Shown: one piece after another, positions 1 to 64,000 of the stretch
How the letters are laid out: every line of letters begins with the position of its first letter
Position numbering within the stretch: position 1 is the first letter of the stretch
NCBI RefSeq assembly: GCF_026914305.1
Contig: NZ_CP113866.1
Location: 186,001 to 250,000, forward strand
DNA from: Caldicellulosiruptor acetigenus
Lineage (GTDB): Bacteria > Bacillota > Thermoanaerobacteria > Caldicellulosiruptorales > Caldicellulosiruptoraceae
DNA: 64,000 nt
Direction of reading: 5' to 3'
Translations under genes and position numbers: made by a program
Notes under the pieces: generated by a model
The model's database searches: none
Seen by the model: the letters and a program-made list of their open reading frames with translations, nothing else
What the model was told of the DNA's origin: nothing

Positions 1-32
1 AAGAAATAAAAAATACTGAGGTGAGAAAGGCA

Positions 33-1238
33 ATGTTTTCTTTAAAGAGCTACCTTCCCGATGCTACTTTGTCAAAGTATGTGAAAGTTTTAGTGCATGC
101 AAATGAAAATATTTTTGTGAAGATATCTCTTGGCAAAGAACAACTAATAGAAAGATTTCTCAGAGAAGATGAGATTTTGGACGCGGTTGTTGAACTGAAT
201 GAAGGAAGAAACGACTTGCAGATTGAAGGTGAAAATCTTGATGGTTGCAAGTATGTTATGAACAAAAGCATAAGATATCTGGAAAAACCATTTGCAATAG
301 TTGACCAAAACTATGCGGGGTGCGACAAAGATGTTGTAAGCGGTATAGTTTTTTGCAAAAGTTTAAAAAGCTTGACCGAAATCCTTAAAAAAGAAAACTC
401 TTCATATAAAGCTGTGTTTATAAGAAATGGAATTTACAGAGAAAAAGTAAATATTGATTCGTCAAGGGTAATGCTAATTGGTGAGGACAAAAACAAAACC
501 ATTGTGACTTATTCGTTGGCAGCAGGACTTCCCGCAGAAAATGGAGGAATTTTAGCTACTTCAAACACTGCTACCTTTACAATATCTGGAGAGGATTTTG
601 TTGTTGAAAATATCACATTTGAAAATGGTTTTGATAGAAATGTTCCGATTGAGCACAGACAGGCTGTTGCAGTGAAAGCGTTGGCTGACAGGTTAATGTT
701 TTTCAACTGCATTTTTAAAAGCACCCAGGATACTCTTTATGCTGATTTTGGAAGACAGTATTATTATAGATGCTACATAGAGGGAGATGTGGACTTCATA
801 TTTGGGGCTGCACAAGCCGTTTTCGAAGAATGTGTGATATTTTCGCTTGACAGGGAAGACAGAAAAATAAAAGGATATGTCACCGCAGCAAGTACAAAAC
901 CAGATAGCCAGTATGGGTTCTTGTTTATAAGGTGCAAGCTCATATCCAATATAAGAGAAAAAGAATGTGTCTACCTTGGAAGACCATGGCATCCATCTTC
1001 TGACCCTCACAGGTGGGTAAATGTTGTGTTCAAAGAGTGCTATTTAGATAGTCACATTCATCCCGATGGCTGGTGCGAGATGCACGGCTTTTGCCCTGAA
1101 AATGAGAGATTTTTTGAGTATAAAAATTTTGGTCCAGGTAGCAGCAAACAAAATTCCAAAAGACCTCAACTTGATGAAATAGAAGCTGAGAGGTATACAA
1201 GGGAAAATGTTTTGGGAGAGTGGAAAGTAGAAATATAG
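33..1238 (+). CDS. Pectin methylesterase (CE8), probably cytoplasmic
   Basis: This protein (about 401 aa) should remove methyl esters from pectin or oligogalacturonides, freeing them for GH28 and GH105 enzymes encoded downstream. CE8 marks are clear: QAVAVKAL and STQDTLY (oxyanion and first catalytic Asp region), GDVDFIFG with the second catalytic Asp, and LGRPW near residue 315. About 90 residues precede the catalytic beta-helix; I do not recognise that part. There is no signal peptide, so it probably acts on imported oligomers. The ATG at 33 is chosen because GAGGTGA lies 8 bases upstream; a GTG at 21 is in frame, and the frame stays open to the window edge, so a longer upstream form cannot be excluded. 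A terminator follows. Confidence 0.88.
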   Translation: MFSLKSYLPDATLSKYVKVLVHANENIFVKISLGKEQLIERFLREDEILDAVVELNEGRNDLQIEGENLDGCKYVMNKSIRYLEKPFAIVDQNYAGCDKDVVSGIVFCKSLKSLTEILKKENSSYKAVFIRNGIYREKVNIDSSRVMLIGEDKNKTIVTYSLAAGLPAENGGILATSNTATFTISGEDFVVENITFENGFDRNVPIEHRQAVAVKALADRLMFFNCIFKSTQDTLYADFGRQYYYRCYIEGDVDFIFGAAQAVFEECVIFSLDREDRKIKGYVTAASTKPDSQYGFLFIRCKLISNIREKECVYLGRPWHPSSDPHRWVNVVFKECYLDSHIHPDGWCEMHGFCPENERFFEYKNFGPGSSKQNSKRPQLDEIEAERYTRENVLGEWKVEI

Positions 1239-1257
1239 CGTACACAGTATTAAAAAG

Positions 1258-1290
1258 TAGGAGCGGGCAGATGCCTGCTTTTTTATTTTC
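1258..1290 (+). terminator. Intrinsic terminator after pectin methylesterase
   Basis: AGCGGGCA and TGCCTGCT pair around a two-base loop (one G-U pair) and are followed by a T run. Confidence 0.75.
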
Positions 1291-1338
1291 ACCTTTAAAA
1301 TGTTTGACCAATCTTGTGTAATCATTTTGAATTTTGTA

Positions 1339-1367
1339 TTGCAATTCCTCAAAAAATCGAGTAGAAT
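1339..1367 (+). promoter_or_regulatory. Promoter for the DeoR-led sugar operon
   Basis: TTGCAA (1339-1344) and TAGAAT (1362-1367) are separated by 17 bases, in the gap before the DeoR regulator gene. It would drive the regulator and the following catabolic genes. Confidence 0.55.
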
Positions 1368-1418
1368 ATTAGTAAGCTGACACACAAATCCACATATAAG
1401 AATAGGTGATGAAGAGTT

Positions 1419-2180
1419 ATGTTATCAGCAACACGCAGGCAAAAAATTAAAGAGATATTGATGGAGAAAAAGAGTGTGACTGTCACAGAGCTTTGCAACA
1501 TTTTCAACGTATCTGACGAGACAATCAGAAGAGATTTGAAAAAACTTGAGCAGGAAGGGCTAATTGAGAAAAATTACGGTGGAGCTATTTTAAAAGAAGG
1601 GGTTTCTTTAGTTCCGCCAATTTCCCAGCGCTCAAAAGAGTTTATCCAGGAAAAAGAAAGGATTGCGATTGAGGCGATAAACAGAATAAAAGAGGGCATG
1701 GTTGTAATTTTGGATACAGGAACAACCACCCAACAAATAGCAAGAAAGCTCAAGAGCTTTCAGCACATAACTGTGATAACCAATGGCATAAATATAGTTA
1801 ATGAGCTCATAACAAATAACAGTATCAATTTATTTTTAGTTGGGGGCAAAGTAAAAAATTCTAACTTTTCGACAGTTGGACCAGAAGCTCAAAAAGCATT
1901 TTTACAGTTTAGTGCTGATATAGCTTTTATAGGAACAAGCGGCATTTCTCTTGAAAAAGGTCTTACAACCTCTGATGTGTTTGAAGCAGAGGTAAAAAGG
2001 GCTATGATAGATAGCAGCAAAGAGGTCATAGTTGTTGCAGACAGCAGCAAGTTCAAGAAAAATGCCATGGTTTCGTTTGCAACTCTCAGCAAAGTATCTG
2101 AAATTATCACAGCAGGCGAGATAAGCAGTGAGCTTGTGGAAAATTTCAGACAAAAGGGCGTGAAAATAACTGTGGTGTAA
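1419..2180 (+). CDS. DeoR/GlpR-family transcriptional regulator
   Basis: A 253-aa repressor-type regulator. Residues 1-57 form the DeoR winged helix-turn-helix (VTVTELCNIFNVSDETIRRD, then KKLEQEGLIEK). Residues about 75-230 are the DeoR sensor domain, related to phosphosugar isomerases, with the DTGTTT phosphate-binding loop and a second loop GTSG. Family members usually sense a phosphorylated intermediate of the pathway they control. It leads an operon with an FGGY kinase and class II aldolase, so the ligand is probably the kinase product; that is inference. The start has AGGTGATG upstream. Confidence 0.88.
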   Translation: MLSATRRQKIKEILMEKKSVTVTELCNIFNVSDETIRRDLKKLEQEGLIEKNYGGAILKEGVSLVPPISQRSKEFIQEKERIAIEAINRIKEGMVVILDTGTTTQQIARKLKSFQHITVITNGINIVNELITNNSINLFLVGGKVKNSNFSTVGPEAQKAFLQFSADIAFIGTSGISLEKGLTTSDVFEAEVKRAMIDSSKEVIVVADSSKFKKNAMVSFATLSKVSEIITAGEISSELVENFRQKGVKITVV

Positions 2181-2233
2181 CTTTTCAAAAAAGCCAAGAT
2201 GAGATTTTTATGTTGAAAGGAGCAAACCTTAAT

Positions 2234-3727
2234 ATGGAAAAGATTCTTACCATAGACATTGGAACAACTGCCTGCAAGGTGATAGTGTTTGATTTGGAAG
2301 GTAATATCTTGGCAAAAGCAAACAGAGAGTATCCCACATACACGCCTCAGATTGAGTGGGCAGAACAGGACCCTCTTGATTGGTGGAATGAAGCGGTGGA
2401 AGGCATCAAGGAAGTAGCACAAGCAGCAGGGGCAGATGGCATTGTGGCAATTGGACTTTCGTCGCAAAGAGAGACAGTTGTTCCAATTAATAGGCAAGGG
2501 AATGTTCTGTCAAGAGCTATTTCGTGGATGGACAGGCGTTCACGGCTTGAAGCAGAAGAAATTTCGCGGGAGTTTGGCAAGAGCACAATACATAAAATAA
2601 CAGGTTTGATTCCAGACTCGACATTTACAGCAACAAAGCTTTTGTGGCTCAAAAAACATCAGCCAGAGATTTTGCAAAAAGCTCATGTTTTCTTGCAGCC
2701 AAAAGAGTTTATTGGGTACATGCTCACAGGCGAGGCTGCAACAGACCATTCGCTGGCAAGCAGAACAATGATGTTTGACATAAACAAAAGACAGTGGTGG
2801 GAAGACATATTTGAGTTTGTGGGTGTAAAAACTTCTCAGTTTCCAAGACTTTGCTATGCAGATGAAATCATAGGGTATTTGAAAGAAGATGTTGCAAAAA
2901 TCTTAGGGCTCAAAAGCGGAATACCTGTTGTAAGCGGTGGTGGGGATAGGCCCTTGGAGGCATTAGGAGCAGGGATTGTAGGAAGCCGTGTTATGGAGTC
3001 AACAGGGACTGCCACAAATGTTTCAATGTCGTCAAATAAAGTGCCAGAAAATCTTGACCCAAGGGTTGTGTGTTCCTGCCATGTAATAAGAGACCATTAT
3101 CTAATTGAGCAGGGTATAACAACAAGCGGCACAATTTTGCGATGGATAAGGGACAACTTTTACAGGGGCGAGAAGGAAAAAGGCGAGAACGTTTATGAGC
3201 TGATTGACAATGAGGCAGAAAGTTCAAGCCCCGGTGCAAATGGTGTTGTGCTTTTACCATTTTTCATGGGCAGCCGCGCGACAAGATGGAACCCTGATGC
3301 AAAAGGAGTTCTGTTTGGGCTGACGCTGACACATTCAAGAGCTGATGTTGCAAGAGCTGTGCTTGAAGGGATTTCGTATGAAATAAGAGCGTGCATTGAG
3401 ATTTTAGAGTCTATGGGTCTTAGAGCTGAGAGTATAGTTTCTATGGGGGGTGGCGCAAAGAGCAGAGTATGGAGCAGAATTAAAGCTGATATTTTGGGTA
3501 AAAAGGTTGTTGTTGAAAAGGTACAAGAGGCGGCATCAAAAGGAGCAATGCTTCTTGCATCGTATGCAATTGGTGCAAGGAAAAGCTTAATTGAGGAAAA
3601 AAGAGAAGTGCTTTTTGAGTACCAGCCAGACAGCAAAAACCATGAGATTTATAACAGAGTGTATGAAATATACAACCAGCTTTACAGTTCAGTTTCCAGC
3701 CTTTATCCAAAACTTTCTCAATATTGA
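2234..3727 (+). CDS. FGGY-family carbohydrate kinase, substrate unknown
   Basis: A 497-aa sugar kinase that should phosphorylate a ketose, polyol or sugar acid with ATP in the cytoplasm. The N-terminal actin-fold motif DIGTTACKV, the WAEQDP segment, the central GGGDRP motif and the C-terminal GGGAKSRVW match the FGGY family, nearest in style to xylulokinases. Length is normal. The ATG at 2234 is preferred: AAGGAG lies 11 bases upstream, whereas the in-frame ATG at 2210 has no clear ribosome site. It sits between the DeoR regulator and a class II aldolase, so the product is probably cleaved by that aldolase. The substrate cannot be read from sequence. Confidence 0.85.
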   Translation: MEKILTIDIGTTACKVIVFDLEGNILAKANREYPTYTPQIEWAEQDPLDWWNEAVEGIKEVAQAAGADGIVAIGLSSQRETVVPINRQGNVLSRAISWMDRRSRLEAEEISREFGKSTIHKITGLIPDSTFTATKLLWLKKHQPEILQKAHVFLQPKEFIGYMLTGEAATDHSLASRTMMFDINKRQWWEDIFEFVGVKTSQFPRLCYADEIIGYLKEDVAKILGLKSGIPVVSGGGDRPLEALGAGIVGSRVMESTGTATNVSMSSNKVPENLDPRVVCSCHVIRDHYLIEQGITTSGTILRWIRDNFYRGEKEKGENVYELIDNEAESSSPGANGVVLLPFFMGSRATRWNPDAKGVLFGLTLTHSRADVARAVLEGISYEIRACIEILESMGLRAESIVSMGGGAKSRVWSRIKADILGKKVVVEKVQEAASKGAMLLASYAIGARKSLIEEKREVLFEYQPDSKNHEIYNRVYEIYNQLYSSVSSLYPKLSQY

Positions 3728-3746
3728 TGGTTAGGAGGTCTTTATT

Positions 3747-4583
3747 TTGCTTGTAAATTTGAATGAGGTATTAAGCTATACAAAAGTGAAAAAGTTTGGT
3801 GTGGGGATGTTCAACGGGGTTTCTGCCGACTTTTATGAGGGATTGATTGATGCAGCAGAACAGCTCAGATGCCCAATTATCATTGGTGTTGCAGACAGGT
3901 TTGTTGACAGGCTTGATTTTGAGATGATTGCAGAGGTCATGATTTTCCTTGCGAAAAGGGCATCTGTTCCAGTTTGTGTTCATCTTGACCATGCAAAGAG
4001 TCTGAAAAATATCATCAGAGCAATAAAGGCTGGGTTTACATCTGTCATGTTTGACGGGTCAAGCTTACCGTTTGAAGAGAATATAAAGAGAACCAAAGAA
4101 ATTGTTGAGATAGCACACTCTGTTGGTGTGAGCGTTGAAGGTGAGCTTGGAGTTGTAGGAAGAGGTGACTGGGATTTTAAAAACCCTGAGTTTTACACAA
4201 AGCCTGAAGAGGCAGAGATTTTTGCTGCACAGACAAATGTTGATGCCTTAGCTGTTGCGATTGGTACTGTGCATGGGGTTTATAAAGGACAGCCGCGGCT
4301 TGATTTTGAGAGGCTTTCTGAAATAAGAAAAAGGGTTGACTGCTATCTTGTGCTTCACGGCGGGTCTGGTCTTTCTGATGATGATTTCAAGAAGTGCATT
4401 GAGTATGGAATTAACAAGGTAAATATCTTTACAGACCTGACCTTAGCTATAAATTCTCGGCTTCCAGAGTTTGTAAGCAAGACAGAGGATTTGACACCAG
4501 CCATCTTTGAGAGAATAAGAGAGATTGTTCGTGATGAGGCTATTAAGAAACTCAAAGTTTTCGGCAGCTACAACATAATATAG
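3747..4583 (+). CDS. Class II (zinc) ketose-bisphosphate-type aldolase
   Basis: A 278-aa aldolase of the fructose-bisphosphate/tagatose-bisphosphate class II family (GatY/KbaY-like). The metal and substrate sites are visible: HLDHAKS (about residue 81), VEGELGVVG, GTVHGVY and LHGGSGL. The standard product set is dihydroxyacetone phosphate plus an aldehyde. It starts with TTG behind a perfect AGGAGGT seven bases away, 19 bases after the kinase. Its last codons lie in a 22-bp direct repeat that flanks the insertion sequence just downstream, so the operon was probably continuous with the TIM-barrel gene at 6488 before insertion. Which phosphorylated sugar it cleaves is unknown. Confidence 0.85.
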   Translation: MLVNLNEVLSYTKVKKFGVGMFNGVSADFYEGLIDAAEQLRCPIIIGVADRFVDRLDFEMIAEVMIFLAKRASVPVCVHLDHAKSLKNIIRAIKAGFTSVMFDGSSLPFEENIKRTKEIVEIAHSVGVSVEGELGVVGRGDWDFKNPEFYTKPEEAEIFAAQTNVDALAVAIGTVHGVYKGQPRLDFERLSEIRKRVDCYLVLHGGSGLSDDDFKKCIEYGINKVNIFTDLTLAINSRLPEFVSKTEDLTPAIFERIREIVRDEAIKKLKVFGSYNII

Positions 4584-4594
4584 AGATTTAAAAT
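4573..4594. repeat. Left copy of 22-bp direct repeat flanking the IS
   Basis: An exact 22-base match to 6445-6466, beginning ACATAATATAG. It includes the last codons and stop of the aldolase gene. Best read as a long target-site duplication. Confidence 0.75.
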
Positions 4595-4774
4595 AGCCGT
4601 TTGCAAAATAGGTGGTGATTGAAGGGAAAAGATGCCAGTATAAACAGGAAATACAATTAAAATATAAAAAGAAGAGAAGGATTGAAACCATATATTATCA
4701 ATGATAACAAAAGTATTCAGGAGCAAATATACGACAAGGATTGAAAAGTTCAAAAAAGACAATAGCATCCTAAG

Positions 4775-4800
4775 CCTTCTAAACTCTAAGTTTTAGAAGG
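4775..4800 (-). terminator. Hairpin downstream of transposase
   Basis: CCTTCTAAAC pairs with GTTTTAGAAGG (one bulge), 80 bases beyond the transposase stop. Probable transcript end of the element; it has no strong T run. Confidence 0.4.
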
Positions 4801-4879
4801 TTAAATAAAAAACAAAATCATAAACCTTTAGTTAGTAGGTTAACTTTAGTGGATTAATTACTCAAGAAAAATTGTAGTT

Positions 4880-6310
4880 TTAAGCTATAAGTTTTTTAAG
4901 TTTGCTCAGTTTTTTGATAGTTAATTTAGAACAATAGAGTTTAATGTTGTGAGCAAGGATAAATAAGAGCGAATAAGTAATAGCAGAGAGCAAGAAATCA
5001 GAGAAAATAGGAATATGATCAAGAGTTTGTGTTGTATCAGAGCCCATGTAGGATTTTAGGTGGTAAATAGTCTGCTCTACAGCGACACGTTTTTTGTAGA
5101 GGTCAAAAAACTCTTGGGAATTTCTGTTGATTCCTGGGAAAGAGCGAAAGTTATCTGGGTATGTATAGAACATTCTGCCCGATTTAGAGGTAGTACAAGG
5201 CTGAGGGCAAGAGCAGATGCGTTTGCCGTCTTTGTAACAAGACATAGGGCAAATCCATTTAAAGCGCAATGAGCGATTTTTGCCTTGACATTTGCCTTCA
5301 GGTTTAAAAGGTTTATTGAACTTTTTGCAGATTGGGACACCATCTTCAGATATAACGATATTAGGGTCTGAAGTAGGTGTAGTATTTTTAGAGGCTCTTG
5401 TATTTAGAGGGATAACAATTTTGGAGAAGTTGAAAGAATTTTTTAAAGTGGAGTAGATGTTGTGTGAATCCAAGGCACTGTCAGCGATGAAAGTAGAGAA
5501 ATTTTTAGGTAGATAAGAGAATAGAGTTTCGAGTGAAGGAATTAAAGCTTTAGAGTCAGAGATAGCTTTATGTTGCAGTGGGTCTGACGAAGGAGAATCA
5601 GAGTCAAACAGAGGAACTAAAGCTAAAGGAATACCGAGAGCGTTGGTAATGACAGCAAATTTTAAAGCCCAGCAGAAATGGCCATTTACGAACATAAGGC
5701 GGATATTAGAATTAGCGTTAGCAGTTTTAGGCAAAGAAGAATAAACAAGAGAGTAGATTTTGTCAGAAGACAGCTCAGGGTTAGCTTTTGAGGTATTTTT
5801 CAAGAGTGATTGAATGAATTTAGGGTTGTTTTCACGAACCTTTGGGACAATACCGGTTGTATCGAAGATTAGGATTGAAGCAAGTTCAGGGCATTGTTGG
5901 ATAGAGATATTGTGTGCATGGATAGAGATATTTTGGAAAAGTTTTTGGATTTCGCTTGCAAATATTTTTCTGAAGCGAGAGAAAGTAGAGATAGAAGGGA
6001 CATTGCCATGTAGATTACAAAATGAGCGAAGTTCATATGAGTTAAGCAAGACAGCGCGAAGTTGGGTTAAGGTATTGAGTTTAAGGATTTTTTGGACAAA
6101 AAAGCAAAGAAGCATAGATTCTAAAGAGAAGTATCTATGCTTACCGAAGTATTTGTAGTAGGCTTTGTAGAAAGAAGAAGGTATGTAGTTGGACAAGTCG
6201 ATGAATTTGTTGAACAAGCCCAAGAGGCTTTCAGGCTTGTAAAGAGCCGAGGCCTTTATGTGGGAATACAAGTCTAAAAATGAAAGCTGATTAGGTTTGT
6301 TTTTGAACAT
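4880..6310 (-). CDS. DDE transposase of the insertion sequence
   Basis: A 476-aa transposase that looks intact. A DUF772-like N-terminal region (residues about 50-120, including SISTFSRFRK) precedes an RNase-H-type catalytic core: LIFDTTG (first Asp, about 149), FIADSALDSH (second Asp, about 265) and VAVEQTIYHLK (Glu, about 430). Cysteines cluster at residues about 350-375 (CPMSC, CSCPQPC), as in several IS1182-like enzymes. The ATG lies in GAGGAGGGTCCAAAATG, whose ribosome site sits inside a long hairpin described separately. No frameshift is seen, so the element may still be mobile. Confidence 0.88.
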   Translation of the reverse strand: MFKNKPNQLSFLDLYSHIKASALYKPESLLGLFNKFIDLSNYIPSSFYKAYYKYFGKHRYFSLESMLLCFFVQKILKLNTLTQLRAVLLNSYELRSFCNLHGNVPSISTFSRFRKIFASEIQKLFQNISIHAHNISIQQCPELASILIFDTTGIVPKVRENNPKFIQSLLKNTSKANPELSSDKIYSLVYSSLPKTANANSNIRLMFVNGHFCWALKFAVITNALGIPLALVPLFDSDSPSSDPLQHKAISDSKALIPSLETLFSYLPKNFSTFIADSALDSHNIYSTLKNSFNFSKIVIPLNTRASKNTTPTSDPNIVISEDGVPICKKFNKPFKPEGKCQGKNRSLRFKWICPMSCYKDGKRICSCPQPCTTSKSGRMFYTYPDNFRSFPGINRNSQEFFDLYKKRVAVEQTIYHLKSYMGSDTTQTLDHIPIFSDFLLSAITYSLLFILAHNIKLYCSKLTIKKLSKLKKLIA

Positions 6311-6313
6311 TTT

Positions 6314-6382
6314 GGACCCTCCTCATAGTAGAAAATTTGTTTTATATACACATATTTTACTACAACTATGAGGAGGGGGTCC
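6314..6382 (-). promoter_or_regulatory. Hairpin masking the transposase ribosome site
   Basis: 6314-6328 (GGACCCTCCTCATAG on the plus strand) pairs with 6366-6382, with two extra G in the second arm. On the transposase transcript the second arm holds GAGGAGG, its ribosome-binding site. RNA entering from outside would contain both arms and hide the site; RNA started inside the loop would not. Confidence 0.6.
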
Positions 6383-6444
6383 AGACTTTTTTGATTCTAT
6401 ATAAAGCTTGATAACGCTCATCTTGAGCGTTTCTGCAAAAGGCT

Positions 6445-6466
6445 ACATAATATAGAGATTTAAAAT
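6445..6466. repeat. Right copy of 22-bp direct repeat flanking the IS
   Basis: Exact match to 4573-4594; it leads straight into the ribosome site of the next operon gene. Confidence 0.75.
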
Positions 6467-6487
6467 TTTTCTGGAGGTGTAAAAACA

Positions 6488-7399
6488 ATGAATGAACCAA
6501 TTAAGAAATATTTAAAGATAGGTACAATTCATTTCATGTCATTCCCAGAAGTAATTGGCGGTGAAGGTCCTATCGAAGAGACATTGAAGGTTATTTTGGA
6601 AGACGACTATTTTGATGCAGTGGAAATCACATGGGTAAAAGACCCAGAAGTAAGAAAAAGAGTAGCAAAGATACTAAAAGATGCACATGTGGCAGTTGCA
6701 TACGGTGCACAGCCAACACTTTTGAGAACAGGGCTCAATCCTAACGACTATGACAGCGAAAAGAGGAAACAGGTTATAAACTTTTTGAAAGAGCGAATTG
6801 ATGAGGCTATTGAGCTTGGGGCTCAGGGGCTTGGATTTTTGTCAAGACAGTATGATGAGGCAAGGAAAGAAGAGGCTTTTGAGGCTTTGGTTGATACAAC
6901 ACTGCAGCTTTGTGATTACGCAAAGTCAAAAGGAAATTTCATGATTGAGCTTGAAGTATTTGATTATGATATTGACAAAAAGAGCTTGATAGGACCTGCT
7001 GACCTTGCAGCAAAGTTTGCTGAAAGAATAAGAAAAGAATATGACAACTTTGGACTTATTGTGGATTTGAGCCATCTGCCACTTACAAGGGAAACAGCAC
7101 AGCAGGCGCTCTTGCCAGTAAAGGATTACCTCACACACGTTCATATAGGCAACGCTGTTGTAAAGGACAAAAGTCATCCAGCATATGGTGACAAACATCC
7201 AATGTTTGGAATAGAGGGCGGCGAAAACGATGTTGAAGAGGTAATTGAATTTTTGAGAGTATTGAAAGATATAGGTTTTTTGAACCCAGAAAAAAGACCT
7301 ATCTTGAGTTTTGAAGTTTCGCCTATGCCAGGGCAGGACCCAAAAATTGTGCTTGCAAGTTCAAAGAGGGTTTTGAACGAAGCATGGGCAAGATTATAA
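6488..7399 (+). CDS. Xylose-isomerase-like TIM-barrel protein (isomerase/epimerase)
   Basis: A 303-aa protein of the AP-endonuclease-2/xylose-isomerase-like superfamily, which holds sugar and sugar-acid isomerases and epimerases using a divalent metal. Candidate metal ligands come in the usual order: IELEVFD (Glu about 156), IVDLSHLP (Asp about 196), HVHIGN (His about 218) and SFEVSP (Glu about 276). The GGAGGTGT site is 8 bases before the ATG. It originally followed the class II aldolase directly and precedes a 2-hydroxyacid dehydrogenase. It probably carries out the first isomerisation of the sugar handled by the kinase and aldolase; the specific reaction is not known. Confidence 0.75.
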   Translation: MNEPIKKYLKIGTIHFMSFPEVIGGEGPIEETLKVILEDDYFDAVEITWVKDPEVRKRVAKILKDAHVAVAYGAQPTLLRTGLNPNDYDSEKRKQVINFLKERIDEAIELGAQGLGFLSRQYDEARKEEAFEALVDTTLQLCDYAKSKGNFMIELEVFDYDIDKKSLIGPADLAAKFAERIRKEYDNFGLIVDLSHLPLTRETAQQALLPVKDYLTHVHIGNAVVKDKSHPAYGDKHPMFGIEGGENDVEEVIEFLRVLKDIGFLNPEKRPILSFEVSPMPGQDPKIVLASSKRVLNEAWARL

Positions 7400-7462
7400 A
7401 AATTTTTCTTAATCAATAAGCAGAATAAAAATACTTAGCAAGTACCGGGAGGGAGAATTTAT

Positions 7463-8434
7463 ATGAAGATACTTGTGACAAGAAGAATAATGGAGCCTGC
7501 GATTGAGCTTTTGAAAAAGTACGGTGAGGTTGAAGTAAACCTACACGACAGACCAATGACAAGAGGAGAACTTTTAAAAGCAATAGCTGACAAGGACGCA
7601 GTTTTGACCCAGCTTGTTGACAAAGTTGACAGCGAGTTTTTCGACCATGCACCAAATGTCAAGATTGTTGCAAACTATGCAGTGGGGTACGATAACATAG
7701 ATATTGAAGAGGCAACAAGAAGAGGTGTTTATGTAACAAACACGCCAGACGTTTTGACAAACGCAACAGCTGAGCTTGCATGGGCGCTGTTGTTTGCTGC
7801 GGCAAGAAGAATAGTTGAAGCTGACAAGTTCATGAGAGGCGGACATTACAAAGGTTGGGGTCCGATGCTCTTTTTAGGCAAGGGCGTGACAGGCAAGACA
7901 CTTGGTGTAATTGGTGCAGGTAGGATTGGCCAGGCTTTTGCAAGAATGTCAAAAGGATTTAACATGAAGATTTTATACTATGATTTTGAGAGAAAAGAAA
8001 GCTTTGAAAAGGAAATGGGCGCTCAGTTTGTATCGCTGGATGAGCTTTTGAAAGAAGCAGACTTTATATCAATTCATGTGCCGCTCACACCACAGACAAG
8101 ACATTTAATTGGCGAAAGAGAATTTTCTCTCATGAAACCGTCAGCGATATTGATTAACACAGCACGCGGGCCAATTGTAGATGAAAAGGCTTTAGTCAAG
8201 GCACTAAAAGAAAAGAAGATTTATGCTGCGGGGCTTGACGTGTACGAAAGAGAGCCTGAGTTTGAGCCAGAACTAGCTGAGCTTGACAATGTTGTAATGC
8301 TTCCTCATATTGGTTCTGCAACAGAAGAGTCGAGGCTTGACATGGCAATGCTTGCAGCAAACAATATAGTAGATTTCATTGAGGGAAGAGTTCCAAGAAC
8401 ACTTGTCAATAAAGAGGTCTTGAACAAGAAATAA
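7463..8434 (+). CDS. D-2-hydroxyacid dehydrogenase (glyoxylate/hydroxypyruvate reductase-like)
   Basis: A 323-aa NAD(P)-dependent dehydrogenase. The Rossmann motif GAGRIGQAFARM is near residue 150, and the catalytic Arg (NTARGPIVDE, about 234), Glu (YEREPEF, about 263) and His (LPHIGSAT, about 281) are present. The NYAVGYDNIDIEEATRRG region is typical of glyoxylate reductase (GyaR/GhrB type). In this operon it could reduce glyoxylate, hydroxypyruvate or another 2-keto acid released by the aldolase, or oxidise a sugar acid. Substrate is inferred from subfamily resemblance only. Start ATG has GGAGGGAG upstream; a large hairpin follows the stop. Confidence 0.82.
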   Translation: MKILVTRRIMEPAIELLKKYGEVEVNLHDRPMTRGELLKAIADKDAVLTQLVDKVDSEFFDHAPNVKIVANYAVGYDNIDIEEATRRGVYVTNTPDVLTNATAELAWALLFAAARRIVEADKFMRGGHYKGWGPMLFLGKGVTGKTLGVIGAGRIGQAFARMSKGFNMKILYYDFERKESFEKEMGAQFVSLDELLKEADFISIHVPLTPQTRHLIGEREFSLMKPSAILINTARGPIVDEKALVKALKEKKIYAAGLDVYEREPEFEPELAELDNVVMLPHIGSATEESRLDMAMLAANNIVDFIEGRVPRTLVNKEVLNKK

Positions 8435-8445
8435 TAAAACATATC

Positions 8446-8511
8446 CTTTTGGTAAGTATTTCCCTGCGGGAAGAGGCTTGTCCCGCAGGGAGCATTTAGA
8501 ATTACCAAAAT
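8446..8511 (+). terminator. Large hairpin ending the DeoR-led operon
   Basis: TCCCTGCGGGA (8461-8471) pairs perfectly with TCCCGCAGGGA (8481-8491). An outer arm TTTTGGTAA with TTACCAAAA extends it. There is no T run, so it may stop transcription on both strands weakly or protect the 3' end. Confidence 0.6.
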
Positions 8512-8536
8512 GTTTATTTTAAAAATCATAAAACAA

Positions 8537-8588
8537 TGCTATAGTATTTTGTGAACAATACGAAACAGCGTTTCATAATACGAAACAG
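8537..8588 (+). promoter_or_regulatory. Extended -10 promoter with repeat operator before IclR gene
   Basis: TGCTATAGT (8537-8545) is an extended -10 box. Just downstream, AATACGAAACAG occurs at 8557-8568 and again at 8577-8588, 20 bases apart, and GAAAC-AGC-GTTTC (8562-8574) is a palindrome. The position suits an autoregulatory IclR operator over the early transcribed region. Confidence 0.55.
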
Positions 8589-8599
8589 GAGAGGCTGAT

Positions 8600-9394
8600 A
8601 TGGCGCAAAATTCTGTTCAGTCAATTGAAAGGGCGTTTGAGATAATTGAGGCTTTGGCTGTTGAGCCAAAAGGGCTTTCAATCAGTGAACTTTCCCAAAA
8701 ACTTTCTCTTCACAAGGCTACCATCCACAGGATTTTGCAGACATTACTTAGCAGAGGGTATGTTCAAAAAGATCCTCAGACATTGCGCTACAAGCTTGGT
8801 GTAAAATTTGTTGAGATTTCGAGTCTTTATCTTAACAACATTGAGCTCAAAACCGAAGCACATCCGTTTTTGCGTGAGCTTGTAGCTATGCTAAATGCCA
8901 CTGTGCACTTGGCAATTCTTGACGGTAGCGATGTTGTGTACATTGACAAGATTGAACAGGTAAACTCAATAAGGCTTTACTCCTCAATTGGGAAAAGAGT
9001 CCCTGCATACTGCACAGCGCTTGGGAAGGTGATGCTCAGCAAATTTTCAGACGAAGAAGTTGAAAAGATGCTATCTACAATTTCCCTGCAGCCATATACA
9101 CAAAACACCATAACAAATGTAGAAAAGCTTGTTGATGAGATAAGATTTGTTCGAAAAAAAGGCTTTGCAGTTGACAATGAAGAGTTCCAAGAAGGTGTTA
9201 GATGCATTGCCGCACCCATATATGATTACAGAGGTCAGATGATTGCTGCAATTAGCATTTCAGCACCAACGAGTGTGCTGCAACCTCACAAAGATGAAGA
9301 GAATGCGCAGAAGGTTGTAGAGACTGCAAAGAAGATTTCTCACAGGCTTGGGTATGTCGAGGGAAAAAAAGATTATCAAGGAAAGGAGATGTAA
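8600..9394 (+). CDS. kdgR: IclR-family regulator (KdgR-like)
   Basis: A 264-aa regulator. The N-terminal winged helix (SISELSQKLSLHKATIHRIL, residues about 27-46) is followed by the IclR effector domain (residues about 80-255; conserved VAYIDK-like segment DVVYIDKIEQ and PAYCTALGKVML). In pectin degraders, IclR proteins of the KdgR group sense 2-keto-3-deoxygluconate or relatives and control the genes that follow here: KDPG aldolase, KDG kinase, KduI and KduD. The gene ends six bases before the aldolase start. AGGAGAGG precedes the ATG. The symbol reflects context; the ligand is inferred. Confidence 0.8.
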   Translation: MAQNSVQSIERAFEIIEALAVEPKGLSISELSQKLSLHKATIHRILQTLLSRGYVQKDPQTLRYKLGVKFVEISSLYLNNIELKTEAHPFLRELVAMLNATVHLAILDGSDVVYIDKIEQVNSIRLYSSIGKRVPAYCTALGKVMLSKFSDEEVEKMLSTISLQPYTQNTITNVEKLVDEIRFVRKKGFAVDNEEFQEGVRCIAAPIYDYRGQMIAAISISAPTSVLQPHKDEENAQKVVETAKKISHRLGYVEGKKDYQGKEM

Positions 9395-9399
9395 GTAGG

Positions 9400-10047
9400 A
9401 TGGAAAAGGAACAGGTACTTGAGCGAATAAATGACAATGGGCTTGTTGTTGTTGTTCGTGCTGAGTCGAAAGAGAAGGCTCTCAAGATTACAGAGGCGTG
9501 TATAAAGGGTGGTGCGAGTGCAATTGAGATAACCTTTACTGTGCCTGGCGCTGACGAGATAATAAAGTATCTTACAAGCACATACAAGGAAGATGAGATT
9601 ATAATAGGAGCAGGTACAGTTCTTGACAGCGAAACAGCACGAATTGCAATCTTGGCGGGTGCAAAGTTTGTTGTAAGTCCATACCTCAATCCTGAAATGG
9701 TAAAACTTTGTAACAGGTACAGGATAGCTTCAATGCCCGGTGCTATGACAATAAAAGAGGTTGTTGAAGCACTTGAATGCGGAGCAGATGTTATAAAGAT
9801 TTTCCCTGGCGAGCTTTTCGGACCAAAGATTATAAAAGCATACAAAGGACCAATCCCACAAGCGCGATTGATGCCAACAGGTGGAGTTGACCTTGACAAT
9901 GTTGATGAGTGGATAAAAGCAGGTGCGTTTGCTGTAGGTGTGGGCAGTAATATAACAAAGTATGCAAATGATGGAGACTTTAGCAAAGTGGAAGATGTTT
10001 GCAGACAGTTTGTCCAGAAAATAAAGATGGCAAAGGGGAAGGTATAG
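9400..10047 (+). CDS. eda: KDPG/KHG aldolase
   Basis: A 215-aa class I aldolase that splits 2-keto-3-deoxy-6-phosphogluconate into pyruvate and glyceraldehyde-3-phosphate, the last step of the pectin route. The Glu in AIEITFTVPG, the GAGTVLD loop, the Schiff-base Lys in ADVIKIFPGE (about residue 133) and PTGGV are all present. Length is normal. GAAAGGAGAT lies 9 bases before the ATG and overlaps the 3' end of the IclR gene, which suggests coupled expression. The KDG kinase follows five bases after the stop. Confidence 0.93.
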   Translation: MEKEQVLERINDNGLVVVVRAESKEKALKITEACIKGGASAIEITFTVPGADEIIKYLTSTYKEDEIIIGAGTVLDSETARIAILAGAKFVVSPYLNPEMVKLCNRYRIASMPGAMTIKEVVEALECGADVIKIFPGELFGPKIIKAYKGPIPQARLMPTGGVDLDNVDEWIKAGAFAVGVGSNITKYANDGDFSKVEDVCRQFVQKIKMAKGKV

Positions 10048-10052
10048 GAAAG

Positions 10053-11081
10053 ATGTTTGAGGTAACAAGCTTTGGAGAGATAATGCTAAGACTCTCACCA
10101 CCAGGGTATCAGAGGATTTTACAAGCGACAAGTTTTGACATCAACTTTGGCGGGGCGGAAGCAAACGTTGTTGTTGCTCTGTCAAACATTGGGGTGAGGA
10201 CAAGTTATGTTACACTTCTTCCGCCAAATCTTCTTGGTGATGCTACTGTCAACTTTCTGAGAAGATATGGAGTTGACACAAGCTATATAAAAAGAAAAGG
10301 TAAAAGGCTTGGAATTTACTTTCTTGAAAAAGGAGTGGGACAGAGAGCATCTTCTGTTGTGTACGACAGGGCAGATTCTGCCATAAATGAGATACAGCCT
10401 GGTGATATCGACTGGGAAGATATCTTGAAAAAGACCAAGATATTTTTCTCAACAGGAATCACCGCTGCTTTATCACAAAATGTGCTAAACGAGCTAAAAA
10501 TGGCTTTCAAGACAGCAAAAAATGCAGGTGCAAAGGTGGCGTTTGACATCAATTACAGGTCAAAACTGTGGAGCTATGATAGAGCAAATGAAGTGATTTC
10601 AGAGCTTATGCCGTATGTGGACATCCTGATTACGAACGAAGAGCATGTAAGAAGAGTGTTAAAGATTCATATGGAAGACAAATACTTTGAAGGAATTGAC
10701 CTTACTACAGACGGTCAAAAGGTTTTGTTTGAAAGGTTGCAAGCAAAATACCAAAACTTAGAGAGAATAATTCTTGCTGCAAGAAGGAGCATATCTGCTT
10801 CCAAAAACATCTTTTTTGCTTATACAAAAGATGAAAATGGCAACATTGTATTTTCAAAAAAGCGCGAGATAGAAGTTGTTGACAGGGTTGGGGCAGGCGA
10901 TGCTTTCACCGCAGGTGTGCTATATAGCATTTTAAGAGGGCTTGAAAGCACTCAGATGCTTGAGGTTGCAACATACATGTGCGCTTTAAAACATACAGTT
11001 GAAGGTGACAGTTTGATTGTGACTGAGGATGAAATAAAACAGGCGCTTTTACAAGACAGCTCAGGTATGATGAAAAGATAA
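10053..11081 (+). CDS. kdgK: 2-keto-3-deoxygluconate kinase (PfkB family)
   Basis: A 342-aa sugar kinase that phosphorylates 2-keto-3-deoxygluconate for the preceding aldolase. PfkB signatures are seen: GGAEANVVVALSNIG near residue 33 and DRVGAGDAFTAGVLYS near 276, holding the catalytic Asp (about 283). FDINYRSKLW is typical of KDG kinases. The ATG at 10053 is chosen although the frame is open further upstream, because it lies just after the aldolase stop with AGGAAAG in front and begins with the normal N-terminus FEVTSFGEIMLRLSPP. Confidence 0.92.
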   Translation: MFEVTSFGEIMLRLSPPGYQRILQATSFDINFGGAEANVVVALSNIGVRTSYVTLLPPNLLGDATVNFLRRYGVDTSYIKRKGKRLGIYFLEKGVGQRASSVVYDRADSAINEIQPGDIDWEDILKKTKIFFSTGITAALSQNVLNELKMAFKTAKNAGAKVAFDINYRSKLWSYDRANEVISELMPYVDILITNEEHVRRVLKIHMEDKYFEGIDLTTDGQKVLFERLQAKYQNLERIILAARRSISASKNIFFAYTKDENGNIVFSKKREIEVVDRVGAGDAFTAGVLYSILRGLESTQMLEVATYMCALKHTVEGDSLIVTEDEIKQALLQDSSGMMKR

Positions 11082-11103
11082 AACAAGGGAGGGTATTCTT
11101 AAA

Positions 11104-11934
11104 ATGGAAGTTCGGTTTGCAATGCATCCGAGCCAGTTCAAAACTCTTACGACAGAGGAGATAAGAAAAGAGTTTTTGATTGAAAACTTGTTTGAATACG
11201 GGAAAATCAACATGGTCTACACTCATGTTGATAGAGTGATTGTTGGTGGAGCTGTGCCAACAGTAGAAGTTTTGGTCTTGGAAGATGGCAAAGAGATTGG
11301 TGCTCAGTATTTTCTTGAAAGAAGAGAGATTGGAATAATCAACATAGGCAGCAAAGGATATGTTGTGGCAGATGGACAAAAGTTCGAGCTTGACAAAAGA
11401 GATGGGCTTTATGTTGGAATGTCGACCAAAAAGCTTGAATTTGGAAGCGATGACCCTTCAAATCCTGCAAAGTTCTACTTTGTTTCAACACCCGCTCACA
11501 AGCAGTATCCAACAGAGAAGATTGATATTAAGCAAACTGAGGCAACTCATCTTGGTTCGATTTCTGAGTCAAATGAAAGGACAATCTACAAATACATCCA
11601 TCCAGACGGGGTAAAAAGTTGCCAGCTTGTGATGGGAATGACAATTTTAGAGCCGAACAATGTATGGAACACGATGCCCTGCCATCTGCATGACAGGAGG
11701 ATGGAAGTTTACTTCTATTTTGACATGCCAGAAGATGCGTTTGTTTTGCACCTGATGGGAGAGCCGCAGGAGACAAGACATATTGTTGTGAGAAATGAAC
11801 AGGCGGTAATCAGCCCGAGCTGGTCGATACACTCGGGTGTTGGTACAAGAAACTACACATTCATCTGGGCAATGGCTGGTGAAAACCAATCATATTCTGA
11901 TATCAGTCCTGTTCCTATGAAGGAATTGAAATAA
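11104..11934 (+). CDS. kduI: 5-keto-4-deoxyuronate isomerase
   Basis: A 276-aa cupin-fold isomerase that turns 5-keto-4-deoxyuronate, formed from unsaturated galacturonate, into 2,5-diketo-3-deoxygluconate. The zinc site is visible in PCHLHDRRMEVYFYFD (two His and a Glu, about residues 194-203) with a later His in SIHSGVGT. Length is normal for KduI. GGGAGGG precedes the ATG. It lies between KDG kinase and KduD in one transcription unit. Confidence 0.95.
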   Translation: MEVRFAMHPSQFKTLTTEEIRKEFLIENLFEYGKINMVYTHVDRVIVGGAVPTVEVLVLEDGKEIGAQYFLERREIGIINIGSKGYVVADGQKFELDKRDGLYVGMSTKKLEFGSDDPSNPAKFYFVSTPAHKQYPTEKIDIKQTEATHLGSISESNERTIYKYIHPDGVKSCQLVMGMTILEPNNVWNTMPCHLHDRRMEVYFYFDMPEDAFVLHLMGEPQETRHIVVRNEQAVISPSWSIHSGVGTRNYTFIWAMAGENQSYSDISPVPMKELK

Positions 11935-11967
11935 AATCTAAAAAAATAAAATGGAGGTGTTTTTGAT

Positions 11968-12729
11968 ATGATACTTGATAAATTCAGGCTTGATGGCAAA
12001 GTTGCGATTGTAACAGGCGCGTCGACAGGTTTGGGCCAGGGGATGGCAATTGCTTTAGCGGAAGCTGGAGCTGATATTGTTGGTGTTGATTATGTCCCAT
12101 GTACAGAGACAAAACAGAAAATAGAGTCAATTGGAAGAAGGTTTTTGGAGATTCAGGCAAACTTAATGACAATCGAACCAATCAACATGATTATTGAAAA
12201 GACAATTCAGGAGTTTGGCAAGCTTGACATTTTAGTGAACAATGCAGGAATAATCAGAAGATGTGATGCTATTGACTTTACAGAAAAAGACTGGGACGAT
12301 GTGCTTGCAATTAATCTAAAGACAGTATTCTTCTTCTGCCAGGCAGCAGCAAGACAGTTCATCAAGCAAGGAACAGGTGGCAAAATAATAAACATCGCAT
12401 CCATGCTTTCATTCCAGGGCGGAATTAGAGTTCCATCATACACAGCAAGCAAGAGCGGTGTTGCAGGTATCACAAGAGCGCTTGCAAATGAGTGGGCAAA
12501 GTACAATATAAACGTCAATGCAATCGCACCTGGTTACATGGCAACAAACAACACACAGCCGCTCAGAGAAGACCCGCAAAGAAGTGCTGAGATACTATCC
12601 AGAATTCCGGCTGGGCGCTGGGGCACACCGGAAGACCTGCAGGGTGCTGTTGTGTTCTTGGCATCAGATGCGTCTGAATATGTAAATGGCTGTATTTTGA
12701 ACGTTGATGGTGGCTGGCTTGCAAGGTAA
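11968..12729 (+). CDS. kduD: 2-keto-3-deoxygluconate 5-dehydrogenase (SDR)
   Basis: A 253-aa short-chain dehydrogenase that reduces 2,5-diketo-3-deoxygluconate to 2-keto-3-deoxygluconate with NAD(P)H. The cofactor motif VTGASTGLGQG, NNAG, and the Tyr/Lys pair in PSYTASKSG (about residues 157-161) are intact. Its place after kduI makes the KduD assignment firm. GGAGGTGT precedes the ATG. A GC-rich hairpin follows the stop, so the GH105 and GH28 genes may be partly separate in expression. Confidence 0.93.
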   Translation: MILDKFRLDGKVAIVTGASTGLGQGMAIALAEAGADIVGVDYVPCTETKQKIESIGRRFLEIQANLMTIEPINMIIEKTIQEFGKLDILVNNAGIIRRCDAIDFTEKDWDDVLAINLKTVFFFCQAAARQFIKQGTGGKIINIASMLSFQGGIRVPSYTASKSGVAGITRALANEWAKYNINVNAIAPGYMATNNTQPLREDPQRSAEILSRIPAGRWGTPEDLQGAVVFLASDASEYVNGCILNVDGGWLAR

Positions 12730-12743
12730 CCCTTCCATACTCA

Positions 12744-12780
12744 TCCCCGAGGGTTCAAGCATTGCCCTCGGGGACTTTAT
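12744..12780 (+). terminator. Hairpin after kduD
   Basis: CCCCGAGGG (12745-12753) pairs perfectly with CCCTCGGGG (12765-12773), followed by ACTTTAT. The T run is weak, so read-through into GH105/GH28 is possible. Confidence 0.6.
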
Positions 12781-12786
12781 AACCTT

Positions 12787-12912
12787 ATGCGCCAGTCTCT
12801 TTTGGCTGATGTTCTTGTAACAGGGACAAATGCAATAACCAAAAATGGAACGTTTATAAATGTTGACTACTCTGACCTAGCCATCACAAGAGTGGTAAGT
12901 AATTACTTTTAA
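12787..12912 (+). pseudogene. Remnant of a LUD-domain (LutB/LutC-type) protein
   Basis: A 41-codon open frame reads MRQSLLADVLVTGTNAITK and then NGTFINVDYSDLAITRVVSN. The first part resembles the LUD (DUF162) core LLADV-x-x-T/S-x-NA-x-T-x-x-G-x-x-x-N-x-D found in lactate-utilisation proteins; the rest of the domain is missing. There is no ribosome site before it. I read it as a decayed gene piece between kduD and the GH105 gene; chance similarity remains possible given its length. Confidence 0.5.
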
Positions 12913-12943
12913 TTAAGAAGCTTGAAAGAGAGGAAGATACCTC

Positions 12944-14068
12944 ATGAAAAAATTAAAGGATCTTGCTAAAAAGAATTATTCTGTTAAAATGGCAGACAGT
13001 GTCCTTGCAAAGTTTCCAGAACTTACTGACAAGTGGCAGTATGACTACGGTGTTGTGTTCAAAGGATTGGAATATATTTATGAAAATACCTCTGATGAAA
13101 AGTACTTTGAGTATATAAAGAAAAACATTGACTATTTTGTTGATGAGAATGGTAATATCAAGAAATATTCAAAAGATGAGTACAACATAGACCACATAAA
13201 CAATGGGAAGGCAATCCTATTTTTATATAGAAAAACAGGCGAAGAAAAGTACAAGAAAGCAGCACAGCTTCTTCGAGACCAGCTCAAGACCCATCCAAGA
13301 ACAGTTGAGGGAGGTTTTTGGCACAAAAAAATTTATCCACATCAGATGTGGCTTGACGGCATCTATATGGGCTCACCATTTTACGCCGAGTATGCAACTT
13401 TGATAGGACAGGATGAAGCTGAAGAGATATTTGACGATGTTGCAAAACAGGTCATACTTTGTGCAAAGCACACCAAAGATCCAATCACAGGGCTTCACTT
13501 TCACGGCTGGGATGAAAGAAGAGAACAAAGATGGGCGAACAAAATCACAGGCTGCTCTCCAAATTTCTGGGGAAGGGCAATGGGCTGGTTTGCAATGGCA
13601 ATAGTTGATGTGCTTGACTTTCTGCCGCAGGACCATCAGTCAAGAGAAACAATTTTGACTATTTTTAAACAGCTCATTGACGCTGTTTTAAAGTATCAAG
13701 ACCCTGAGACAGGTGTTTGGTACCAGGTTGTTAACTTTATAGGCAGAAATGGAAATTATCCTGAGGCTTCAGCTTCATGCATGTTTGCATATGCACTTGC
13801 AAAGGGTATAGAAAAGGGGTATTTGGACTCAAGTTATATAAAAGCACTTGAAAGAGCGTATGAAGGAATAATCTACAGGTTTGTTGAAGAGGATGAAAAT
13901 GGGTTTTTGAATCTCAACGGGGTTTGTATGGTGGCAGGCCTTGGTGGAAATCCCTACAGAGATGGGTCATATGAATATTACATCAGTGAACCAATAAAGA
14001 CAAATGACCTAAAAGGCATTGGAGCATTCTTGAAAGCAAGTGCTTGGATAGAAAGGCTTTTCAAGTAA
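12944..14068 (+). CDS. GH105 unsaturated galacturonyl/rhamnogalacturonyl hydrolase
   Basis: A 374-aa (alpha/alpha)6-barrel hydrolase. It should remove the 4,5-unsaturated uronic acid from pectin-lyase products, giving the substrate that feeds KduI. The catalytic Asp region QMWLDGIYMGSPF (about residue 137-149) and GGFWHKK match YesR/YteR-type GH105 enzymes. There is no signal peptide, so it works in the cytoplasm. Whether it prefers rhamnogalacturonan or homogalacturonan products cannot be told. Its last bases overlap the open frame of the next gene, but the likely GH28 start is 30 bases after its stop. Confidence 0.9.
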   Translation: MKKLKDLAKKNYSVKMADSVLAKFPELTDKWQYDYGVVFKGLEYIYENTSDEKYFEYIKKNIDYFVDENGNIKKYSKDEYNIDHINNGKAILFLYRKTGEEKYKKAAQLLRDQLKTHPRTVEGGFWHKKIYPHQMWLDGIYMGSPFYAEYATLIGQDEAEEIFDDVAKQVILCAKHTKDPITGLHFHGWDERREQRWANKITGCSPNFWGRAMGWFAMAIVDVLDFLPQDHQSRETILTIFKQLIDAVLKYQDPETGVWYQVVNFIGRNGNYPEASASCMFAYALAKGIEKGYLDSSYIKALERAYEGIIYRFVEEDENGFLNLNGVCMVAGLGGNPYRDGSYEYYISEPIKTNDLKGIGAFLKASAWIERLFK

Positions 14069-14097
14069 ATTTTGATGACAGGAGGTACAAAGCAAAG

Positions 14098-15441
14098 ATG
14101 TTTGTAAACGTTCGAGAGTTTGGAGCAAAGGGCAATGGTATTGACAAGGACACAGAAGCTTTTAAAAAAGCAATAGAAGAGTGTGAAAAACAGGGTGGTG
14201 GCACAATTTTTGTTCCAGCAGGTATTTATCATATAGGTGCAATCCAACTTAAAAGCAACATGACACTTTACATTGAAAGTGGGGCTGTACTGAAGTTTTC
14301 ACAGGATGAAGAGGACTATCCGCTTGTATATACTCGATGGGAAGGCGAAGAGGTGCAGGTTTATTCTCCTTTGATATATGCTGAAAATGCTGAAAACGTT
14401 GCAGTAGTGGGATTTGGCACAATTGACGGGCAGGGCGAAAAGTGGTGGCGTCTTCACAGAAATAAAGAGTTAAAATATCCAAGACCTCGTTCTATCTGTT
14501 TTTATAAGTGCAACAACGTCACTATTGAAGGAATAAAAATTATAAACTCTCCAAGCTGGACGGTAAATCCCATAGAGTGCCAGAATGTCACAGTTCACAA
14601 CATCAAAATTCAAAACCCTTATGACTCGCCAAACACAGATGGGATAAATCCGGAGTCGTGCAAGGGCGTCAGGATATCAAACTGCTACATAGACGTAGGT
14701 GATGACTGTGTAACGTTAAAATCTGGCACTGAGGACTGCAAACAAAAGATTCCCTGTGAGAACATCACCATCACAAATTGTATTATGGCTCACGGTCATG
14801 GTGGGGTTGTCATTGGCAGTGAGATGAGCGGTGGTGTTAGAAATGTTGTCATCTCAAACTGCATTTTTGAGGGCACAGACAGAGGAATAAGAATAAAGAC
14901 AAGAAGAGGACGTGGCGGGGTTGTTGAGGATATAAGAGTTTCTAATATTGTGATGAAAAATGTGATGTGTCCGTTTGCGTTTTATATGTATTATCACTGC
15001 GGCAAGGGCGGAAAAGAAAAGAGAGTTTGGGACAAATCTCCCTATCCTGTTGATGATACAACACCAATTGTAAGAAGAATTTATATAAGCGATGTGGTTG
15101 TAAGGGAAGCAAGAGCGGCAGCAGGGTTTTTATACGGTCTTACAGAGATGCCAATTGAAGATGTTGTATTTTCAAATGTCACAGTTGAGATGGCACAAAA
15201 CCCTGAGCCTGAACTTCCAGCAATGATGAGCTATTTAGAGCCGATGGCGAAAAGAGGGTTTGTTATAAATACTGTGAAAAACATTAAATTCTTAAATGTT
15301 ACTGTGATGAACCAGGAAGGTGCTGCTTTTGAACTCAACAATTGTGAAAATGTAGAGTTTTACAGATGCAGGACAAAAGATACAGCAGATTATGCTAAGA
15401 TTTTGAGCCCGAACAATACAATTAATGTGATTGCCGAGTGA
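14098..15441 (+). CDS. GH28 polygalacturonase, cytoplasmic, probably exo-acting
   Basis: A 447-aa parallel beta-helix enzyme that hydrolyses alpha-1,4-galacturonan. The GH28 catalytic residues are intact: NTDGINP (Asp about 181), VGDDCVTLKSG (two Asp about 202), GHGGVVIGSEMSGG (His about 234) and RGIRIKTRRGRGG. The absence of a signal peptide suggests use on imported oligogalacturonides, as for exo-acting forms. ATG 14098 is chosen because AGGAGGT lies 11 bases upstream; an in-frame ATG at 14044 lies inside the GH105 gene and would add a non-homologous leader. It ends the pectin operon. Confidence 0.92.
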   Translation: MFVNVREFGAKGNGIDKDTEAFKKAIEECEKQGGGTIFVPAGIYHIGAIQLKSNMTLYIESGAVLKFSQDEEDYPLVYTRWEGEEVQVYSPLIYAENAENVAVVGFGTIDGQGEKWWRLHRNKELKYPRPRSICFYKCNNVTIEGIKIINSPSWTVNPIECQNVTVHNIKIQNPYDSPNTDGINPESCKGVRISNCYIDVGDDCVTLKSGTEDCKQKIPCENITITNCIMAHGHGGVVIGSEMSGGVRNVVISNCIFEGTDRGIRIKTRRGRGGVVEDIRVSNIVMKNVMCPFAFYMYYHCGKGGKEKRVWDKSPYPVDDTTPIVRRIYISDVVVREARAAAGFLYGLTEMPIEDVVFSNVTVEMAQNPEPELPAMMSYLEPMAKRGFVINTVKNIKFLNVTVMNQEGAAFELNNCENVEFYRCRTKDTADYAKILSPNNTINVIAE

Positions 15442-15461
15442 AAGCAAAAATAAGTATACAA

Positions 15462-15590
15462 AGGTGTGTTTCAGAAGGATTCGTACAAGGTAGCAATGGT
15501 AGTTTAAAACCTCAGAATAATGCTTTAAGGGCTGAAGTGGCTGTTATAATTTACTTGATAAGCAGCAATTATGTTCAACAGCTTAAATAA
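15462..15590 (+). pseudogene. Remnant of an S-layer-homology (SLH) domain gene
   Basis: An in-frame stretch reads GFVQGSNGSLKPQNNALRAE and then VAVIIYLISSNYVQQLK before a stop. This is the end of an SLH repeat (G-x-x-x-G-x-N-G-x-x-x-P-x-N-x-A-x-R-A-E-x-A-V). No start codon, ribosome site or upstream domain remains. It is most likely the tail of a lost surface-anchored protein, perhaps a pectinase, that once followed the GH28 gene. Confidence 0.65.
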
Positions 15591-15623
15591 AGTTAAAAAA
15601 GATAATTAAAAAATTGCTAAAAA

Positions 15624-15675
15624 TCAGGGGGTATGCTCTTTGGCAACAAGGCATAAAAGAGCATCCCCCTTTTTG
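15624..15675. terminator. Bidirectional terminator between GH28 and GH2 genes
   Basis: AGGGGGTATGCTCTTT pairs with AAAGAGCATCCCCCT; the plus strand then has a T run, and the minus strand runs into A/T-rich sequence with T runs. It serves two convergent genes. Confidence 0.85.
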
Positions 15676-15680
15676 ACTTT

Positions 15681-18779
<3,099 letters not shown>

Positions 18780-18900
18780 TTAAAATAACTATGGTTTTTA
18801 TATACATTATTCATTTTAATTTATTAGCAGATGAACATACAATATCAAAAAACTAAAAATGATATAAAGATATTAAGCCAAACCACATGACAAAAATATA

Positions 18901-18934
18901 AGGAGCTGCCGTGGTTTGACAGCTCCTTTTTTGA
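18901..18934. terminator. Terminator after the Gld-type ABC operon
   Basis: AGGAGCTG (18901-18908) pairs with CAGCTCCT (18920-18927). It lies just past the DUF4340 stop on the minus strand and is followed there by TATATTTTTG; the plus strand also ends in T. Confidence 0.75.
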
Positions 18935-20380
18935 TTAGTTCTCTGGCGGTTTGTACTTGCCTGCAACCAAGTCTTCTAAGTCTTTCAACACCTTTTGAAC
19001 CTGTTCTTTTGCAATCACAAAATCAGACTTTCCATTTCGAACAACCATGTAAAAGTCGTCGTTGTAAGGAATGTACTCCATCACATCAACCTTTTTGTTG
19101 ACAAGATAGAATTTCATGGTGACCTCAGGTGTGCCTGTTGGCTTTTTGTCGTTTTCACCGTCAATTAGAAGGCCAATGATTTCTTGATAGAACTTTTTGA
19201 ATGTGTCTTCATCAATCTTTCTTCCGTCAGCCTGGAAGTTATATTTGTACTCATCAGTTTCCTCTTCGCTTGTAGCTTTTTTGATGAGCTTTTTGTCAAG
19301 TATAAGTGTATGTTTCTTCTCTTTAGTAAAGATTTCAATCTTGTCAACATAATCAATATTTACAATATAAGCAAACTTTTCTATAAGGTCAAAAGGCTTT
19401 ATGGTGTTCATGAAATCTGTCTTATAAGTCGACATTGTGAAGACAACTTTAGAGTCTGCCATTTTGCAGTAAACAGTTGAGTCATCTGCATTGTTGCCGA
19501 CAAAAAGGTGCAAAGTGTTTTTGTTGTCCTTTACAATAAGCTCTATCCTTGGCGATTGCAGTCCATACTTAGGATTGTAGACATCTTCGCCAACTATGTC
19601 TTCCGGGCTGAAGTTTGGAACATTTTCAATGAACTCTGAAAACTTATCGCTTGATACTCCAACTGGCTGGCTGTATGGCTGAACCAAGTTCCACAGTCTT
19701 ACATAGTACTTCCATTCATTTTCTTTTGAATTTTTCTCGTCAACTTTTTTGATTTCAATTGTCGGCTGACCTTTTCTTACAAGTTTCACATAGGTGATAT
19801 TTTGAGTGTCAATCTCTGGTATTTTAACACTCAGAAGCTTCTGAGGTTTTATTGTAAAGTTTTCTGCATGGTTTGTCCACACAACATAGACTTTCGGATC
19901 ACCTTTTTTCATTAAATAGTAAGTGGAAGTTATGGGTGTTTCTGACCCAAGATAAAATGTGACTTTTTTCCCGTCGCTGAAAGTTGCCTCAACAATTGAT
20001 TTTGGGTTGTCAAGCCCGTATTTTTTGAGGTCTTTGGGGTTGGTATCAGCAACCTTTTCAGCTGTCATTTGAGCGCACGAAAATGCTATATCGTCTATCT
20101 TGTCCTGGTCAAAATAAAGGGGGTTGTTGATTCCATTTACAATCCACTTATCTTTGACCTTTTCAAGGACAAGGTGAACATCGTCATGCTTAATATCTAT
20201 CTTTGTAATCTTATTTCTATCAAAATTTGTTACAGTAACAGAGGCTGAAGAGGACTTTTTTTCTTCAGCCTCTTGTTTTTTCTTGTTCACATAACTTACA
20301 TAAAAGTAGGCGCCAATTACAAGCACCAAAACTAAAAGTACCGATACAATTGTGAAAAGCCTATTCTTCTTCTTTCTCAT
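18935..20380 (-). CDS. DUF4340 domain protein, membrane-anchored, ABC-transporter partner
   Basis: A 481-aa protein with one N-terminal membrane helix (residues about 8-28, after MRKKKNR) and a large outside part rich in beta-strand and lysine. Repeated segments such as ITKIDIKHDDVHLVLEK and WKYYVRLWNLVQPY fit DUF4340. In many bacteria this family follows GldG-like proteins and an ABC-2 transporter; its function is not established. The start overlaps the stop of the gene before it by four bases, so the pair is translationally coupled. Confidence 0.75.
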   Translation of the reverse strand: MRKKKNRLFTIVSVLLVLVLVIGAYFYVSYVNKKKQEAEEKKSSSASVTVTNFDRNKITKIDIKHDDVHLVLEKVKDKWIVNGINNPLYFDQDKIDDIAFSCAQMTAEKVADTNPKDLKKYGLDNPKSIVEATFSDGKKVTFYLGSETPITSTYYLMKKGDPKVYVVWTNHAENFTIKPQKLLSVKIPEIDTQNITYVKLVRKGQPTIEIKKVDEKNSKENEWKYYVRLWNLVQPYSQPVGVSSDKFSEFIENVPNFSPEDIVGEDVYNPKYGLQSPRIELIVKDNKNTLHLFVGNNADDSTVYCKMADSKVVFTMSTYKTDFMNTIKPFDLIEKFAYIVNIDYVDKIEIFTKEKKHTLILDKKLIKKATSEEETDEYKYNFQADGRKIDEDTFKKFYQEIIGLLIDGENDKKPTGTPEVTMKFYLVNKKVDVMEYIPYNDDFYMVVRNGKSDFVIAKEQVQKVLKDLEDLVAGKYKPPEN

Positions 20381-21834
20381 AGATGTCTCCTCCTCAGCCA
20401 GATAGTAAGGCCTAATACCAGAATAACAACAGGTATTCCAACAACAGCAATTGCTGCCCAGATCATAGCCTGTGTTGTGCTAATATTGAGCCTGAAGGTT
20501 GTAAGGTCTTTTGGCTGGATCTGCAGATTGTCTTTTTTGTCCTGCAGCCAGTTAAGAGCGTTTATTACAAAGTTCAGGTTTCCAGGAACGCTTTTTGAAA
20601 ACTGAGCATTTAAAAATGTTGCATTGCCAACTATCACAACCTTTGCATCTCTTGGCCTTAATTTTGCGTTGAGAGCATCAGCTTTATCGGTGATTGCAAC
20701 AGCCAAAGTGAATGGGCCGCTCTCATCACCTTTTTCTTTGCTAAAAGATGTTGAGTTCAAATCCTTTCTCAGCCATGAGTTAGATGTTGTTGTAAGAAGC
20801 TTTTCGATGGTGATTGTTCTTTTTTTGAACTTTGTTTCCACAATTGGCTGGGCATTTGGTATGAGCATGTACATGTTGTTAAGATCAATTGGGTTTACAA
20901 TATCGTGTGATTCAAACTTTGGAAGTATCCACACAGGATTTCCTGCGTTGTAGTTGTTGTCACCTTCCATGACAATTCCGTGTTCGAGTCTGACTCCCAA
21001 GCTTTCAAACAGACTGTTGAAGTTTTTGAGCTCATCTTTCAGTAGGTCAATCAAAAACATTACACGCCCGCCGCCATTTATATAGTCTTTTAGTTTTTTA
21101 AGCTCAATGTCTGAGATGTCTGTCTTTGGAGAGATTACTATCACAGCTGTTGCATCCTGAGGTACGCTCTTTTCAGTAAGAAGGTTTAAATCTCTTATCT
21201 CATAGTTTGCAGCCTCAATCTCGCTTGAGATGCCAAGTCCAACAAGCGTGTCCTCTCCATGACCTTTTAGCTCATACAATACAGGGCTTTTGTCAGATGT
21301 AACATACAGGATAGCAGGTGTCAGTTTTTGTTCAATTGTAAGACCGGTGACATTTGACTCGCCTGTCTGTTCATCGTATGAATAGTCGACCATATCGTAT
21401 CTGTTTATTACCCTGAACTTGTTGCCGCTTTCGACAATGAGCGAACCTTCATCAATGCCTGAGCCACTTGTATCATATTTTTTAACAAACCCTGGGTTTT
21501 TGTAAGGGTCTATGTATTTAATTTTTACATGCGAGGATTTTTCAGCATATTTTTGGATAAACTCAGATATCACAGGATTTTCATTTCCAGTTGGGAAAAG
21601 AGCATAGATTGTGACCTCTTTTTTTAGATTTTTCAAAAGGTCAACCGTGGGCTTTGAAAGTGAGTATAGCCTGTTGTGTGTAAGGTCAAGCTTTGCTGGA
21701 ATTTGGCCAACTAAAAGGTTTAGAACTATCAGGATAGCGATTACAGATGCGGTCAGCATAGCAGCATATCCGCCGTATTTGAACTTTCTTGTATTAAATG
21801 AGCTTTTTATAGCCTTTAAATCAAGCTTCACCAT
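20377..21834 (-). CDS. GldG-like ABC transporter auxiliary protein
   Basis: A 485-aa membrane protein of the ABC_transp_aux/GldG type. One helix lies near residues 25-45 (MLTASVIAILIVLNLLVG), an extracellular Rossmann-like domain follows (LTHNRLYSLSKPTVDLLKNL is typical), and one helix near residues 455-478 anchors the C-terminus. It belongs with the permease and ATPase genes next to it. The substrate is unknown; the gliding name comes from Flavobacterium homologues and need not apply here. ATG 21834 is preferred because GGGGGA is five bases upstream; an ATG at 21858 overlaps the permease gene. Confidence 0.78.
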   Translation of the reverse strand: MVKLDLKAIKSSFNTRKFKYGGYAAMLTASVIAILIVLNLLVGQIPAKLDLTHNRLYSLSKPTVDLLKNLKKEVTIYALFPTGNENPVISEFIQKYAEKSSHVKIKYIDPYKNPGFVKKYDTSGSGIDEGSLIVESGNKFRVINRYDMVDYSYDEQTGESNVTGLTIEQKLTPAILYVTSDKSPVLYELKGHGEDTLVGLGISSEIEAANYEIRDLNLLTEKSVPQDATAVIVISPKTDISDIELKKLKDYINGGGRVMFLIDLLKDELKNFNSLFESLGVRLEHGIVMEGDNNYNAGNPVWILPKFESHDIVNPIDLNNMYMLIPNAQPIVETKFKKRTITIEKLLTTTSNSWLRKDLNSTSFSKEKGDESGPFTLAVAITDKADALNAKLRPRDAKVVIVGNATFLNAQFSKSVPGNLNFVINALNWLQDKKDNLQIQPKDLTTFRLNISTTQAMIWAAIAVVGIPVVILVLGLTIWLRRRHL

Positions 21835-21848
21835 TTCTTCCCCCTTTT

Positions 21849-22712
21849 TTAGCTCCATCTTCTTTTCTCAAGGACTCTTATTGTGAGGAATATAAACACG
21901 AATATAAATGATAAATAGTACACTATTGATGACAAATCCAAAAGTCCGTTTGTGAATTTTTGATATCTACTCAAAAGCGAGAACCACTTAAAAAATCTAA
22001 CTATAGCATTGTCATAAAACTCTGGTTTTAAGATGTACACCGCAACAAATGCTGCTGTTCCTAAAGCTGCCGCTGAAACGCTGATAATTATATTTCTTAT
22101 CGTAAGATAAATCCATGCGCTAACTAGCCCAACAAGAATTAGCACAAATATAAATCCTGCAACTCTGTCTGTTGGGAGTGCAGATTCAAGCCAGTCCACA
22201 ACCCATGTCAAAAGCAGCGCAGAAAATGTCACAACAGCTGCAATGAACTGGTTGTCTGTCAGTGATGATATAAAAAGACCTACTGAGATAAATGAACATC
22301 CAAGAAGGAAAAATCCTATATATGCACCCAAGGTTTCTGCAACAGGAATGTCGCCGTAAAAAGAAAGTATTATGGGGTACAATATGGTAACAGCAATGGT
22401 AATAACAAAAACAGTAACAGCAGCTAAATACTTACCAAGCACGATTTCTGTAAGTTTCAATGGCGATGTTAAAAGAAGCTGGTCTGTCTTTGTTCTTGCC
22501 TCTTCACTCAAAAGTCTCATTGTCAAAACTGGCACAACAACTAAGAATATGAATGTTATGTTACCAAGCACTGATGTATAGTTCGGGCTTGCTGGGAACA
22601 GGTTTGACACTGCAAAGAAAAATCCCGAAATCAAAAGGAAAAATCCCATGAATATATAACCTGTTGGTGTTGAATAGTATATCTTTAACTCTTTTTTCAA
22701 AACTGCGCTCAT
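21849..22712 (-). CDS. ABC-2 type permease (GldF-like)
   Basis: A 287-aa integral membrane protein with about six to seven predicted helices (for example IFMGFFLLISGFFFAVSNLF near residue 15-35). The segment LLSEEARTKTDQLLLTSPL is characteristic of GldF/ABC-2 permeases. It overlaps the ATPase gene by four bases and should form the transport complex with it and the GldG-like protein. Substrate unknown. Confidence 0.82.
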   Translation of the reverse strand: MSAVLKKELKIYYSTPTGYIFMGFFLLISGFFFAVSNLFPASPNYTSVLGNITFIFLVVVPVLTMRLLSEEARTKTDQLLLTSPLKLTEIVLGKYLAAVTVFVITIAVTILYPIILSFYGDIPVAETLGAYIGFFLLGCSFISVGLFISSLTDNQFIAAVVTFSALLLTWVVDWLESALPTDRVAGFIFVLILVGLVSAWIYLTIRNIIISVSAAALGTAAFVAVYILKPEFYDNAIVRFFKWFSLLSRYQKFTNGLLDLSSIVYYLSFIFVFIFLTIRVLEKRRWS

Positions 22713-23662
22713 ACAGCTTCAGCCTCCTTCTCCTCGGTTGTGAGCTGCAGGAATATCTCCTCAAGCGTCAGGTCAACCGCTCTCATCATCAGAATAGGTA
22801 GTTTTGCCTCGCTCAGCGCATAGAATATATCTGCCCTTATATCCATCTCGTTTTCTGCTTCAACAATAACCTCAACAGTGTTTGGTTCTTTTGGACCGAT
22901 AAATTCTATGTATTTTACACCCGGTACCTTTTCAAGTATTCCATAAAGCTTTTGTCTTTGACCTAATACTCTCAGTTGAAGTTTGCTTCCGTGAGTAAGT
23001 CTTTTGGATAGATTCTCGGGTGTGTCACTTGCAACTATCTTTCCTTTGTTGATTATAAGAACTCTTTCGCAAACAGCACTGACCTCTGGCAGGATATGTG
23101 AGCTTAAGATTATTGTGTGTTCGCTTCGAAGATTCTTTATAACAGACCTTATTTCAATTATCTGCTTTGGGTCAAGTCCAATTGTTGGCTCGTCCAAAAT
23201 CAAAACAGGTGGATTTCCGATTAAAGCCTGGGCAAGTCCCACTCTCTGCTTGTATCCCTTTGAAAGATTTTTTATGAGCCTGTTTCTCACATGGGCAATG
23301 CCAACAGTTTCCATTATCTTATCCATACTTCTTTTTTTCTCTTTTTTATCCACCTTTTTGATATCGCTCACAAAGTCAAGGTATTCTTGCACAGTCATGT
23401 CCATGTAAAGCGGTGGGTTTTCAGGAAGATATCCTATTCTTTTTTTCACTTCTTCTGGTTCTTCTAAGATGTCAAATCCGTCCACATATGCAGTACCTTC
23501 TGTAGGTGATAGGTATCCTGTGATTATATTCATTGTTGTAGATTTTCCAGCACCGTTTGGACCCAAAAAACCAACAATCTCCCCCTTTTGTACCTCAAAC
23601 GAGATGTCGTGTATTGCGTAGTGCTGGCCATACTTTTTGGTTAAGTGTTCGACCTTTATCAA
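22709..23662 (-). CDS. ABC transporter ATP-binding protein (GldA-like)
   Basis: A 317-aa ATPase. Walker A is GPNGAGKST (about residue 35), the signature is LSKGYKQRVGLAQAL (about 136), and Walker B is LILDEPTIGLDP (about 156). The C-terminal 80 residues form the extra domain common to ABC-2 ATPases. It is the first gene of a four-gene minus-strand operon with permease, GldG-like and DUF4340 genes. A TATAAT -10 box (23712-23717, minus strand) lies upstream. Confidence 0.88.
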   Translation of the reverse strand: MIKVEHLTKKYGQHYAIHDISFEVQKGEIVGFLGPNGAGKSTTMNIITGYLSPTEGTAYVDGFDILEEPEEVKKRIGYLPENPPLYMDMTVQEYLDFVSDIKKVDKKEKKRSMDKIMETVGIAHVRNRLIKNLSKGYKQRVGLAQALIGNPPVLILDEPTIGLDPKQIIEIRSVIKNLRSEHTIILSSHILPEVSAVCERVLIINKGKIVASDTPENLSKRLTHGSKLQLRVLGQRQKLYGILEKVPGVKYIEFIGPKEPNTVEVIVEAENEMDIRADIFYALSEAKLPILMMRAVDLTLEEIFLQLTTEEKEAEAV

Positions 23663-23711
23663 AAATTATCCCTCCTCCAAAATCAATAAAGTATATAGAC
23701 GCTCAACTTTA

Positions 23712-23717
23712 ATTATA
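23712..23717 (-). promoter_or_regulatory. Probable -10 box of the Gld-type ABC operon
   Basis: A perfect TATAAT on the minus strand, about 50 bases before the ATPase start. No convincing -35 box at 17 bases; low confidence. Confidence 0.35.
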
Positions 23718-23797
23718 GTATAAACTATATCACAATGTGTTAACAATTTGTTAAATAAAAAAATAGATAGAGGTGAAAATATTGCAAAGAAGCAAAT

Positions 23798-23831
23798 AAA
23801 AAAGCTGCCCCGTAGATTGGCAGCTTTTTGT
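23798..23831. terminator. Bidirectional terminator
   Basis: AAAGCTGCC (23801-23809) pairs with GGCAGCTTT (23819-23827); T runs on both strands. It ends the coiled-coil gene. Confidence 0.8.
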
Positions 23832-23844
23832 ATGTGAATGCTCT

Positions 23845-24366
23845 TTAATTCTTTACACCTTTCAAAAAAGCTATATCTTGCATATTCTTCCCACAAACAG
23901 ATTCGATTACAACCATGTCTTTTTCAAGCCTTGTTATCTTCTCAGAGTTTTCCTCGGTCTTTACAAAAAGCAGCTGGTGTTCTTCTTTGTTTTTTGATAT
24001 CTCAGAAGAAAGTAGCCCTTCAATCCGTGCAAGCTGATGGGTAAAATTGTCATGTTCCGCTTTGTTTACCTGCGCTAAGTGCTCTAAGGCTTTTAGAATC
24101 TGGGTGTTTTCTGCAACCTGAAGTTCTAACCTTTCAACTCTCGCCTCAAGTGAATCCATTCTCTTTTCAAGGCTTTCTACTCTTCTTTCGAGACTCTCAA
24201 CTCTTCTTTCGAGACTTTCAACTCTCCTTTCGAGGGCTTCAACTTTCTTTTCAAGGTTTTCAACCCTCTTTTCAAGGCTTTCAACCCTCTTTTCAAGCCT
24301 GTCAACCTTTTGGTCAACTGCAGTTACTTTTTCAAGTATTAGCTCCAGTATTTCCCTATCACTCAT
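23845..24366 (-). CDS. Long coiled-coil protein of unknown function
   Basis: A 173-aa protein. Residues about 15-90 are an uninterrupted heptad coiled coil built of near-identical units such as RVESLER and KRVENLE; the C-terminal half continues as helix and ends without recognised domain. No signal peptide or membrane helix. It probably self-associates; I cannot name its role. ATG 24366 has GAGGAG eight bases upstream and is preferred over an ATG at 24381. The units are also tandem DNA repeats of 21 bases. Confidence 0.75.
   Translation of the reverse strand: MSDREILELILEKVTAVDQKVDRLEKRVESLEKRVENLEKKVEALERRVESLERRVESLERRVESLEKRMDSLEARVERLELQVAENTQILKALEHLAQVNKAEHDNFTHQLARIEGLLSSEISKNKEEHQLLFVKTEENSEKITRLEKDMVVIESVCGKNMQDIAFLKGVKN
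24161..24307 (-). repeat. Seven tandem 21-bp units coding heptads
   Basis: Seven adjacent 21-base units of the type CTCTTTTCAAGGCTTTCAAC, each coding one heptad. Such arrays can grow or shrink by slippage without breaking the frame. Confidence 0.8.
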
Positions 24367-24436
24367 TGTTTTTCTCCTCAAAGCTTTGCTTGTTTTTCTT
24401 AATTATAACACAAACAAGGAATAAAAATCTATACAA

Positions 24437-25444
24437 TTATATCCAGAAAACATAAGCTATAAATATAAGATACAGCACTCCACCAAACAAAAGTGCAATG
24501 GGATTGACATTCTTCTTAACTTTTACCCAAATAAGATTTAATACAGCAGAGCAGAAAGCCAAAATTGCCGAGACCATTGTGATTCCTTTCAGGTTCCATG
24601 GTGTAAAAATTATGCCAAAAACAACAGGAACAGATGACTGAAATACCATAGCACCTGTTATGTTTCCGAGTGCAAGTGTGTCTTTTTTCTTGCCAATCCA
24701 TATTACAGAGTTCAGCTTTTCAGGAAGCTCTGTTGCAATTGGTGTGATGATGATTGAAAGAACAAGTGCTGAGATTCCAATCAAAGTTGCAACTTTCTGG
24801 ACATATTCAACAAAAAGGTGTGCACCAAAGATTATTATAGCAAGTGACAGAATAAGCTGGACGCTTATCCAAAGAAGGTTGTTTGGAAGTTTTAAAAACC
24901 TTGTGAAATACAGCTCTTCAAGCTCTTGAGTTTCTTCATTTTCAGACTCATCCGCAAGCGTCTTTTTTACATAGATAAGATAAGCAACAAAAAGAGTGAT
25001 AGCAATTATTGTTCTAATTAGCTTATGGTTTTGTATAAAAGTTGTAGCAACAGCAATGCCATAGACAATCATAAAGTAGGTAAGGTCTCTTTCAAATACG
25101 CTCAGGTCAACATTCATTTTTAAGGTTCTTTTTTTGAGCAATGTGTAAACTATAACTGCCAGCCCTGTTATGAAAAAAGCAAGTGTTCCAAGCATAAAAG
25201 GTGCACCGGCAATCGCACCAATTCCAACTTCATTTGAACTTTCACCCTTTGAAAAAAGAATGGCAATAATGGGTATAATGGTTTCTGGTAGTGCAGTGCC
25301 AACCGCAGCTAAAATGCTCCCAACTGCTCCCTCGGCAAGGTTTAGCTTTTTCCCGAACCATTCAACAGCGTTTGTAAAAAAGGTACAGCCCATAAGTATA
25401 ACAAATAGAGAAATAATTAGTTTCAAGATATATCCTGCTACCAT
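24437..25444 (-). CDS. Sodium/calcium exchanger-family membrane protein (CaCA)
   Basis: A 335-aa protein with about ten helices in two inverted halves. The two alpha-repeats are visible: GSILAAVGTALPETIIPI (about residue 41-58) and LSIIITPIATELPEKLNSV (about 222-240), with the acidic residues that bind cation. An acidic loop (ESENEETQELEE) links the halves. Family members export Ca2+ in exchange for Na+ or H+. It lies beside a P-type cation ATPase on the same strand but is separated by a terminator. Confidence 0.85.
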   Translation of the reverse strand: MVAGYILKLIISLFVILMGCTFFTNAVEWFGKKLNLAEGAVGSILAAVGTALPETIIPIIAILFSKGESSNEVGIGAIAGAPFMLGTLAFFITGLAVIVYTLLKKRTLKMNVDLSVFERDLTYFMIVYGIAVATTFIQNHKLIRTIIAITLFVAYLIYVKKTLADESENEETQELEELYFTRFLKLPNNLLWISVQLILSLAIIIFGAHLFVEYVQKVATLIGISALVLSIIITPIATELPEKLNSVIWIGKKKDTLALGNITGAMVFQSSVPVVFGIIFTPWNLKGITMVSAILAFCSAVLNLIWVKVKKNVNPIALLFGGVLYLIFIAYVFWI

Positions 25445-25503
25445 TTTGTCATCCCTTTCTTTTGTTAATGTTTCTCAATAAGAATACTACTCTTAAATAA
25501 AAA

Positions 25504-25542
25504 GTGTCAAGAAGAGGATGCTTTCTGACCTCTTCTTGACAA
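25504..25542 (-). terminator. Terminator after the P-type ATPase
   Basis: GTCAAGAAGAGG (25506-25517) pairs perfectly with CCTCTTCTTGAC (25529-25540); on the minus strand CACTTTTTATTT follows. Confidence 0.85.
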
Positions 25543-25553
25543 AGCTTTTGGAA

Positions 25554-28217
25554 TTATTCTTTATGGAAGTGCCGTGTAAAATATTTTACAACTTCCACAA
25601 TAGGGATAATAGAAAGTGACGCAAAAATTACGATTGCCCACTGTGAAAAGTTAAGGTATGCGAGCTTAAATAGCTCTCTCAGCGGTGGAACTAATAGCAC
25701 TACAACCTGAAGCAAAAACGAGGCTATAAAAGCAAGATTTAAATATTTGTTTGAAAATACACCCATTTTGAATAGCGAATTAATGTTTGAACGCACATTG
25801 TATGCATGTGTAAGTTGTATGAGGCTGAGCGTCATGAAAGTCATGGTGATTGCAGTTTTGTGGTCATATAATTTGTTTCCTATAAAGAATACCATTAATG
25901 TTATCAAGCCTTTTAGAAAACCTTGATACAAAATTGAAAAGCCAAGCCCACCTGCAAATATATTTTCTGAAGTTTTCTTTGGTTTTCTTTTCATTACATC
26001 ACTTTCTGCTTTTTCCATACCAAGTGCTAAAGCAGGGAACGTGTCAGTCACAAGATTTACCCACAGGATATGAATTGGATACAATACTACCCAGTTTAAA
26101 AGTGTTGCCAAAAAGAGTGTTACAACCTCTCCAATATTTGAAGAAAGCAAAAACTGTATGGTTTTTCGTATATTGTCATAAATCTTTCTTCCTTCTTCAA
26201 CAGCTGCAACAATTGTGGCAAAGTTATCATCTGCCAAAATAACATCAGATACGTTTTTGGTAACATCGGTTCCGGTTATTCCCATACCAATTCCAATATC
26301 AGCAGCTTTTAATGCAGGTGCGTCGTTTACCCCATCGCCTGTCATAGCAACTATTTTGCCATGACTTTTCCAGCTGCTTACAATTCTTAATTTGTGCTCA
26401 GGTGAGACTCTTGCATATACTCTCACTTCTTTTACTTTTTCTTTTAACTGTTGGTCATCTAATTTCTCAATTTCGCTACCAGTCAAAACTTGTGAAAGTT
26501 CATCTTTGCTTGTATCAATTATTTTTAATTCTTTTGCAATGGCTAAAGCTGTATCTTTATGGTCTCCTGTTATCATCACAGGTGTGATTCCTGCTTGGTA
26601 GCACACTTCAACTGCTCCATAAGCTTCTTTGCGTGGCGGGTCAATCATTCCAACAAGTCCTATAAAGATGAGGTTATCTTCAATGGTATTTTTATCTTCT
26701 AACTCATTTTTATCAATTTCTTTGTAAGCAAAAGCCAATACTCGCAGGGCGTTTGATGTCATTTCTTTGTTTGCTTGCAGGATTTTTTGGCGTATATTTT
26801 CATCAAGTGGGAGTATTTCATCATTTACCATTATAAACTTACACTTATTAATTATTACATCGACAGCGCCTTTGGAAAATACCAGAAGTTTTTGGTCATT
26901 TTTAATCTCATGCACAGTTGTCATCATTTTTCTGACAGAATCAAAAGGTACTTCATATACTCTCTTAAAAACCTTTTCGATGGCGTTCTTGTTCAATCCC
27001 TTTTCATAAGCAAATTTTACTAAGGCAATTTCGGTAGGGTCACCTATAAACTGGGGCTGTTTATCAACCAAATCAAGTTTGACGTCATTACAAAGTGCCA
27101 TTATCTGAAGTAGGGTTTTAGTTGCATTATCTTCATGTTCAAGATTTTCGCTCAAGTTATCATTACAATAGACTTTCACAACATTCATCTTGTTTTGAGT
27201 AAGTGTCCCCGTTTTGTCAGAACAAATAACTTCTACTCTTCCTAATGTCTCAATCGAAGAAAGTCTTCTTATTATAGCGTTTCGTTTTGCCATTCTTTGA
27301 ACACCAATTGCCAGAACAATTGTTACAACAGCGGGAAGTCCTTCAGGGATTGCAGCAACAGCCAATGACACAGCTGTCAAAAACATTTCAAATACATCTC
27401 GCTTATAAAGCAATCCTGTCACAAAGACAATAAATGCAATTGCCAGAATTCCAACTGTAAGATATTTCCCGATTTCTTCTAACTTTTCATGAAGAGGAGT
27501 TTTAGTATCAATTGCAGATTGGAGGTTGACAAAGTTTGCAATTTTGCCTATCTCTGTTTTCATGCCTGTTGAAACAACCACACCTTTTGCTCGACCATAT
27601 GTTACAATTGTTCCCATGAAAGCCATATTGGTTCTCTCTGCAAGAGGTGTTGACTCAGCAAGAACGTCATTTGCATCTTTTTCAACAGGGACAGATTCTC
27701 CAGTTAAAGCTGACTCATCAATTTTAAGATTGAAGCTTTCAATGAGCCTCAAGTCTGCTGGAACAATATCCCCTGCTTCAATCTCAATTATATCGCCAAC
27801 TACTATTTCATCGGTTTTAATCTGCATCAGGTGGCCATCTCTGTAAACCTTTGCATATGGCATATTAAGTTTTTTGAGAGCATCAATGGCTTTTTCAGCC
27901 TTTAGTTCCTGGGCAACTCCAAAGACTGCGTTGATGAGCAGTACTGCCAAGATGATTGCGGCATCTGCTGCTTCGCCAAGAAGAATTGAGATTATAGCCG
28001 CAGCAAACAGTACAAGTACCATTACATTTTTGAATTGTTCCAGGAAAAGAGCAAATATGGATTTCTTTTTTCCTTCTTCAATTACGTTTTTTCCATATAC
28101 TTTGAGTCTTTCTTCTGCCTCTTCAAAGGAAAGTCCGTTTAAACTGGTTTTAAGATTCTCCAAAACGGTCTCTACAGTTTTAGAGTGAAAATCAGAAAAA
28201 TTTTGATTCAAGCTCAA
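25554..28217 (-). CDS. P-type cation-transporting ATPase (Ca2+/Mn2+ efflux type)
   Basis: An 887-aa P2A-type ATPase. Visible parts: N-terminal cation-ATPase domain, actuator TGES (about 175), membrane motif IPEGLPA (about 290), phosphorylated Asp in CSDKTGTLTQNK (about 334), and hinge MTGDGVNDAPALKAAD (about 615). These enzymes pump Ca2+ or Mn2+ out of the cell. A putative Mn2+ riboswitch in the leader argues for a manganese role, as in the YoaB-type ATPases. Starts with TTG; TTG at 28217 or the one two codons later (28211) both fit the GGAGGG site. Confidence 0.92.
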   Translation of the reverse strand: MSLNQNFSDFHSKTVETVLENLKTSLNGLSFEEAEERLKVYGKNVIEEGKKKSIFALFLEQFKNVMVLVLFAAAIISILLGEAADAAIILAVLLINAVFGVAQELKAEKAIDALKKLNMPYAKVYRDGHLMQIKTDEIVVGDIIEIEAGDIVPADLRLIESFNLKIDESALTGESVPVEKDANDVLAESTPLAERTNMAFMGTIVTYGRAKGVVVSTGMKTEIGKIANFVNLQSAIDTKTPLHEKLEEIGKYLTVGILAIAFIVFVTGLLYKRDVFEMFLTAVSLAVAAIPEGLPAVVTIVLAIGVQRMAKRNAIIRRLSSIETLGRVEVICSDKTGTLTQNKMNVVKVYCNDNLSENLEHEDNATKTLLQIMALCNDVKLDLVDKQPQFIGDPTEIALVKFAYEKGLNKNAIEKVFKRVYEVPFDSVRKMMTTVHEIKNDQKLLVFSKGAVDVIINKCKFIMVNDEILPLDENIRQKILQANKEMTSNALRVLAFAYKEIDKNELEDKNTIEDNLIFIGLVGMIDPPRKEAYGAVEVCYQAGITPVMITGDHKDTALAIAKELKIIDTSKDELSQVLTGSEIEKLDDQQLKEKVKEVRVYARVSPEHKLRIVSSWKSHGKIVAMTGDGVNDAPALKAADIGIGMGITGTDVTKNVSDVILADDNFATIVAAVEEGRKIYDNIRKTIQFLLSSNIGEVVTLFLATLLNWVVLYPIHILWVNLVTDTFPALALGMEKAESDVMKRKPKKTSENIFAGGLGFSILYQGFLKGLITLMVFFIGNKLYDHKTAITMTFMTLSLIQLTHAYNVRSNINSLFKMGVFSNKYLNLAFIASFLLQVVVLLVPPLRELFKLAYLNFSQWAIVIFASLSIIPIVEVVKYFTRHFHKE

Positions 28218-28303
28218 ATCCCTCCTTCTTCAAAAGTGTTTTGAAGAGCTTTTAAAACTGCTGACAAAAACTATTATGGGTTTTGCAAAATCTTTTTAAA
28301 GAC

Positions 28304-28353
28304 AAATAAAAAAGACTTTTAACATGTGACGGTGAATCACATGTTAAAAGTCT
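28304..28353 (-). terminator. Riboswitch terminator before the P-type ATPase
   Basis: On the minus strand AGACTTTTAACATGTG pairs with CACATGTTAAAAGTCT (28313-28328 with 28338-28353), followed by TTTTTTATTT. Its first arm overlaps the 3' arm of the aptamer, as expected for a switch in which ligand binding prevents the terminator. Confidence 0.85.
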
Positions 28354-28454
28354 CGCACACCCTATTTTGGGCCCTTATCCCCAGAGAAAGGTCTTTTAAA
28401 ATACCTTTCTCGCGAATGTTGAGGACAAGGCTTTTGGTGCTACTCCCTTTTAAC
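28344..28454 (-). promoter_or_regulatory. yybP-ykoY (manganese) riboswitch aptamer
   Basis: The minus-strand RNA begins AAAAGGGAGTAGC and closes with GCGAGACTTTTAA, pairing as the P1 helix. Between lie GTCCTCAAC and CTGGGGATAAGG flanking a hairpin (AGAAAGGT with ACCTTTCT). This matches my memory of the Lactococcus aptamer, which begins AAAGGGGAGUAGC and ends GCAAGACC. Recognition is by eye, not by covariance search. It controls the P-type ATPase gene. Confidence 0.78.
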
Positions 28455-28499
28455 AAAGAGCAGAACCTATTTTTAGTTTTTATCCAAAAGCTATTTATT

Positions 28500-28528
28500 A
28501 TTTTACAGTAAAACTAAACTCTTTTCAA
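28500..28528 (-). promoter_or_regulatory. Promoter of the riboswitch-ATPase unit
   Basis: Minus-strand TTGAAA (28528-28523) and TAAAAT (28505-28500), exactly 17 bases apart, about 45 bases before the aptamer. Confidence 0.6.
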
Positions 28529-28536
28529 TACCATAT

Positions 28537-28814
28537 TTATAGCTCATACTGATGCCCTTTTCGTCTTTTGCCCATCAATGGTCCTTCAAGCCAGAACATT
28601 GTTGGGTCTTCTAATGCCTCAACTATTTCATGAAAGTCGCCCATCTTGGTCCAAAGCATGTCACCTTTTTCAAGTATGTATTCTTTCTCTTCTGAAATGA
28701 CCTTTAACTTCCCTTCAAGCACAAAATAGTACTCATCACAGTCATGCATATGCCTTTCTACAATGTTTTTCTGCCCTTTTTTGTAATAAGCTATACCCCA
28801 CTTTGCTTTGGCAT
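28537..28814 (-). pseudogene. Small cupin protein with apparent start-proximal frameshift
   Basis: Residues HMHDCDEYYFVLEGKLKVI and LEKGDMLWTKMGDFHEI show a single cupin domain with metal-type His and Glu. The best start, ATG at 28814 behind GAGGTGAG, reads only seven codons before a stop. The cupin frame is one base off: it continues upstream as KWGIAYYKKGQKNIVERH and then meets a stop right at the ribosome site, with no usable start. A single-base change or sequencing error near codon 2 would explain this. Translation from ATG 28749 would give 70 aa with the first strand missing. Function unknown. Confidence 0.6.
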
Positions 28815-29012
28815 TTTCTCACCTCTAAAAATTCATTTTTCGGTCTGACTGTGTTATACTTAAATTCTACCCTATAACCATTGCAATTAAAAGATACAAT
28901 CAAAATTTTTTATCTTTTATCTTCCTGCATAAAGGTTTACAAGCTTCACATCAAAATTGCAAGTTTTTTGTTTTCAACTTGCAGCTTACAAAAAATTCTC
29001 TTCAATTTATTA

Positions 29013-29069
29013 TTGATTGTTTAACAATTTGCTGCTATAATTAAACTTAACCCATTGTATACATGTATA
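29013..29069 (+). promoter_or_regulatory. Promoter and palindrome before glutamate synthase operon
   Basis: TTGATT (29013-29018) and TATAAT (29036-29041) are 17 bases apart. A perfect 12-base palindrome TATACATGTATA (29058-29069) lies just downstream and could be an operator. The rest of the 350-base gap is AT-rich; a small hairpin (GCAAGTT with AACTTGC, near 28958-28984) is the only other structure seen. Confidence 0.6.
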
Positions 29070-29165
29070 AATGTTGTTTTTTGTATGCAAAAGATGTTAT
29101 TTTTTTAGAAGTAAAAAACTCAATAGTAAATAATTTTCAATTTATATACACAGGAGGTATAGAAA

Positions 29166-30260
29166 TTGTTAAGGGAAGGGCAAGTTAGAATTCCGTCTGG
29201 TTGTGCTATTTCGGGGTTTATTAACAAAAAAGGTGTGAGGATTTCTGGCACAGACATCATCAATTCCATTGCCATCATGAAGGAAAGAGGAAATGGGCTT
29301 GGTGGTGGATTTGCAGCGTATGGAATCTATCCTGACAGAAAAGATTGGTATGCTTTTCACCTATTTTTTGATGATATAAAGGCAAAAGAGGATACAGAGC
29401 ACTTTTTAAACCATAACTTTGAGATATTGGAAAGCGAAGTAATTCCAACAAGAAAGGTTTCAAGCATTCAAAACAGCCCGATTGTCTGGAGATATTTTGT
29501 AAAGCCACTTGAGAAAAGATTGAGAGATACAGAAAAAACAGAAGAGGATTTTGTTGTTGACAGTGTAATGTTTATAAACAGTAGAATTGACGGTGCGTAT
29601 GTATTTTCAAGTGGCAAGAACATGGGTGCATTCAAAGGGGTTGGATATCCAGAGGACATAGGCGAGTTTTTCAGGATTGACGAGTACAAGGCATATATCT
29701 GGACAGCGCACTCAAGATTCCCAACAAACACGCCAGGCTGGTGGGGCGGTGCGCATCCGTTTACACTGCTTGACTGGTCAATTGTCCACAATGGCGAAAT
29801 TTCGTCATATGGAACAAATTACAGATACTTAGAGATGTTTGGTTACAAGTGTACACTTAGGACTGACACAGAGGTCATGGCATACCTTTTTGACCTTCTT
29901 TTGAGAAAGCACAAGCTTTCTGTTGAGATTGCAGCCAAAGCCCTGGCAGCTCCGTTTTGGAGTGTGATTGACAGACAGAGCGAACAAGAAAGAGAAAAGC
30001 TCAAAGCAATAAGAGCAGTGTATGCATCTTGCTTGGTGAACGGGCCGTTTTCGATAATCTTGGGATTTTCAAATGGAATATTAGCGCTTAACGATAGAAT
30101 TAAGCTGCGACCGCTTGTTGCTGCACAAAAAGGTGATTTTGTATATGTTGCATCTGAAGAGGCAGCAATAAGAGAAATCTGCAAAGACCCGGAAAAGGTC
30201 TGGATGCCAAAAGGCGGAGAGCCTGTGTATGTTACTTTGGACGAAGGGGTGATAGTATGA
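29166..30260 (+). CDS. Glutamate synthase, glutamine amidotransferase subunit (split type)
   Basis: A 364-aa class II glutamine amidotransferase that releases ammonia from glutamine for glutamate synthesis. The nucleophile Cys is in PSGCAISGF (residue 13), not at position 2, so either processing removes the leader or the protein follows the archaeal-type pattern. HSRFPTN, WGGAHPF and VHNGEI are family motifs. TTG start behind AGGAGGT. It is the first of five genes encoding separate glutamate synthase parts; its stop overlaps the next start. Confidence 0.85.
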   Translation: MLREGQVRIPSGCAISGFINKKGVRISGTDIINSIAIMKERGNGLGGGFAAYGIYPDRKDWYAFHLFFDDIKAKEDTEHFLNHNFEILESEVIPTRKVSSIQNSPIVWRYFVKPLEKRLRDTEKTEEDFVVDSVMFINSRIDGAYVFSSGKNMGAFKGVGYPEDIGEFFRIDEYKAYIWTAHSRFPTNTPGWWGGAHPFTLLDWSIVHNGEISSYGTNYRYLEMFGYKCTLRTDTEVMAYLFDLLLRKHKLSVEIAAKALAAPFWSVIDRQSEQEREKLKAIRAVYASCLVNGPFSIILGFSNGILALNDRIKLRPLVAAQKGDFVYVASEEAAIREICKDPEKVWMPKGGEPVYVTLDEGVIV

Positions 30261-31765
30261 TTTCGCTATATGAAAATGAGTTTGAGGTTGTAAGGGATGA
30301 AACAAAGTGCATAAGATGCAAAGTTTGTGTTCGCCAGTGTGCAAATGAGGTTCATGAATATGATGAAGAGGAAGACAGAGTAGTTGCAGACTCATCAAAG
30401 TGTGTTGCATGCCATAGATGTGTTGTTATGTGCCCAACAAAGGCGCTTACCATCAAAAAGACAGAAAATGCATTCAAGGAGAACGCTAACTGGACACCTT
30501 CTTATATAAATGAAATATACAAACAGGCAGAGACAGGCGGAATACTTTTAACTGGTATGGGAAATGATAAACCAATACCAATTTACTGGGATAGGCTCTT
30601 AATAAACGCAAGCCAGGTTACAAATCCGTCAATTGACCCGCTGAGAGAGCCGATGGAGCTCAAAACATTTATTGGCAGAAAACCTGACAAGCTTGAGTTT
30701 GACGAAAATGGGAATCTTAAAACAAAGCTTCCGCCCCAGCTTGAATTAGAAGTACCTATTATGTTTTCTGCAATGTCGTTTGGTTCAATATCGCTCAATG
30801 CCTGTGAGTCTTTGGCAGCAGCAGCTGTTGAAGTGGGAACATATTGGAACACAGGCGAAGGTGGACTTCATCAGAAGCTCTATAAATACAAAGAAAGAGC
30901 AATTGTTCAGTGTGCATCAGGAAGATTTGGTGTTGACGTTGACTATTTGAACGCAGGTGCGGCAATTGAGATAAAGATTGGTCAGGGTGCAAAGCCGGGA
31001 ATTGGCGGGCACTTGCCTGGTGAGAAGGTTGGCGAAGAAGTATCAAGAACAAGAATGATTCCAATTGGCTCTGATGCTATTTCACCAGCTCCGCACCATG
31101 ATATTTACTCAATTGAAGATTTGCGCCAGCTCATATTTGCTTTAAAAGAAGCAACAAACTATACAAAACCTGTGGGTGTTAAAATTGCAGCTGTTCACAA
31201 CGTTGCGGCAATTGCCTCTGGTATTGCAAGAGCAGGTGCTGACTTTATCACAATCGATGGTGTGAGAGGTGGCACAGGTGCAGCACCACTCAGAATTAGA
31301 GACAATGTTGGTATTCCAATAGAACTTGCTTTGGCAGCTGTTGATTCGCGCTTGAGAGAGGAAGGAATTAGAAACCAGGTATCAATCATTGTTGCAGGTT
31401 CAATTAGGAATAGTAGCGATGTTGTGAAGGCTATAGCACTTGGTGCTGATGCAGTCTACATTGGAACAGCGGCGCTCATTTCATTGGGCTGTCATGTTTG
31501 CCAGAAGTGCCATACAGGAAAGTGTAACTGGGGAATAGCAACACAGGACCCTGTTTTGGTAAAAAGACTCAATCCTGAGATTGGAGCAAGAAGAGCAGCA
31601 AACCTTTTGAAGGCTTGGAGCCATGAGATAAAAGAGATGCTGGGTCTTATGGGAATAAATGCTCTGGAGAGCTTGAGAGGAAATAGACTTATGCTCAGAG
31701 CAGTTGGACTTACAGAGAAAGAGATGGAAATCTTAGGTGTCAAGCATGCAGGAGAGGGGGTATAG
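30257..31765 (+). CDS. Glutamate synthase, FMN/Fe-S catalytic subunit (split type)
   Basis: A 502-aa subunit. Residues about 10-75 carry a two-cluster ferredoxin domain (CIRCKVCVRQCANE and CVACHRCVVMCPTKA); residues about 140-480 are the FMN-binding glutamate synthase barrel (MFSAMSFGSIS, GEGGLHQKLY, QGAKPGIGGHLPG, DGVRGGTGAAPL), with a late Cys cluster CHVCQKCHTGKCNWG. It turns 2-oxoglutarate and ammonia into glutamate. Overlaps the amidotransferase gene by four bases. Confidence 0.92.
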   Translation: MISLYENEFEVVRDETKCIRCKVCVRQCANEVHEYDEEEDRVVADSSKCVACHRCVVMCPTKALTIKKTENAFKENANWTPSYINEIYKQAETGGILLTGMGNDKPIPIYWDRLLINASQVTNPSIDPLREPMELKTFIGRKPDKLEFDENGNLKTKLPPQLELEVPIMFSAMSFGSISLNACESLAAAAVEVGTYWNTGEGGLHQKLYKYKERAIVQCASGRFGVDVDYLNAGAAIEIKIGQGAKPGIGGHLPGEKVGEEVSRTRMIPIGSDAISPAPHHDIYSIEDLRQLIFALKEATNYTKPVGVKIAAVHNVAAIASGIARAGADFITIDGVRGGTGAAPLRIRDNVGIPIELALAAVDSRLREEGIRNQVSIIVAGSIRNSSDVVKAIALGADAVYIGTAALISLGCHVCQKCHTGKCNWGIATQDPVLVKRLNPEIGARRAANLLKAWSHEIKEMLGLMGINALESLRGNRLMLRAVGLTEKEMEILGVKHAGEGV

Positions 31766-31768
31766 GCT

Positions 31769-32236
31769 TTGGCAAAAAAGATTTTCCCGAAAGAAGATGT
31801 GTGTGTAGGGTGCCACCTGTGCGAGGTTTACTGTGTGTATGCTCACTCTAAATACAAAAAACCAAATGCGAAGGCTCATGAGCTTGTAAAGCTTTATATA
31901 AAGCATAAAGATTCAAAACCAACACCGAGAATTTTGGTTGAAGAAAAAAGTGGAACTTGGACCACATTTGCCCTACAGTGCAGACACTGCGATGATGCTC
32001 CATGCACAAAGGCGTGTATCACAGGTGCAATGAAGAGGCTTGAAGATGGAAGGATAGTTTGCGATGAGGAAAAGTGTGTTGGGTGCTGGTCGTGCATAAT
32101 GGCATGCCCACACGGGGCTGTGCGAAGAGGTGAGAACAAGAAAGCTGCATCAAAATGTGATTTGTGCTTGGAGCTCGGCGAGCCTGCATGTGTCAAGAAC
32201 TGTCCGAATGAAGCCCTTGAAATCAAAGAGGTGTAA
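31769..32236 (+). CDS. 4Fe-4S ferredoxin-type electron carrier of glutamate synthase
   Basis: A 155-aa iron-sulfur protein with four cysteine groups, including CVGCHLCEVYC, CRHCDDAPCTKAC, CVGCWSCIMACPHGA and CDLCLELGEPACVKNCP, the pattern of four-cluster subunits (DMSO reductase B type). It probably passes electrons between the FAD oxidoreductase and the FMN subunit. TTG start three bases after the preceding stop with GAGAGGGGG upstream. Confidence 0.85.
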   Translation: MAKKIFPKEDVCVGCHLCEVYCVYAHSKYKKPNAKAHELVKLYIKHKDSKPTPRILVEEKSGTWTTFALQCRHCDDAPCTKACITGAMKRLEDGRIVCDEEKCVGCWSCIMACPHGAVRRGENKKAASKCDLCLELGEPACVKNCPNEALEIKEV

Positions 32237-32256
32237 AAAGGGGGAAGAGCTTATCA

Positions 32257-33525
32257 ATGAAGTATGTTATAATAGGTAACTCTGTTGCTGCGTGCGGATG
32301 TATTGAAGCAATAAGAAAGGTTGATGCGCAAAACCCTATTGTTGTTATATCAGATGAAAAGTACAGGGTATATTCAAGACCGCTCATCTCTTACTACCTT
32401 GGCGGGAAAGTTGACGAGAGCAAGATGTATATCAGAGATGAGGACTACTATGAGAAAAACAAGGTAGAAACAAAACTTGGCAAAAAAGCAGTAGCAGTTG
32501 ATTTCAAGAACAAAGAAGTTATACTTGACGACGGTGAAAAAGTAAAATACGACAAACTCTTAATTGCAACAGGTGGAAAGCCTTTCATCCCGCCTACAAA
32601 AGGGTTTGAACTCAAAAATGTGTTTACATTCATAAAGTTTGATGATGTGAAGGCGATAGATGAGGCTATCAAAAATGGGGCAAAAAAGGCGGTAGTTATT
32701 GGTGCGGGCCTGAGCGGGCTCAAAGCAGCAGAAGCACTCATCAAAAGGAATTTAGATGTAACTGTTGTTGAGCTTGCAAACAGGATTTTAGGTTCTATAC
32801 TGGATTTGGAGGCGTCAAAAATAGTCCAGGATGAGCTTGAAAAGCATGGTATAGTTTTTAAGCTTGAAACATCTGTTGATGAGATAATAGGCGATGGCAA
32901 GGTTGAAAAAGTAAAGCTCAAAAATGGTGAGGTTTTAGATGCCGACATAGTTGTGTTTGCGATAGGTGTCGTTCCAAACATTGACTTTTTAAAGGGCACA
33001 GAACTCAAAATCAACCGCGGAATTGTTGTAAACAACAAAATGGAAACAAATATAGAGGATGTGTATGCCGCAGGTGACTGTGCAGAAGGATACGACTTTG
33101 TATTTGAGCAGCAAAGGGTAATTCCAATCTGGCCAAATGCTTATAACCAGGGCGAGACAGCAGGATATAACATGGCAGGGGTTGAAAAGACATTTGACAG
33201 AGGTTTTCCAATGAACTCAATAGGGTTTTTTGATGTGCACATGATAACAGCAGGAATTGTTGTGCCAACATCAAGTGACATAGAAGTCTTGGTAAAACAT
33301 GACAAGGAAAAGAATACTTACAGAAAGATATATCTCAAAAATGGCAGAGTTGTTGGCTTTATGTTTATAAACTCAATTGACAGAGCAGGTATGATAACTA
33401 ATATGATAAAAGAAGGCTTTAACGTTGAGAGTATAAAACACAGGCTTCTTGAAGAGGACTTTGGATATTTAGATTTGCCAAAGGAAATAAGGCAAGAGAA
33501 GATTTTAGGGGGTGCAAAAGCTTAA
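32257..33525 (+). CDS. FAD-dependent NAD(P)H oxidoreductase of glutamate synthase
   Basis: A 422-aa flavoprotein of the pyridine-nucleotide disulphide oxidoreductase fold. FAD site at the N-terminus (YVIIGNSVAACGCIEAI), NAD(P) site VVIGAGLSGLKAAEAL (about residue 145) and the second FAD motif VYAAGDCAEG (about 269). It likely supplies reducing power to the split glutamate synthase. Start ATG 32257; GGGGGAAGAG precedes. Confidence 0.83.
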   Translation: MKYVIIGNSVAACGCIEAIRKVDAQNPIVVISDEKYRVYSRPLISYYLGGKVDESKMYIRDEDYYEKNKVETKLGKKAVAVDFKNKEVILDDGEKVKYDKLLIATGGKPFIPPTKGFELKNVFTFIKFDDVKAIDEAIKNGAKKAVVIGAGLSGLKAAEALIKRNLDVTVVELANRILGSILDLEASKIVQDELEKHGIVFKLETSVDEIIGDGKVEKVKLKNGEVLDADIVVFAIGVVPNIDFLKGTELKINRGIVVNNKMETNIEDVYAAGDCAEGYDFVFEQQRVIPIWPNAYNQGETAGYNMAGVEKTFDRGFPMNSIGFFDVHMITAGIVVPTSSDIEVLVKHDKEKNTYRKIYLKNGRVVGFMFINSIDRAGMITNMIKEGFNVESIKHRLLEEDFGYLDLPKEIRQEKILGGAKA

Positions 33526-33526
33526 A

Positions 33527-34279
33527 ATGGCACACAACAAGCTTACAATAGATGCAAAAGGCATACATTACAAAGAATTGAATGAGATGATAGAAAACGC
33601 TCTGAATGAAGGATATAAAGAGATAGATTTGGTAAACGTAAACGGCCAGCGTTACATTGGCGATGGATTGACATTCCCGGATAGAAAACTTAACATCTAT
33701 GGCACCCCTGGAAACGACATGGCTGCGTTCATGAACGGCCTTACAATTGAGGTATTTGCAAACGGTCAGGATGGTATTGGAAACACCATGAACGCAGGCA
33801 AGATAATAGTTCATGGTTCTGCAGGGGATATTATAGGCTATGGAATGCGCGGCGGCGAGATTTTCATAAAAGGCGATGTTGGCTACAGAGTTGGAATTCA
33901 CATGAAAGAGTATCAAGACAAGATTCCTGTTTTAGTTGTGGGTGGAAAAGCAGGGGATTTTCTTGGTGAGTACATGGCAGGTGGAAGGATAATTGTGCTG
34001 GGTCTTACATTAAAAGATGGTGAGCCTATAACAGGGCTTTACTGTGGCACAGGTATGCATGGTGGTGTAATGTATCTTCGCGGAGAACTGCAGCCATATC
34101 AGCTTGGGAAAGAGGTTAAAGTTGTTGATATGGAAGAAGAGGATTACAAGTTCATTGACAAATATGTTACAGAGTTTGTAAAGCTTTTTGGATATAGCAA
34201 AGAATATATAATGTCAAAGCCTTTTTACAAGCTAATTCCTTACAACAAACGCCCATATGGAAAGCTGTACGCTTATTAA
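33527..34279 (+). CDS. Glutamate synthase GXGXG-domain subunit (split type)
   Basis: A 250-aa protein equal to the C-terminal GXGXG beta-helix domain of bacterial glutamate synthase. Repeated Gly motifs are seen: GDGLTFPDRKLNIYGTPGND, GNTMNAGKIIVHG, GYGMRGGEIFIKGDVGYRVG and GGKAGDFLGEYMAGG. It holds structure between the amidotransferase and synthase sites. ATG 33527 is preferred; GTG 33512 overlaps the previous gene and lacks spacing to a ribosome site. Confidence 0.9.
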   Translation: MAHNKLTIDAKGIHYKELNEMIENALNEGYKEIDLVNVNGQRYIGDGLTFPDRKLNIYGTPGNDMAAFMNGLTIEVFANGQDGIGNTMNAGKIIVHGSAGDIIGYGMRGGEIFIKGDVGYRVGIHMKEYQDKIPVLVVGGKAGDFLGEYMAGGRIIVLGLTLKDGEPITGLYCGTGMHGGVMYLRGELQPYQLGKEVKVVDMEEEDYKFIDKYVTEFVKLFGYSKEYIMSKPFYKLIPYNKRPYGKLYAY

Positions 34280-34299
34280 TAATCCAGAATATGACATCT

Positions 34300-34340
34300 G
34301 GCCAGTGGCAGAAGATTGTGCCATTGGCCGTTTTGCAATT
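34300..34340 (+). terminator. Terminator of the glutamate synthase operon
   Basis: GGCCAGTGGCA (34300-34310) pairs with TGCCATTGGCC (34319-34329, one G-U), followed by GTTTTGCAATTTT. Confidence 0.8.
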
Positions 34341-34374
34341 TTACTGGGAAGTTTTACAAACAGGGGGTTTTAAG

Positions 34375-34866
34375 TTGGACTCTATTGATATAATTGCCTT
34401 ACAGATGATAAAATATTTCAAAAATGATGTGAGAAGAATAAACCATGCACTCAAAGTGTTCTCATTTGCAAGGCTGATTGGAAAGGCGGAAGGTTTGGAC
34501 AGTAAAAAACAGTATGTTTTAGAAGCTGCTGCGCTTTTGCATGATATTGGTATTAAGGTGTGTGAGCAAAAATACGACTCAACAGCAGGTCATCTGCAGG
34601 AGATTGAAGGACCAGAGGTTGCAAAAGAAATTTTGTTGCCCATGAATATTGAAAAAGACACACTTGAGAGAATACTTTTTCTCATTGGCAACCATCATTC
34701 ATATTCAAAGATAGATGACATTGACTTTCAAATCCTTGTTGAAGCAGATTTTCTTGTAAATATATATGAAGACTCTGTGGAAATCGAAACAATAAAGAGT
34801 ATAAAGCACAAATACTTTAAAACCACGATGGGACTTTTCCTGATTGAAAAGATGTTTGAAGTATGA
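34375..34866 (+). CDS. HD-domain phosphohydrolase-like protein
   Basis: A 163-aa metal-dependent HD-domain protein. Ligand motifs: INHALKVFSFA (His about 23), AALLHDIG (His-Asp about 61), and IGNHHSYSKID. The substrate could be a nucleotide or other phosphate ester; nothing here settles it. TTG 34375 is chosen because GGGGG lies seven bases upstream and the longer frame from 34291 would run through the terminator hairpin of the preceding operon. Confidence 0.75.
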   Translation: MDSIDIIALQMIKYFKNDVRRINHALKVFSFARLIGKAEGLDSKKQYVLEAAALLHDIGIKVCEQKYDSTAGHLQEIEGPEVAKEILLPMNIEKDTLERILFLIGNHHSYSKIDDIDFQILVEADFLVNIYEDSVEIETIKSIKHKYFKTTMGLFLIEKMFEV

Positions 34867-34962
34867 GGTAGAACTGGTAGCATGGCCGGCTGCAAATAGG
34901 ATTTGCGCTGGTCTTCAAAAAAATAAAATCTGTAGGATGGTAGAAGGGGGATTGATGGTAGT

Positions 34963-36531
34963 ATGGATTTATTTTTAAGTGTCTTACCAATTCTGCTTGT
35001 CTTATTTCTTCTCATCTTTGCAAAGAAGACTGCAGATGTTGCAGGGCTTGTCGGATGGGTGGCAACAGCTTTAATTGCTATTGTGTATTTTAAAACCTCA
35101 TTTGATGTTGTGTTAAAATCATCCATAATGGGATTTTTAGCTGCTCTTCCAGTTTCTTTAGTTGTTGTCACATCAATCCTGCAGCTCAATGTCATGGAGT
35201 CAGCAGGTGCGATGAAAAGAATTATTGTGTTTGTAAAAGGCTTATCAAAGGATGACAAGGTGTTCCAGGCACTGATTCTGAACGTAGGGTTTGGAACATT
35301 TTTGGCAGCAACCGGAGCGGTCCCTGTGACTGTGCTTCCACCAATTTTGATTGGTCTTGGTTATTCCACCTTTGCTGCAATTGCCCTGTCTGCAGTCGGG
35401 TTTGATGCGCTGTGTACATATGCTCTTCTTGGTACACCTTTGGTTGTATTTTCACAGATTGCAAATGTGGATTTGATAACGTCAGCAAGATACTTTTTGC
35501 CATTTGTTGGAGTTGTTTCATTTACAATATCTCTTGCAATGCTTTTTATAATTGGCAATAGCAAGTTTGTCAAAAGAGGGTTTGTGCCTGCTATAATTGT
35601 CGGGCTTACATCCTATGCAGCAGCAGAACTAGCAATTTTGGTAAAAGCACCAGTTATCACTGGCATCTTTGCAGGGATTCTTATAATGCTTGTCATGATG
35701 GCAATACTCAAACTTCTTGGCAAAAGAGTATATGACTCAAGCCATTTTACAGAAGAAGATAGAAAAGTTGAAAAAACAATGGGGATAATAAAAGCAACAT
35801 CGCCGTGGATACTGCTGGTTGTCTTTATTCTAATTACAAATCTTATTACCCCTATAAGAGAGTTTCTATATGACAAACTTTCAATGCCAGTTGAAGTAAT
35901 GAAAGGTCCAAAAATAAAGCCCATTTTCACAAGGGTAATCTGGCAGTCATACACATGGATATTGCTCTCAACAATTATTTCAATCTTCATCTTCAAAATG
36001 AATGGCAAGGAACTGAAGAGTGTATGGGAAAAGACAAAATCAAGAATTCCAAAACCTTTCTGGTCTTCAACTGTGTTTTTCCTGATGGCTTATGTCATGA
36101 TGTACTCAGGCTATCAAAAGACATCAAACGGGTATGAACTTTTGCAAAAGACTCACAACATTGTGTATGTGCTTGCAGAATATTCGGCAAAAGGATTTAA
36201 AAACGCATATGCTTTTGTTGCTCCATATCTGGGCATCTTGGGCGGTTTCATTACAGGTACTGAAACATCCACCGTTGCCATGTTTGCAAAATATACCATT
36301 GAAACCTCAAACTTGCTTGGGCTGTCGCCGCTTTTGATGGTTGCAGCTGTTGCGTTTGGTGGTGGGCTTGCCTCTGGAATATCACCGTCAAAGCTTCAAA
36401 ATGCAGCTGCTGCAATTGATGCGATTGGCCAGGAGTCAAAGGTCTTGAGAACAACGCTAATAATTTCCCTCATCATGGCGTTTGTTACAGGAATAATAAG
36501 TTTTCTGTTGAGAGGGTATACAATTCATTGA
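34963..36531 (+). CDS. L-lactate permease family transporter (LctP)
   Basis: A 522-aa membrane protein with about 12-14 helices. The C-terminal segment GGFITGTETSTVAMFAKYT and ISPSKLQNAAAAIDAIGQE match the lactate permease family signature (NTxSN-like loop and PSKI-like motif). It would move lactate or a related hydroxyacid with protons; Caldicellulosiruptor-type organisms make lactate, so export is possible. Stands alone; the preceding gene is an HD protein about 95 bases upstream. Confidence 0.82.
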   Translation: MDLFLSVLPILLVLFLLIFAKKTADVAGLVGWVATALIAIVYFKTSFDVVLKSSIMGFLAALPVSLVVVTSILQLNVMESAGAMKRIIVFVKGLSKDDKVFQALILNVGFGTFLAATGAVPVTVLPPILIGLGYSTFAAIALSAVGFDALCTYALLGTPLVVFSQIANVDLITSARYFLPFVGVVSFTISLAMLFIIGNSKFVKRGFVPAIIVGLTSYAAAELAILVKAPVITGIFAGILIMLVMMAILKLLGKRVYDSSHFTEEDRKVEKTMGIIKATSPWILLVVFILITNLITPIREFLYDKLSMPVEVMKGPKIKPIFTRVIWQSYTWILLSTIISIFIFKMNGKELKSVWEKTKSRIPKPFWSSTVFFLMAYVMMYSGYQKTSNGYELLQKTHNIVYVLAEYSAKGFKNAYAFVAPYLGILGGFITGTETSTVAMFAKYTIETSNLLGLSPLLMVAAVAFGGGLASGISPSKLQNAAAAIDAIGQESKVLRTTLIISLIMAFVTGIISFLLRGYTIH

Positions 36532-36585
36532 GAAAAAATATAGTTGAAAAAGAATCATATGAAGTGATATAATTAAATCAAATAC

Positions 36586-36626
36586 AAAAGGCAACAAGAG
36601 ATGTAAAAAGGTTGCCTTTTCTTTTG
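36586..36626 (+). terminator. Terminator after lactate permease
   Basis: AAAAGGCAAC (36586-36595) pairs with GTTGCCTTTT (36611-36620), followed by CTTTT. Confidence 0.8.
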
Positions 36627-36633
36627 AAAGTAA

Positions 36634-36648
36634 TTGAAAACGCTTTCT
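36634..36648 (+). promoter_or_regulatory. Candidate cre (CcpA) site before GH3 gene
   Basis: TTGAAAACGCTTTCT matches the Gram-positive catabolite-responsive consensus WTGNAANCGNWNNCW at every position, 75 bases before the GH3 start. Confidence 0.6.
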
Positions 36649-36722
36649 ATTTTAATTACAAGCCTTTTTTTTGCCCCCAGCACAATTTTTAAAAGATTTA
36701 GAAAAATTGGAGGTGTATAGAG

Positions 36723-39035
36723 GTGTCAATTGAAAAAAGGGTAAACGAGCTTTTACAGAAGATGACAGTTGAAGAAAAGGTGTATCAGCTCACAAGCGTG
36801 CTTGTTCAGGACATCATGGAAAACGACAAGTTTTCGCCTGAGAAAGCTAAAAAGCTTATACCACACGGAATTGGGCAAATAACAAGAGTTGCAGGCGCAA
36901 GCAACTTGAGCCCTGAAGAGACAGCAAAGACTGCAAATGAAATTCAAAAGTTTCTGGTTGAAAACACACGGCTTGGAATTCCTGCTATGATTCATGAAGA
37001 GTCGTGCTCAGGTTTCATGGCAAAAGGTGCAACTGTATTTCCACAGAGCATCGGCGTTGCCTGCACGTTTGACAATGAGATTGTTGAAGAGCTTGCAAAG
37101 GTTATAAGAATTCAGATGAAAGCAGTTGGAGCTCACCAGGCTTTAGCTCCGCTCATTGACGTTGCACGGGATGCGCGTTGGGGAAGGGTTGAAGAGACGT
37201 TTGGAGAAGACCCCTACCTTGTTGCAAATATGGCTGTGAGCTATGTAAAAGGCATCCAGGGTGATGACATAAAAGACGGTATAGTTGCAACAGGTAAGCA
37301 TTTTGTTGGGTATGCAATGTCAGAAGGCGGAATGAACTGGGCGCCTGTCCACATTCCTGAAAGAGAACTCAGAGAAGTGTATCTTTACCCGTTTGAGGTT
37401 GCAGTAAAGGTTGCAGGACTAAAATCTATCATGCCAGCTTATCATGAGATTGACGGAATTCCTTGCCATGCAAATAGAAAGCTTTTGACAGACATTGCAA
37501 GGGGTGAGTGGGGATTTGACGGCATATATGTTTCAGACTATGCAGGTGTAAGAAATATCCTTGACTACCACAAGGCAGTAAAAACATATGCAGAGGCAGC
37601 ATACATTTCACTGTGGGCAGGGCTTGACATTGAGCTGCCAAAAATAGAATGTTTCACAGAGGAGTTTATAAAAGCATTAAAAGAAGGAAAGTTTGACATG
37701 GCGGTTGTCGATGCCGCTGTAAAAAGAGTTTTAGAGATGAAGTTCAGGCTTGGTCTTTTTGACAACCCATATATCAAAACCGAAGGTATTTTGGAGCTTT
37801 TTGACAACAAAGAACAAAGAGAGCTTTCACGAAAGGTTGCTCAAGAGTCCATGGTACTTTTGAAGAATGACAATTTCCTGCCACTTTCAAAGGATGTAAA
37901 GAAGATTGCAGTGATTGGACCAAATGCAGACTCTGTGAGAAACCTCTTGGGTGACTATTCGTATCCAGCACACATAGCAACACTTGAGATGTTCTTCATA
38001 AAGGAAGACAAAGGTGTTGGCAATGAAGAAGAGTTTGTAAGAAAAGTAATCAATATGAAATCTATCTTAGAGGCTATAAAAGACAGAGTTCAAAACAAAG
38101 CTGAGGTTGTATATGCAAAAGGCTGTGATGTTAATACTCAAGATGAATCTGGTTTTGAAGAAGCAAAGAAGGCAGCACAGGGTGCAGATGTAGTAATTTT
38201 GGTTGTTGGTGACAAGGCAGGTTTGAGGCTTGATTGCACATCAGGTGAGTCAAGAGATAGGGCAAGTTTAAAACTTCCTGGAGTGCAGGAAAAGCTCATT
38301 GAAGAGGTTTCAAAGGTGAACGAGAATATTGTAGTTGTGCTTGTAAATGGAAGACCTGTTGCGCTGGAAGGCATCTGGCAGAAAGCAAAAGCTATTTTGG
38401 AAGCATGGTTCCCGGGCGAAGAAGGAGCAGAGGCTGTAGCAGATGTTCTTTTCGGCGACTACAACCCGGGTGGCAAGCTTGCAATATCCTTCCCAAGGGA
38501 TGTAGGACAGGTTCCGGTTTATTACGGGCACAAACCGTCTGGTGGAAAGTCCTGCTGGCATGGGGACTATGTTGAGATGTCAACAAAGCCTTTCTTGCCG
38601 TTTGGCTATGGACTTTCATACACAACTTTTGAGTACAAAAACTTTGTAATAGAAAGAGAAAAGATTTCTATGGATGAGAGCATTAAAATCTCAGTTGAGG
38701 TTGAGAACACAGGCAAGTACGCAGGCGATGAAATAGTTCAGCTTTACACAAGAAAAGAAGAGTTCTTGGTAACCCGCCCTGTAAAAGAGCTCAAAGCTTA
38801 CAAGAGAGTACACTTAAAGCCGGGCGAAAAGAAGAAGGTTGTATTTGAAATCTTCCCCGACCAGTTTGCGTACTATGATTATGATATGAATAGGGTAATT
38901 TCACTTGGCACTGTTGAGGTCATGGTAGGAGCATCTTCAGAAGACATAAAGTTCACAGGGACATTTGAGATTGTGGGCGAAAAGAAGGATGCAAAAGAAA
39001 TCAAAAATTATCTTAGCCGTGCGTGGTGTGAATAA
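36723..39035 (+). CDS. GH3 glycosidase (beta-xylosidase/beta-glucosidase type)
   Basis: A 770-aa cytoplasmic exo-glycosidase. Order of parts: GH3 N-terminal barrel (about 30-330; KHFVGYAMSEGGMNW; nucleophile Asp in IYVSDYAG about 272), GH3 C-terminal sandwich (about 385-620; LLKNDNFLPL, KLAISFPRDVGQVPVYY) and a fibronectin-III-like domain (about 650-740; VTRPVKELKAYKRV). The sequence around ERELREVYLYPFE resembles Thermotoga and clostridial beta-xylosidases, so xylo- or arabino-oligosaccharides are likelier than cellobiose, without certainty. GTG start behind GGAGGT. No signal peptide. A candidate cre site suggests carbon catabolite control. Confidence 0.9.
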   Translation: MSIEKRVNELLQKMTVEEKVYQLTSVLVQDIMENDKFSPEKAKKLIPHGIGQITRVAGASNLSPEETAKTANEIQKFLVENTRLGIPAMIHEESCSGFMAKGATVFPQSIGVACTFDNEIVEELAKVIRIQMKAVGAHQALAPLIDVARDARWGRVEETFGEDPYLVANMAVSYVKGIQGDDIKDGIVATGKHFVGYAMSEGGMNWAPVHIPERELREVYLYPFEVAVKVAGLKSIMPAYHEIDGIPCHANRKLLTDIARGEWGFDGIYVSDYAGVRNILDYHKAVKTYAEAAYISLWAGLDIELPKIECFTEEFIKALKEGKFDMAVVDAAVKRVLEMKFRLGLFDNPYIKTEGILELFDNKEQRELSRKVAQESMVLLKNDNFLPLSKDVKKIAVIGPNADSVRNLLGDYSYPAHIATLEMFFIKEDKGVGNEEEFVRKVINMKSILEAIKDRVQNKAEVVYAKGCDVNTQDESGFEEAKKAAQGADVVILVVGDKAGLRLDCTSGESRDRASLKLPGVQEKLIEEVSKVNENIVVVLVNGRPVALEGIWQKAKAILEAWFPGEEGAEAVADVLFGDYNPGGKLAISFPRDVGQVPVYYGHKPSGGKSCWHGDYVEMSTKPFLPFGYGLSYTTFEYKNFVIEREKISMDESIKISVEVENTGKYAGDEIVQLYTRKEEFLVTRPVKELKAYKRVHLKPGEKKKVVFEIFPDQFAYYDYDMNRVISLGTVEVMVGASSEDIKFTGTFEIVGEKKDAKEIKNYLSRAWCE

Positions 39036-39049
39036 AATTTTGTGTTTGT

Positions 39050-39107
39050 AAAAAAGGCTGCCGTTTGTCATAACAAAAAATCTGGTTGCGGTAGCCTTTT
39101 TTATTTG
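39050..39107 (+). terminator. Terminator after GH3 gene
   Basis: AAAAAGGCTGCCG pairs with CGGTAGCCTTTTTT around a loop of about 25 bases, then T-rich sequence. Confidence 0.75.
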
Positions 39108-39519
39108 GTTTTGAAAACTATTTATTTAAAAGTTACTGGACATTTTATAATTCTATGTACCAAAAACATTTAATGTTTATAGATAAGCACATCTATGAAA
39201 AAATATATTTATTCTTGATTTTAATTAAAAGATGTTGAATCTATATCTCCCTAAACTTTTTATGCTGTTTTCTTGACAACAAAAGGATCTTCAAAAATTT
39301 TTTTTTGTGGTTTAATAATATCATAAATTGTGTTATTTTTCTCTTATGGTTGGTGTGTTTTTAAGCCTTAATATCTCAAGAATAAAAATATTTGTTTATT
39401 TCTACCATAACTATTTTGACATTAATAGTTATATTTTCTATTTAACAACTTTTTGGTTTAATTAATCGCTGTCTTTCGTATTTAATTCGATTAGTATATC
39501 TTTAATCAACACCTTTATA
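39108..39519. other. AT-rich gap with inverted repeat, no gene seen
   Basis: No coding frame with a ribosome site is supported on either strand. A TTGACA at 39416-39421 is overlapped by a 9-base inverted repeat (ATAACTATT 39407-39415, AATAGTTAT 39424-39432), but its -10 match (TATTTA) is weak. Otherwise nothing recognised. Confidence 0.4.
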
Positions 39520-39548
39520 TTGAAAAATAGATTTTATCATGATATTAT
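39520..39548 (+). promoter_or_regulatory. Promoter for glpP
   Basis: TTGAAA (39520-39525) and TATTAT (39543-39548) with a 17-base spacer, about 80 bases before the start. Confidence 0.6.
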
Positions 39549-39630
39549 TTAGCTGATAATACTAGGATGAAAAAAAGATGATTTATTATGAGTTTTCTTC
39601 AAATGATATTTAATAAGAGGTGGAAAATTA

Positions 39631-40206
39631 TTGAGTATTTTAAATGATTTATTTAAAAACCCCATAATAGCTGCTATTAGAGATTTAGAAAAAATAGATG
39701 ACCTCCAACAAAAACCAGTAAAGTGGGTGTTTTTATTAAAAGGAGATATTTTGAGTATAAAATATATTGTTAGTTACTTGAAAAAGATGCAGAAAAAAGT
39801 ATTTATACATATTGACTTAATGGAAGGTATTGGAAAGGATGAGATAGGTGTAAAATTTATTGCTCAAGAAGTTAAGGCTGATGGGATAATTACTACAAAA
39901 AGTAATCTTGTTACTATAGCCAAAAGAGAAGGTTTGTTTACTATCCAAAGGATTTTCATAGTTGATAGTCAAGCAAAAGAAACAGCTGAAAAAGCTATAA
40001 AAGGTGTAAATCCAGATGCTGTAGAAATATTACCAGGTGTTATTGCAAAGGTAACCGAAAAAATTTGTAGTAGTGTAAATTATCCAGTAATTGTTGGCGG
40101 TTTGGTAGAGGAAGAAGATGAAGTTTTAGAAGCACTAAGAAGAGGTGCAGTTGGAGTGTCTACCAGTGCTGAAAAACTGTGGGATTTTATATACAACCAA
40201 GAATAA
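39631..40206 (+). CDS. glpP: Glycerol-3-phosphate-responsive antiterminator GlpP
   Basis: A 191-aa barrel protein of the GlpP family. In Bacillus, GlpP with glycerol-3-phosphate lets polymerase pass a terminator in the leader of glp genes. Family segments: NPIIAAIRDLEKI, FIHIDLMEGIGKDE, ADGIITTKSNLV, QRIFIVDSQA and NPDAVEILPGV. TTG start with AGAGGTGG upstream. The glycerol genes lie 8-13 kb downstream, past a transporter, a lipase and a galactosidase. A leader terminator before the transporter operon (40772-40830) is its likely target. Confidence 0.92.
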   Translation: MSILNDLFKNPIIAAIRDLEKIDDLQQKPVKWVFLLKGDILSIKYIVSYLKKMQKKVFIHIDLMEGIGKDEIGVKFIAQEVKADGIITTKSNLVTIAKREGLFTIQRIFIVDSQAKETAEKAIKGVNPDAVEILPGVIAKVTEKICSSVNYPVIVGGLVEEEDEVLEALRRGAVGVSTSAEKLWDFIYNQE

Positions 40207-40584
40207 ATGTTGTGAAATTGAAATGTATGAAATGATGATAAGTAAAATGTTATAAAAGGCATGTGGTGAGGACATATTTACCATCAATTCATTACTAAAT
40301 AAGGAGCAAAAAGTACCCACTTTTCTGAAAATATCCTTGTATCTTGCCATCTTTGAGTTCTTTCCATAAATTTATCTTTTGTTTTGTATACCAACAAGCA
40401 TGAATCATCAGAAAATATTTATCATTCTACTATATGCGAGTTCATTTTTTAATCTGGTTTGATCTTTCCTGTTTTTTGAAAATAGCATTTCTTTTTATAA
40501 CTCTTTACTTTTCATCATTTTTGTGCACGTTTTTCGCTGTGGTAAATATCTCTACACCTATTCGAGAAAATGTGATAAAATATA
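40207..40584. other. Gap after glpP, no gene seen
   Basis: No open frame here has a good ribosome site or recognisable product. A 74-codon plus-strand frame at 40434-40658 is hydrophobic and runs across a strong promoter, so it is not accepted. Confidence 0.4.
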
Positions 40585-40613
40585 TTGACATTGTAGGACT
40601 AAAATATTATAAT
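40585..40613 (+). promoter_or_regulatory. Perfect consensus promoter of the transporter operon
   Basis: TTGACA (40585-40590), 17-base spacer, TATAAT (40608-40613). This is the best match to the vegetative consensus in the window. It lies upstream of a leader terminator, so RNA would need read-through to reach the transporter genes. Confidence 0.8.
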
Positions 40614-40711
40614 ATAAACAAAGGTGCAAGGAAAATATACGCAAAAATAATAAATTAAATATAGAGTAATGCAGCAAACAAGCAAATAGCATTAAGAATT
40701 TGTATAAATTT

Positions 40712-40740
40712 TTGCCTATATTAAAAAATGAATATAGAAT
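40712..40740 (+). promoter_or_regulatory. Second promoter before the leader terminator
   Basis: TTGCCT (40712-40717), 17-base spacer, TAGAAT (40735-40740). A transcript would start near 40747, 25 bases before the terminator stem. Confidence 0.55.
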
Positions 40741-40771
40741 AATTGAATGAGAGAGAACGGAGAAGAAGGAG

Positions 40772-40830
40772 AAGTTCTCCCAGTGGCAAAAATGCCGGTG
40801 TGCAATTTATGCCAAGGGAGAACTTTTTTT
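40772..40830 (+). terminator. Leader terminator (candidate GlpP-controlled attenuator)
   Basis: AAGTTCTCCC (40772-40781) pairs with GGGAGAACTT (40816-40825), extended inside by TGGCA and TGCCA, then a seven-T run. It stands between strong promoters and the first transporter gene. An earlier segment GAGAAC (40753-40758) can instead pair with GTTCTC (40774-40779), offering an antiterminator fold. Confidence 0.85.
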
Positions 40831-40980
40831 GTTTTGTTTCCATCAGTTTGCCCTCAATATTTTTATAACTTTTAATGAAGGAGGAGGTGGTGGATGATAT
40901 GAAATAGCATCACAGTTCTCATAAAAGTGATATATAGGGAGTCTTGAATGAAAAAAATAGTGAGAAGGAGGAATTTTAGA

Positions 40981-42276
40981 ATGAAAAGAGTAATTTCAAT
41001 TGCAATTGTGAGTTTGGTTATTTTATCACTTGTGTTAGTGGGTGGAGTTTATAGCGGTAATGTTACAAAAGCTGCTACTAAAGAAGGCAAAATTACTATT
41101 TGGGCATGGGACCCAAACTTTAATATAGCAATTATGAATGAAGCAAGTAATAGATACAAAAAGATAAATCCAAAAGTGAAATTTGAAATTGCTAATATGG
41201 CAAAAGCTGATGTGGAACAAAAACTAAATACTGTGCTTGCATCAGGAGTTAAAACAGGACTTCCAGAAATAGTTTTAATCGAAGATTATAATGCTCAAAA
41301 GTATCTAACTTCTTATCCAGGAGCTTTTGCAGATTTAACAAAGCATTTCAATTATAAAGATTTTGCACAGTATAAAGTTAGTTTAATGACACTCAAAGGA
41401 AAAGTGTATGGTGTGCCATTTGATTCAGGTGTTGTTGGCTGGTTCTACAGAAGCGATTACTTTTCAAAAGCTGGTTTTAAAGCAAATGATTTAATAAATA
41501 TTACATGGGACAAATTTATTGAGATGGGCAAGATAATAAAACAAAAGACTGGAAAGTATATGGTAGGATTTGATCCTTATGATGGTGGCTTGATGAGAAT
41601 AATGTTGCAATCTGCTGGAAGATGGTATTTTGATAAAAATGGTAAAGTTGATATTGCTAATAACCCTGTATTAAAAGAGGCTTTAATTTCTTACAAAAAA
41701 GTAGTAGATTCAGGTATTGCAAAAAAGGTTAGTGGATGGAATCAATGGGTAGCATCCTTCAATAATGGTGAAGTTGCATCAGTTGTTACAGGGGTATGGA
41801 TTATAGGATCAATAAAAGCTGAAAAGAGCCAAAGTGGGAAATGGGCAGTTGCTCCTGTTCCACGTCTAAATATAAAAGGTTCAGTTAATGCATCAAATCT
41901 TGGTGGGTCAAGTTGGTATGTTTTGCAAAATTCAAAATACAGAGATATTGCAATAGATTTTCTTAAACAAATATATGCTAAAGATATAGACTTCTATCAA
42001 AAGATTTTGATTGAAAGAGGAGCAGTAGGGACATATTTACCAGCTCAAAAAGGAAAAGCTTATACAGCAAGTGACCCATTCTTTGGAGGCCAAAAAATAT
42101 TTGTACACTTCTCTAATTGGATGAAGAATATACCTTCTGTTAATTATGGCTTGTACACTTACGAAGCAGATAGTGCAATTATGGCAGTGATGCCAGATGT
42201 ATATTCAGGGAAATTATCAGTGGATGCAGCTTTGAAGAAAGCAGAAGAACAATTTAAGAATAAAGTTGGTCAATAG
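40981..42276 (+). CDS. ABC sugar-binding protein (CUT1 type), exported
   Basis: A 431-aa extracellular solute-binding protein of the family-1 type. The N-terminus MKRVISIAIVSLVILSLVLV is a signal sequence, but no lipobox Cys follows, which is unusual for a Gram-positive binding protein. Mature part begins near KEGKITIWAWDPNFN; LPEIVLIEDYNAQ and GKVYGVPFDSGVVGWFYRSD are family segments. ATG 40981 is chosen over ATG 40948 because AAGGAGGA lies 9 bases upstream. It delivers a sugar to the two permeases that follow; neighbours suggest a galactoside such as galactosylglycerol. Confidence 0.88.
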   Translation: MKRVISIAIVSLVILSLVLVGGVYSGNVTKAATKEGKITIWAWDPNFNIAIMNEASNRYKKINPKVKFEIANMAKADVEQKLNTVLASGVKTGLPEIVLIEDYNAQKYLTSYPGAFADLTKHFNYKDFAQYKVSLMTLKGKVYGVPFDSGVVGWFYRSDYFSKAGFKANDLINITWDKFIEMGKIIKQKTGKYMVGFDPYDGGLMRIMLQSAGRWYFDKNGKVDIANNPVLKEALISYKKVVDSGIAKKVSGWNQWVASFNNGEVASVVTGVWIIGSIKAEKSQSGKWAVAPVPRLNIKGSVNASNLGGSSWYVLQNSKYRDIAIDFLKQIYAKDIDFYQKILIERGAVGTYLPAQKGKAYTASDPFFGGQKIFVHFSNWMKNIPSVNYGLYTYEADSAIMAVMPDVYSGKLSVDAALKKAEEQFKNKVGQ

Positions 42277-42288
42277 TCTAAGAAATTT

Positions 42289-42329
42289 GGAGAGAAGCAA
42301 TACCTGTTACATGGGTATTGTTTCTCTCC
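42289..42329 (+). other. Intercistronic stem-loop between binding protein and permease genes
   Basis: GGAGAGAAGCAATACC pairs with GGGTATTGTTTCTCTCC (16-base stem, eight-base loop), with no T run after it. Such stems often protect the binding-protein mRNA and lower permease expression. Confidence 0.6.
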
Positions 42330-42355
42330 CTTACAAAAATGGAGGGCAGATAGGT

Positions 42356-43258
42356 ATGAAGAAAATTTCATATGAAAGATATATTGATTTATGGGGTTGG
42401 TTTTTTAGCTTATTTTCTATTATAGGATTAGGTTTATTTCTTTTTTATCCTATCATATATTCACTGTATCTTTCTACATTCAGTACAAAGGGTGTTGTAC
42501 AAGAATTTGTAGGAATAGGCAATTATATAAGACTGTTTAAAGACAACACATTTATACTTTCGCTAAAAAATATATTAATTATTTTGATAATTCAGGTTCC
42601 CATAATGTTAATTTTAGCTCTAATTTTAGCTGTTATTCTTAACGACAAAAAAATAAAATTCAGAGGTCTTTTTAGAACTGCAATTTTCCTTCCAGCTGTA
42701 ACATCTCTTGTAGCATATACGGTCTTGTTTAAAATGATGTTTAGTACTGACGGCTTAATAAATCAAGCATTATTATCAATGCATTTGATAAAAGAGCCTA
42801 TACCATGGCTTATGGATCCATTTTGGGCAAAAGTAACACTTATATTTGCCTTAACGTGGAGATGGACTGGATATAACATGATTTTTTATTTGGCAGGTTT
42901 ACAAAATATTTCTTACGAGATATATGAAGCAGCTGAAATAGATGGAGCCAATAAAGTTGTCCAATTTTTCAAAATAACTATTCCAATGCTAAAACCAATT
43001 ATTGTTTTTACTTCTATCATGTCTACAATAGGGACTCTGCAATTATTCGACGAACCAATAAATTTAGCTGCAGGTGTTGTTACGGGTTCGAGCGTAGGAC
43101 CTGGAGATTCGCTACTGACGCCTTCTGTTTACATATATAATATTTGCTTTAAGTATATGCCTAATTTTGGTTATGCCGCAGCAATTTCTTATATCATAGT
43201 GATAATTGTTGCTATATTGTCATTTATTCAATTTAAGTTGGCAGGTGAAAATGAATGA
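42356..43258 (+). CDS. ABC sugar permease 1 (MalF type)
   Basis: A 300-aa membrane protein with six or so helices. The EAA loop that contacts the ATPase is EAAEIDGANKVVQFFKITIP (about residue 195-215). ATG 42356 follows GGAGGGC; the longer upstream frame runs through the stem-loop and is rejected. Overlaps the next permease by four bases (ATGA). No ATP-binding gene is in the operon; a shared MsmK/UgpC-type ATPase elsewhere is usual for this class. Confidence 0.88.
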   Translation: MKKISYERYIDLWGWFFSLFSIIGLGLFLFYPIIYSLYLSTFSTKGVVQEFVGIGNYIRLFKDNTFILSLKNILIILIIQVPIMLILALILAVILNDKKIKFRGLFRTAIFLPAVTSLVAYTVLFKMMFSTDGLINQALLSMHLIKEPIPWLMDPFWAKVTLIFALTWRWTGYNMIFYLAGLQNISYEIYEAAEIDGANKVVQFFKITIPMLKPIIVFTSIMSTIGTLQLFDEPINLAAGVVTGSSVGPGDSLLTPSVYIYNICFKYMPNFGYAAAISYIIVIIVAILSFIQFKLAGENE

Positions 43259-44073
43259 AGAAAGATACAAAAATTAAAAATTTGATCGTTTATATTTTTC
43301 TCATTATAATGTCGATTGTATCTGTATTTCCTTTTTTCTGGATGATAGTAGGGATGACCAACAAGTCGGTTGATATAATAAAAGGTAAATTAACATTTGG
43401 AAATGCATTAATAGAAAATTTCAATAATCTCTTTAGTAACTATGAAGTAGGTAGAATTATAATAAACTCCTTTAAAATTTCATTAACTATAGTTATTGGA
43501 TCACTTTTAATATCATCTATGGCAGCTTATGGATTTGAATTTTATCCATCAAAGATTCGTGAAAAGATATACGCAATATTACTGGCAACAATGATGATTC
43601 CATTTGCTGCTTTAATGGTGCCACTTTTTAGATTAATGGTAGCTTTTAATCTTTTAGATTCTCACTGGGGCGTTATCCTGCCAATGTTACCCTCAGTGTT
43701 TTTAATCTTCTTCTTTAGACAAAGTTTTAAGCTGTATCCCAAAGAGATAATTATGGCTGCAAGAGTTGATGGAGCAAGTGAGCTAAGGATATTTTTGTCA
43801 ATTGTATTTCCATCAATGAAGTCAACATATGCGGCAGCTGCCATATATTCTTTTATGACGAGCTGGAATTCTTATCTATGGCCTTTGATTGTTTTGCAGA
43901 GTGACGAACAAAAGACAATGACATTACTTGTGTCGACTCTTTCATCTGGATACAACCCAGACTTTGGGGTTATTATGACAACAGTTGTTTTAGCAACCTT
44001 GCCGATGATAATAGTATTTTTTGGATTACAAAAGTATTTTGTTCAGGGTATACTTGGTTCTGTTAAACAGTAA
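43255..44073 (+). CDS. ABC sugar permease 2 (MalG type)
   Basis: A 272-aa membrane protein, partner of the preceding permease. Helices span most of its length; the EAA loop reads AARVDGASELRIFLSIVFPS (about residue 167-187). The ending FVQGILGSVKQ is typical of CUT1 permeases. Translation is probably coupled to permease 1 through the ATGA overlap. Confidence 0.88.
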   Translation: MKKDTKIKNLIVYIFLIIMSIVSVFPFFWMIVGMTNKSVDIIKGKLTFGNALIENFNNLFSNYEVGRIIINSFKISLTIVIGSLLISSMAAYGFEFYPSKIREKIYAILLATMMIPFAALMVPLFRLMVAFNLLDSHWGVILPMLPSVFLIFFFRQSFKLYPKEIIMAARVDGASELRIFLSIVFPSMKSTYAAAAIYSFMTSWNSYLWPLIVLQSDEQKTMTLLVSTLSSGYNPDFGVIMTTVVLATLPMIIVFFGLQKYFVQGILGSVKQ

Positions 44074-44112
44074 GGTCTAAACAAAAATATGTTTTCTCAT
44101 GGACTAAAAGTT

Positions 44113-44216
44113 AAGGCTGTCTCAAAAACCGCCTGCTGGGGCTGAGACAGTCTTAAAAGGGCGGATTTTAAGTACCCCAGCCATCTAAACTTGTGCAGTT
44201 TTGCGGAGTTTAGATG
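44113..44216 (+). other. Structured intergenic region, possible small element or attenuator
   Basis: Several paired segments: AAGGCTGTCTCA with TGAGACAGTCTT (44113-44124, 44143-44154), CCGCC with GGCGG, CTGGGG with CCCCAG, and a perfect CATCTAAACT with AGTTTAGATG (44182-44191, 44207-44216). The outer sequence GGCTGTCTCA recalls ends of some insertion sequences. It lies just before the lipase gene. Confidence 0.45.
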
Positions 44217-44231
44217 ATATGAGATAGAGAA

Positions 44232-45413
44232 ATGAATGTTAGAAAGATAAATAAGGCCTTACTGGTTTTCATGTTAGTAGTAACAATTACTTTTAAGATA
44301 ATTAATTACAATTATGCAAAAGCAGGGGAATTGTCATATAATACAGCTCAGGCACCTAGACCAGATTATGGATTATATTGGTTTGGATTAGGCAATAAAT
44401 CAGTGAAATTTGAAGAAGGTAAAGTTAATCCTTACTATGACCCAAATAAACCTACTGTAATTTATGTACATGGATGGGAGAAAGACACTGGTATTAGGAA
44501 TTTTAGAGAAACATTTAACTATAAATTAAACGACCCTACCTATGGTATAGATATTAATATAGCAGATGCATGGATTAAAGCTGGGTGGAATATTGGTATA
44601 TTTTATTGGGATATGTTTTCAGATGAACCAAATGTTTTGGATGCAGAAGCAAAAATTTGGACAGCTTATGGTCCCAAGAAAATGAGGTGGAGGGACAATA
44701 AGGGTGAGTTCCATGAAAGTACATTCAACAAAAGTGCAGGACAGCTTTTTTATGAGACCTTTGTTAAAGCACTGAAAGATTATAAAGGAAACAATATTAG
44801 AATAGTAGGACATTCTTTAGGAAATCAAATGGCAATTTATTTAGCCTATATGGTTAATAACGCAGTCGCAAAAGGATGCCTTCCAAGCAATCTTATGATA
44901 AAAAGATTAGCTTTACTTGATCCATATTGGTCAGTTGGGGGAAAAGATTACTTGAATGGGAAATGGACAGGAGAAGTTTGCAGAGAATACATAAAAGATT
45001 TAAAAAATAAAAATGTATCAATTGAATTGTATAGGACCACCGCTATTGCGCAATTACCATTTGTAGCAGATGAAAACAAAGAATTGCTTAATATGGTTGC
45101 ACATGTTAACTTAAAACCGTGGTATATTCCAGCATATGAAGTAGGAGCAAAACATGTTGCTGCGCCAAATTTATATTTTATGTCTTTTGGTGCTCCACCA
45201 CCAGCATTATACGAAGAACGTTCTGCTGGGATATATGTTAAAATTTCGGGGGTTGCACCTTCAGCAGCGGTAGATGATGATATAATACGTAGTTTAATGA
45301 ATAGTGATTATAGATTTGATATGTATACAGGGGCGTATACTTCTGATTGTAAAGATGATGGGTATGTTAAAGTAAAAAGAGACAGATTAACTCAAGTAAT
45401 TCCTGTAAATTAG
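44232..45413 (+). CDS. Exported lipase-like alpha/beta hydrolase (pancreatic-lipase family type)
   Basis: A 393-aa protein with an N-terminal signal sequence (hydrophobic ALLVFMLVVTITFKII, cleavage probably near residues 33-35). VIYVHGWEKD (oxyanion region), nucleophile Ser in RIVGHSLGNQMA (about 195), Asp in ALLDPYW (about 230) and a later His near AHVNLKPW give an apparent catalytic triad; the L-D-P after G-H-S-L-G is typical of the pancreatic lipase/PLA1 family, some animal members of which attack galactolipids. It would hydrolyse acyl esters outside the cell. It lies between a sugar importer and a beta-galactosidase. Ribosome site is weak. Substrate is inferred. Confidence 0.75.
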   Translation: MNVRKINKALLVFMLVVTITFKIINYNYAKAGELSYNTAQAPRPDYGLYWFGLGNKSVKFEEGKVNPYYDPNKPTVIYVHGWEKDTGIRNFRETFNYKLNDPTYGIDINIADAWIKAGWNIGIFYWDMFSDEPNVLDAEAKIWTAYGPKKMRWRDNKGEFHESTFNKSAGQLFYETFVKALKDYKGNNIRIVGHSLGNQMAIYLAYMVNNAVAKGCLPSNLMIKRLALLDPYWSVGGKDYLNGKWTGEVCREYIKDLKNKNVSIELYRTTAIAQLPFVADENKELLNMVAHVNLKPWYIPAYEVGAKHVAAPNLYFMSFGAPPPALYEERSAGIYVKISGVAPSAAVDDDIIRSLMNSDYRFDMYTGAYTSDCKDDGYVKVKRDRLTQVIPVN

Positions 45414-45494
45414 TAAAAGGAAATAATTTTAAGAAGGATTAGATGAAGCAATGAAGTGTTAAAAGGTACTATAAAAATTTTGGTGGAGGGGTAA

Positions 45495-48653
<3,159 letters not shown>

Positions 48654-48701
48654 GCATCGAAGCTATTAAGGGTATGTTTTTGAAAAGGATAGGTGATTTA
48701 A

Positions 48702-50127
<1,426 letters not shown>

Positions 50128-50179
50128 AATGTTATAGTGTCTTAACTGAGTTAAATATTGTATGAAGGAGAAATTGGAG

Positions 50180-50216
50180 AGTCACACTTTTAAGAAAAAG
50201 TGTGGCTGTTTTTATT
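50180..50216 (+). terminator. Terminator between glpK and the glycerol-3-P dehydrogenase gene
   Basis: AGTCACACTTTT (50180-50191) pairs with AAAAGTGTGGCT around a four-base loop, then TGTTTTTA. It is 17 bases before the next start. GAAGGAGAA (50164-50172) precedes it, as it precedes the transporter leader terminator (40765-40773), so it may be a second regulated terminator. Confidence 0.75.
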
Positions 50217-50232
50217 TGTGGGAGGGATAAAT

Positions 50233-51705
50233 ATGGTAGATGTTATTATAATTGGTGCTGGAGTAATTGGATGTACTATTGCAAAAGAACTCTCAAAATA
50301 TGAATTAAAAGTTGTTGTGATAGAAAAAGAAGAAGATGTTGCATGCGGTGCAAGTAAAGCAAATAGTGGGATTGTGCATGCAGGATATGATCCTAAGCCA
50401 GGGACGCTAAAAGCAAAGCTTAATGTAGAAGGTAATCCTCTTATTTATTCGTGGTGTGAGGAATTAGATGTGCCGTGTAAAAAGACTGGTTCACTGGTTG
50501 TAGCTCTGAATAATGAAGAGGTAGAGACAATAGAGGAGCTATATAAAAGAGGGAAAACAAATGGAGTTCCGGGATTAGAAATAATTACACGTGATCAAAT
50601 CTTAGAAATGGAACCTAATTTAAATCCGCAAGTGAAAGTGGGACTTTATGCGCCAACCGCCGGAATAGTGTGTCCATATGAGTTTACTATTGCTCTTGCT
50701 GAAAATGCAAATATGAATGGTGTAGAATTTTTATTCAACTCACCTGTAGTCGATATTATTGTAGAGAATGGGCAAGTAAAAGCTGTACGCACAAAAAATG
50801 GGTATATTCAAACAAGATTTATAATAAACGCTGCAGGAGTTTATGCAGATCTAATTTCAGAGATGGCAGGTGCAGAGAAGTATCATATAAAAGCAAGAAA
50901 GGGAGAGTATCTTTTATTTGATAGAGAATTAAAGGACCTAGTAAAAAGACCGATATTTCCTACTCCAACAAAGGTATCAAAAGGAATACTTGTATGTCCC
51001 ACAGTTGACGGCAATACATTTATTGGACCTAATGCAAATGATGTGGAGGACAAAGAGGATGTTAGTGTAACTCAATTTGGTATCGATGAGATAGTAAGTG
51101 GGGCAAGAAAGCTTATTCCAAATTTACCGTTAAGACATGTTATAACCTCATTTGCTGGGCTAAGGGCAGTAGCAGACACAGATGATTTTATAATTGGTGC
51201 GTCAAGATTAGTTAAGGGTTTTATAAATGTTGGAGGTATACAATCACCTGGACTTACCTCATCGCCGGCAATAGCACATATGGTAATTGACATTCTAAAA
51301 GAAGAAGGATTGAAACTTCGAGAGAAGAACAATTATATTCCTGGAAGACCTAAAAAGTATAGATTTAGAGATATGAGCAATGAAGAGAGGAAAAGAGTTA
51401 TATTTGAGAACTCAGCATTTGGACATATTGTTTGCAGGTGTGAGACTGTTACGGAAGCAGAGATTGTAGATGCAATAAGAAGACCGGTTGGGGCAAGAAG
51501 TTTAGACGCGGTAAAAAGGAGAACAAGAGCTGGCATGGGAAGATGCCAGGGAGGTTTTTGTTCGCCAAAGGTTGTTGAGATATTGGCAAAGGAATTAGGG
51601 GTGGATCCGCTTGAAATTACTAAGAAAGGACCTGGCTCGAATATACTTTTAGGTCATATAAAAGACTTTATAGAAGATAGAGGTGGTGAAGAAGATGGAG
51701 AATAG
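50233..51705 (+). CDS. glpA: FAD-dependent glycerol-3-phosphate dehydrogenase (GlpA type)
   Basis: A 490-aa flavoprotein that oxidises glycerol-3-phosphate to dihydroxyacetone phosphate. FAD motif IIIGAGVIGCTIAKEL at the start, DAO fold to about residue 370, then a BFD-like 2Fe-2S domain (CRCETVTEAEI and GMGRCQGGFC, about 410-450). ATG 50233 is chosen since GGGAGGG precedes it; the longer frame lies in the terminator. Overlap with the next frame suggests coupling. In Thermotoga and clostridia this gene, a pyridine-nucleotide oxidoreductase and a DUF1667 gene form one oxidation complex. Confidence 0.87.
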   Translation: MVDVIIIGAGVIGCTIAKELSKYELKVVVIEKEEDVACGASKANSGIVHAGYDPKPGTLKAKLNVEGNPLIYSWCEELDVPCKKTGSLVVALNNEEVETIEELYKRGKTNGVPGLEIITRDQILEMEPNLNPQVKVGLYAPTAGIVCPYEFTIALAENANMNGVEFLFNSPVVDIIVENGQVKAVRTKNGYIQTRFIINAAGVYADLISEMAGAEKYHIKARKGEYLLFDRELKDLVKRPIFPTPTKVSKGILVCPTVDGNTFIGPNANDVEDKEDVSVTQFGIDEIVSGARKLIPNLPLRHVITSFAGLRAVADTDDFIIGASRLVKGFINVGGIQSPGLTSSPAIAHMVIDILKEEGLKLREKNNYIPGRPKKYRFRDMSNEERKRVIFENSAFGHIVCRCETVTEAEIVDAIRRPVGARSLDAVKRRTRAGMGRCQGGFCSPKVVEILAKELGVDPLEITKKGPGSNILLGHIKDFIEDRGGEEDGE

Positions 51706-52978
51706 AGATTTAGTAATAATTGGTGGAGGACCTGCGGGACTTGCAGCTGCTATTGAAGCCAAAAAAAATGGTGTTGAGGATATATTATTAATAGAGAGGG
51801 ATTCGCATTTAGGAGGGGTCTTGCAACAGTGTATCCACAATGGTTTTGGCCTTCATATATTTAAAGAAGAACTTACTGGTCCTGAGTATGCAGAGAGATT
51901 TATTAATGAACTTAAATCTATGAATATAGAAGTTATGCTTGAGACGATGGTAATTGAGTTGACTTCGCAAAAGAAAATTACGGCAGTAAGCAAGAAATAC
52001 GGTTTGATAGAGATTCAAGCAAGAGCTGTGATATTAGCAATGGGTTGCAGAGAGAGAACAAGAGGAGCTATAAATATCCCTGGCACAAGACCAGCTGGGA
52101 TATTTACAGCGGGAACTGCTCAAAGGTATGTGAATATAGAAGGTTTTATGCCAGGCAAGGAGATAGTTATTTTAGGGTCAGGTGATATTGGACTTATTAT
52201 GGCGAGAAGATTAACATTAGAAGGTGCTCATGTAAAATGTGTTGTAGAAATTATGCCATATTCCAATGGACTTACAAGAAACATTGTTCAGTGTTTGAAT
52301 GACTTTGATATACCTTTGTTATTAAGCCATACTGTTATAAATATACATGGTAAGAAACGTATTGAAGGAGTAACAATTGCTAAAGTTGATGAAAGTTTAA
52401 GACCGATACCAGGAACAGAGAGATATATTTCTTGTGATACATTGCTTTTGTCGGTTGGATTAATACCTGAAAATGAGTTATCTAAAATGGCTGGGATAAA
52501 GATTGATAGTGTGACAGGAGGACCAATTGTAAATCAGAGAATGGAAACAACAGTAGAAGGGATATTTGCTTGTGGGAATGTATGTCATGTTCATGATTTA
52601 GTAGATTTTGTTACTCAAGAAGCACAACTTGCGGGTAAAGGTGCAGCACAATATTTAAAGAGTGAAAAACCATCTTCACAGCGCATGGTTAAGGTAGATG
52701 TTGGGGAAGGTTTAAGATATGTACTTCCGCAAATAATATCACCTGAGTTAATGGTGAGCGATAAACAAAACTTTTTTATGAGGAGCATAGCACCTATGAG
52801 TAAGGCAAGATTAATGATAACCTCAAACAATGGCGTTATAAAAACTCAGACTTTGAGATTTGTAAAACCAAGTGAGATGATTAATATTGTTTTAAAGAAA
52901 GAGGAGCTTTTAGAACCGAACATTGAATTTCTCAGATTCACCTTAAGGGAAGAAGGTGATGGTTATGGAGATGAATAA
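51695..52978 (+). CDS. NAD(P)/FAD oxidoreductase of glycerol-3-P oxidation
   Basis: A 427-aa flavoprotein. FAD motif LVIIGGGPAGLAAAIEA at the N-terminus, NAD motif IVILGSGDIGLIMARRL (about residue 155), and second FAD motif IFACGNVCHVHD (about 288). It probably accepts electrons from GlpA and passes them to NAD or another carrier. ATG 51695 lies inside the end of glpA with AGGTGGTG upstream; the stop overlaps the DUF1667 start. Confidence 0.83.
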   Translation: MENRDLVIIGGGPAGLAAAIEAKKNGVEDILLIERDSHLGGVLQQCIHNGFGLHIFKEELTGPEYAERFINELKSMNIEVMLETMVIELTSQKKITAVSKKYGLIEIQARAVILAMGCRERTRGAINIPGTRPAGIFTAGTAQRYVNIEGFMPGKEIVILGSGDIGLIMARRLTLEGAHVKCVVEIMPYSNGLTRNIVQCLNDFDIPLLLSHTVINIHGKKRIEGVTIAKVDESLRPIPGTERYISCDTLLLSVGLIPENELSKMAGIKIDSVTGGPIVNQRMETTVEGIFACGNVCHVHDLVDFVTQEAQLAGKGAAQYLKSEKPSSQRMVKVDVGEGLRYVLPQIISPELMVSDKQNFFMRSIAPMSKARLMITSNNGVIKTQTLRFVKPSEMINIVLKKEELLEPNIEFLRFTLREEGDGYGDE

Positions 52979-53330
52979 AGAGGTTATTTGTATTGTTTGT
53001 CCGAGAGGTTGTCATATAGATGTTAAGTTAGTGGATGGTAAAGTTGCAAATATATCAGGTAATGTTTGCCAAAGAGGTAAAACTTATGCGGAAGCTGAAG
53101 TGACAAATCCTAAGAGAGTTTTGACGACAACAGTGAGCATAATAGATAATGGAAATCAAAAGAGACTACCTGTTAGGACAAAAGAGCCCATACCCAAGAA
53201 CCTGCTTATGAAAGCAATGAAAGAATTGAAAAATGTAACTGTAAAGCCTCCGGTAAAGATGGGTGATGTTGTTTACAAAAACATTGCAGGTTCCGGGGTA
53301 GATGTTATTGCTTCAAAGAGTTGGGAATAA
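52965..53330 (+). CDS. DUF1667 protein, partner of GlpA-type dehydrogenase
   Basis: A protein of about 121 aa with CIVCPRGCHIDV near the start and a second Cys in GNVCQRGKTYAEAEV, the DUF1667 pattern thought to bind a metal or cluster. It is regularly encoded with GlpA-like and pyridine-nucleotide oxidoreductases; its chemistry is not established. Several ATG codons are close together (52959, 52965, 52971); 52965 best fits the AAGGTGATG site. Confidence 0.8.
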   Translation: MEMNKEVICIVCPRGCHIDVKLVDGKVANISGNVCQRGKTYAEAEVTNPKRVLTTTVSIIDNGNQKRLPVRTKEPIPKNLLMKAMKELKNVTVKPPVKMGDVVYKNIAGSGVDVIASKSWE

Positions 53331-53352
53331 AAAAGATTAGGAGGAATAAACT

Positions 53353-54285
53353 ATGAGAGAAAAATACAGAGGATTTTGGCTGAAGGCCGAAGATGGGCAT
53401 GATATTTATTTGCACGCATGGGATCAGGTTGACAATCCAAGAGGCATATTACAAATATTTCATGGCATGGCTGAGCATGGGAAAAGATATGAAGGGTTTG
53501 CTCAATACATGAATGAACATGGCTTCATAGTTTATGCTGATGATCACAGAGGACATGGTAGAACTGCGGGAAGTTTAGAAAATATAGGTTATATAGGAGA
53601 AGACGGATTTAATAAGTTAGTCCAGGATGAATATTTAATAAGCAAATTTCTGAAGGAGAAATATCCATGGTTACCTTTATTTATAGTGGCTCATAGTTTT
53701 GGTTCTTTTGTAGCACAGGAATATATAATAAGGTATGGGTGGGGAATAAATGGGTTGGTGCTAAGTGGCTCTGCAGCTATGAACACATTAAAAGCAAAAT
53801 TAGGTTATATTTTAGCCAGTATAGAAAGGCTTATACATGGGGAAAAATACCGTAGTCGTTTTTTGGATTGGTTGAGTTTTGGCACGTTTAACCGCAGAAT
53901 AAAGAACAACCCGAGCAAGTTTGCTTGGCTTAGCACGGACGAGAAAGAAGTACGCAAATATGAAGAAGATCCTTACTGTGGAGGAATTTTTACTACAGGA
54001 TTTTTTTATTATCTTTCAAGAGGATTCTTGGGTTTATATCGTCCAGAACGCTTGGCTAATCTGCCCAAAGACTTGCCAATATTAATTATTGCTGGAGAAG
54101 AAGACCCCGTTGGGGAATATGGACGTTTAGTTAAAAGGCTTTATAATATTTATAAAGAGGCAGGATGTCAAAATGTTGACCTAAAACTTTATCCTGGTAA
54201 GAGGCATGAGCTGTTTAATGAAGTTAATCGCGAAGAGGTATATGCAGATGTTTTAAACTGGCTTGATTGCATAACGGGAAAGTAA
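53353..54285 (+). CDS. Monoacylglycerol-lipase-like alpha/beta hydrolase
   Basis: A 310-aa cytoplasmic serine hydrolase of the Hydrolase_4 family. Features: IFHGMAEHGKRYEGF (oxyanion loop typical of monoglyceride lipases), YADDHRGHGRT, nucleophile Ser in VAHSFGSFVAQE (about 116), Asp in AGEEDPVGEYG (about 255) and His in GKRHELFNE (about 286). It would remove a fatty acid from monoacylglycerol or lyso-lipid. No signal peptide. AGGAGG precedes the ATG. Its place directly after glycerol-3-phosphate genes supports a lipid-glycerol role. Confidence 0.85.
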   Translation: MREKYRGFWLKAEDGHDIYLHAWDQVDNPRGILQIFHGMAEHGKRYEGFAQYMNEHGFIVYADDHRGHGRTAGSLENIGYIGEDGFNKLVQDEYLISKFLKEKYPWLPLFIVAHSFGSFVAQEYIIRYGWGINGLVLSGSAAMNTLKAKLGYILASIERLIHGEKYRSRFLDWLSFGTFNRRIKNNPSKFAWLSTDEKEVRKYEEDPYCGGIFTTGFFYYLSRGFLGLYRPERLANLPKDLPILIIAGEEDPVGEYGRLVKRLYNIYKEAGCQNVDLKLYPGKRHELFNEVNREEVYADVLNWLDCITGK

Positions 54286-54319
54286 TTTTATGCTTAATAA
54301 TTTTATTTTTAAGAGATAA

Positions 54320-54363
54320 AGAAAGATCGGGATAAAAAACTCCATTTTCCTGGTCTTTTTTTT
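54320..54363 (+). terminator. Terminator of the glycerol/lipid operon
   Basis: AAAGATCGGGA pairs with TTCCTGGTCTTT (with G-U pairs), then an eight-T run. Confidence 0.7.
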
Positions 54364-54384
54364 ATGAACTTGAGCTTCAACTAA

Positions 54385-54678
54385 ATAGTCTTGCCAAAAC
54401 TCATCTCCTGTTACAAGCATTGGCCACAAATTCTTTAATACGGCAAGCACCCTTGTCTGTTCCATAAACTTTTTGCCATCTTCCTCTGTCACAATCCAGG
54501 TAGGACCACTTCCATTCCAGCCATGATAAACTACCGGGTCGTACCAGTTTCCGCGGTAGCCTTCAGGGATATAGCAGTGATATTCTCCCATTGCAGAATG
54601 GTGAGGGTCAAAGGGGAAGTTTCCAATGGGAAAGTCTTTAAATGTTTCGTTACGGACAAGCACCAATTCTTCTTTCAT
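54385..54678 (-). pseudogene. Truncated 5' end of an unrecognised, possibly carbohydrate-active protein
   Basis: From ATG 54678 (site AAGGTGTG upstream) the frame reads MKEELVLVRNETFKDFPIG, YHCYIPEGYRGNWYDPVVYH, GPTWIVTEEDGKKFMEQTRV and ends near WQDYLVEAQV. Then it runs into Lys-rich low-complexity residues coded by the opposite terminator and stops at 54253. The W-x-D-Y-x-V-E piece resembles the start of a lectin-like jelly-roll domain. I take it as the first 98 codons or so of a much larger gene whose remainder was deleted. Function not recognised. Confidence 0.55.
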
Positions 54679-54806
54679 CTTTTCACACCTTCAAAATGGT
54701 CTTCTATTTATTAAATTATACCAGAGTGTTCTTGCCTTAAGAGAAAATTCTTTTAGACATTTTAGAAGTTTATTTTTTGTTGGATAAAAAAACTAAAAAT
54801 AACCCA

Positions 54807-54854
54807 TTGACAATCTTATCGTATTAGTGTATTATTTAATTAGTACACCAATAC
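54807..54854 (+). promoter_or_regulatory. Promoter and operator of the GntR/YtrA-type ABC operon
   Basis: TTGACA (54807-54812), 17-base spacer, TATTAT (54830-54835). GTATTAGTGTA (54821-54831) and TACACCAATAC (54844-54854) form an inverted repeat matching at 10 of 11 positions, overlapping the -10 box: a good autorepression site. Confidence 0.7.
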
Positions 54855-54867
54855 AGGGGGAAGAGGC

Positions 54868-55233
54868 TTGATTGAATTTAATCCTAATGTACCTATTTAT
54901 CTTCAAGTGCTGGAATACCTGAAAAAACAGATTGTCAGTGGCAGGATAAGGCTTGGTGAAAAACTTCCGTCTGTGAGGGAGATGGCACAAAGGTTTAATA
55001 TTAATCCAAATACAGCACAGAGGGTTTTTCAGGAGCTGGAAAGAGAAGGTTTGGCAAAAACAGAAAGAGGAATTGGGAATTTTGTTACGTCTGATACAAA
55101 ACTTATTCAAGACTTAAAAGAAAAAATGGCTGAAAAGATTATAGAAGATTTTATCTTGGCAATGAAAGAGATTGGCTATGACAAAGAGGAAATCCTGAAT
55201 CTTCTTAATAAAAAATTAAATGGGGAGGAGTAG
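54868..55233 (+). CDS. GntR-family regulator, YtrA subfamily
   Basis: A 121-aa regulator. N-terminal GntR winged helix (PIYLQVLEYLKKQI, LPSVREMAQRFNINPNTAQR, LEREGLAKTERGIGNFV) with only a short C-terminal helix, which defines the YtrA type. These usually repress ABC transporter operons that they begin. TTG start behind GGGGGAAGAGG. Its own promoter carries a near-perfect inverted repeat. Confidence 0.9.
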   Translation: MIEFNPNVPIYLQVLEYLKKQIVSGRIRLGEKLPSVREMAQRFNINPNTAQRVFQELEREGLAKTERGIGNFVTSDTKLIQDLKEKMAEKIIEDFILAMKEIGYDKEEILNLLNKKLNGEE

Positions 55234-55239
55234 ATACCT

Positions 55240-55932
55240 GTGCTTCTTGAGGTAAAGAATTTATGCAAGAGATATAACAAGAAGATTGTTCTGGATGATA
55301 TTAGTTTTTCAGTTGATAAAGGCAAAATAGTTGGACTGTTAGGAGAAAATGGTGCTGGAAAGACAACGCTTTTAAAGATTATTGCAGGCTTTTCTAAACC
55401 TACTTCAGGGCAGGTTCTTATAAATAATACAAGGGTAGGAGTTGAAACACGCAGATATGTTGCGTTTTTACCAGATTCAATTATGTTTCCCAAGTGGATG
55501 AAAGTAAAGGATGCTTTGAAGTTTTTTGTAGATTTTTTTGATGATTTTGATTTATCAAGGGCAAAGGATATGCTTGAGTTTTTGAATATTAGCGAAAACG
55601 GAAAAATCCACGATTTTTCAAGAGGAACAATCGAAAAGTTTTCTATAGCACTTTTACTTTCAAGAAATACTAATCTGTATCTTTTAGACGAACCTCTTGC
55701 TTTTGTGGATCCAATCTCAAGAGATGTGGTGATAAATATGATTTTAGACAATCTTAGTGAAGATAAGACAGTTATTGTATCAACCAATATTATTTCTGAA
55801 ATTGAGCATGTATTTGATGAGATTATCATTCTTAAAGACGGCAAGATTGCACTCATAGATTCGGCAGAAAACTTAAGAGAAAAGTCAGGAGTTTCTGTGA
55901 ATCAATTCTTCAAAGAAGGTGGTAGAAGATGA
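55240..55932 (+). CDS. ABC transporter ATP-binding protein
   Basis: A 230-aa ATPase: Walker A GENGAGKTTL (about residue 34), signature FSRGTIEKFSIALLL (about 127; degenerate, S-R-G-T rather than S-G-G-Q), Walker B LYLLDEPLAFVDP (about 148). YtrB-like. GTG start, GGGGAGGAG upstream. Ends in a four-base overlap with the membrane gene. Substrate unknown; YtrA-type systems often answer cell-wall stress. Confidence 0.85.
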   Translation: MLLEVKNLCKRYNKKIVLDDISFSVDKGKIVGLLGENGAGKTTLLKIIAGFSKPTSGQVLINNTRVGVETRRYVAFLPDSIMFPKWMKVKDALKFFVDFFDDFDLSRAKDMLEFLNISENGKIHDFSRGTIEKFSIALLLSRNTNLYLLDEPLAFVDPISRDVVINMILDNLSEDKTVIVSTNIISEIEHVFDEIIILKDGKIALIDSAENLREKSGVSVNQFFKEGGRR

Positions 55933-56636
55933 TAACAAAATTTTTGAAACATCAGTACAGAAGCGGGACGCTTTTTTACATTTTTTATACATTGGGTGCT
56001 TCTTTGGTTGGTATATGGGCATATTATTCAAGGAATGTTGAAGTAACTCCTAAAGATACGCCAAAAATAGCAATAATATTATGGTTATTATGGTTTGTTT
56101 CATTGGTTGTTGCTGAAATATATCACATTTTTAGATGGAATATAATATTGACCAGTTCAGAAAGATTTTTGCTCTTTTCTTCTTATAAATTAAAACCAGA
56201 GATCTTTTTGTTTGGAGAAATATTGTATTTTATTTTAGACCTTTTTCTCTTTACTATCTGGATTAACTTGCTTGGTGCTATTGTAGGAGGACTTGAAAAA
56301 TATATTTCTTTTCACTTTTTACTGATAAAAAAATTATATGTCAGCGATTTCTATTTATTAATTCATGCGCCTTTGTCTTTTTTTATAATTTATCTCTGGG
56401 CTCTCACTTTACCTACCTACTGGAGTACATTTAGAAGATTTTCTAAGTTAGATTATGCTATAATCTCACTTTTTGTATTGGCTATATATTTAAATGTAAG
56501 ATTATACGAATTTATAGAAAAAAGTATAACAAGCGTAACTATGAGATTAATTGTATTGCTTTTAACAGACTTTTCAATATTTATTGCACTGATTGTGTTT
56601 AACCTGAAAGCGTTGAAAAAGGGATTAGATACTTGA
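55929..56636 (+). CDS. ABC-2-like membrane protein
   Basis: A 235-aa membrane protein with about six helices (e.g. IILWLLWFVSLVVAEIYHIF, and LIVLLLTDFSIFIALIVF near the end). Coupled to the ATPase gene by overlap, so it is probably its permease. No family name recognised. Confidence 0.7.
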   Translation: MITKFLKHQYRSGTLFYIFYTLGASLVGIWAYYSRNVEVTPKDTPKIAIILWLLWFVSLVVAEIYHIFRWNIILTSSERFLLFSSYKLKPEIFLFGEILYFILDLFLFTIWINLLGAIVGGLEKYISFHFLLIKKLYVSDFYLLIHAPLSFFIIYLWALTLPTYWSTFRRFSKLDYAIISLFVLAIYLNVRLYEFIEKSITSVTMRLIVLLLTDFSIFIALIVFNLKALKKGLDT

Positions 56637-56778
56637 AAATATAAAAATAAATCAGAACTTTTCTGCACACATTCCAAGAATTTTAAGAGAATTTATTAAT
56701 GTTGCCTTGATAGTTGGGCTAACCCTTTTATGTTTATATGGTGCTATCAAGCTTTTTGACAAAAAGCTTGAGATATAA
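56629..56778 (+). pseudogene. C-terminal fragment of an ABC permease
   Basis: The frame reads NFSAHIPRILREFINVALIV, then GLTLLCLYGAIKLFDKKLEI and stop: an amphipathic start and one membrane helix, like the end of an ABC-2 permease. It has no ATG or ribosome site and is preceded by a stop at 56626. Probably the tail of a lost gene. Confidence 0.5.
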
Positions 56779-56816
56779 AAACTTCTTATAGAAGAAAAAT
56801 TTGGAGGTGTTTTGGT

Positions 56817-57737
56817 GTGAAGAAAGCTCTTGAGGTAATTTCAGTCTACAAAAAATTTGGGAGAAAGGAGGTGATAAAGGGAATTTCGTTTGATATTGAA
56901 GAAGGCCGAATAGTAGGGTTTGTGGGACCAAATGGAGCTGGTAAAACCACCACAATTAAAATGATAACAGGGCTTATAAAGCCAGATAGTGGACAGATTA
57001 AAATTTTTGGGTATGACATTGTACATGAAAGAGAAATGGCATTAAAGTTTATTGGAAGTATAATAGAAAACCCCGAGCTTTATGAATATCTAACAGGATA
57101 TGAAAATTTAGCTCAGCTTGCAAGAATTTCAAACATACCAAAGTCCAAAATAATTGAAGTTGCAAAACTTGTTGGTATTGACTATGCTCTCAAAGAAAAG
57201 ACAAAAAAGTATTCGCTTGGAATGAAACAGAGGCTTGCTTTAGCGATGGCAATTTTGACAGACCCAAAACTTCTTGTCTTGGATGAGCCGACAAATGGGC
57301 TTGACCCGAGCGGTATTATTGAGTTAAGAAGCCTTTTGAAGAGTCTTGCAAATGATAAAAATGTAACGATATTTATATCATCTCACAATCTGTTTGAGAT
57401 TCAAGAAATTTGCGATAAAGTGGTGTTTATTAAAGAAGGAAAGATAGAGACGATTGAAAACATAGACAGCAGTTTTATCGAAAATGTGAAGTTTGTTCTG
57501 GTATTAAATGAAGACAGAAATACAAATGATGTGGTGGTAAAAACTACAAAAGTAATATCTTGCTTTGAAGGTGTAAAAATTTTGGGAGTAAAAGAAAACA
57601 GTATTGAGTTAGAACTTGACAGAAGTAAAAAGGTAGCGTTTATGAATTTCCTCTTTCAAAATGGAGTTAATATAAAGGATTTTTACGAAAAAGTAGAATC
57701 TCTCGAGGACAAATATATAAAAATATACCAGAATTAG
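56817..57737 (+). CDS. ABC transporter ATP-binding protein (BcrA-like)
   Basis: A 306-aa ATPase: Walker A GPNGAGKTTTIKM (about 38), signature YSLGMKQRLALAMAIL (about 139), Walker B LLVLDEPTNGLDPSG (about 157), and an extra C-terminal domain of about 90 residues. The layout fits peptide/bacitracin-type export ATPases. GTG start behind GGAGGTG. Pairs with the permease that follows 11 bases later. Confidence 0.88.
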   Translation: MKKALEVISVYKKFGRKEVIKGISFDIEEGRIVGFVGPNGAGKTTTIKMITGLIKPDSGQIKIFGYDIVHEREMALKFIGSIIENPELYEYLTGYENLAQLARISNIPKSKIIEVAKLVGIDYALKEKTKKYSLGMKQRLALAMAILTDPKLLVLDEPTNGLDPSGIIELRSLLKSLANDKNVTIFISSHNLFEIQEICDKVVFIKEGKIETIENIDSSFIENVKFVLVLNEDRNTNDVVVKTTKVISCFEGVKILGVKENSIELELDRSKKVAFMNFLFQNGVNIKDFYEKVESLEDKYIKIYQN

Positions 57738-57748
57738 GAGGGTATAAA

Positions 57749-58924
57749 ATGTTAGCTCTTGTAAACAATGAGCTTATAAAACTTTTTTACAGAAAGAAGA
57801 TTTTTATTGCTATACTCATTATAATTGCTTCTGCGATAGTGGGTGTTTGGGGAAGCATTGCTTATATTAAATCAGTTCAGCCAGAAGAGGAAATAAGGTC
57901 ATTGCAAAAAACAATTAGTCAATTGCAAAAAGAAAAATCGAAAATAAAAGATGAAGTGAAAAAGCAAAAGATTGATATGCAAATATATCAACTTGAACAG
58001 CAACTTGCTCAGTGGAAAAGTGCTCTGGCAAGTGATTCAAATAATTGGCGAGAAAATTTAAAAAAAGAAATCAAAGAACTTAAAATCAAGATGAACCAGG
58101 CTCTTGATTTGAGCTTTTCTGACTCAAGAGAAAATTATCGAAAAGAAATTATAGAAAACGAATACTATCTTTCACACAATCTAAAGCCACTTAAACGTAC
58201 AGATTTAAATAATTTTAGTGTAATGATACTTTTTTTGGGTATGATAATATTTATGATGCCTTTAATAGTATTTGTGATAAGTTCAGATATAATGTCAAAC
58301 GAATTTTCACAGAAGACTATAAGGATATTAGCCTCACAACCAATACCAAGAAACAGCATTGTTTTGTCAAAATTTATAACAGCTTTAATTGTTAGCGAAG
58401 GGCTAATTTTGATTTCAGAAGTTTTAGTATATATAGTAACAGGAATAATTTACGGTTTTACCAATTTAAAATATCCAACAGTAATTGGAACAATCTACAA
58501 AGAGGTTGGAGAGGCAGTAGTACCTGTATATGGTAGTTCATATATCATAACACTGGGGAAATTTTTAATTTTAGCCCTTTTACTTCAGACACTAATAATT
58601 GCTGCATGTTGTGCGCTCAGCGTATTTATTTCAACTCTGTGCAAGAGCAATTCGTTGGCAAATATTTTAAGTTTTATTGTGGTTTATGGAATTTATTTTT
58701 TGGTCTCACCAATTTCCCAAGTAGTTCCTGCTTTTAAGTATTTGAAGATGATACTTCTTTATTCTTATCTTGATCCTACCAAAATAATTACTAATGATAT
58801 TTCAGTTGAATTAAGTATTAGTTTCATAAGCCCATGGTTCAGCATATTGGTAATTGCCGTATATCTTACTATTCCTATAGCAACGGCATTGTTGAATTTC
58901 AAAAATAAGGATATTTTGGCATAA
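57749..58924 (+). CDS. ABC-2 permease with extracellular coiled coil
   Basis: A 391-aa membrane protein. One helix (about 18-38) precedes a long hydrophilic coiled coil (about 50-145; SLQKTISQLQKEKSKIKDEV), then five helices from about residue 160 (VMILFLGMIIFMMPLIVFVI). MSNEFSQKTIRILASQPIPR is typical of ABC-2 permeases. Partner of the BcrA-like ATPase; the substrate is unknown. Confidence 0.82.
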   Translation: MLALVNNELIKLFYRKKIFIAILIIIASAIVGVWGSIAYIKSVQPEEEIRSLQKTISQLQKEKSKIKDEVKKQKIDMQIYQLEQQLAQWKSALASDSNNWRENLKKEIKELKIKMNQALDLSFSDSRENYRKEIIENEYYLSHNLKPLKRTDLNNFSVMILFLGMIIFMMPLIVFVISSDIMSNEFSQKTIRILASQPIPRNSIVLSKFITALIVSEGLILISEVLVYIVTGIIYGFTNLKYPTVIGTIYKEVGEAVVPVYGSSYIITLGKFLILALLLQTLIIAACCALSVFISTLCKSNSLANILSFIVVYGIYFLVSPISQVVPAFKYLKMILLYSYLDPTKIITNDISVELSISFISPWFSILVIAVYLTIPIATALLNFKNKDILA

Positions 58925-58951
58925 AGATTTTTCAGAAATATGTTTTACAGT

Positions 58952-58990
58952 GGGGCTGCTTCTTAATGTGCAGGGCAGCCCCAAAATTAT
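58952..58990 (+). terminator. Hairpin after the ABC operon
   Basis: GGGGCTGC (58952-58959) pairs with GCAGCCCC (58975-58982); no T run follows on this strand. Confidence 0.55.
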
Positions 58991-59096
58991 TACAAGAGTG
59001 CTTTTAGTATTTCAAAATAAAAAGGGTTTTAAACCATCTTGGTAGAAATATATTAAAATCAACCACCACTTTTTTCATGAAAGGAGAAGATATTCT

Positions 59097-59801
59097 GTGG
59101 AAAAGTTAGTATTAAAACTTAAATCAATACCCTTTTTTTCTGCATGTTCGAAAGACCTTACAAAGTCAAAATCTAATTTATTAAAACTCATAGCATGCAT
59201 AACCATGTTTATTGACCATACAGGATTTTTATATTTTCCACAAAAGCCCTTGCTGCGGATAATTGGTCGCATTGCCTTTCCTATCTTTGCCTATCAAGTG
59301 GCGGTGGGGTTCTGGCACACTTCTGACCATAAAAGGTACTTAAAAAGACTCTTAATATTTGCCATCATATCCCAGTATCCTTTTTATCTAATGACAGGCG
59401 ATGGAGAGCTGAATGTCATTGCAACCTTCTTCTTTGCAGCACTTTGCCTTTATTTTTTCAAAAAGTCATGGTATATTCTGATAATTATTCCACTTGCCAT
59501 ATCATACTTTGTTCCAATGGACTATGGAATCTACGGTGTTTTAGCGGTATTGATATTTTATTTTTTGTACGAAAAACCCATTTTGCAGCTTGTAGGATTT
59601 TCTATTCTTACAGTAATTGCCTCATACCTTATTGGCTGGCAGCTTCAAGTATATTCTATTTTGAGTGTAGTATTAATACTTTTTGCGAGAATGCTTCCGG
59701 TTGACTTTGAATTCAGGCTCAATAAATACTTTTTTTACTGGTTCTATCCCGCGCACATGCTGTTTTTGGTTTTTATTGGAAAGTTGCTGGGATATTCATA
59801 A
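59097..59801 (+). CDS. TraX-family membrane protein
   Basis: A 234-aa protein with about eight helices. LLKLIACITMFIDHTGFLYF, LRIIGRIAFPIFAYQVAVGF and YLKRLLIFAIISQYPFYLM are the TraX family core. TraX acetylates pilin in F plasmids, but chromosomal members are of unknown role, possibly acyltransfer to surface polymers. GTG start with AAAGGAGAAG upstream. Stands alone. Confidence 0.85.
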   Translation: MEKLVLKLKSIPFFSACSKDLTKSKSNLLKLIACITMFIDHTGFLYFPQKPLLRIIGRIAFPIFAYQVAVGFWHTSDHKRYLKRLLIFAIISQYPFYLMTGDGELNVIATFFFAALCLYFFKKSWYILIIIPLAISYFVPMDYGIYGVLAVLIFYFLYEKPILQLVGFSILTVIASYLIGWQLQVYSILSVVLILFARMLPVDFEFRLNKYFFYWFYPAHMLFLVFIGKLLGYS

Positions 59802-59856
59802 TATGAGGGACCTGATAAAATAGTAAGCTTATAAAGGCTGAAGTGTGATAAAATAT

Positions 59857-59865
59857 TGCTATGAT
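59857..59865 (+). promoter_or_regulatory. Extended -10 promoter before dus
   Basis: TGCTATGAT (59857-59865), 44 bases before the start; -35 not convincing. Confidence 0.35.
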
Positions 59866-59908
59866 AGAGCTTTTAAAAAAAGTTTTTCTAAAAGAAGGGG
59901 TATTTTAA

Positions 59909-60895
59909 ATGCTCGACATCAAAGGAAAAATCTTTTTAGCACCTATGGCAGGGTTTACAGACAAAGTTTTCAGAAGACTTTGCTCAAGATTTGGAGCAGA
60001 TGTCACAGTGACAGAGATGGTTAGCAGCAAAGCACTTGTGCTTGGCAGTGCAAAGACAAAAGAGCTCATTTCATTTTCAGAAGAAGAAAAGATAAGAGGT
60101 ATTCAAATTTTTGGCAGCGACCCTGAAGTTATGGCGCAGTCTGTCAAGATATTGCAGGATGAGTTTGAGTATGATTTTATTGACATAAACATGGGCTGTC
60201 CTGTGCCGAAACTTGTGAAAAGCGGTGAAGGATGTGCCCTGATGAAAAATCCTTCTTTGGCATCAAGAATTGTAGAAAGCGTTGCGAAGGTGAGCAGAAA
60301 ACCTGTATCTGTCAAGATTCGAAAGGGATTTGATGAAGAAAATATTAATGCTCCTGAATTTGCATACATCCTGCAAGAAAGCGGAGCCTCTTTTGTGACA
60401 GTTCATGGAAGAACAAGGGTTCAGTTGTACTCTGGAAAAGCTGACTGGGAAATAATAAGAAAGGTAAAAGAAAAAGTCAAAATTCCGGTTGTTGCAAATG
60501 GTGATATAACTGATTTTGAGTCGGCAAAAAGAGCGTATGAAGTAACAAGAGCAGATGGCATCATGATAGGAAGAGCAGCGCTTGGAAACCCTTGGGTGTT
60601 TCTTCAGATCAAAGAAGGGTTTGAAAAAGGGTATGTTGAAACTAAGGTCTTACCTCATATGAAAATAAGGGTTGCGATTGAGTTTTTCACACAGCTTTGC
60701 AGTGAGAAAGGCGAGAAGATGGCAGTTTTGGAAGCGAGAAAGCATCTTAGCTTTTTTGTAAAAGGAATTGAAAATGCTGCTAAAATAAGAGATAAAATTA
60801 ATAGAATAAATAATGCTGCAGAACTTTTAGAATTTCTTGAAGAGCTTGCGGCTATTGTTGAGAAAAAGGAAAGCTTTGTCGATAATATCTTATAG
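59909..60895 (+). CDS. dusB: tRNA-dihydrouridine synthase (DusB type)
   Basis: A 328-aa FMN enzyme that reduces uridines in the tRNA D-loop. APMAGFTDKVFRRL at the start, DINMGCPVPKLVKSGEGCAL with the catalytic Cys (about 108), VHGRTRVQLYSGKADW and VVANGDI are all present. Length is normal. A housekeeping gene between a TraX-like gene and an exported protein gene. Confidence 0.93.
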   Translation: MLDIKGKIFLAPMAGFTDKVFRRLCSRFGADVTVTEMVSSKALVLGSAKTKELISFSEEEKIRGIQIFGSDPEVMAQSVKILQDEFEYDFIDINMGCPVPKLVKSGEGCALMKNPSLASRIVESVAKVSRKPVSVKIRKGFDEENINAPEFAYILQESGASFVTVHGRTRVQLYSGKADWEIIRKVKEKVKIPVVANGDITDFESAKRAYEVTRADGIMIGRAALGNPWVFLQIKEGFEKGYVETKVLPHMKIRVAIEFFTQLCSEKGEKMAVLEARKHLSFFVKGIENAAKIRDKINRINNAAELLEFLEELAAIVEKKESFVDNIL

Positions 60896-60936
60896 GACAG
60901 AATTTTTGAGCAAAAATAAAGCGGGGGATTTTTAGC

Positions 60937-63900
60937 ATGATAAAAGGGAAGATGAAAATAACAACCTTATACAGACTAATAAGCAGGGTAGTTTTGATTT
61001 TGTTTTTTTTGACGCTCATTCCTGCAAATATCCAAGGTGCTCAGGAGTATATAGCAAGCAGCAGCTACAGCAGGATGGCTAAAAATACCCAAATTGTGAA
61101 CTTGCCTCAAAATGCCTTGTCAAGAGATGCGTTTTTGTTTTTGTCATCTCTTGGATTTTTCAATACAGTTGCAAGACAGAAGATAAACCCTTCTGATACG
61201 CTGTCAAAGGAAGAGGCGCTGGCTGTAATTTTAAACAGCACGGGAAGACAGCAGGATGCTTTTGTGAGGGCTGAAAAGCTGGAGTTAAAAAGGCCATCAG
61301 GTCAGAAGCTTGTAAAGCCATACAACTATCTTTATCTTGGGTATATTCAGCTTGCATATGATATGAAAATTTTGTCTAAAAAAGAATATCAGGATGCAAT
61401 GGCGCAGGTTCAGCCAAGTGAAAAAGAACATGAGAAGATGACCCAGCAGCTGATGAAGAAAAATGATGATACCATTGCAAAAGCTGTGTATGAAGGAAGA
61501 CCATATTCATATGACGATTTGATATTTGTAAGGTCCGGACCTGCAACTCGACAGGAAGTCTGCTTGTGGGTTGTAAAGGCATTCAAAATACCTATTTCTT
61601 ATGAGAATTTAGCTAAAACTTACCCTGATTATGATAAAATAGACAGCAAGTTTTTAAGTTCAGTAAATACTCTTTTGAAAAATGGTGCTCTTGTTGGAAG
61701 GTCTGATGGATATCTTCATCCAGACGACTACATAACATATGAAGAGCTGGCATTTATCCTCGGAAGTCTCAAACCAAATATCTTGAGCGCAAATGGACTA
61801 AAAGAGGTAAAGCTTGAGATAAAAGATATTCAGAAGTTTAATAGCGATAAAATGGTTTTAGTCTGTGAAGATGACAACGGAAATGATATAAATATTACAG
61901 TCAGCCCTGGTAAACAGGATTTTGGAGTAATAGCAAATGGCAATTTTTTGAGCTCTTCCTATCTTCAAAAATGGGACTATGTAGCCTTTTATGTAAATGG
62001 CAAAAACGAGGTTGTGCTGGCCAGCATTTTGCAAAGGCCTGGTCAGGAAAACATAAAAGGTGTAATATCCAAGATTGACCATAAAAAGACGACATTTTCA
62101 CTAAAACTGCCGGATGGTAAAGTTTACAATCTTGTTTTGAATCCCAAAGCTACAATCTATGATGCAAACTCAGGAAAGAGTTTAAACTTTTCAGAATTGA
62201 ATGTAGGAAATCTTGTACAGGTTAAGGTCCAAAAAGACAGGGCAGATGCCATAACTTTGCTTTCGCTTGACAGCCCTGAAATAACAAGAGTGCAGGGGAT
62301 AATCTCAAGGATATCAAAGGACAAGATTGTCCTCAATCAAAACGGAGTGTTAACAGAGTATCTTCTTTCGCCGGACACAGTCTACATTGACAAAGGCGAT
62401 TTTTCAAGAGTTCTTACAAAAAATGATTTTTATGAGGGAATGAAAGTTTTGGCAGGTACAGCTTGTGGGTATGTACAGTATCTCAGCACCACGTTTGATG
62501 AGAAATCTGAAGATATAGTTTCCGGTATTTTGCACGAGGTAGATTCAAACTTGGGGTATCTTGAGATTTACAACCAGGAAGGCAACAAAAAGAGCTACAG
62601 GTTTTCAAAAAAGCTTGGGCTAAAAGTTAAAAAGGATGGTCAAAATGCTTCTTTAGACAGCCTTTTGCCAGGCGATGTTGTTTTCCTATATTTTAGTGGC
62701 GATTTTGTGCGCACAGTCACAGCAAGTTCAAACCTGCAGCAGAAGATTACAAAGATTGAAAATGTTGTAAGAAACCTTGCAACTGGTCTTCCGCAGAAGA
62801 TAATTGTCAATATTGATGGGAGAATATACGGACCGTATGAAATAAATAGCGACGTTGAGATTATAAAAAACGGCATGCCAGCAGCTTTAAAGGATGTTGT
62901 GCCAGGTCAGTATGTGAAGCTCACAGGAAGTTTTTATGGAAGCTCAGCGTACATCCGAAAGATAGAGATATCAGGAAATGAATATGTAAAAAATATCTAC
63001 ATCGCAAAAGGAACGGTCAATGGAGATGCTTTATATCTTTCTGACATCCAGATTTTAAGAAACAACGCATTTGAACCGCTATACACCTGGCTTTCTTTCA
63101 AGATTCCGTCTGATTTGACATTCATTTTAGATGGCAGTCCTCAATCACCACTTTCAAAGCTGCAAAACTTACCTGTTGTAGTTGTGACAAAAGAAAGGTT
63201 TTCACAGGAGGTTTTGGACACCGTTGTGGCAATATCAAGAGGGGCTTTTACCAAGATACAGGGCGAGGTGAGCATGACATCTTCAAATTCGGTAGTGGTA
63301 TCTGGAAATAGGTATTCAATAGGAAACAAAACGTACACCATTTCAAACGGGCTTTTGACCCCTGCAAACTTCAAGGTTGGAGATGAAATAATTGGTGTTG
63401 CAAGCCAAGACAGCCTTGTTGTTGCAAAGAAGCTACAAGGCATCTCAAAACCCATATTTGTTCGCGGGCAGGTGCTTGATGTTTCAGAGCTTGAATATAT
63501 CACTGTGAAAGACTATGTCTATTTAGATAGTCAGAGAGGATGGCAGTATGTTCCGAGCAAGCTAACTCTTCTTTACGATACACAGACAGTTTTGTGTGAT
63601 GTATATGGCCTTGGCAGTCCGAAAGACATATTGAACCTGAAAAACAATAGTGTGTATATCATTCACAATGGTAAGTACGCAAATGTTATAATTGATGCAA
63701 GCTTTGGTGGATACATTGTCACAGGTGTAGTTGGCAAGGATATGAAGATTCTAAATGTCCAGTACAACGATATGATGACCCAGACATGGAACAAAATTGA
63801 TAAAAGTTTTACCCTTGACACCACACAAGCAATTTTGCTGGATGCGAATGGAAATTTGAGAGCTGAAGCGCCCCAGTTTGGTGACAGGGTTTTGTTGCTT

Positions 63901-63969
63901 GTCCCTCAGAACAGTTTTGACCTGTCAAAGTCAAGTATTTCACCTACAGTTGTGCTTGTAAACTACTGA
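60937..63969 (+). CDS. Large exported protein with SLH-like segments and beta repeats
   Basis: A 1010-aa protein. Signal sequence at residues about 16-34 (VVLILFFLTLIPANIQG). Two regions look like S-layer-homology repeats: about 65-105 (FLFLSSLGFFN, LSKEEALAVIL) and about 225-285 (SVNTLLKNGALVGRSDGYLH, ITYEELAFIL). From about 300 onward, repeated 70-80 residue beta-rich units occur (VKGVISKIDHKKTTFSL, VQGIISRISKDKIVLNQNG, VSGILHEVDSN), like DUF5666/OB-type repeats. It may attach to the cell wall and form surface structure. Start ATG 60937 has GGGGGAT upstream. No catalytic motif seen. Confidence 0.72.
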   Translation: MIKGKMKITTLYRLISRVVLILFFLTLIPANIQGAQEYIASSSYSRMAKNTQIVNLPQNALSRDAFLFLSSLGFFNTVARQKINPSDTLSKEEALAVILNSTGRQQDAFVRAEKLELKRPSGQKLVKPYNYLYLGYIQLAYDMKILSKKEYQDAMAQVQPSEKEHEKMTQQLMKKNDDTIAKAVYEGRPYSYDDLIFVRSGPATRQEVCLWVVKAFKIPISYENLAKTYPDYDKIDSKFLSSVNTLLKNGALVGRSDGYLHPDDYITYEELAFILGSLKPNILSANGLKEVKLEIKDIQKFNSDKMVLVCEDDNGNDINITVSPGKQDFGVIANGNFLSSSYLQKWDYVAFYVNGKNEVVLASILQRPGQENIKGVISKIDHKKTTFSLKLPDGKVYNLVLNPKATIYDANSGKSLNFSELNVGNLVQVKVQKDRADAITLLSLDSPEITRVQGIISRISKDKIVLNQNGVLTEYLLSPDTVYIDKGDFSRVLTKNDFYEGMKVLAGTACGYVQYLSTTFDEKSEDIVSGILHEVDSNLGYLEIYNQEGNKKSYRFSKKLGLKVKKDGQNASLDSLLPGDVVFLYFSGDFVRTVTASSNLQQKITKIENVVRNLATGLPQKIIVNIDGRIYGPYEINSDVEIIKNGMPAALKDVVPGQYVKLTGSFYGSSAYIRKIEISGNEYVKNIYIAKGTVNGDALYLSDIQILRNNAFEPLYTWLSFKIPSDLTFILDGSPQSPLSKLQNLPVVVVTKERFSQEVLDTVVAISRGAFTKIQGEVSMTSSNSVVVSGNRYSIGNKTYTISNGLLTPANFKVGDEIIGVASQDSLVVAKKLQGISKPIFVRGQVLDVSELEYITVKDYVYLDSQRGWQYVPSKLTLLYDTQTVLCDVYGLGSPKDILNLKNNSVYIIHNGKYANVIIDASFGGYIVTGVVGKDMKILNVQYNDMMTQTWNKIDKSFTLDTTQAILLDANGNLRAEAPQFGDRVLLLVPQNSFDLSKSSISPTVVLVNY

Positions 63970-64000
63970 AAGTTTTTGCTATAAAAGGGGGATGTTTAGA

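Follow-up and report, generated by a model that had tools for sequence, protein, structure and literature searches.

A probable GlpP-dependent conditional terminator at the head of a galactoside- and glycerol-related operon in Caldicellulosiruptor acetigenus

Antitermination by GlpP is established on a handful of Bacillus subtilis leaders. GlpP is reported to act there on the leaders of glpD, glpT, and glpFK, which are described as a promoter, a GlpP site, and a terminator (PMC9604022). The work behind this picture of the glpD, glpFK, and glpTQ leaders is that of Holmberg and Rutberg (1992), Glatz (1996, 1998), and Darbon (2002), as cited in PMC9604022 and PMC3997798.

The DNA considered here, which we call the window, comprises bases 186001 to 250000 (64 kb) of the single-contig, 2.74-Mb genome of C. 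acetigenus; unless stated otherwise, positions are those of the window. Like the B. subtilis glp leaders, the leader described below carries a promoter, an element, and a putative conditional terminator in its 5' untranslated region, with a gene for a GlpP-family regulator at hand and glp genes downstream. Unlike in B. subtilis, the first genes after the leader encode a galactoside-type ABC importer, a lipase-like protein, and LacZ rather than GlpF; two elements lie within one operon; and the host belongs to another class than Bacillus.

The leader and its two alternative hairpins

A preliminary description of this DNA, made from its letters, claimed a perfect promoter and a second good one before a strong intrinsic terminator, a transporter start about 150 bases beyond, an alternative GAGAAC/GTTCTC pairing that could break the terminator, and a GlpP gene just upstream. 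Each of these features is present in the analyzed sequence, as listed here.

39631 to 40206, + strand: glpP, glycerol-3-phosphate responsive antiterminator, with a TTG start (PF04309, E = 3.4e-64)
40585 to 40613, + strand: promoter 1, TTGACA-17-TATAAT, 12/12 (TTGACA at 40585-40590, TATAAT at 40608-40613)
40712 to 40740, + strand: promoter 2, TTGCCT-17-TAGAAT, 9/12, 18 nt 5' of the GGAGA loop
40753 to 40779, + strand: GlpP-type antiterminator hairpin, GAGAAC-GGAGA AGAA GGAGA A-GTTCTC, the best match to our model R2 in 64 kb
40772 to 40830, + strand: intrinsic leader terminator, sharing GTTCTC with the antiterminator (-26.5 kcal/mol, z = -4.7)

The product of glpP matches the Pfam family G3P_antiterm over positions 1 to 173 of 173, with 215.8 bits against a cutoff of 27, and has solved relatives (3kts and 1vkf). 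Promoter 1 is the sole 12/12 site on either strand of the window, where first-order Markov sequences of the same composition lead one to expect a mean of 0.08. In the terminator, AAGTTCTCCC (40772-40781) pairs with GGGAGAACTT (40816-40825), and T follows to 40830; a simple terminator scan missed it because the loop is long. The importer ATG at 40981 stands 151 nt past the terminator. The 5' untranslated region thus defined has promoters and then an intrinsic terminator. The alternative hairpin pairs GAGAAC (40753-40758) with GTTCTC (40774-40779) around GGAGAAGAAGGAGAA, with a free energy of -5.4 kcal/mol.

At many sites in other genomes, the element begins 22 to 25 nt past the -10 box. Here the distance is 18 nt from promoter 2 and 145 nt from promoter 1, which places the nearer, weaker promoter closer to the usual leader geometry. 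The distance from glpP to the element, about 550 nt, is above the usual. Degenerate copies of a dispersed, apparently noncoding repeat lie within 40207-40583, between glpP and the leader, with up to 82% identical pieces near genome positions 2651472 and 2478438. These copies may account for the long distance.

Some parts of the leader, taken one by one, are what an ordinary terminator behind glpP, a constitutive promoter nearby, and a chance GAGAAC/GTTCTC pair would offer. By itself the hairpin has an ordinary stability (z = -1.4), and 9/12 promoter sites are frequent in this AT-rich DNA (35 in 10 kb, versus 41 in shuffles). Such a coincidence is hard to reconcile with the position of both promoters upstream of the terminator and with the fact that the only two loop-plus-terminator sites in the 64 kb both fall inside the glp operon. 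The weight of the hairpin comes from its conservation in other genomes, its stability being unremarkable. Model R2, which was built without the window and thus has this leader outside its training set, finds its best match on either strand of the window at 40753-40779. The score is 14.9 bits, which corresponds to E of about 5 genome-wide and makes the window copy weak by score alone, so the case for the element is a matter of context. On whole genomes, R2 sites under about 22 bits are mostly chance, and the whole-genome matches in Listeria were rejected.

The leader did not correspond to any known cis-regulatory RNA in Rfam (riboswitch, T-box, RAT, and others): a covariance-model search gave zero matches at the gathering score in the 64-kb window and only chance-level matches in six loci. 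A DNA search with the leader itself likewise gave chance matches only, of which two loci were inspected and rejected.

Recurrence and covariation of the element in the Bacillota

From two samples of whole genomes, we gathered 136 glpP-centered loci of other Bacillota and looked in them for RGAGA-N-RGAG loops with a terminator behind, whether or not an antiterminator stem was present. The same design is found in 54 of the 136, across many families: a hairpin is closed on a purine loop, RGAGA-N3/4-GGAGA, and its 3' arm doubles as the 5' arm of an intrinsic terminator. The loop precedes 63 of the 697 terminators on the glpP strand and none of the 431 on the opposite strand (Fisher p = 4e-14; 136 loci); in 29 unrelated loci, none of 202 terminators has it. 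Sites usually lie at most 250 nt 3' of glpP or ahead of glpP itself. The purine loop is the most conserved part of the element. When 58 distinct sites were chosen regardless of stem, 28 of them had at least 5 Watson-Crick pairs across the loop, compared with a mean of 8.0 (maximum of 15 in 500 trials) when 5' flanks were swapped between sites; shuffling each flank gave 1.9.

The stems themselves are diverse, as exemplified by GAGGACTT/AAGTCCTC, TATGGC/GCCATG, TGTGGT/ACCGCA, TTGGTTC/GGACCAA, and the GAGAAC/GTTCTC of the window. A MAFFT alignment of all sites in one fixed stem register diluted the covariation because the loop-to-stem distance varies from 0 to 4 nt, and it was therefore replaced by a model of one-register sites that was then extended. 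Among 17 one-register sites, all 7 pairs vary on both sides, with a covariation of 0.881 versus 0.238 after shuffling, and sliding the structure gives no more than 0.20. With 46 distinct sites aligned to the model, an alignment that leans toward the structure, the covariation is 0.711 versus 0.212 shuffled. The stem has been preserved through compensatory change, and the check for covarying pairs that the preliminary description had proposed came out positive. Each pair of the stem shows compensatory changes, and the element beside glpP is confined to the glpP strand. Because the loop, the stem, and the terminator turn up together next to glpP, covarying, in many families and are absent from the opposite strand, a chance pair behind a plain terminator is a very improbable account of the leader.

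The element also occurs beyond the seed sites. One genome carries TATGGT GGAGATTTGGAGA ACCATA and a terminator ahead of a glpA/glpD-type gene, and another (G208) likewise has a site and terminator ahead of such a gene; in a third genome, a site about 1.9 kb from glpP has the hairpin but a weak T-run. In the Bacilli, sampled via the class of the Listeria genome, the element stands immediately 5' of 15 of 30 glpD-type loci (e.g., GGTC-GGAGAACAGGAGAA-GACC plus a terminator), and Listeria itself has GTCTGAGATTCGGAGAGAC plus a terminator. At the level of the class, then, the window leader and the glpD leaders of Bacilli share one RNA element, a purine loop with a stem that overlaps the terminator. 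Since B. subtilis GlpP acts on glpD, glpT, and glpFK leaders (PMC9604022) and glpD leaders of Bacilli carry the element, the element is most simply identified, at this level, with the B. subtilis GlpP site. The earlier appeal to GlpP action on glp leaders in Bacillus is borne out by the same paper.

Within the genus, the core glpP locus has the element ahead of glpA-glpB. In the window's own genome (G000), it stands at 5685-5710 of locus L274 (contig C1, near 1787190, minus strand), ahead of glpA-glpB-DUF1667, and glpK is not adjacent.

Several other arrangements were seen in the survey. Nine loci have the element ahead of glpP itself, which suggests autoregulation by antitermination. Six have it ahead of a gene for a small membrane-like protein, which matches DUF6905 in the three tested; this gene is a candidate member of glycerol regulons. 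In seven loci, a GlpP-family gene and the same element stand directly ahead of a RuBisCO-like gene (PF00016/PF02788 in one of them, L133), so that a pathway other than that of glycerol may have a switch of the GlpP type.

Gene content and origin of the operon

The gene order is glpP, element, ABC importer, lipase-like gene, lacZ, glpK, element, glpA, glpB, DUF1667 gene, and monoacylglycerol-lipase-like gene. The features beyond the leader are as follows.

40981 to 42276, + strand: ABC importer solute-binding protein (SBP_bac_8; profile match, orthologues compared)
42356 to 43258, + strand: ABC permease 1 (BPD_transp_1; the start is an ATG with a ribosome-binding site)
43255 to 44073, + strand: ABC permease 2 (BPD_transp_1)
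44232 to 45413, + strand: secreted lipase-like protein (hydrophobic N terminus, GHSLG; Lipase_3 E = 2.7e-4, slightly below the cutoff)
45501 to 48653, + strand: GH2 beta-galactosidase of the LacZ type (profile match)
48702 to 50027, + strand: glpK, C terminus lost (TIGR01311 positions 1 to 442 of 496)
50167 to 50216, + strand: second GlpP-type element, GGAGAAATTGGAGA plus terminator, with a weak antiterminator stem
50233 to 51705, + strand: glpA-like gene or type 2 glycerol-3-phosphate oxidase, with a BFD domain (profile match)
51695 to 52978, + strand: glpB-like FAD/NAD reductase (profile match; relatives compared)
52965 to 53330, + strand: small protein of the glpA-glpB cluster, which we take to be of the DUF1667 type (translation; homologues at the same place)
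53353 to 54285, + strand: monoacylglycerol-lipase-like hydrolase (Hydrolase_4; profile match)
54318 to 54352, + strand: probable operon-end terminator (hairpin and T8)

The leader has glycerol and glycerol-3-phosphate genes under it (glpK, glpA, and glpB, after five other genes). The preliminary reading of the leader as a GlpP attenuator is strengthened by the covariation, the strand bias, and the glpD leaders of Bacilli. Its scope has to be redrawn, for the switch heads a whole operon and not the ABC importer alone, and it is extended by the second element ahead of glpA and by the purine loop, which went unmentioned there and is the best conserved part.

The lipase-like gene is present in 3 of 398 genomes. 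Its product had no solved relative by sequence, and a single-sequence fold was unusable (pLDDT of 41.5); the label "lipase" is a weak one because its basis is a weak Pfam match and the GHSLG motif. Between permease 2 and this gene (44074-44231) lie two perfect or near-perfect hairpins, of the GACTGTCTCA and CATCTAAACT types, with no clear T-run; they are possibly sites of RNA processing or traces of mobile elements.

The glpK gene has suffered an internal deletion and a frameshift. Its frame ends at 50027, directly behind TETTAL; the tail that should follow (WQLDREFK...SGWKKAIERS) is found in another frame (50015-50130), which suggests that a few tens of bases were lost between short repeats. 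A search of the genome turned up no other close glycerol kinase, its other FGGY kinases being 26 to 31% identical. With the only close glycerol kinase found there truncated, the strain may have a broken inducing loop, or glycerol-3-phosphate may come from another source.

This damage bears on two further readings. In one, the element is still recognizable in a decaying copy, and the operon is no longer a working regulated unit; the glpK lesion, the degenerate repeat between glpP and the leader, and the absence of the operon from the other sampled genomes of the genus all agree with it. We consider decay improbable, given that the promoters, both terminators, the loops, and all the other reading frames are intact and that the first antiterminator stem is perfect. 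In the other reading, a GlpP-family antiterminator does act on the leader but answers to another signal, for example, a different small phosphorylated metabolite. The truncated glpK would fit, as would the RuBisCO-like genes behind the element in several genomes, since the family may have other ligands, and the genome's second, core GlpP, from which this one could differ. Weighing against a different ligand are the presence of glpK, glpA, and glpB within the operon and a nearest GlpP relative that sits in a plain glycerol operon, and we regard it as unlikely, to about the same degree as decay.

The glpP of the window is the genome's second and is 42% identical to the core glpP common to the genus. 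In genome G007, of the same genus, the only traces of GlpP are two fragmentary matches separated by about 2 kb (contig C1, near 1660139 and 1662203), as if its core glpP were interrupted. The nearest GlpPs found are 60 to 61% identical, and among them is that of G208, whose operon reads glpP, element, glpF, glpK, element, glpA, glpB, DUF1667. From this GlpP and the shared frame, the window appears to hold an operon of this type in which importer, lipase-like, and LacZ genes replace glpF.

Orthologues of the importer (64 to 85% identical) occur in four genomes, all without the element. In three of the four, they are followed by genes for a GH36 alpha-galactosidase and a GH2 enzyme, families assigned by a family search in one of the three and by likeness in the others; a 49% identical relative in another genome is next to a LacZ-type gene. 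Because the orthologues elsewhere lack the element and lie beside galactosidases, a galactoside importer seems to have been recruited to GlpP control. The set of lipase, galactoside importer, beta-galactosidase, glycerol kinase, and glycerol-3-phosphate oxidase points to galactosylglycerol from galactolipids as a conceivable substrate. We put forward, tentatively, a mosaic: a clostridial glycerol operon in which genes for LacZ, a secreted lipase-like enzyme, and a galactoside ABC importer took the place of glpF, so that breakdown of the galactolipid head group (galactosylglycerol) might come under GlpP antitermination and the released glycerol might signal further uptake of the parent compound. 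Our literature searches found no clostridial GlpP consensus and no bacterial galactosylglycerol operon.

Proposed mechanism and comparison with known systems

We propose that the leader is very probably a GlpP-dependent conditional terminator that opens when glycerol-3-phosphate rises. Without inducer, the terminator (-26.5 kcal/mol) would prevail by a wide margin over the antiterminator (-5.4 kcal/mol), so that RNA polymerase from either promoter would halt at 40830. As glycerol-3-phosphate increases, GlpP encoded upstream would bind the purine loop RGAGA-N-GGAGA and hold the GAGAAC/GTTCTC hairpin, which would tie up the terminator's 5' arm, and transcription would continue to the genes for the importer, the lipase-like protein, and the beta-galactosidase and to the glp genes. 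The second element, ahead of glpA, would be a further check on transcription. Binding of the loop by GlpP and the role of glycerol-3-phosphate as the signal are what we infer from genomic context and conservation, and the operon would convert galactosylglycerol-type compounds to galactose, glycerol, and glycerol-3-phosphate.

An old proposal holds that galactosylglycerol is a natural substrate of lac-type systems, and a lacZ wired to a glycerol signal would agree with it. The Bacillota-wide consensus is perhaps the more useful result, and as far as the literature searched and Rfam show, it has not been cataloged. The covarying consensus (a stem, the loop RGAGA-N3/4-GGAGA, and a second stem arm common with the terminator) amounts to a definite hypothesis for the GlpP binding site, in a family with solved members. 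With it, GlpP regulons can also be predicted from sequence, such as the galactoside and lipid operon here and the RuBisCO-like and DUF6905 genes elsewhere.

Among antiterminators, the closest analogy outside the family is with the RAT systems of LicT, SacY, and BglG, in which a protein likewise keeps in place a hairpin of the RNA that shares sequence with a terminator. Unlike in those systems, the regulator here is a PF04309 protein and the leader has no Rfam match; among the neighboring genes examined, none encodes a PTS-regulated protein. The operon resembles that of G208 in its GlpP (60% identical), GlpK (79%), GlpA (65%), and GlpB (71%), with elements at the same two places, and differs from it in that the importer, lipase-like, and GH2 genes replace glpF and glpK is truncated. 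Finally, it has the same loop and terminator as the sampled glpD leaders of Bacilli. The mechanism is already known from such systems, and it is the cargo of the operon that is unusual.
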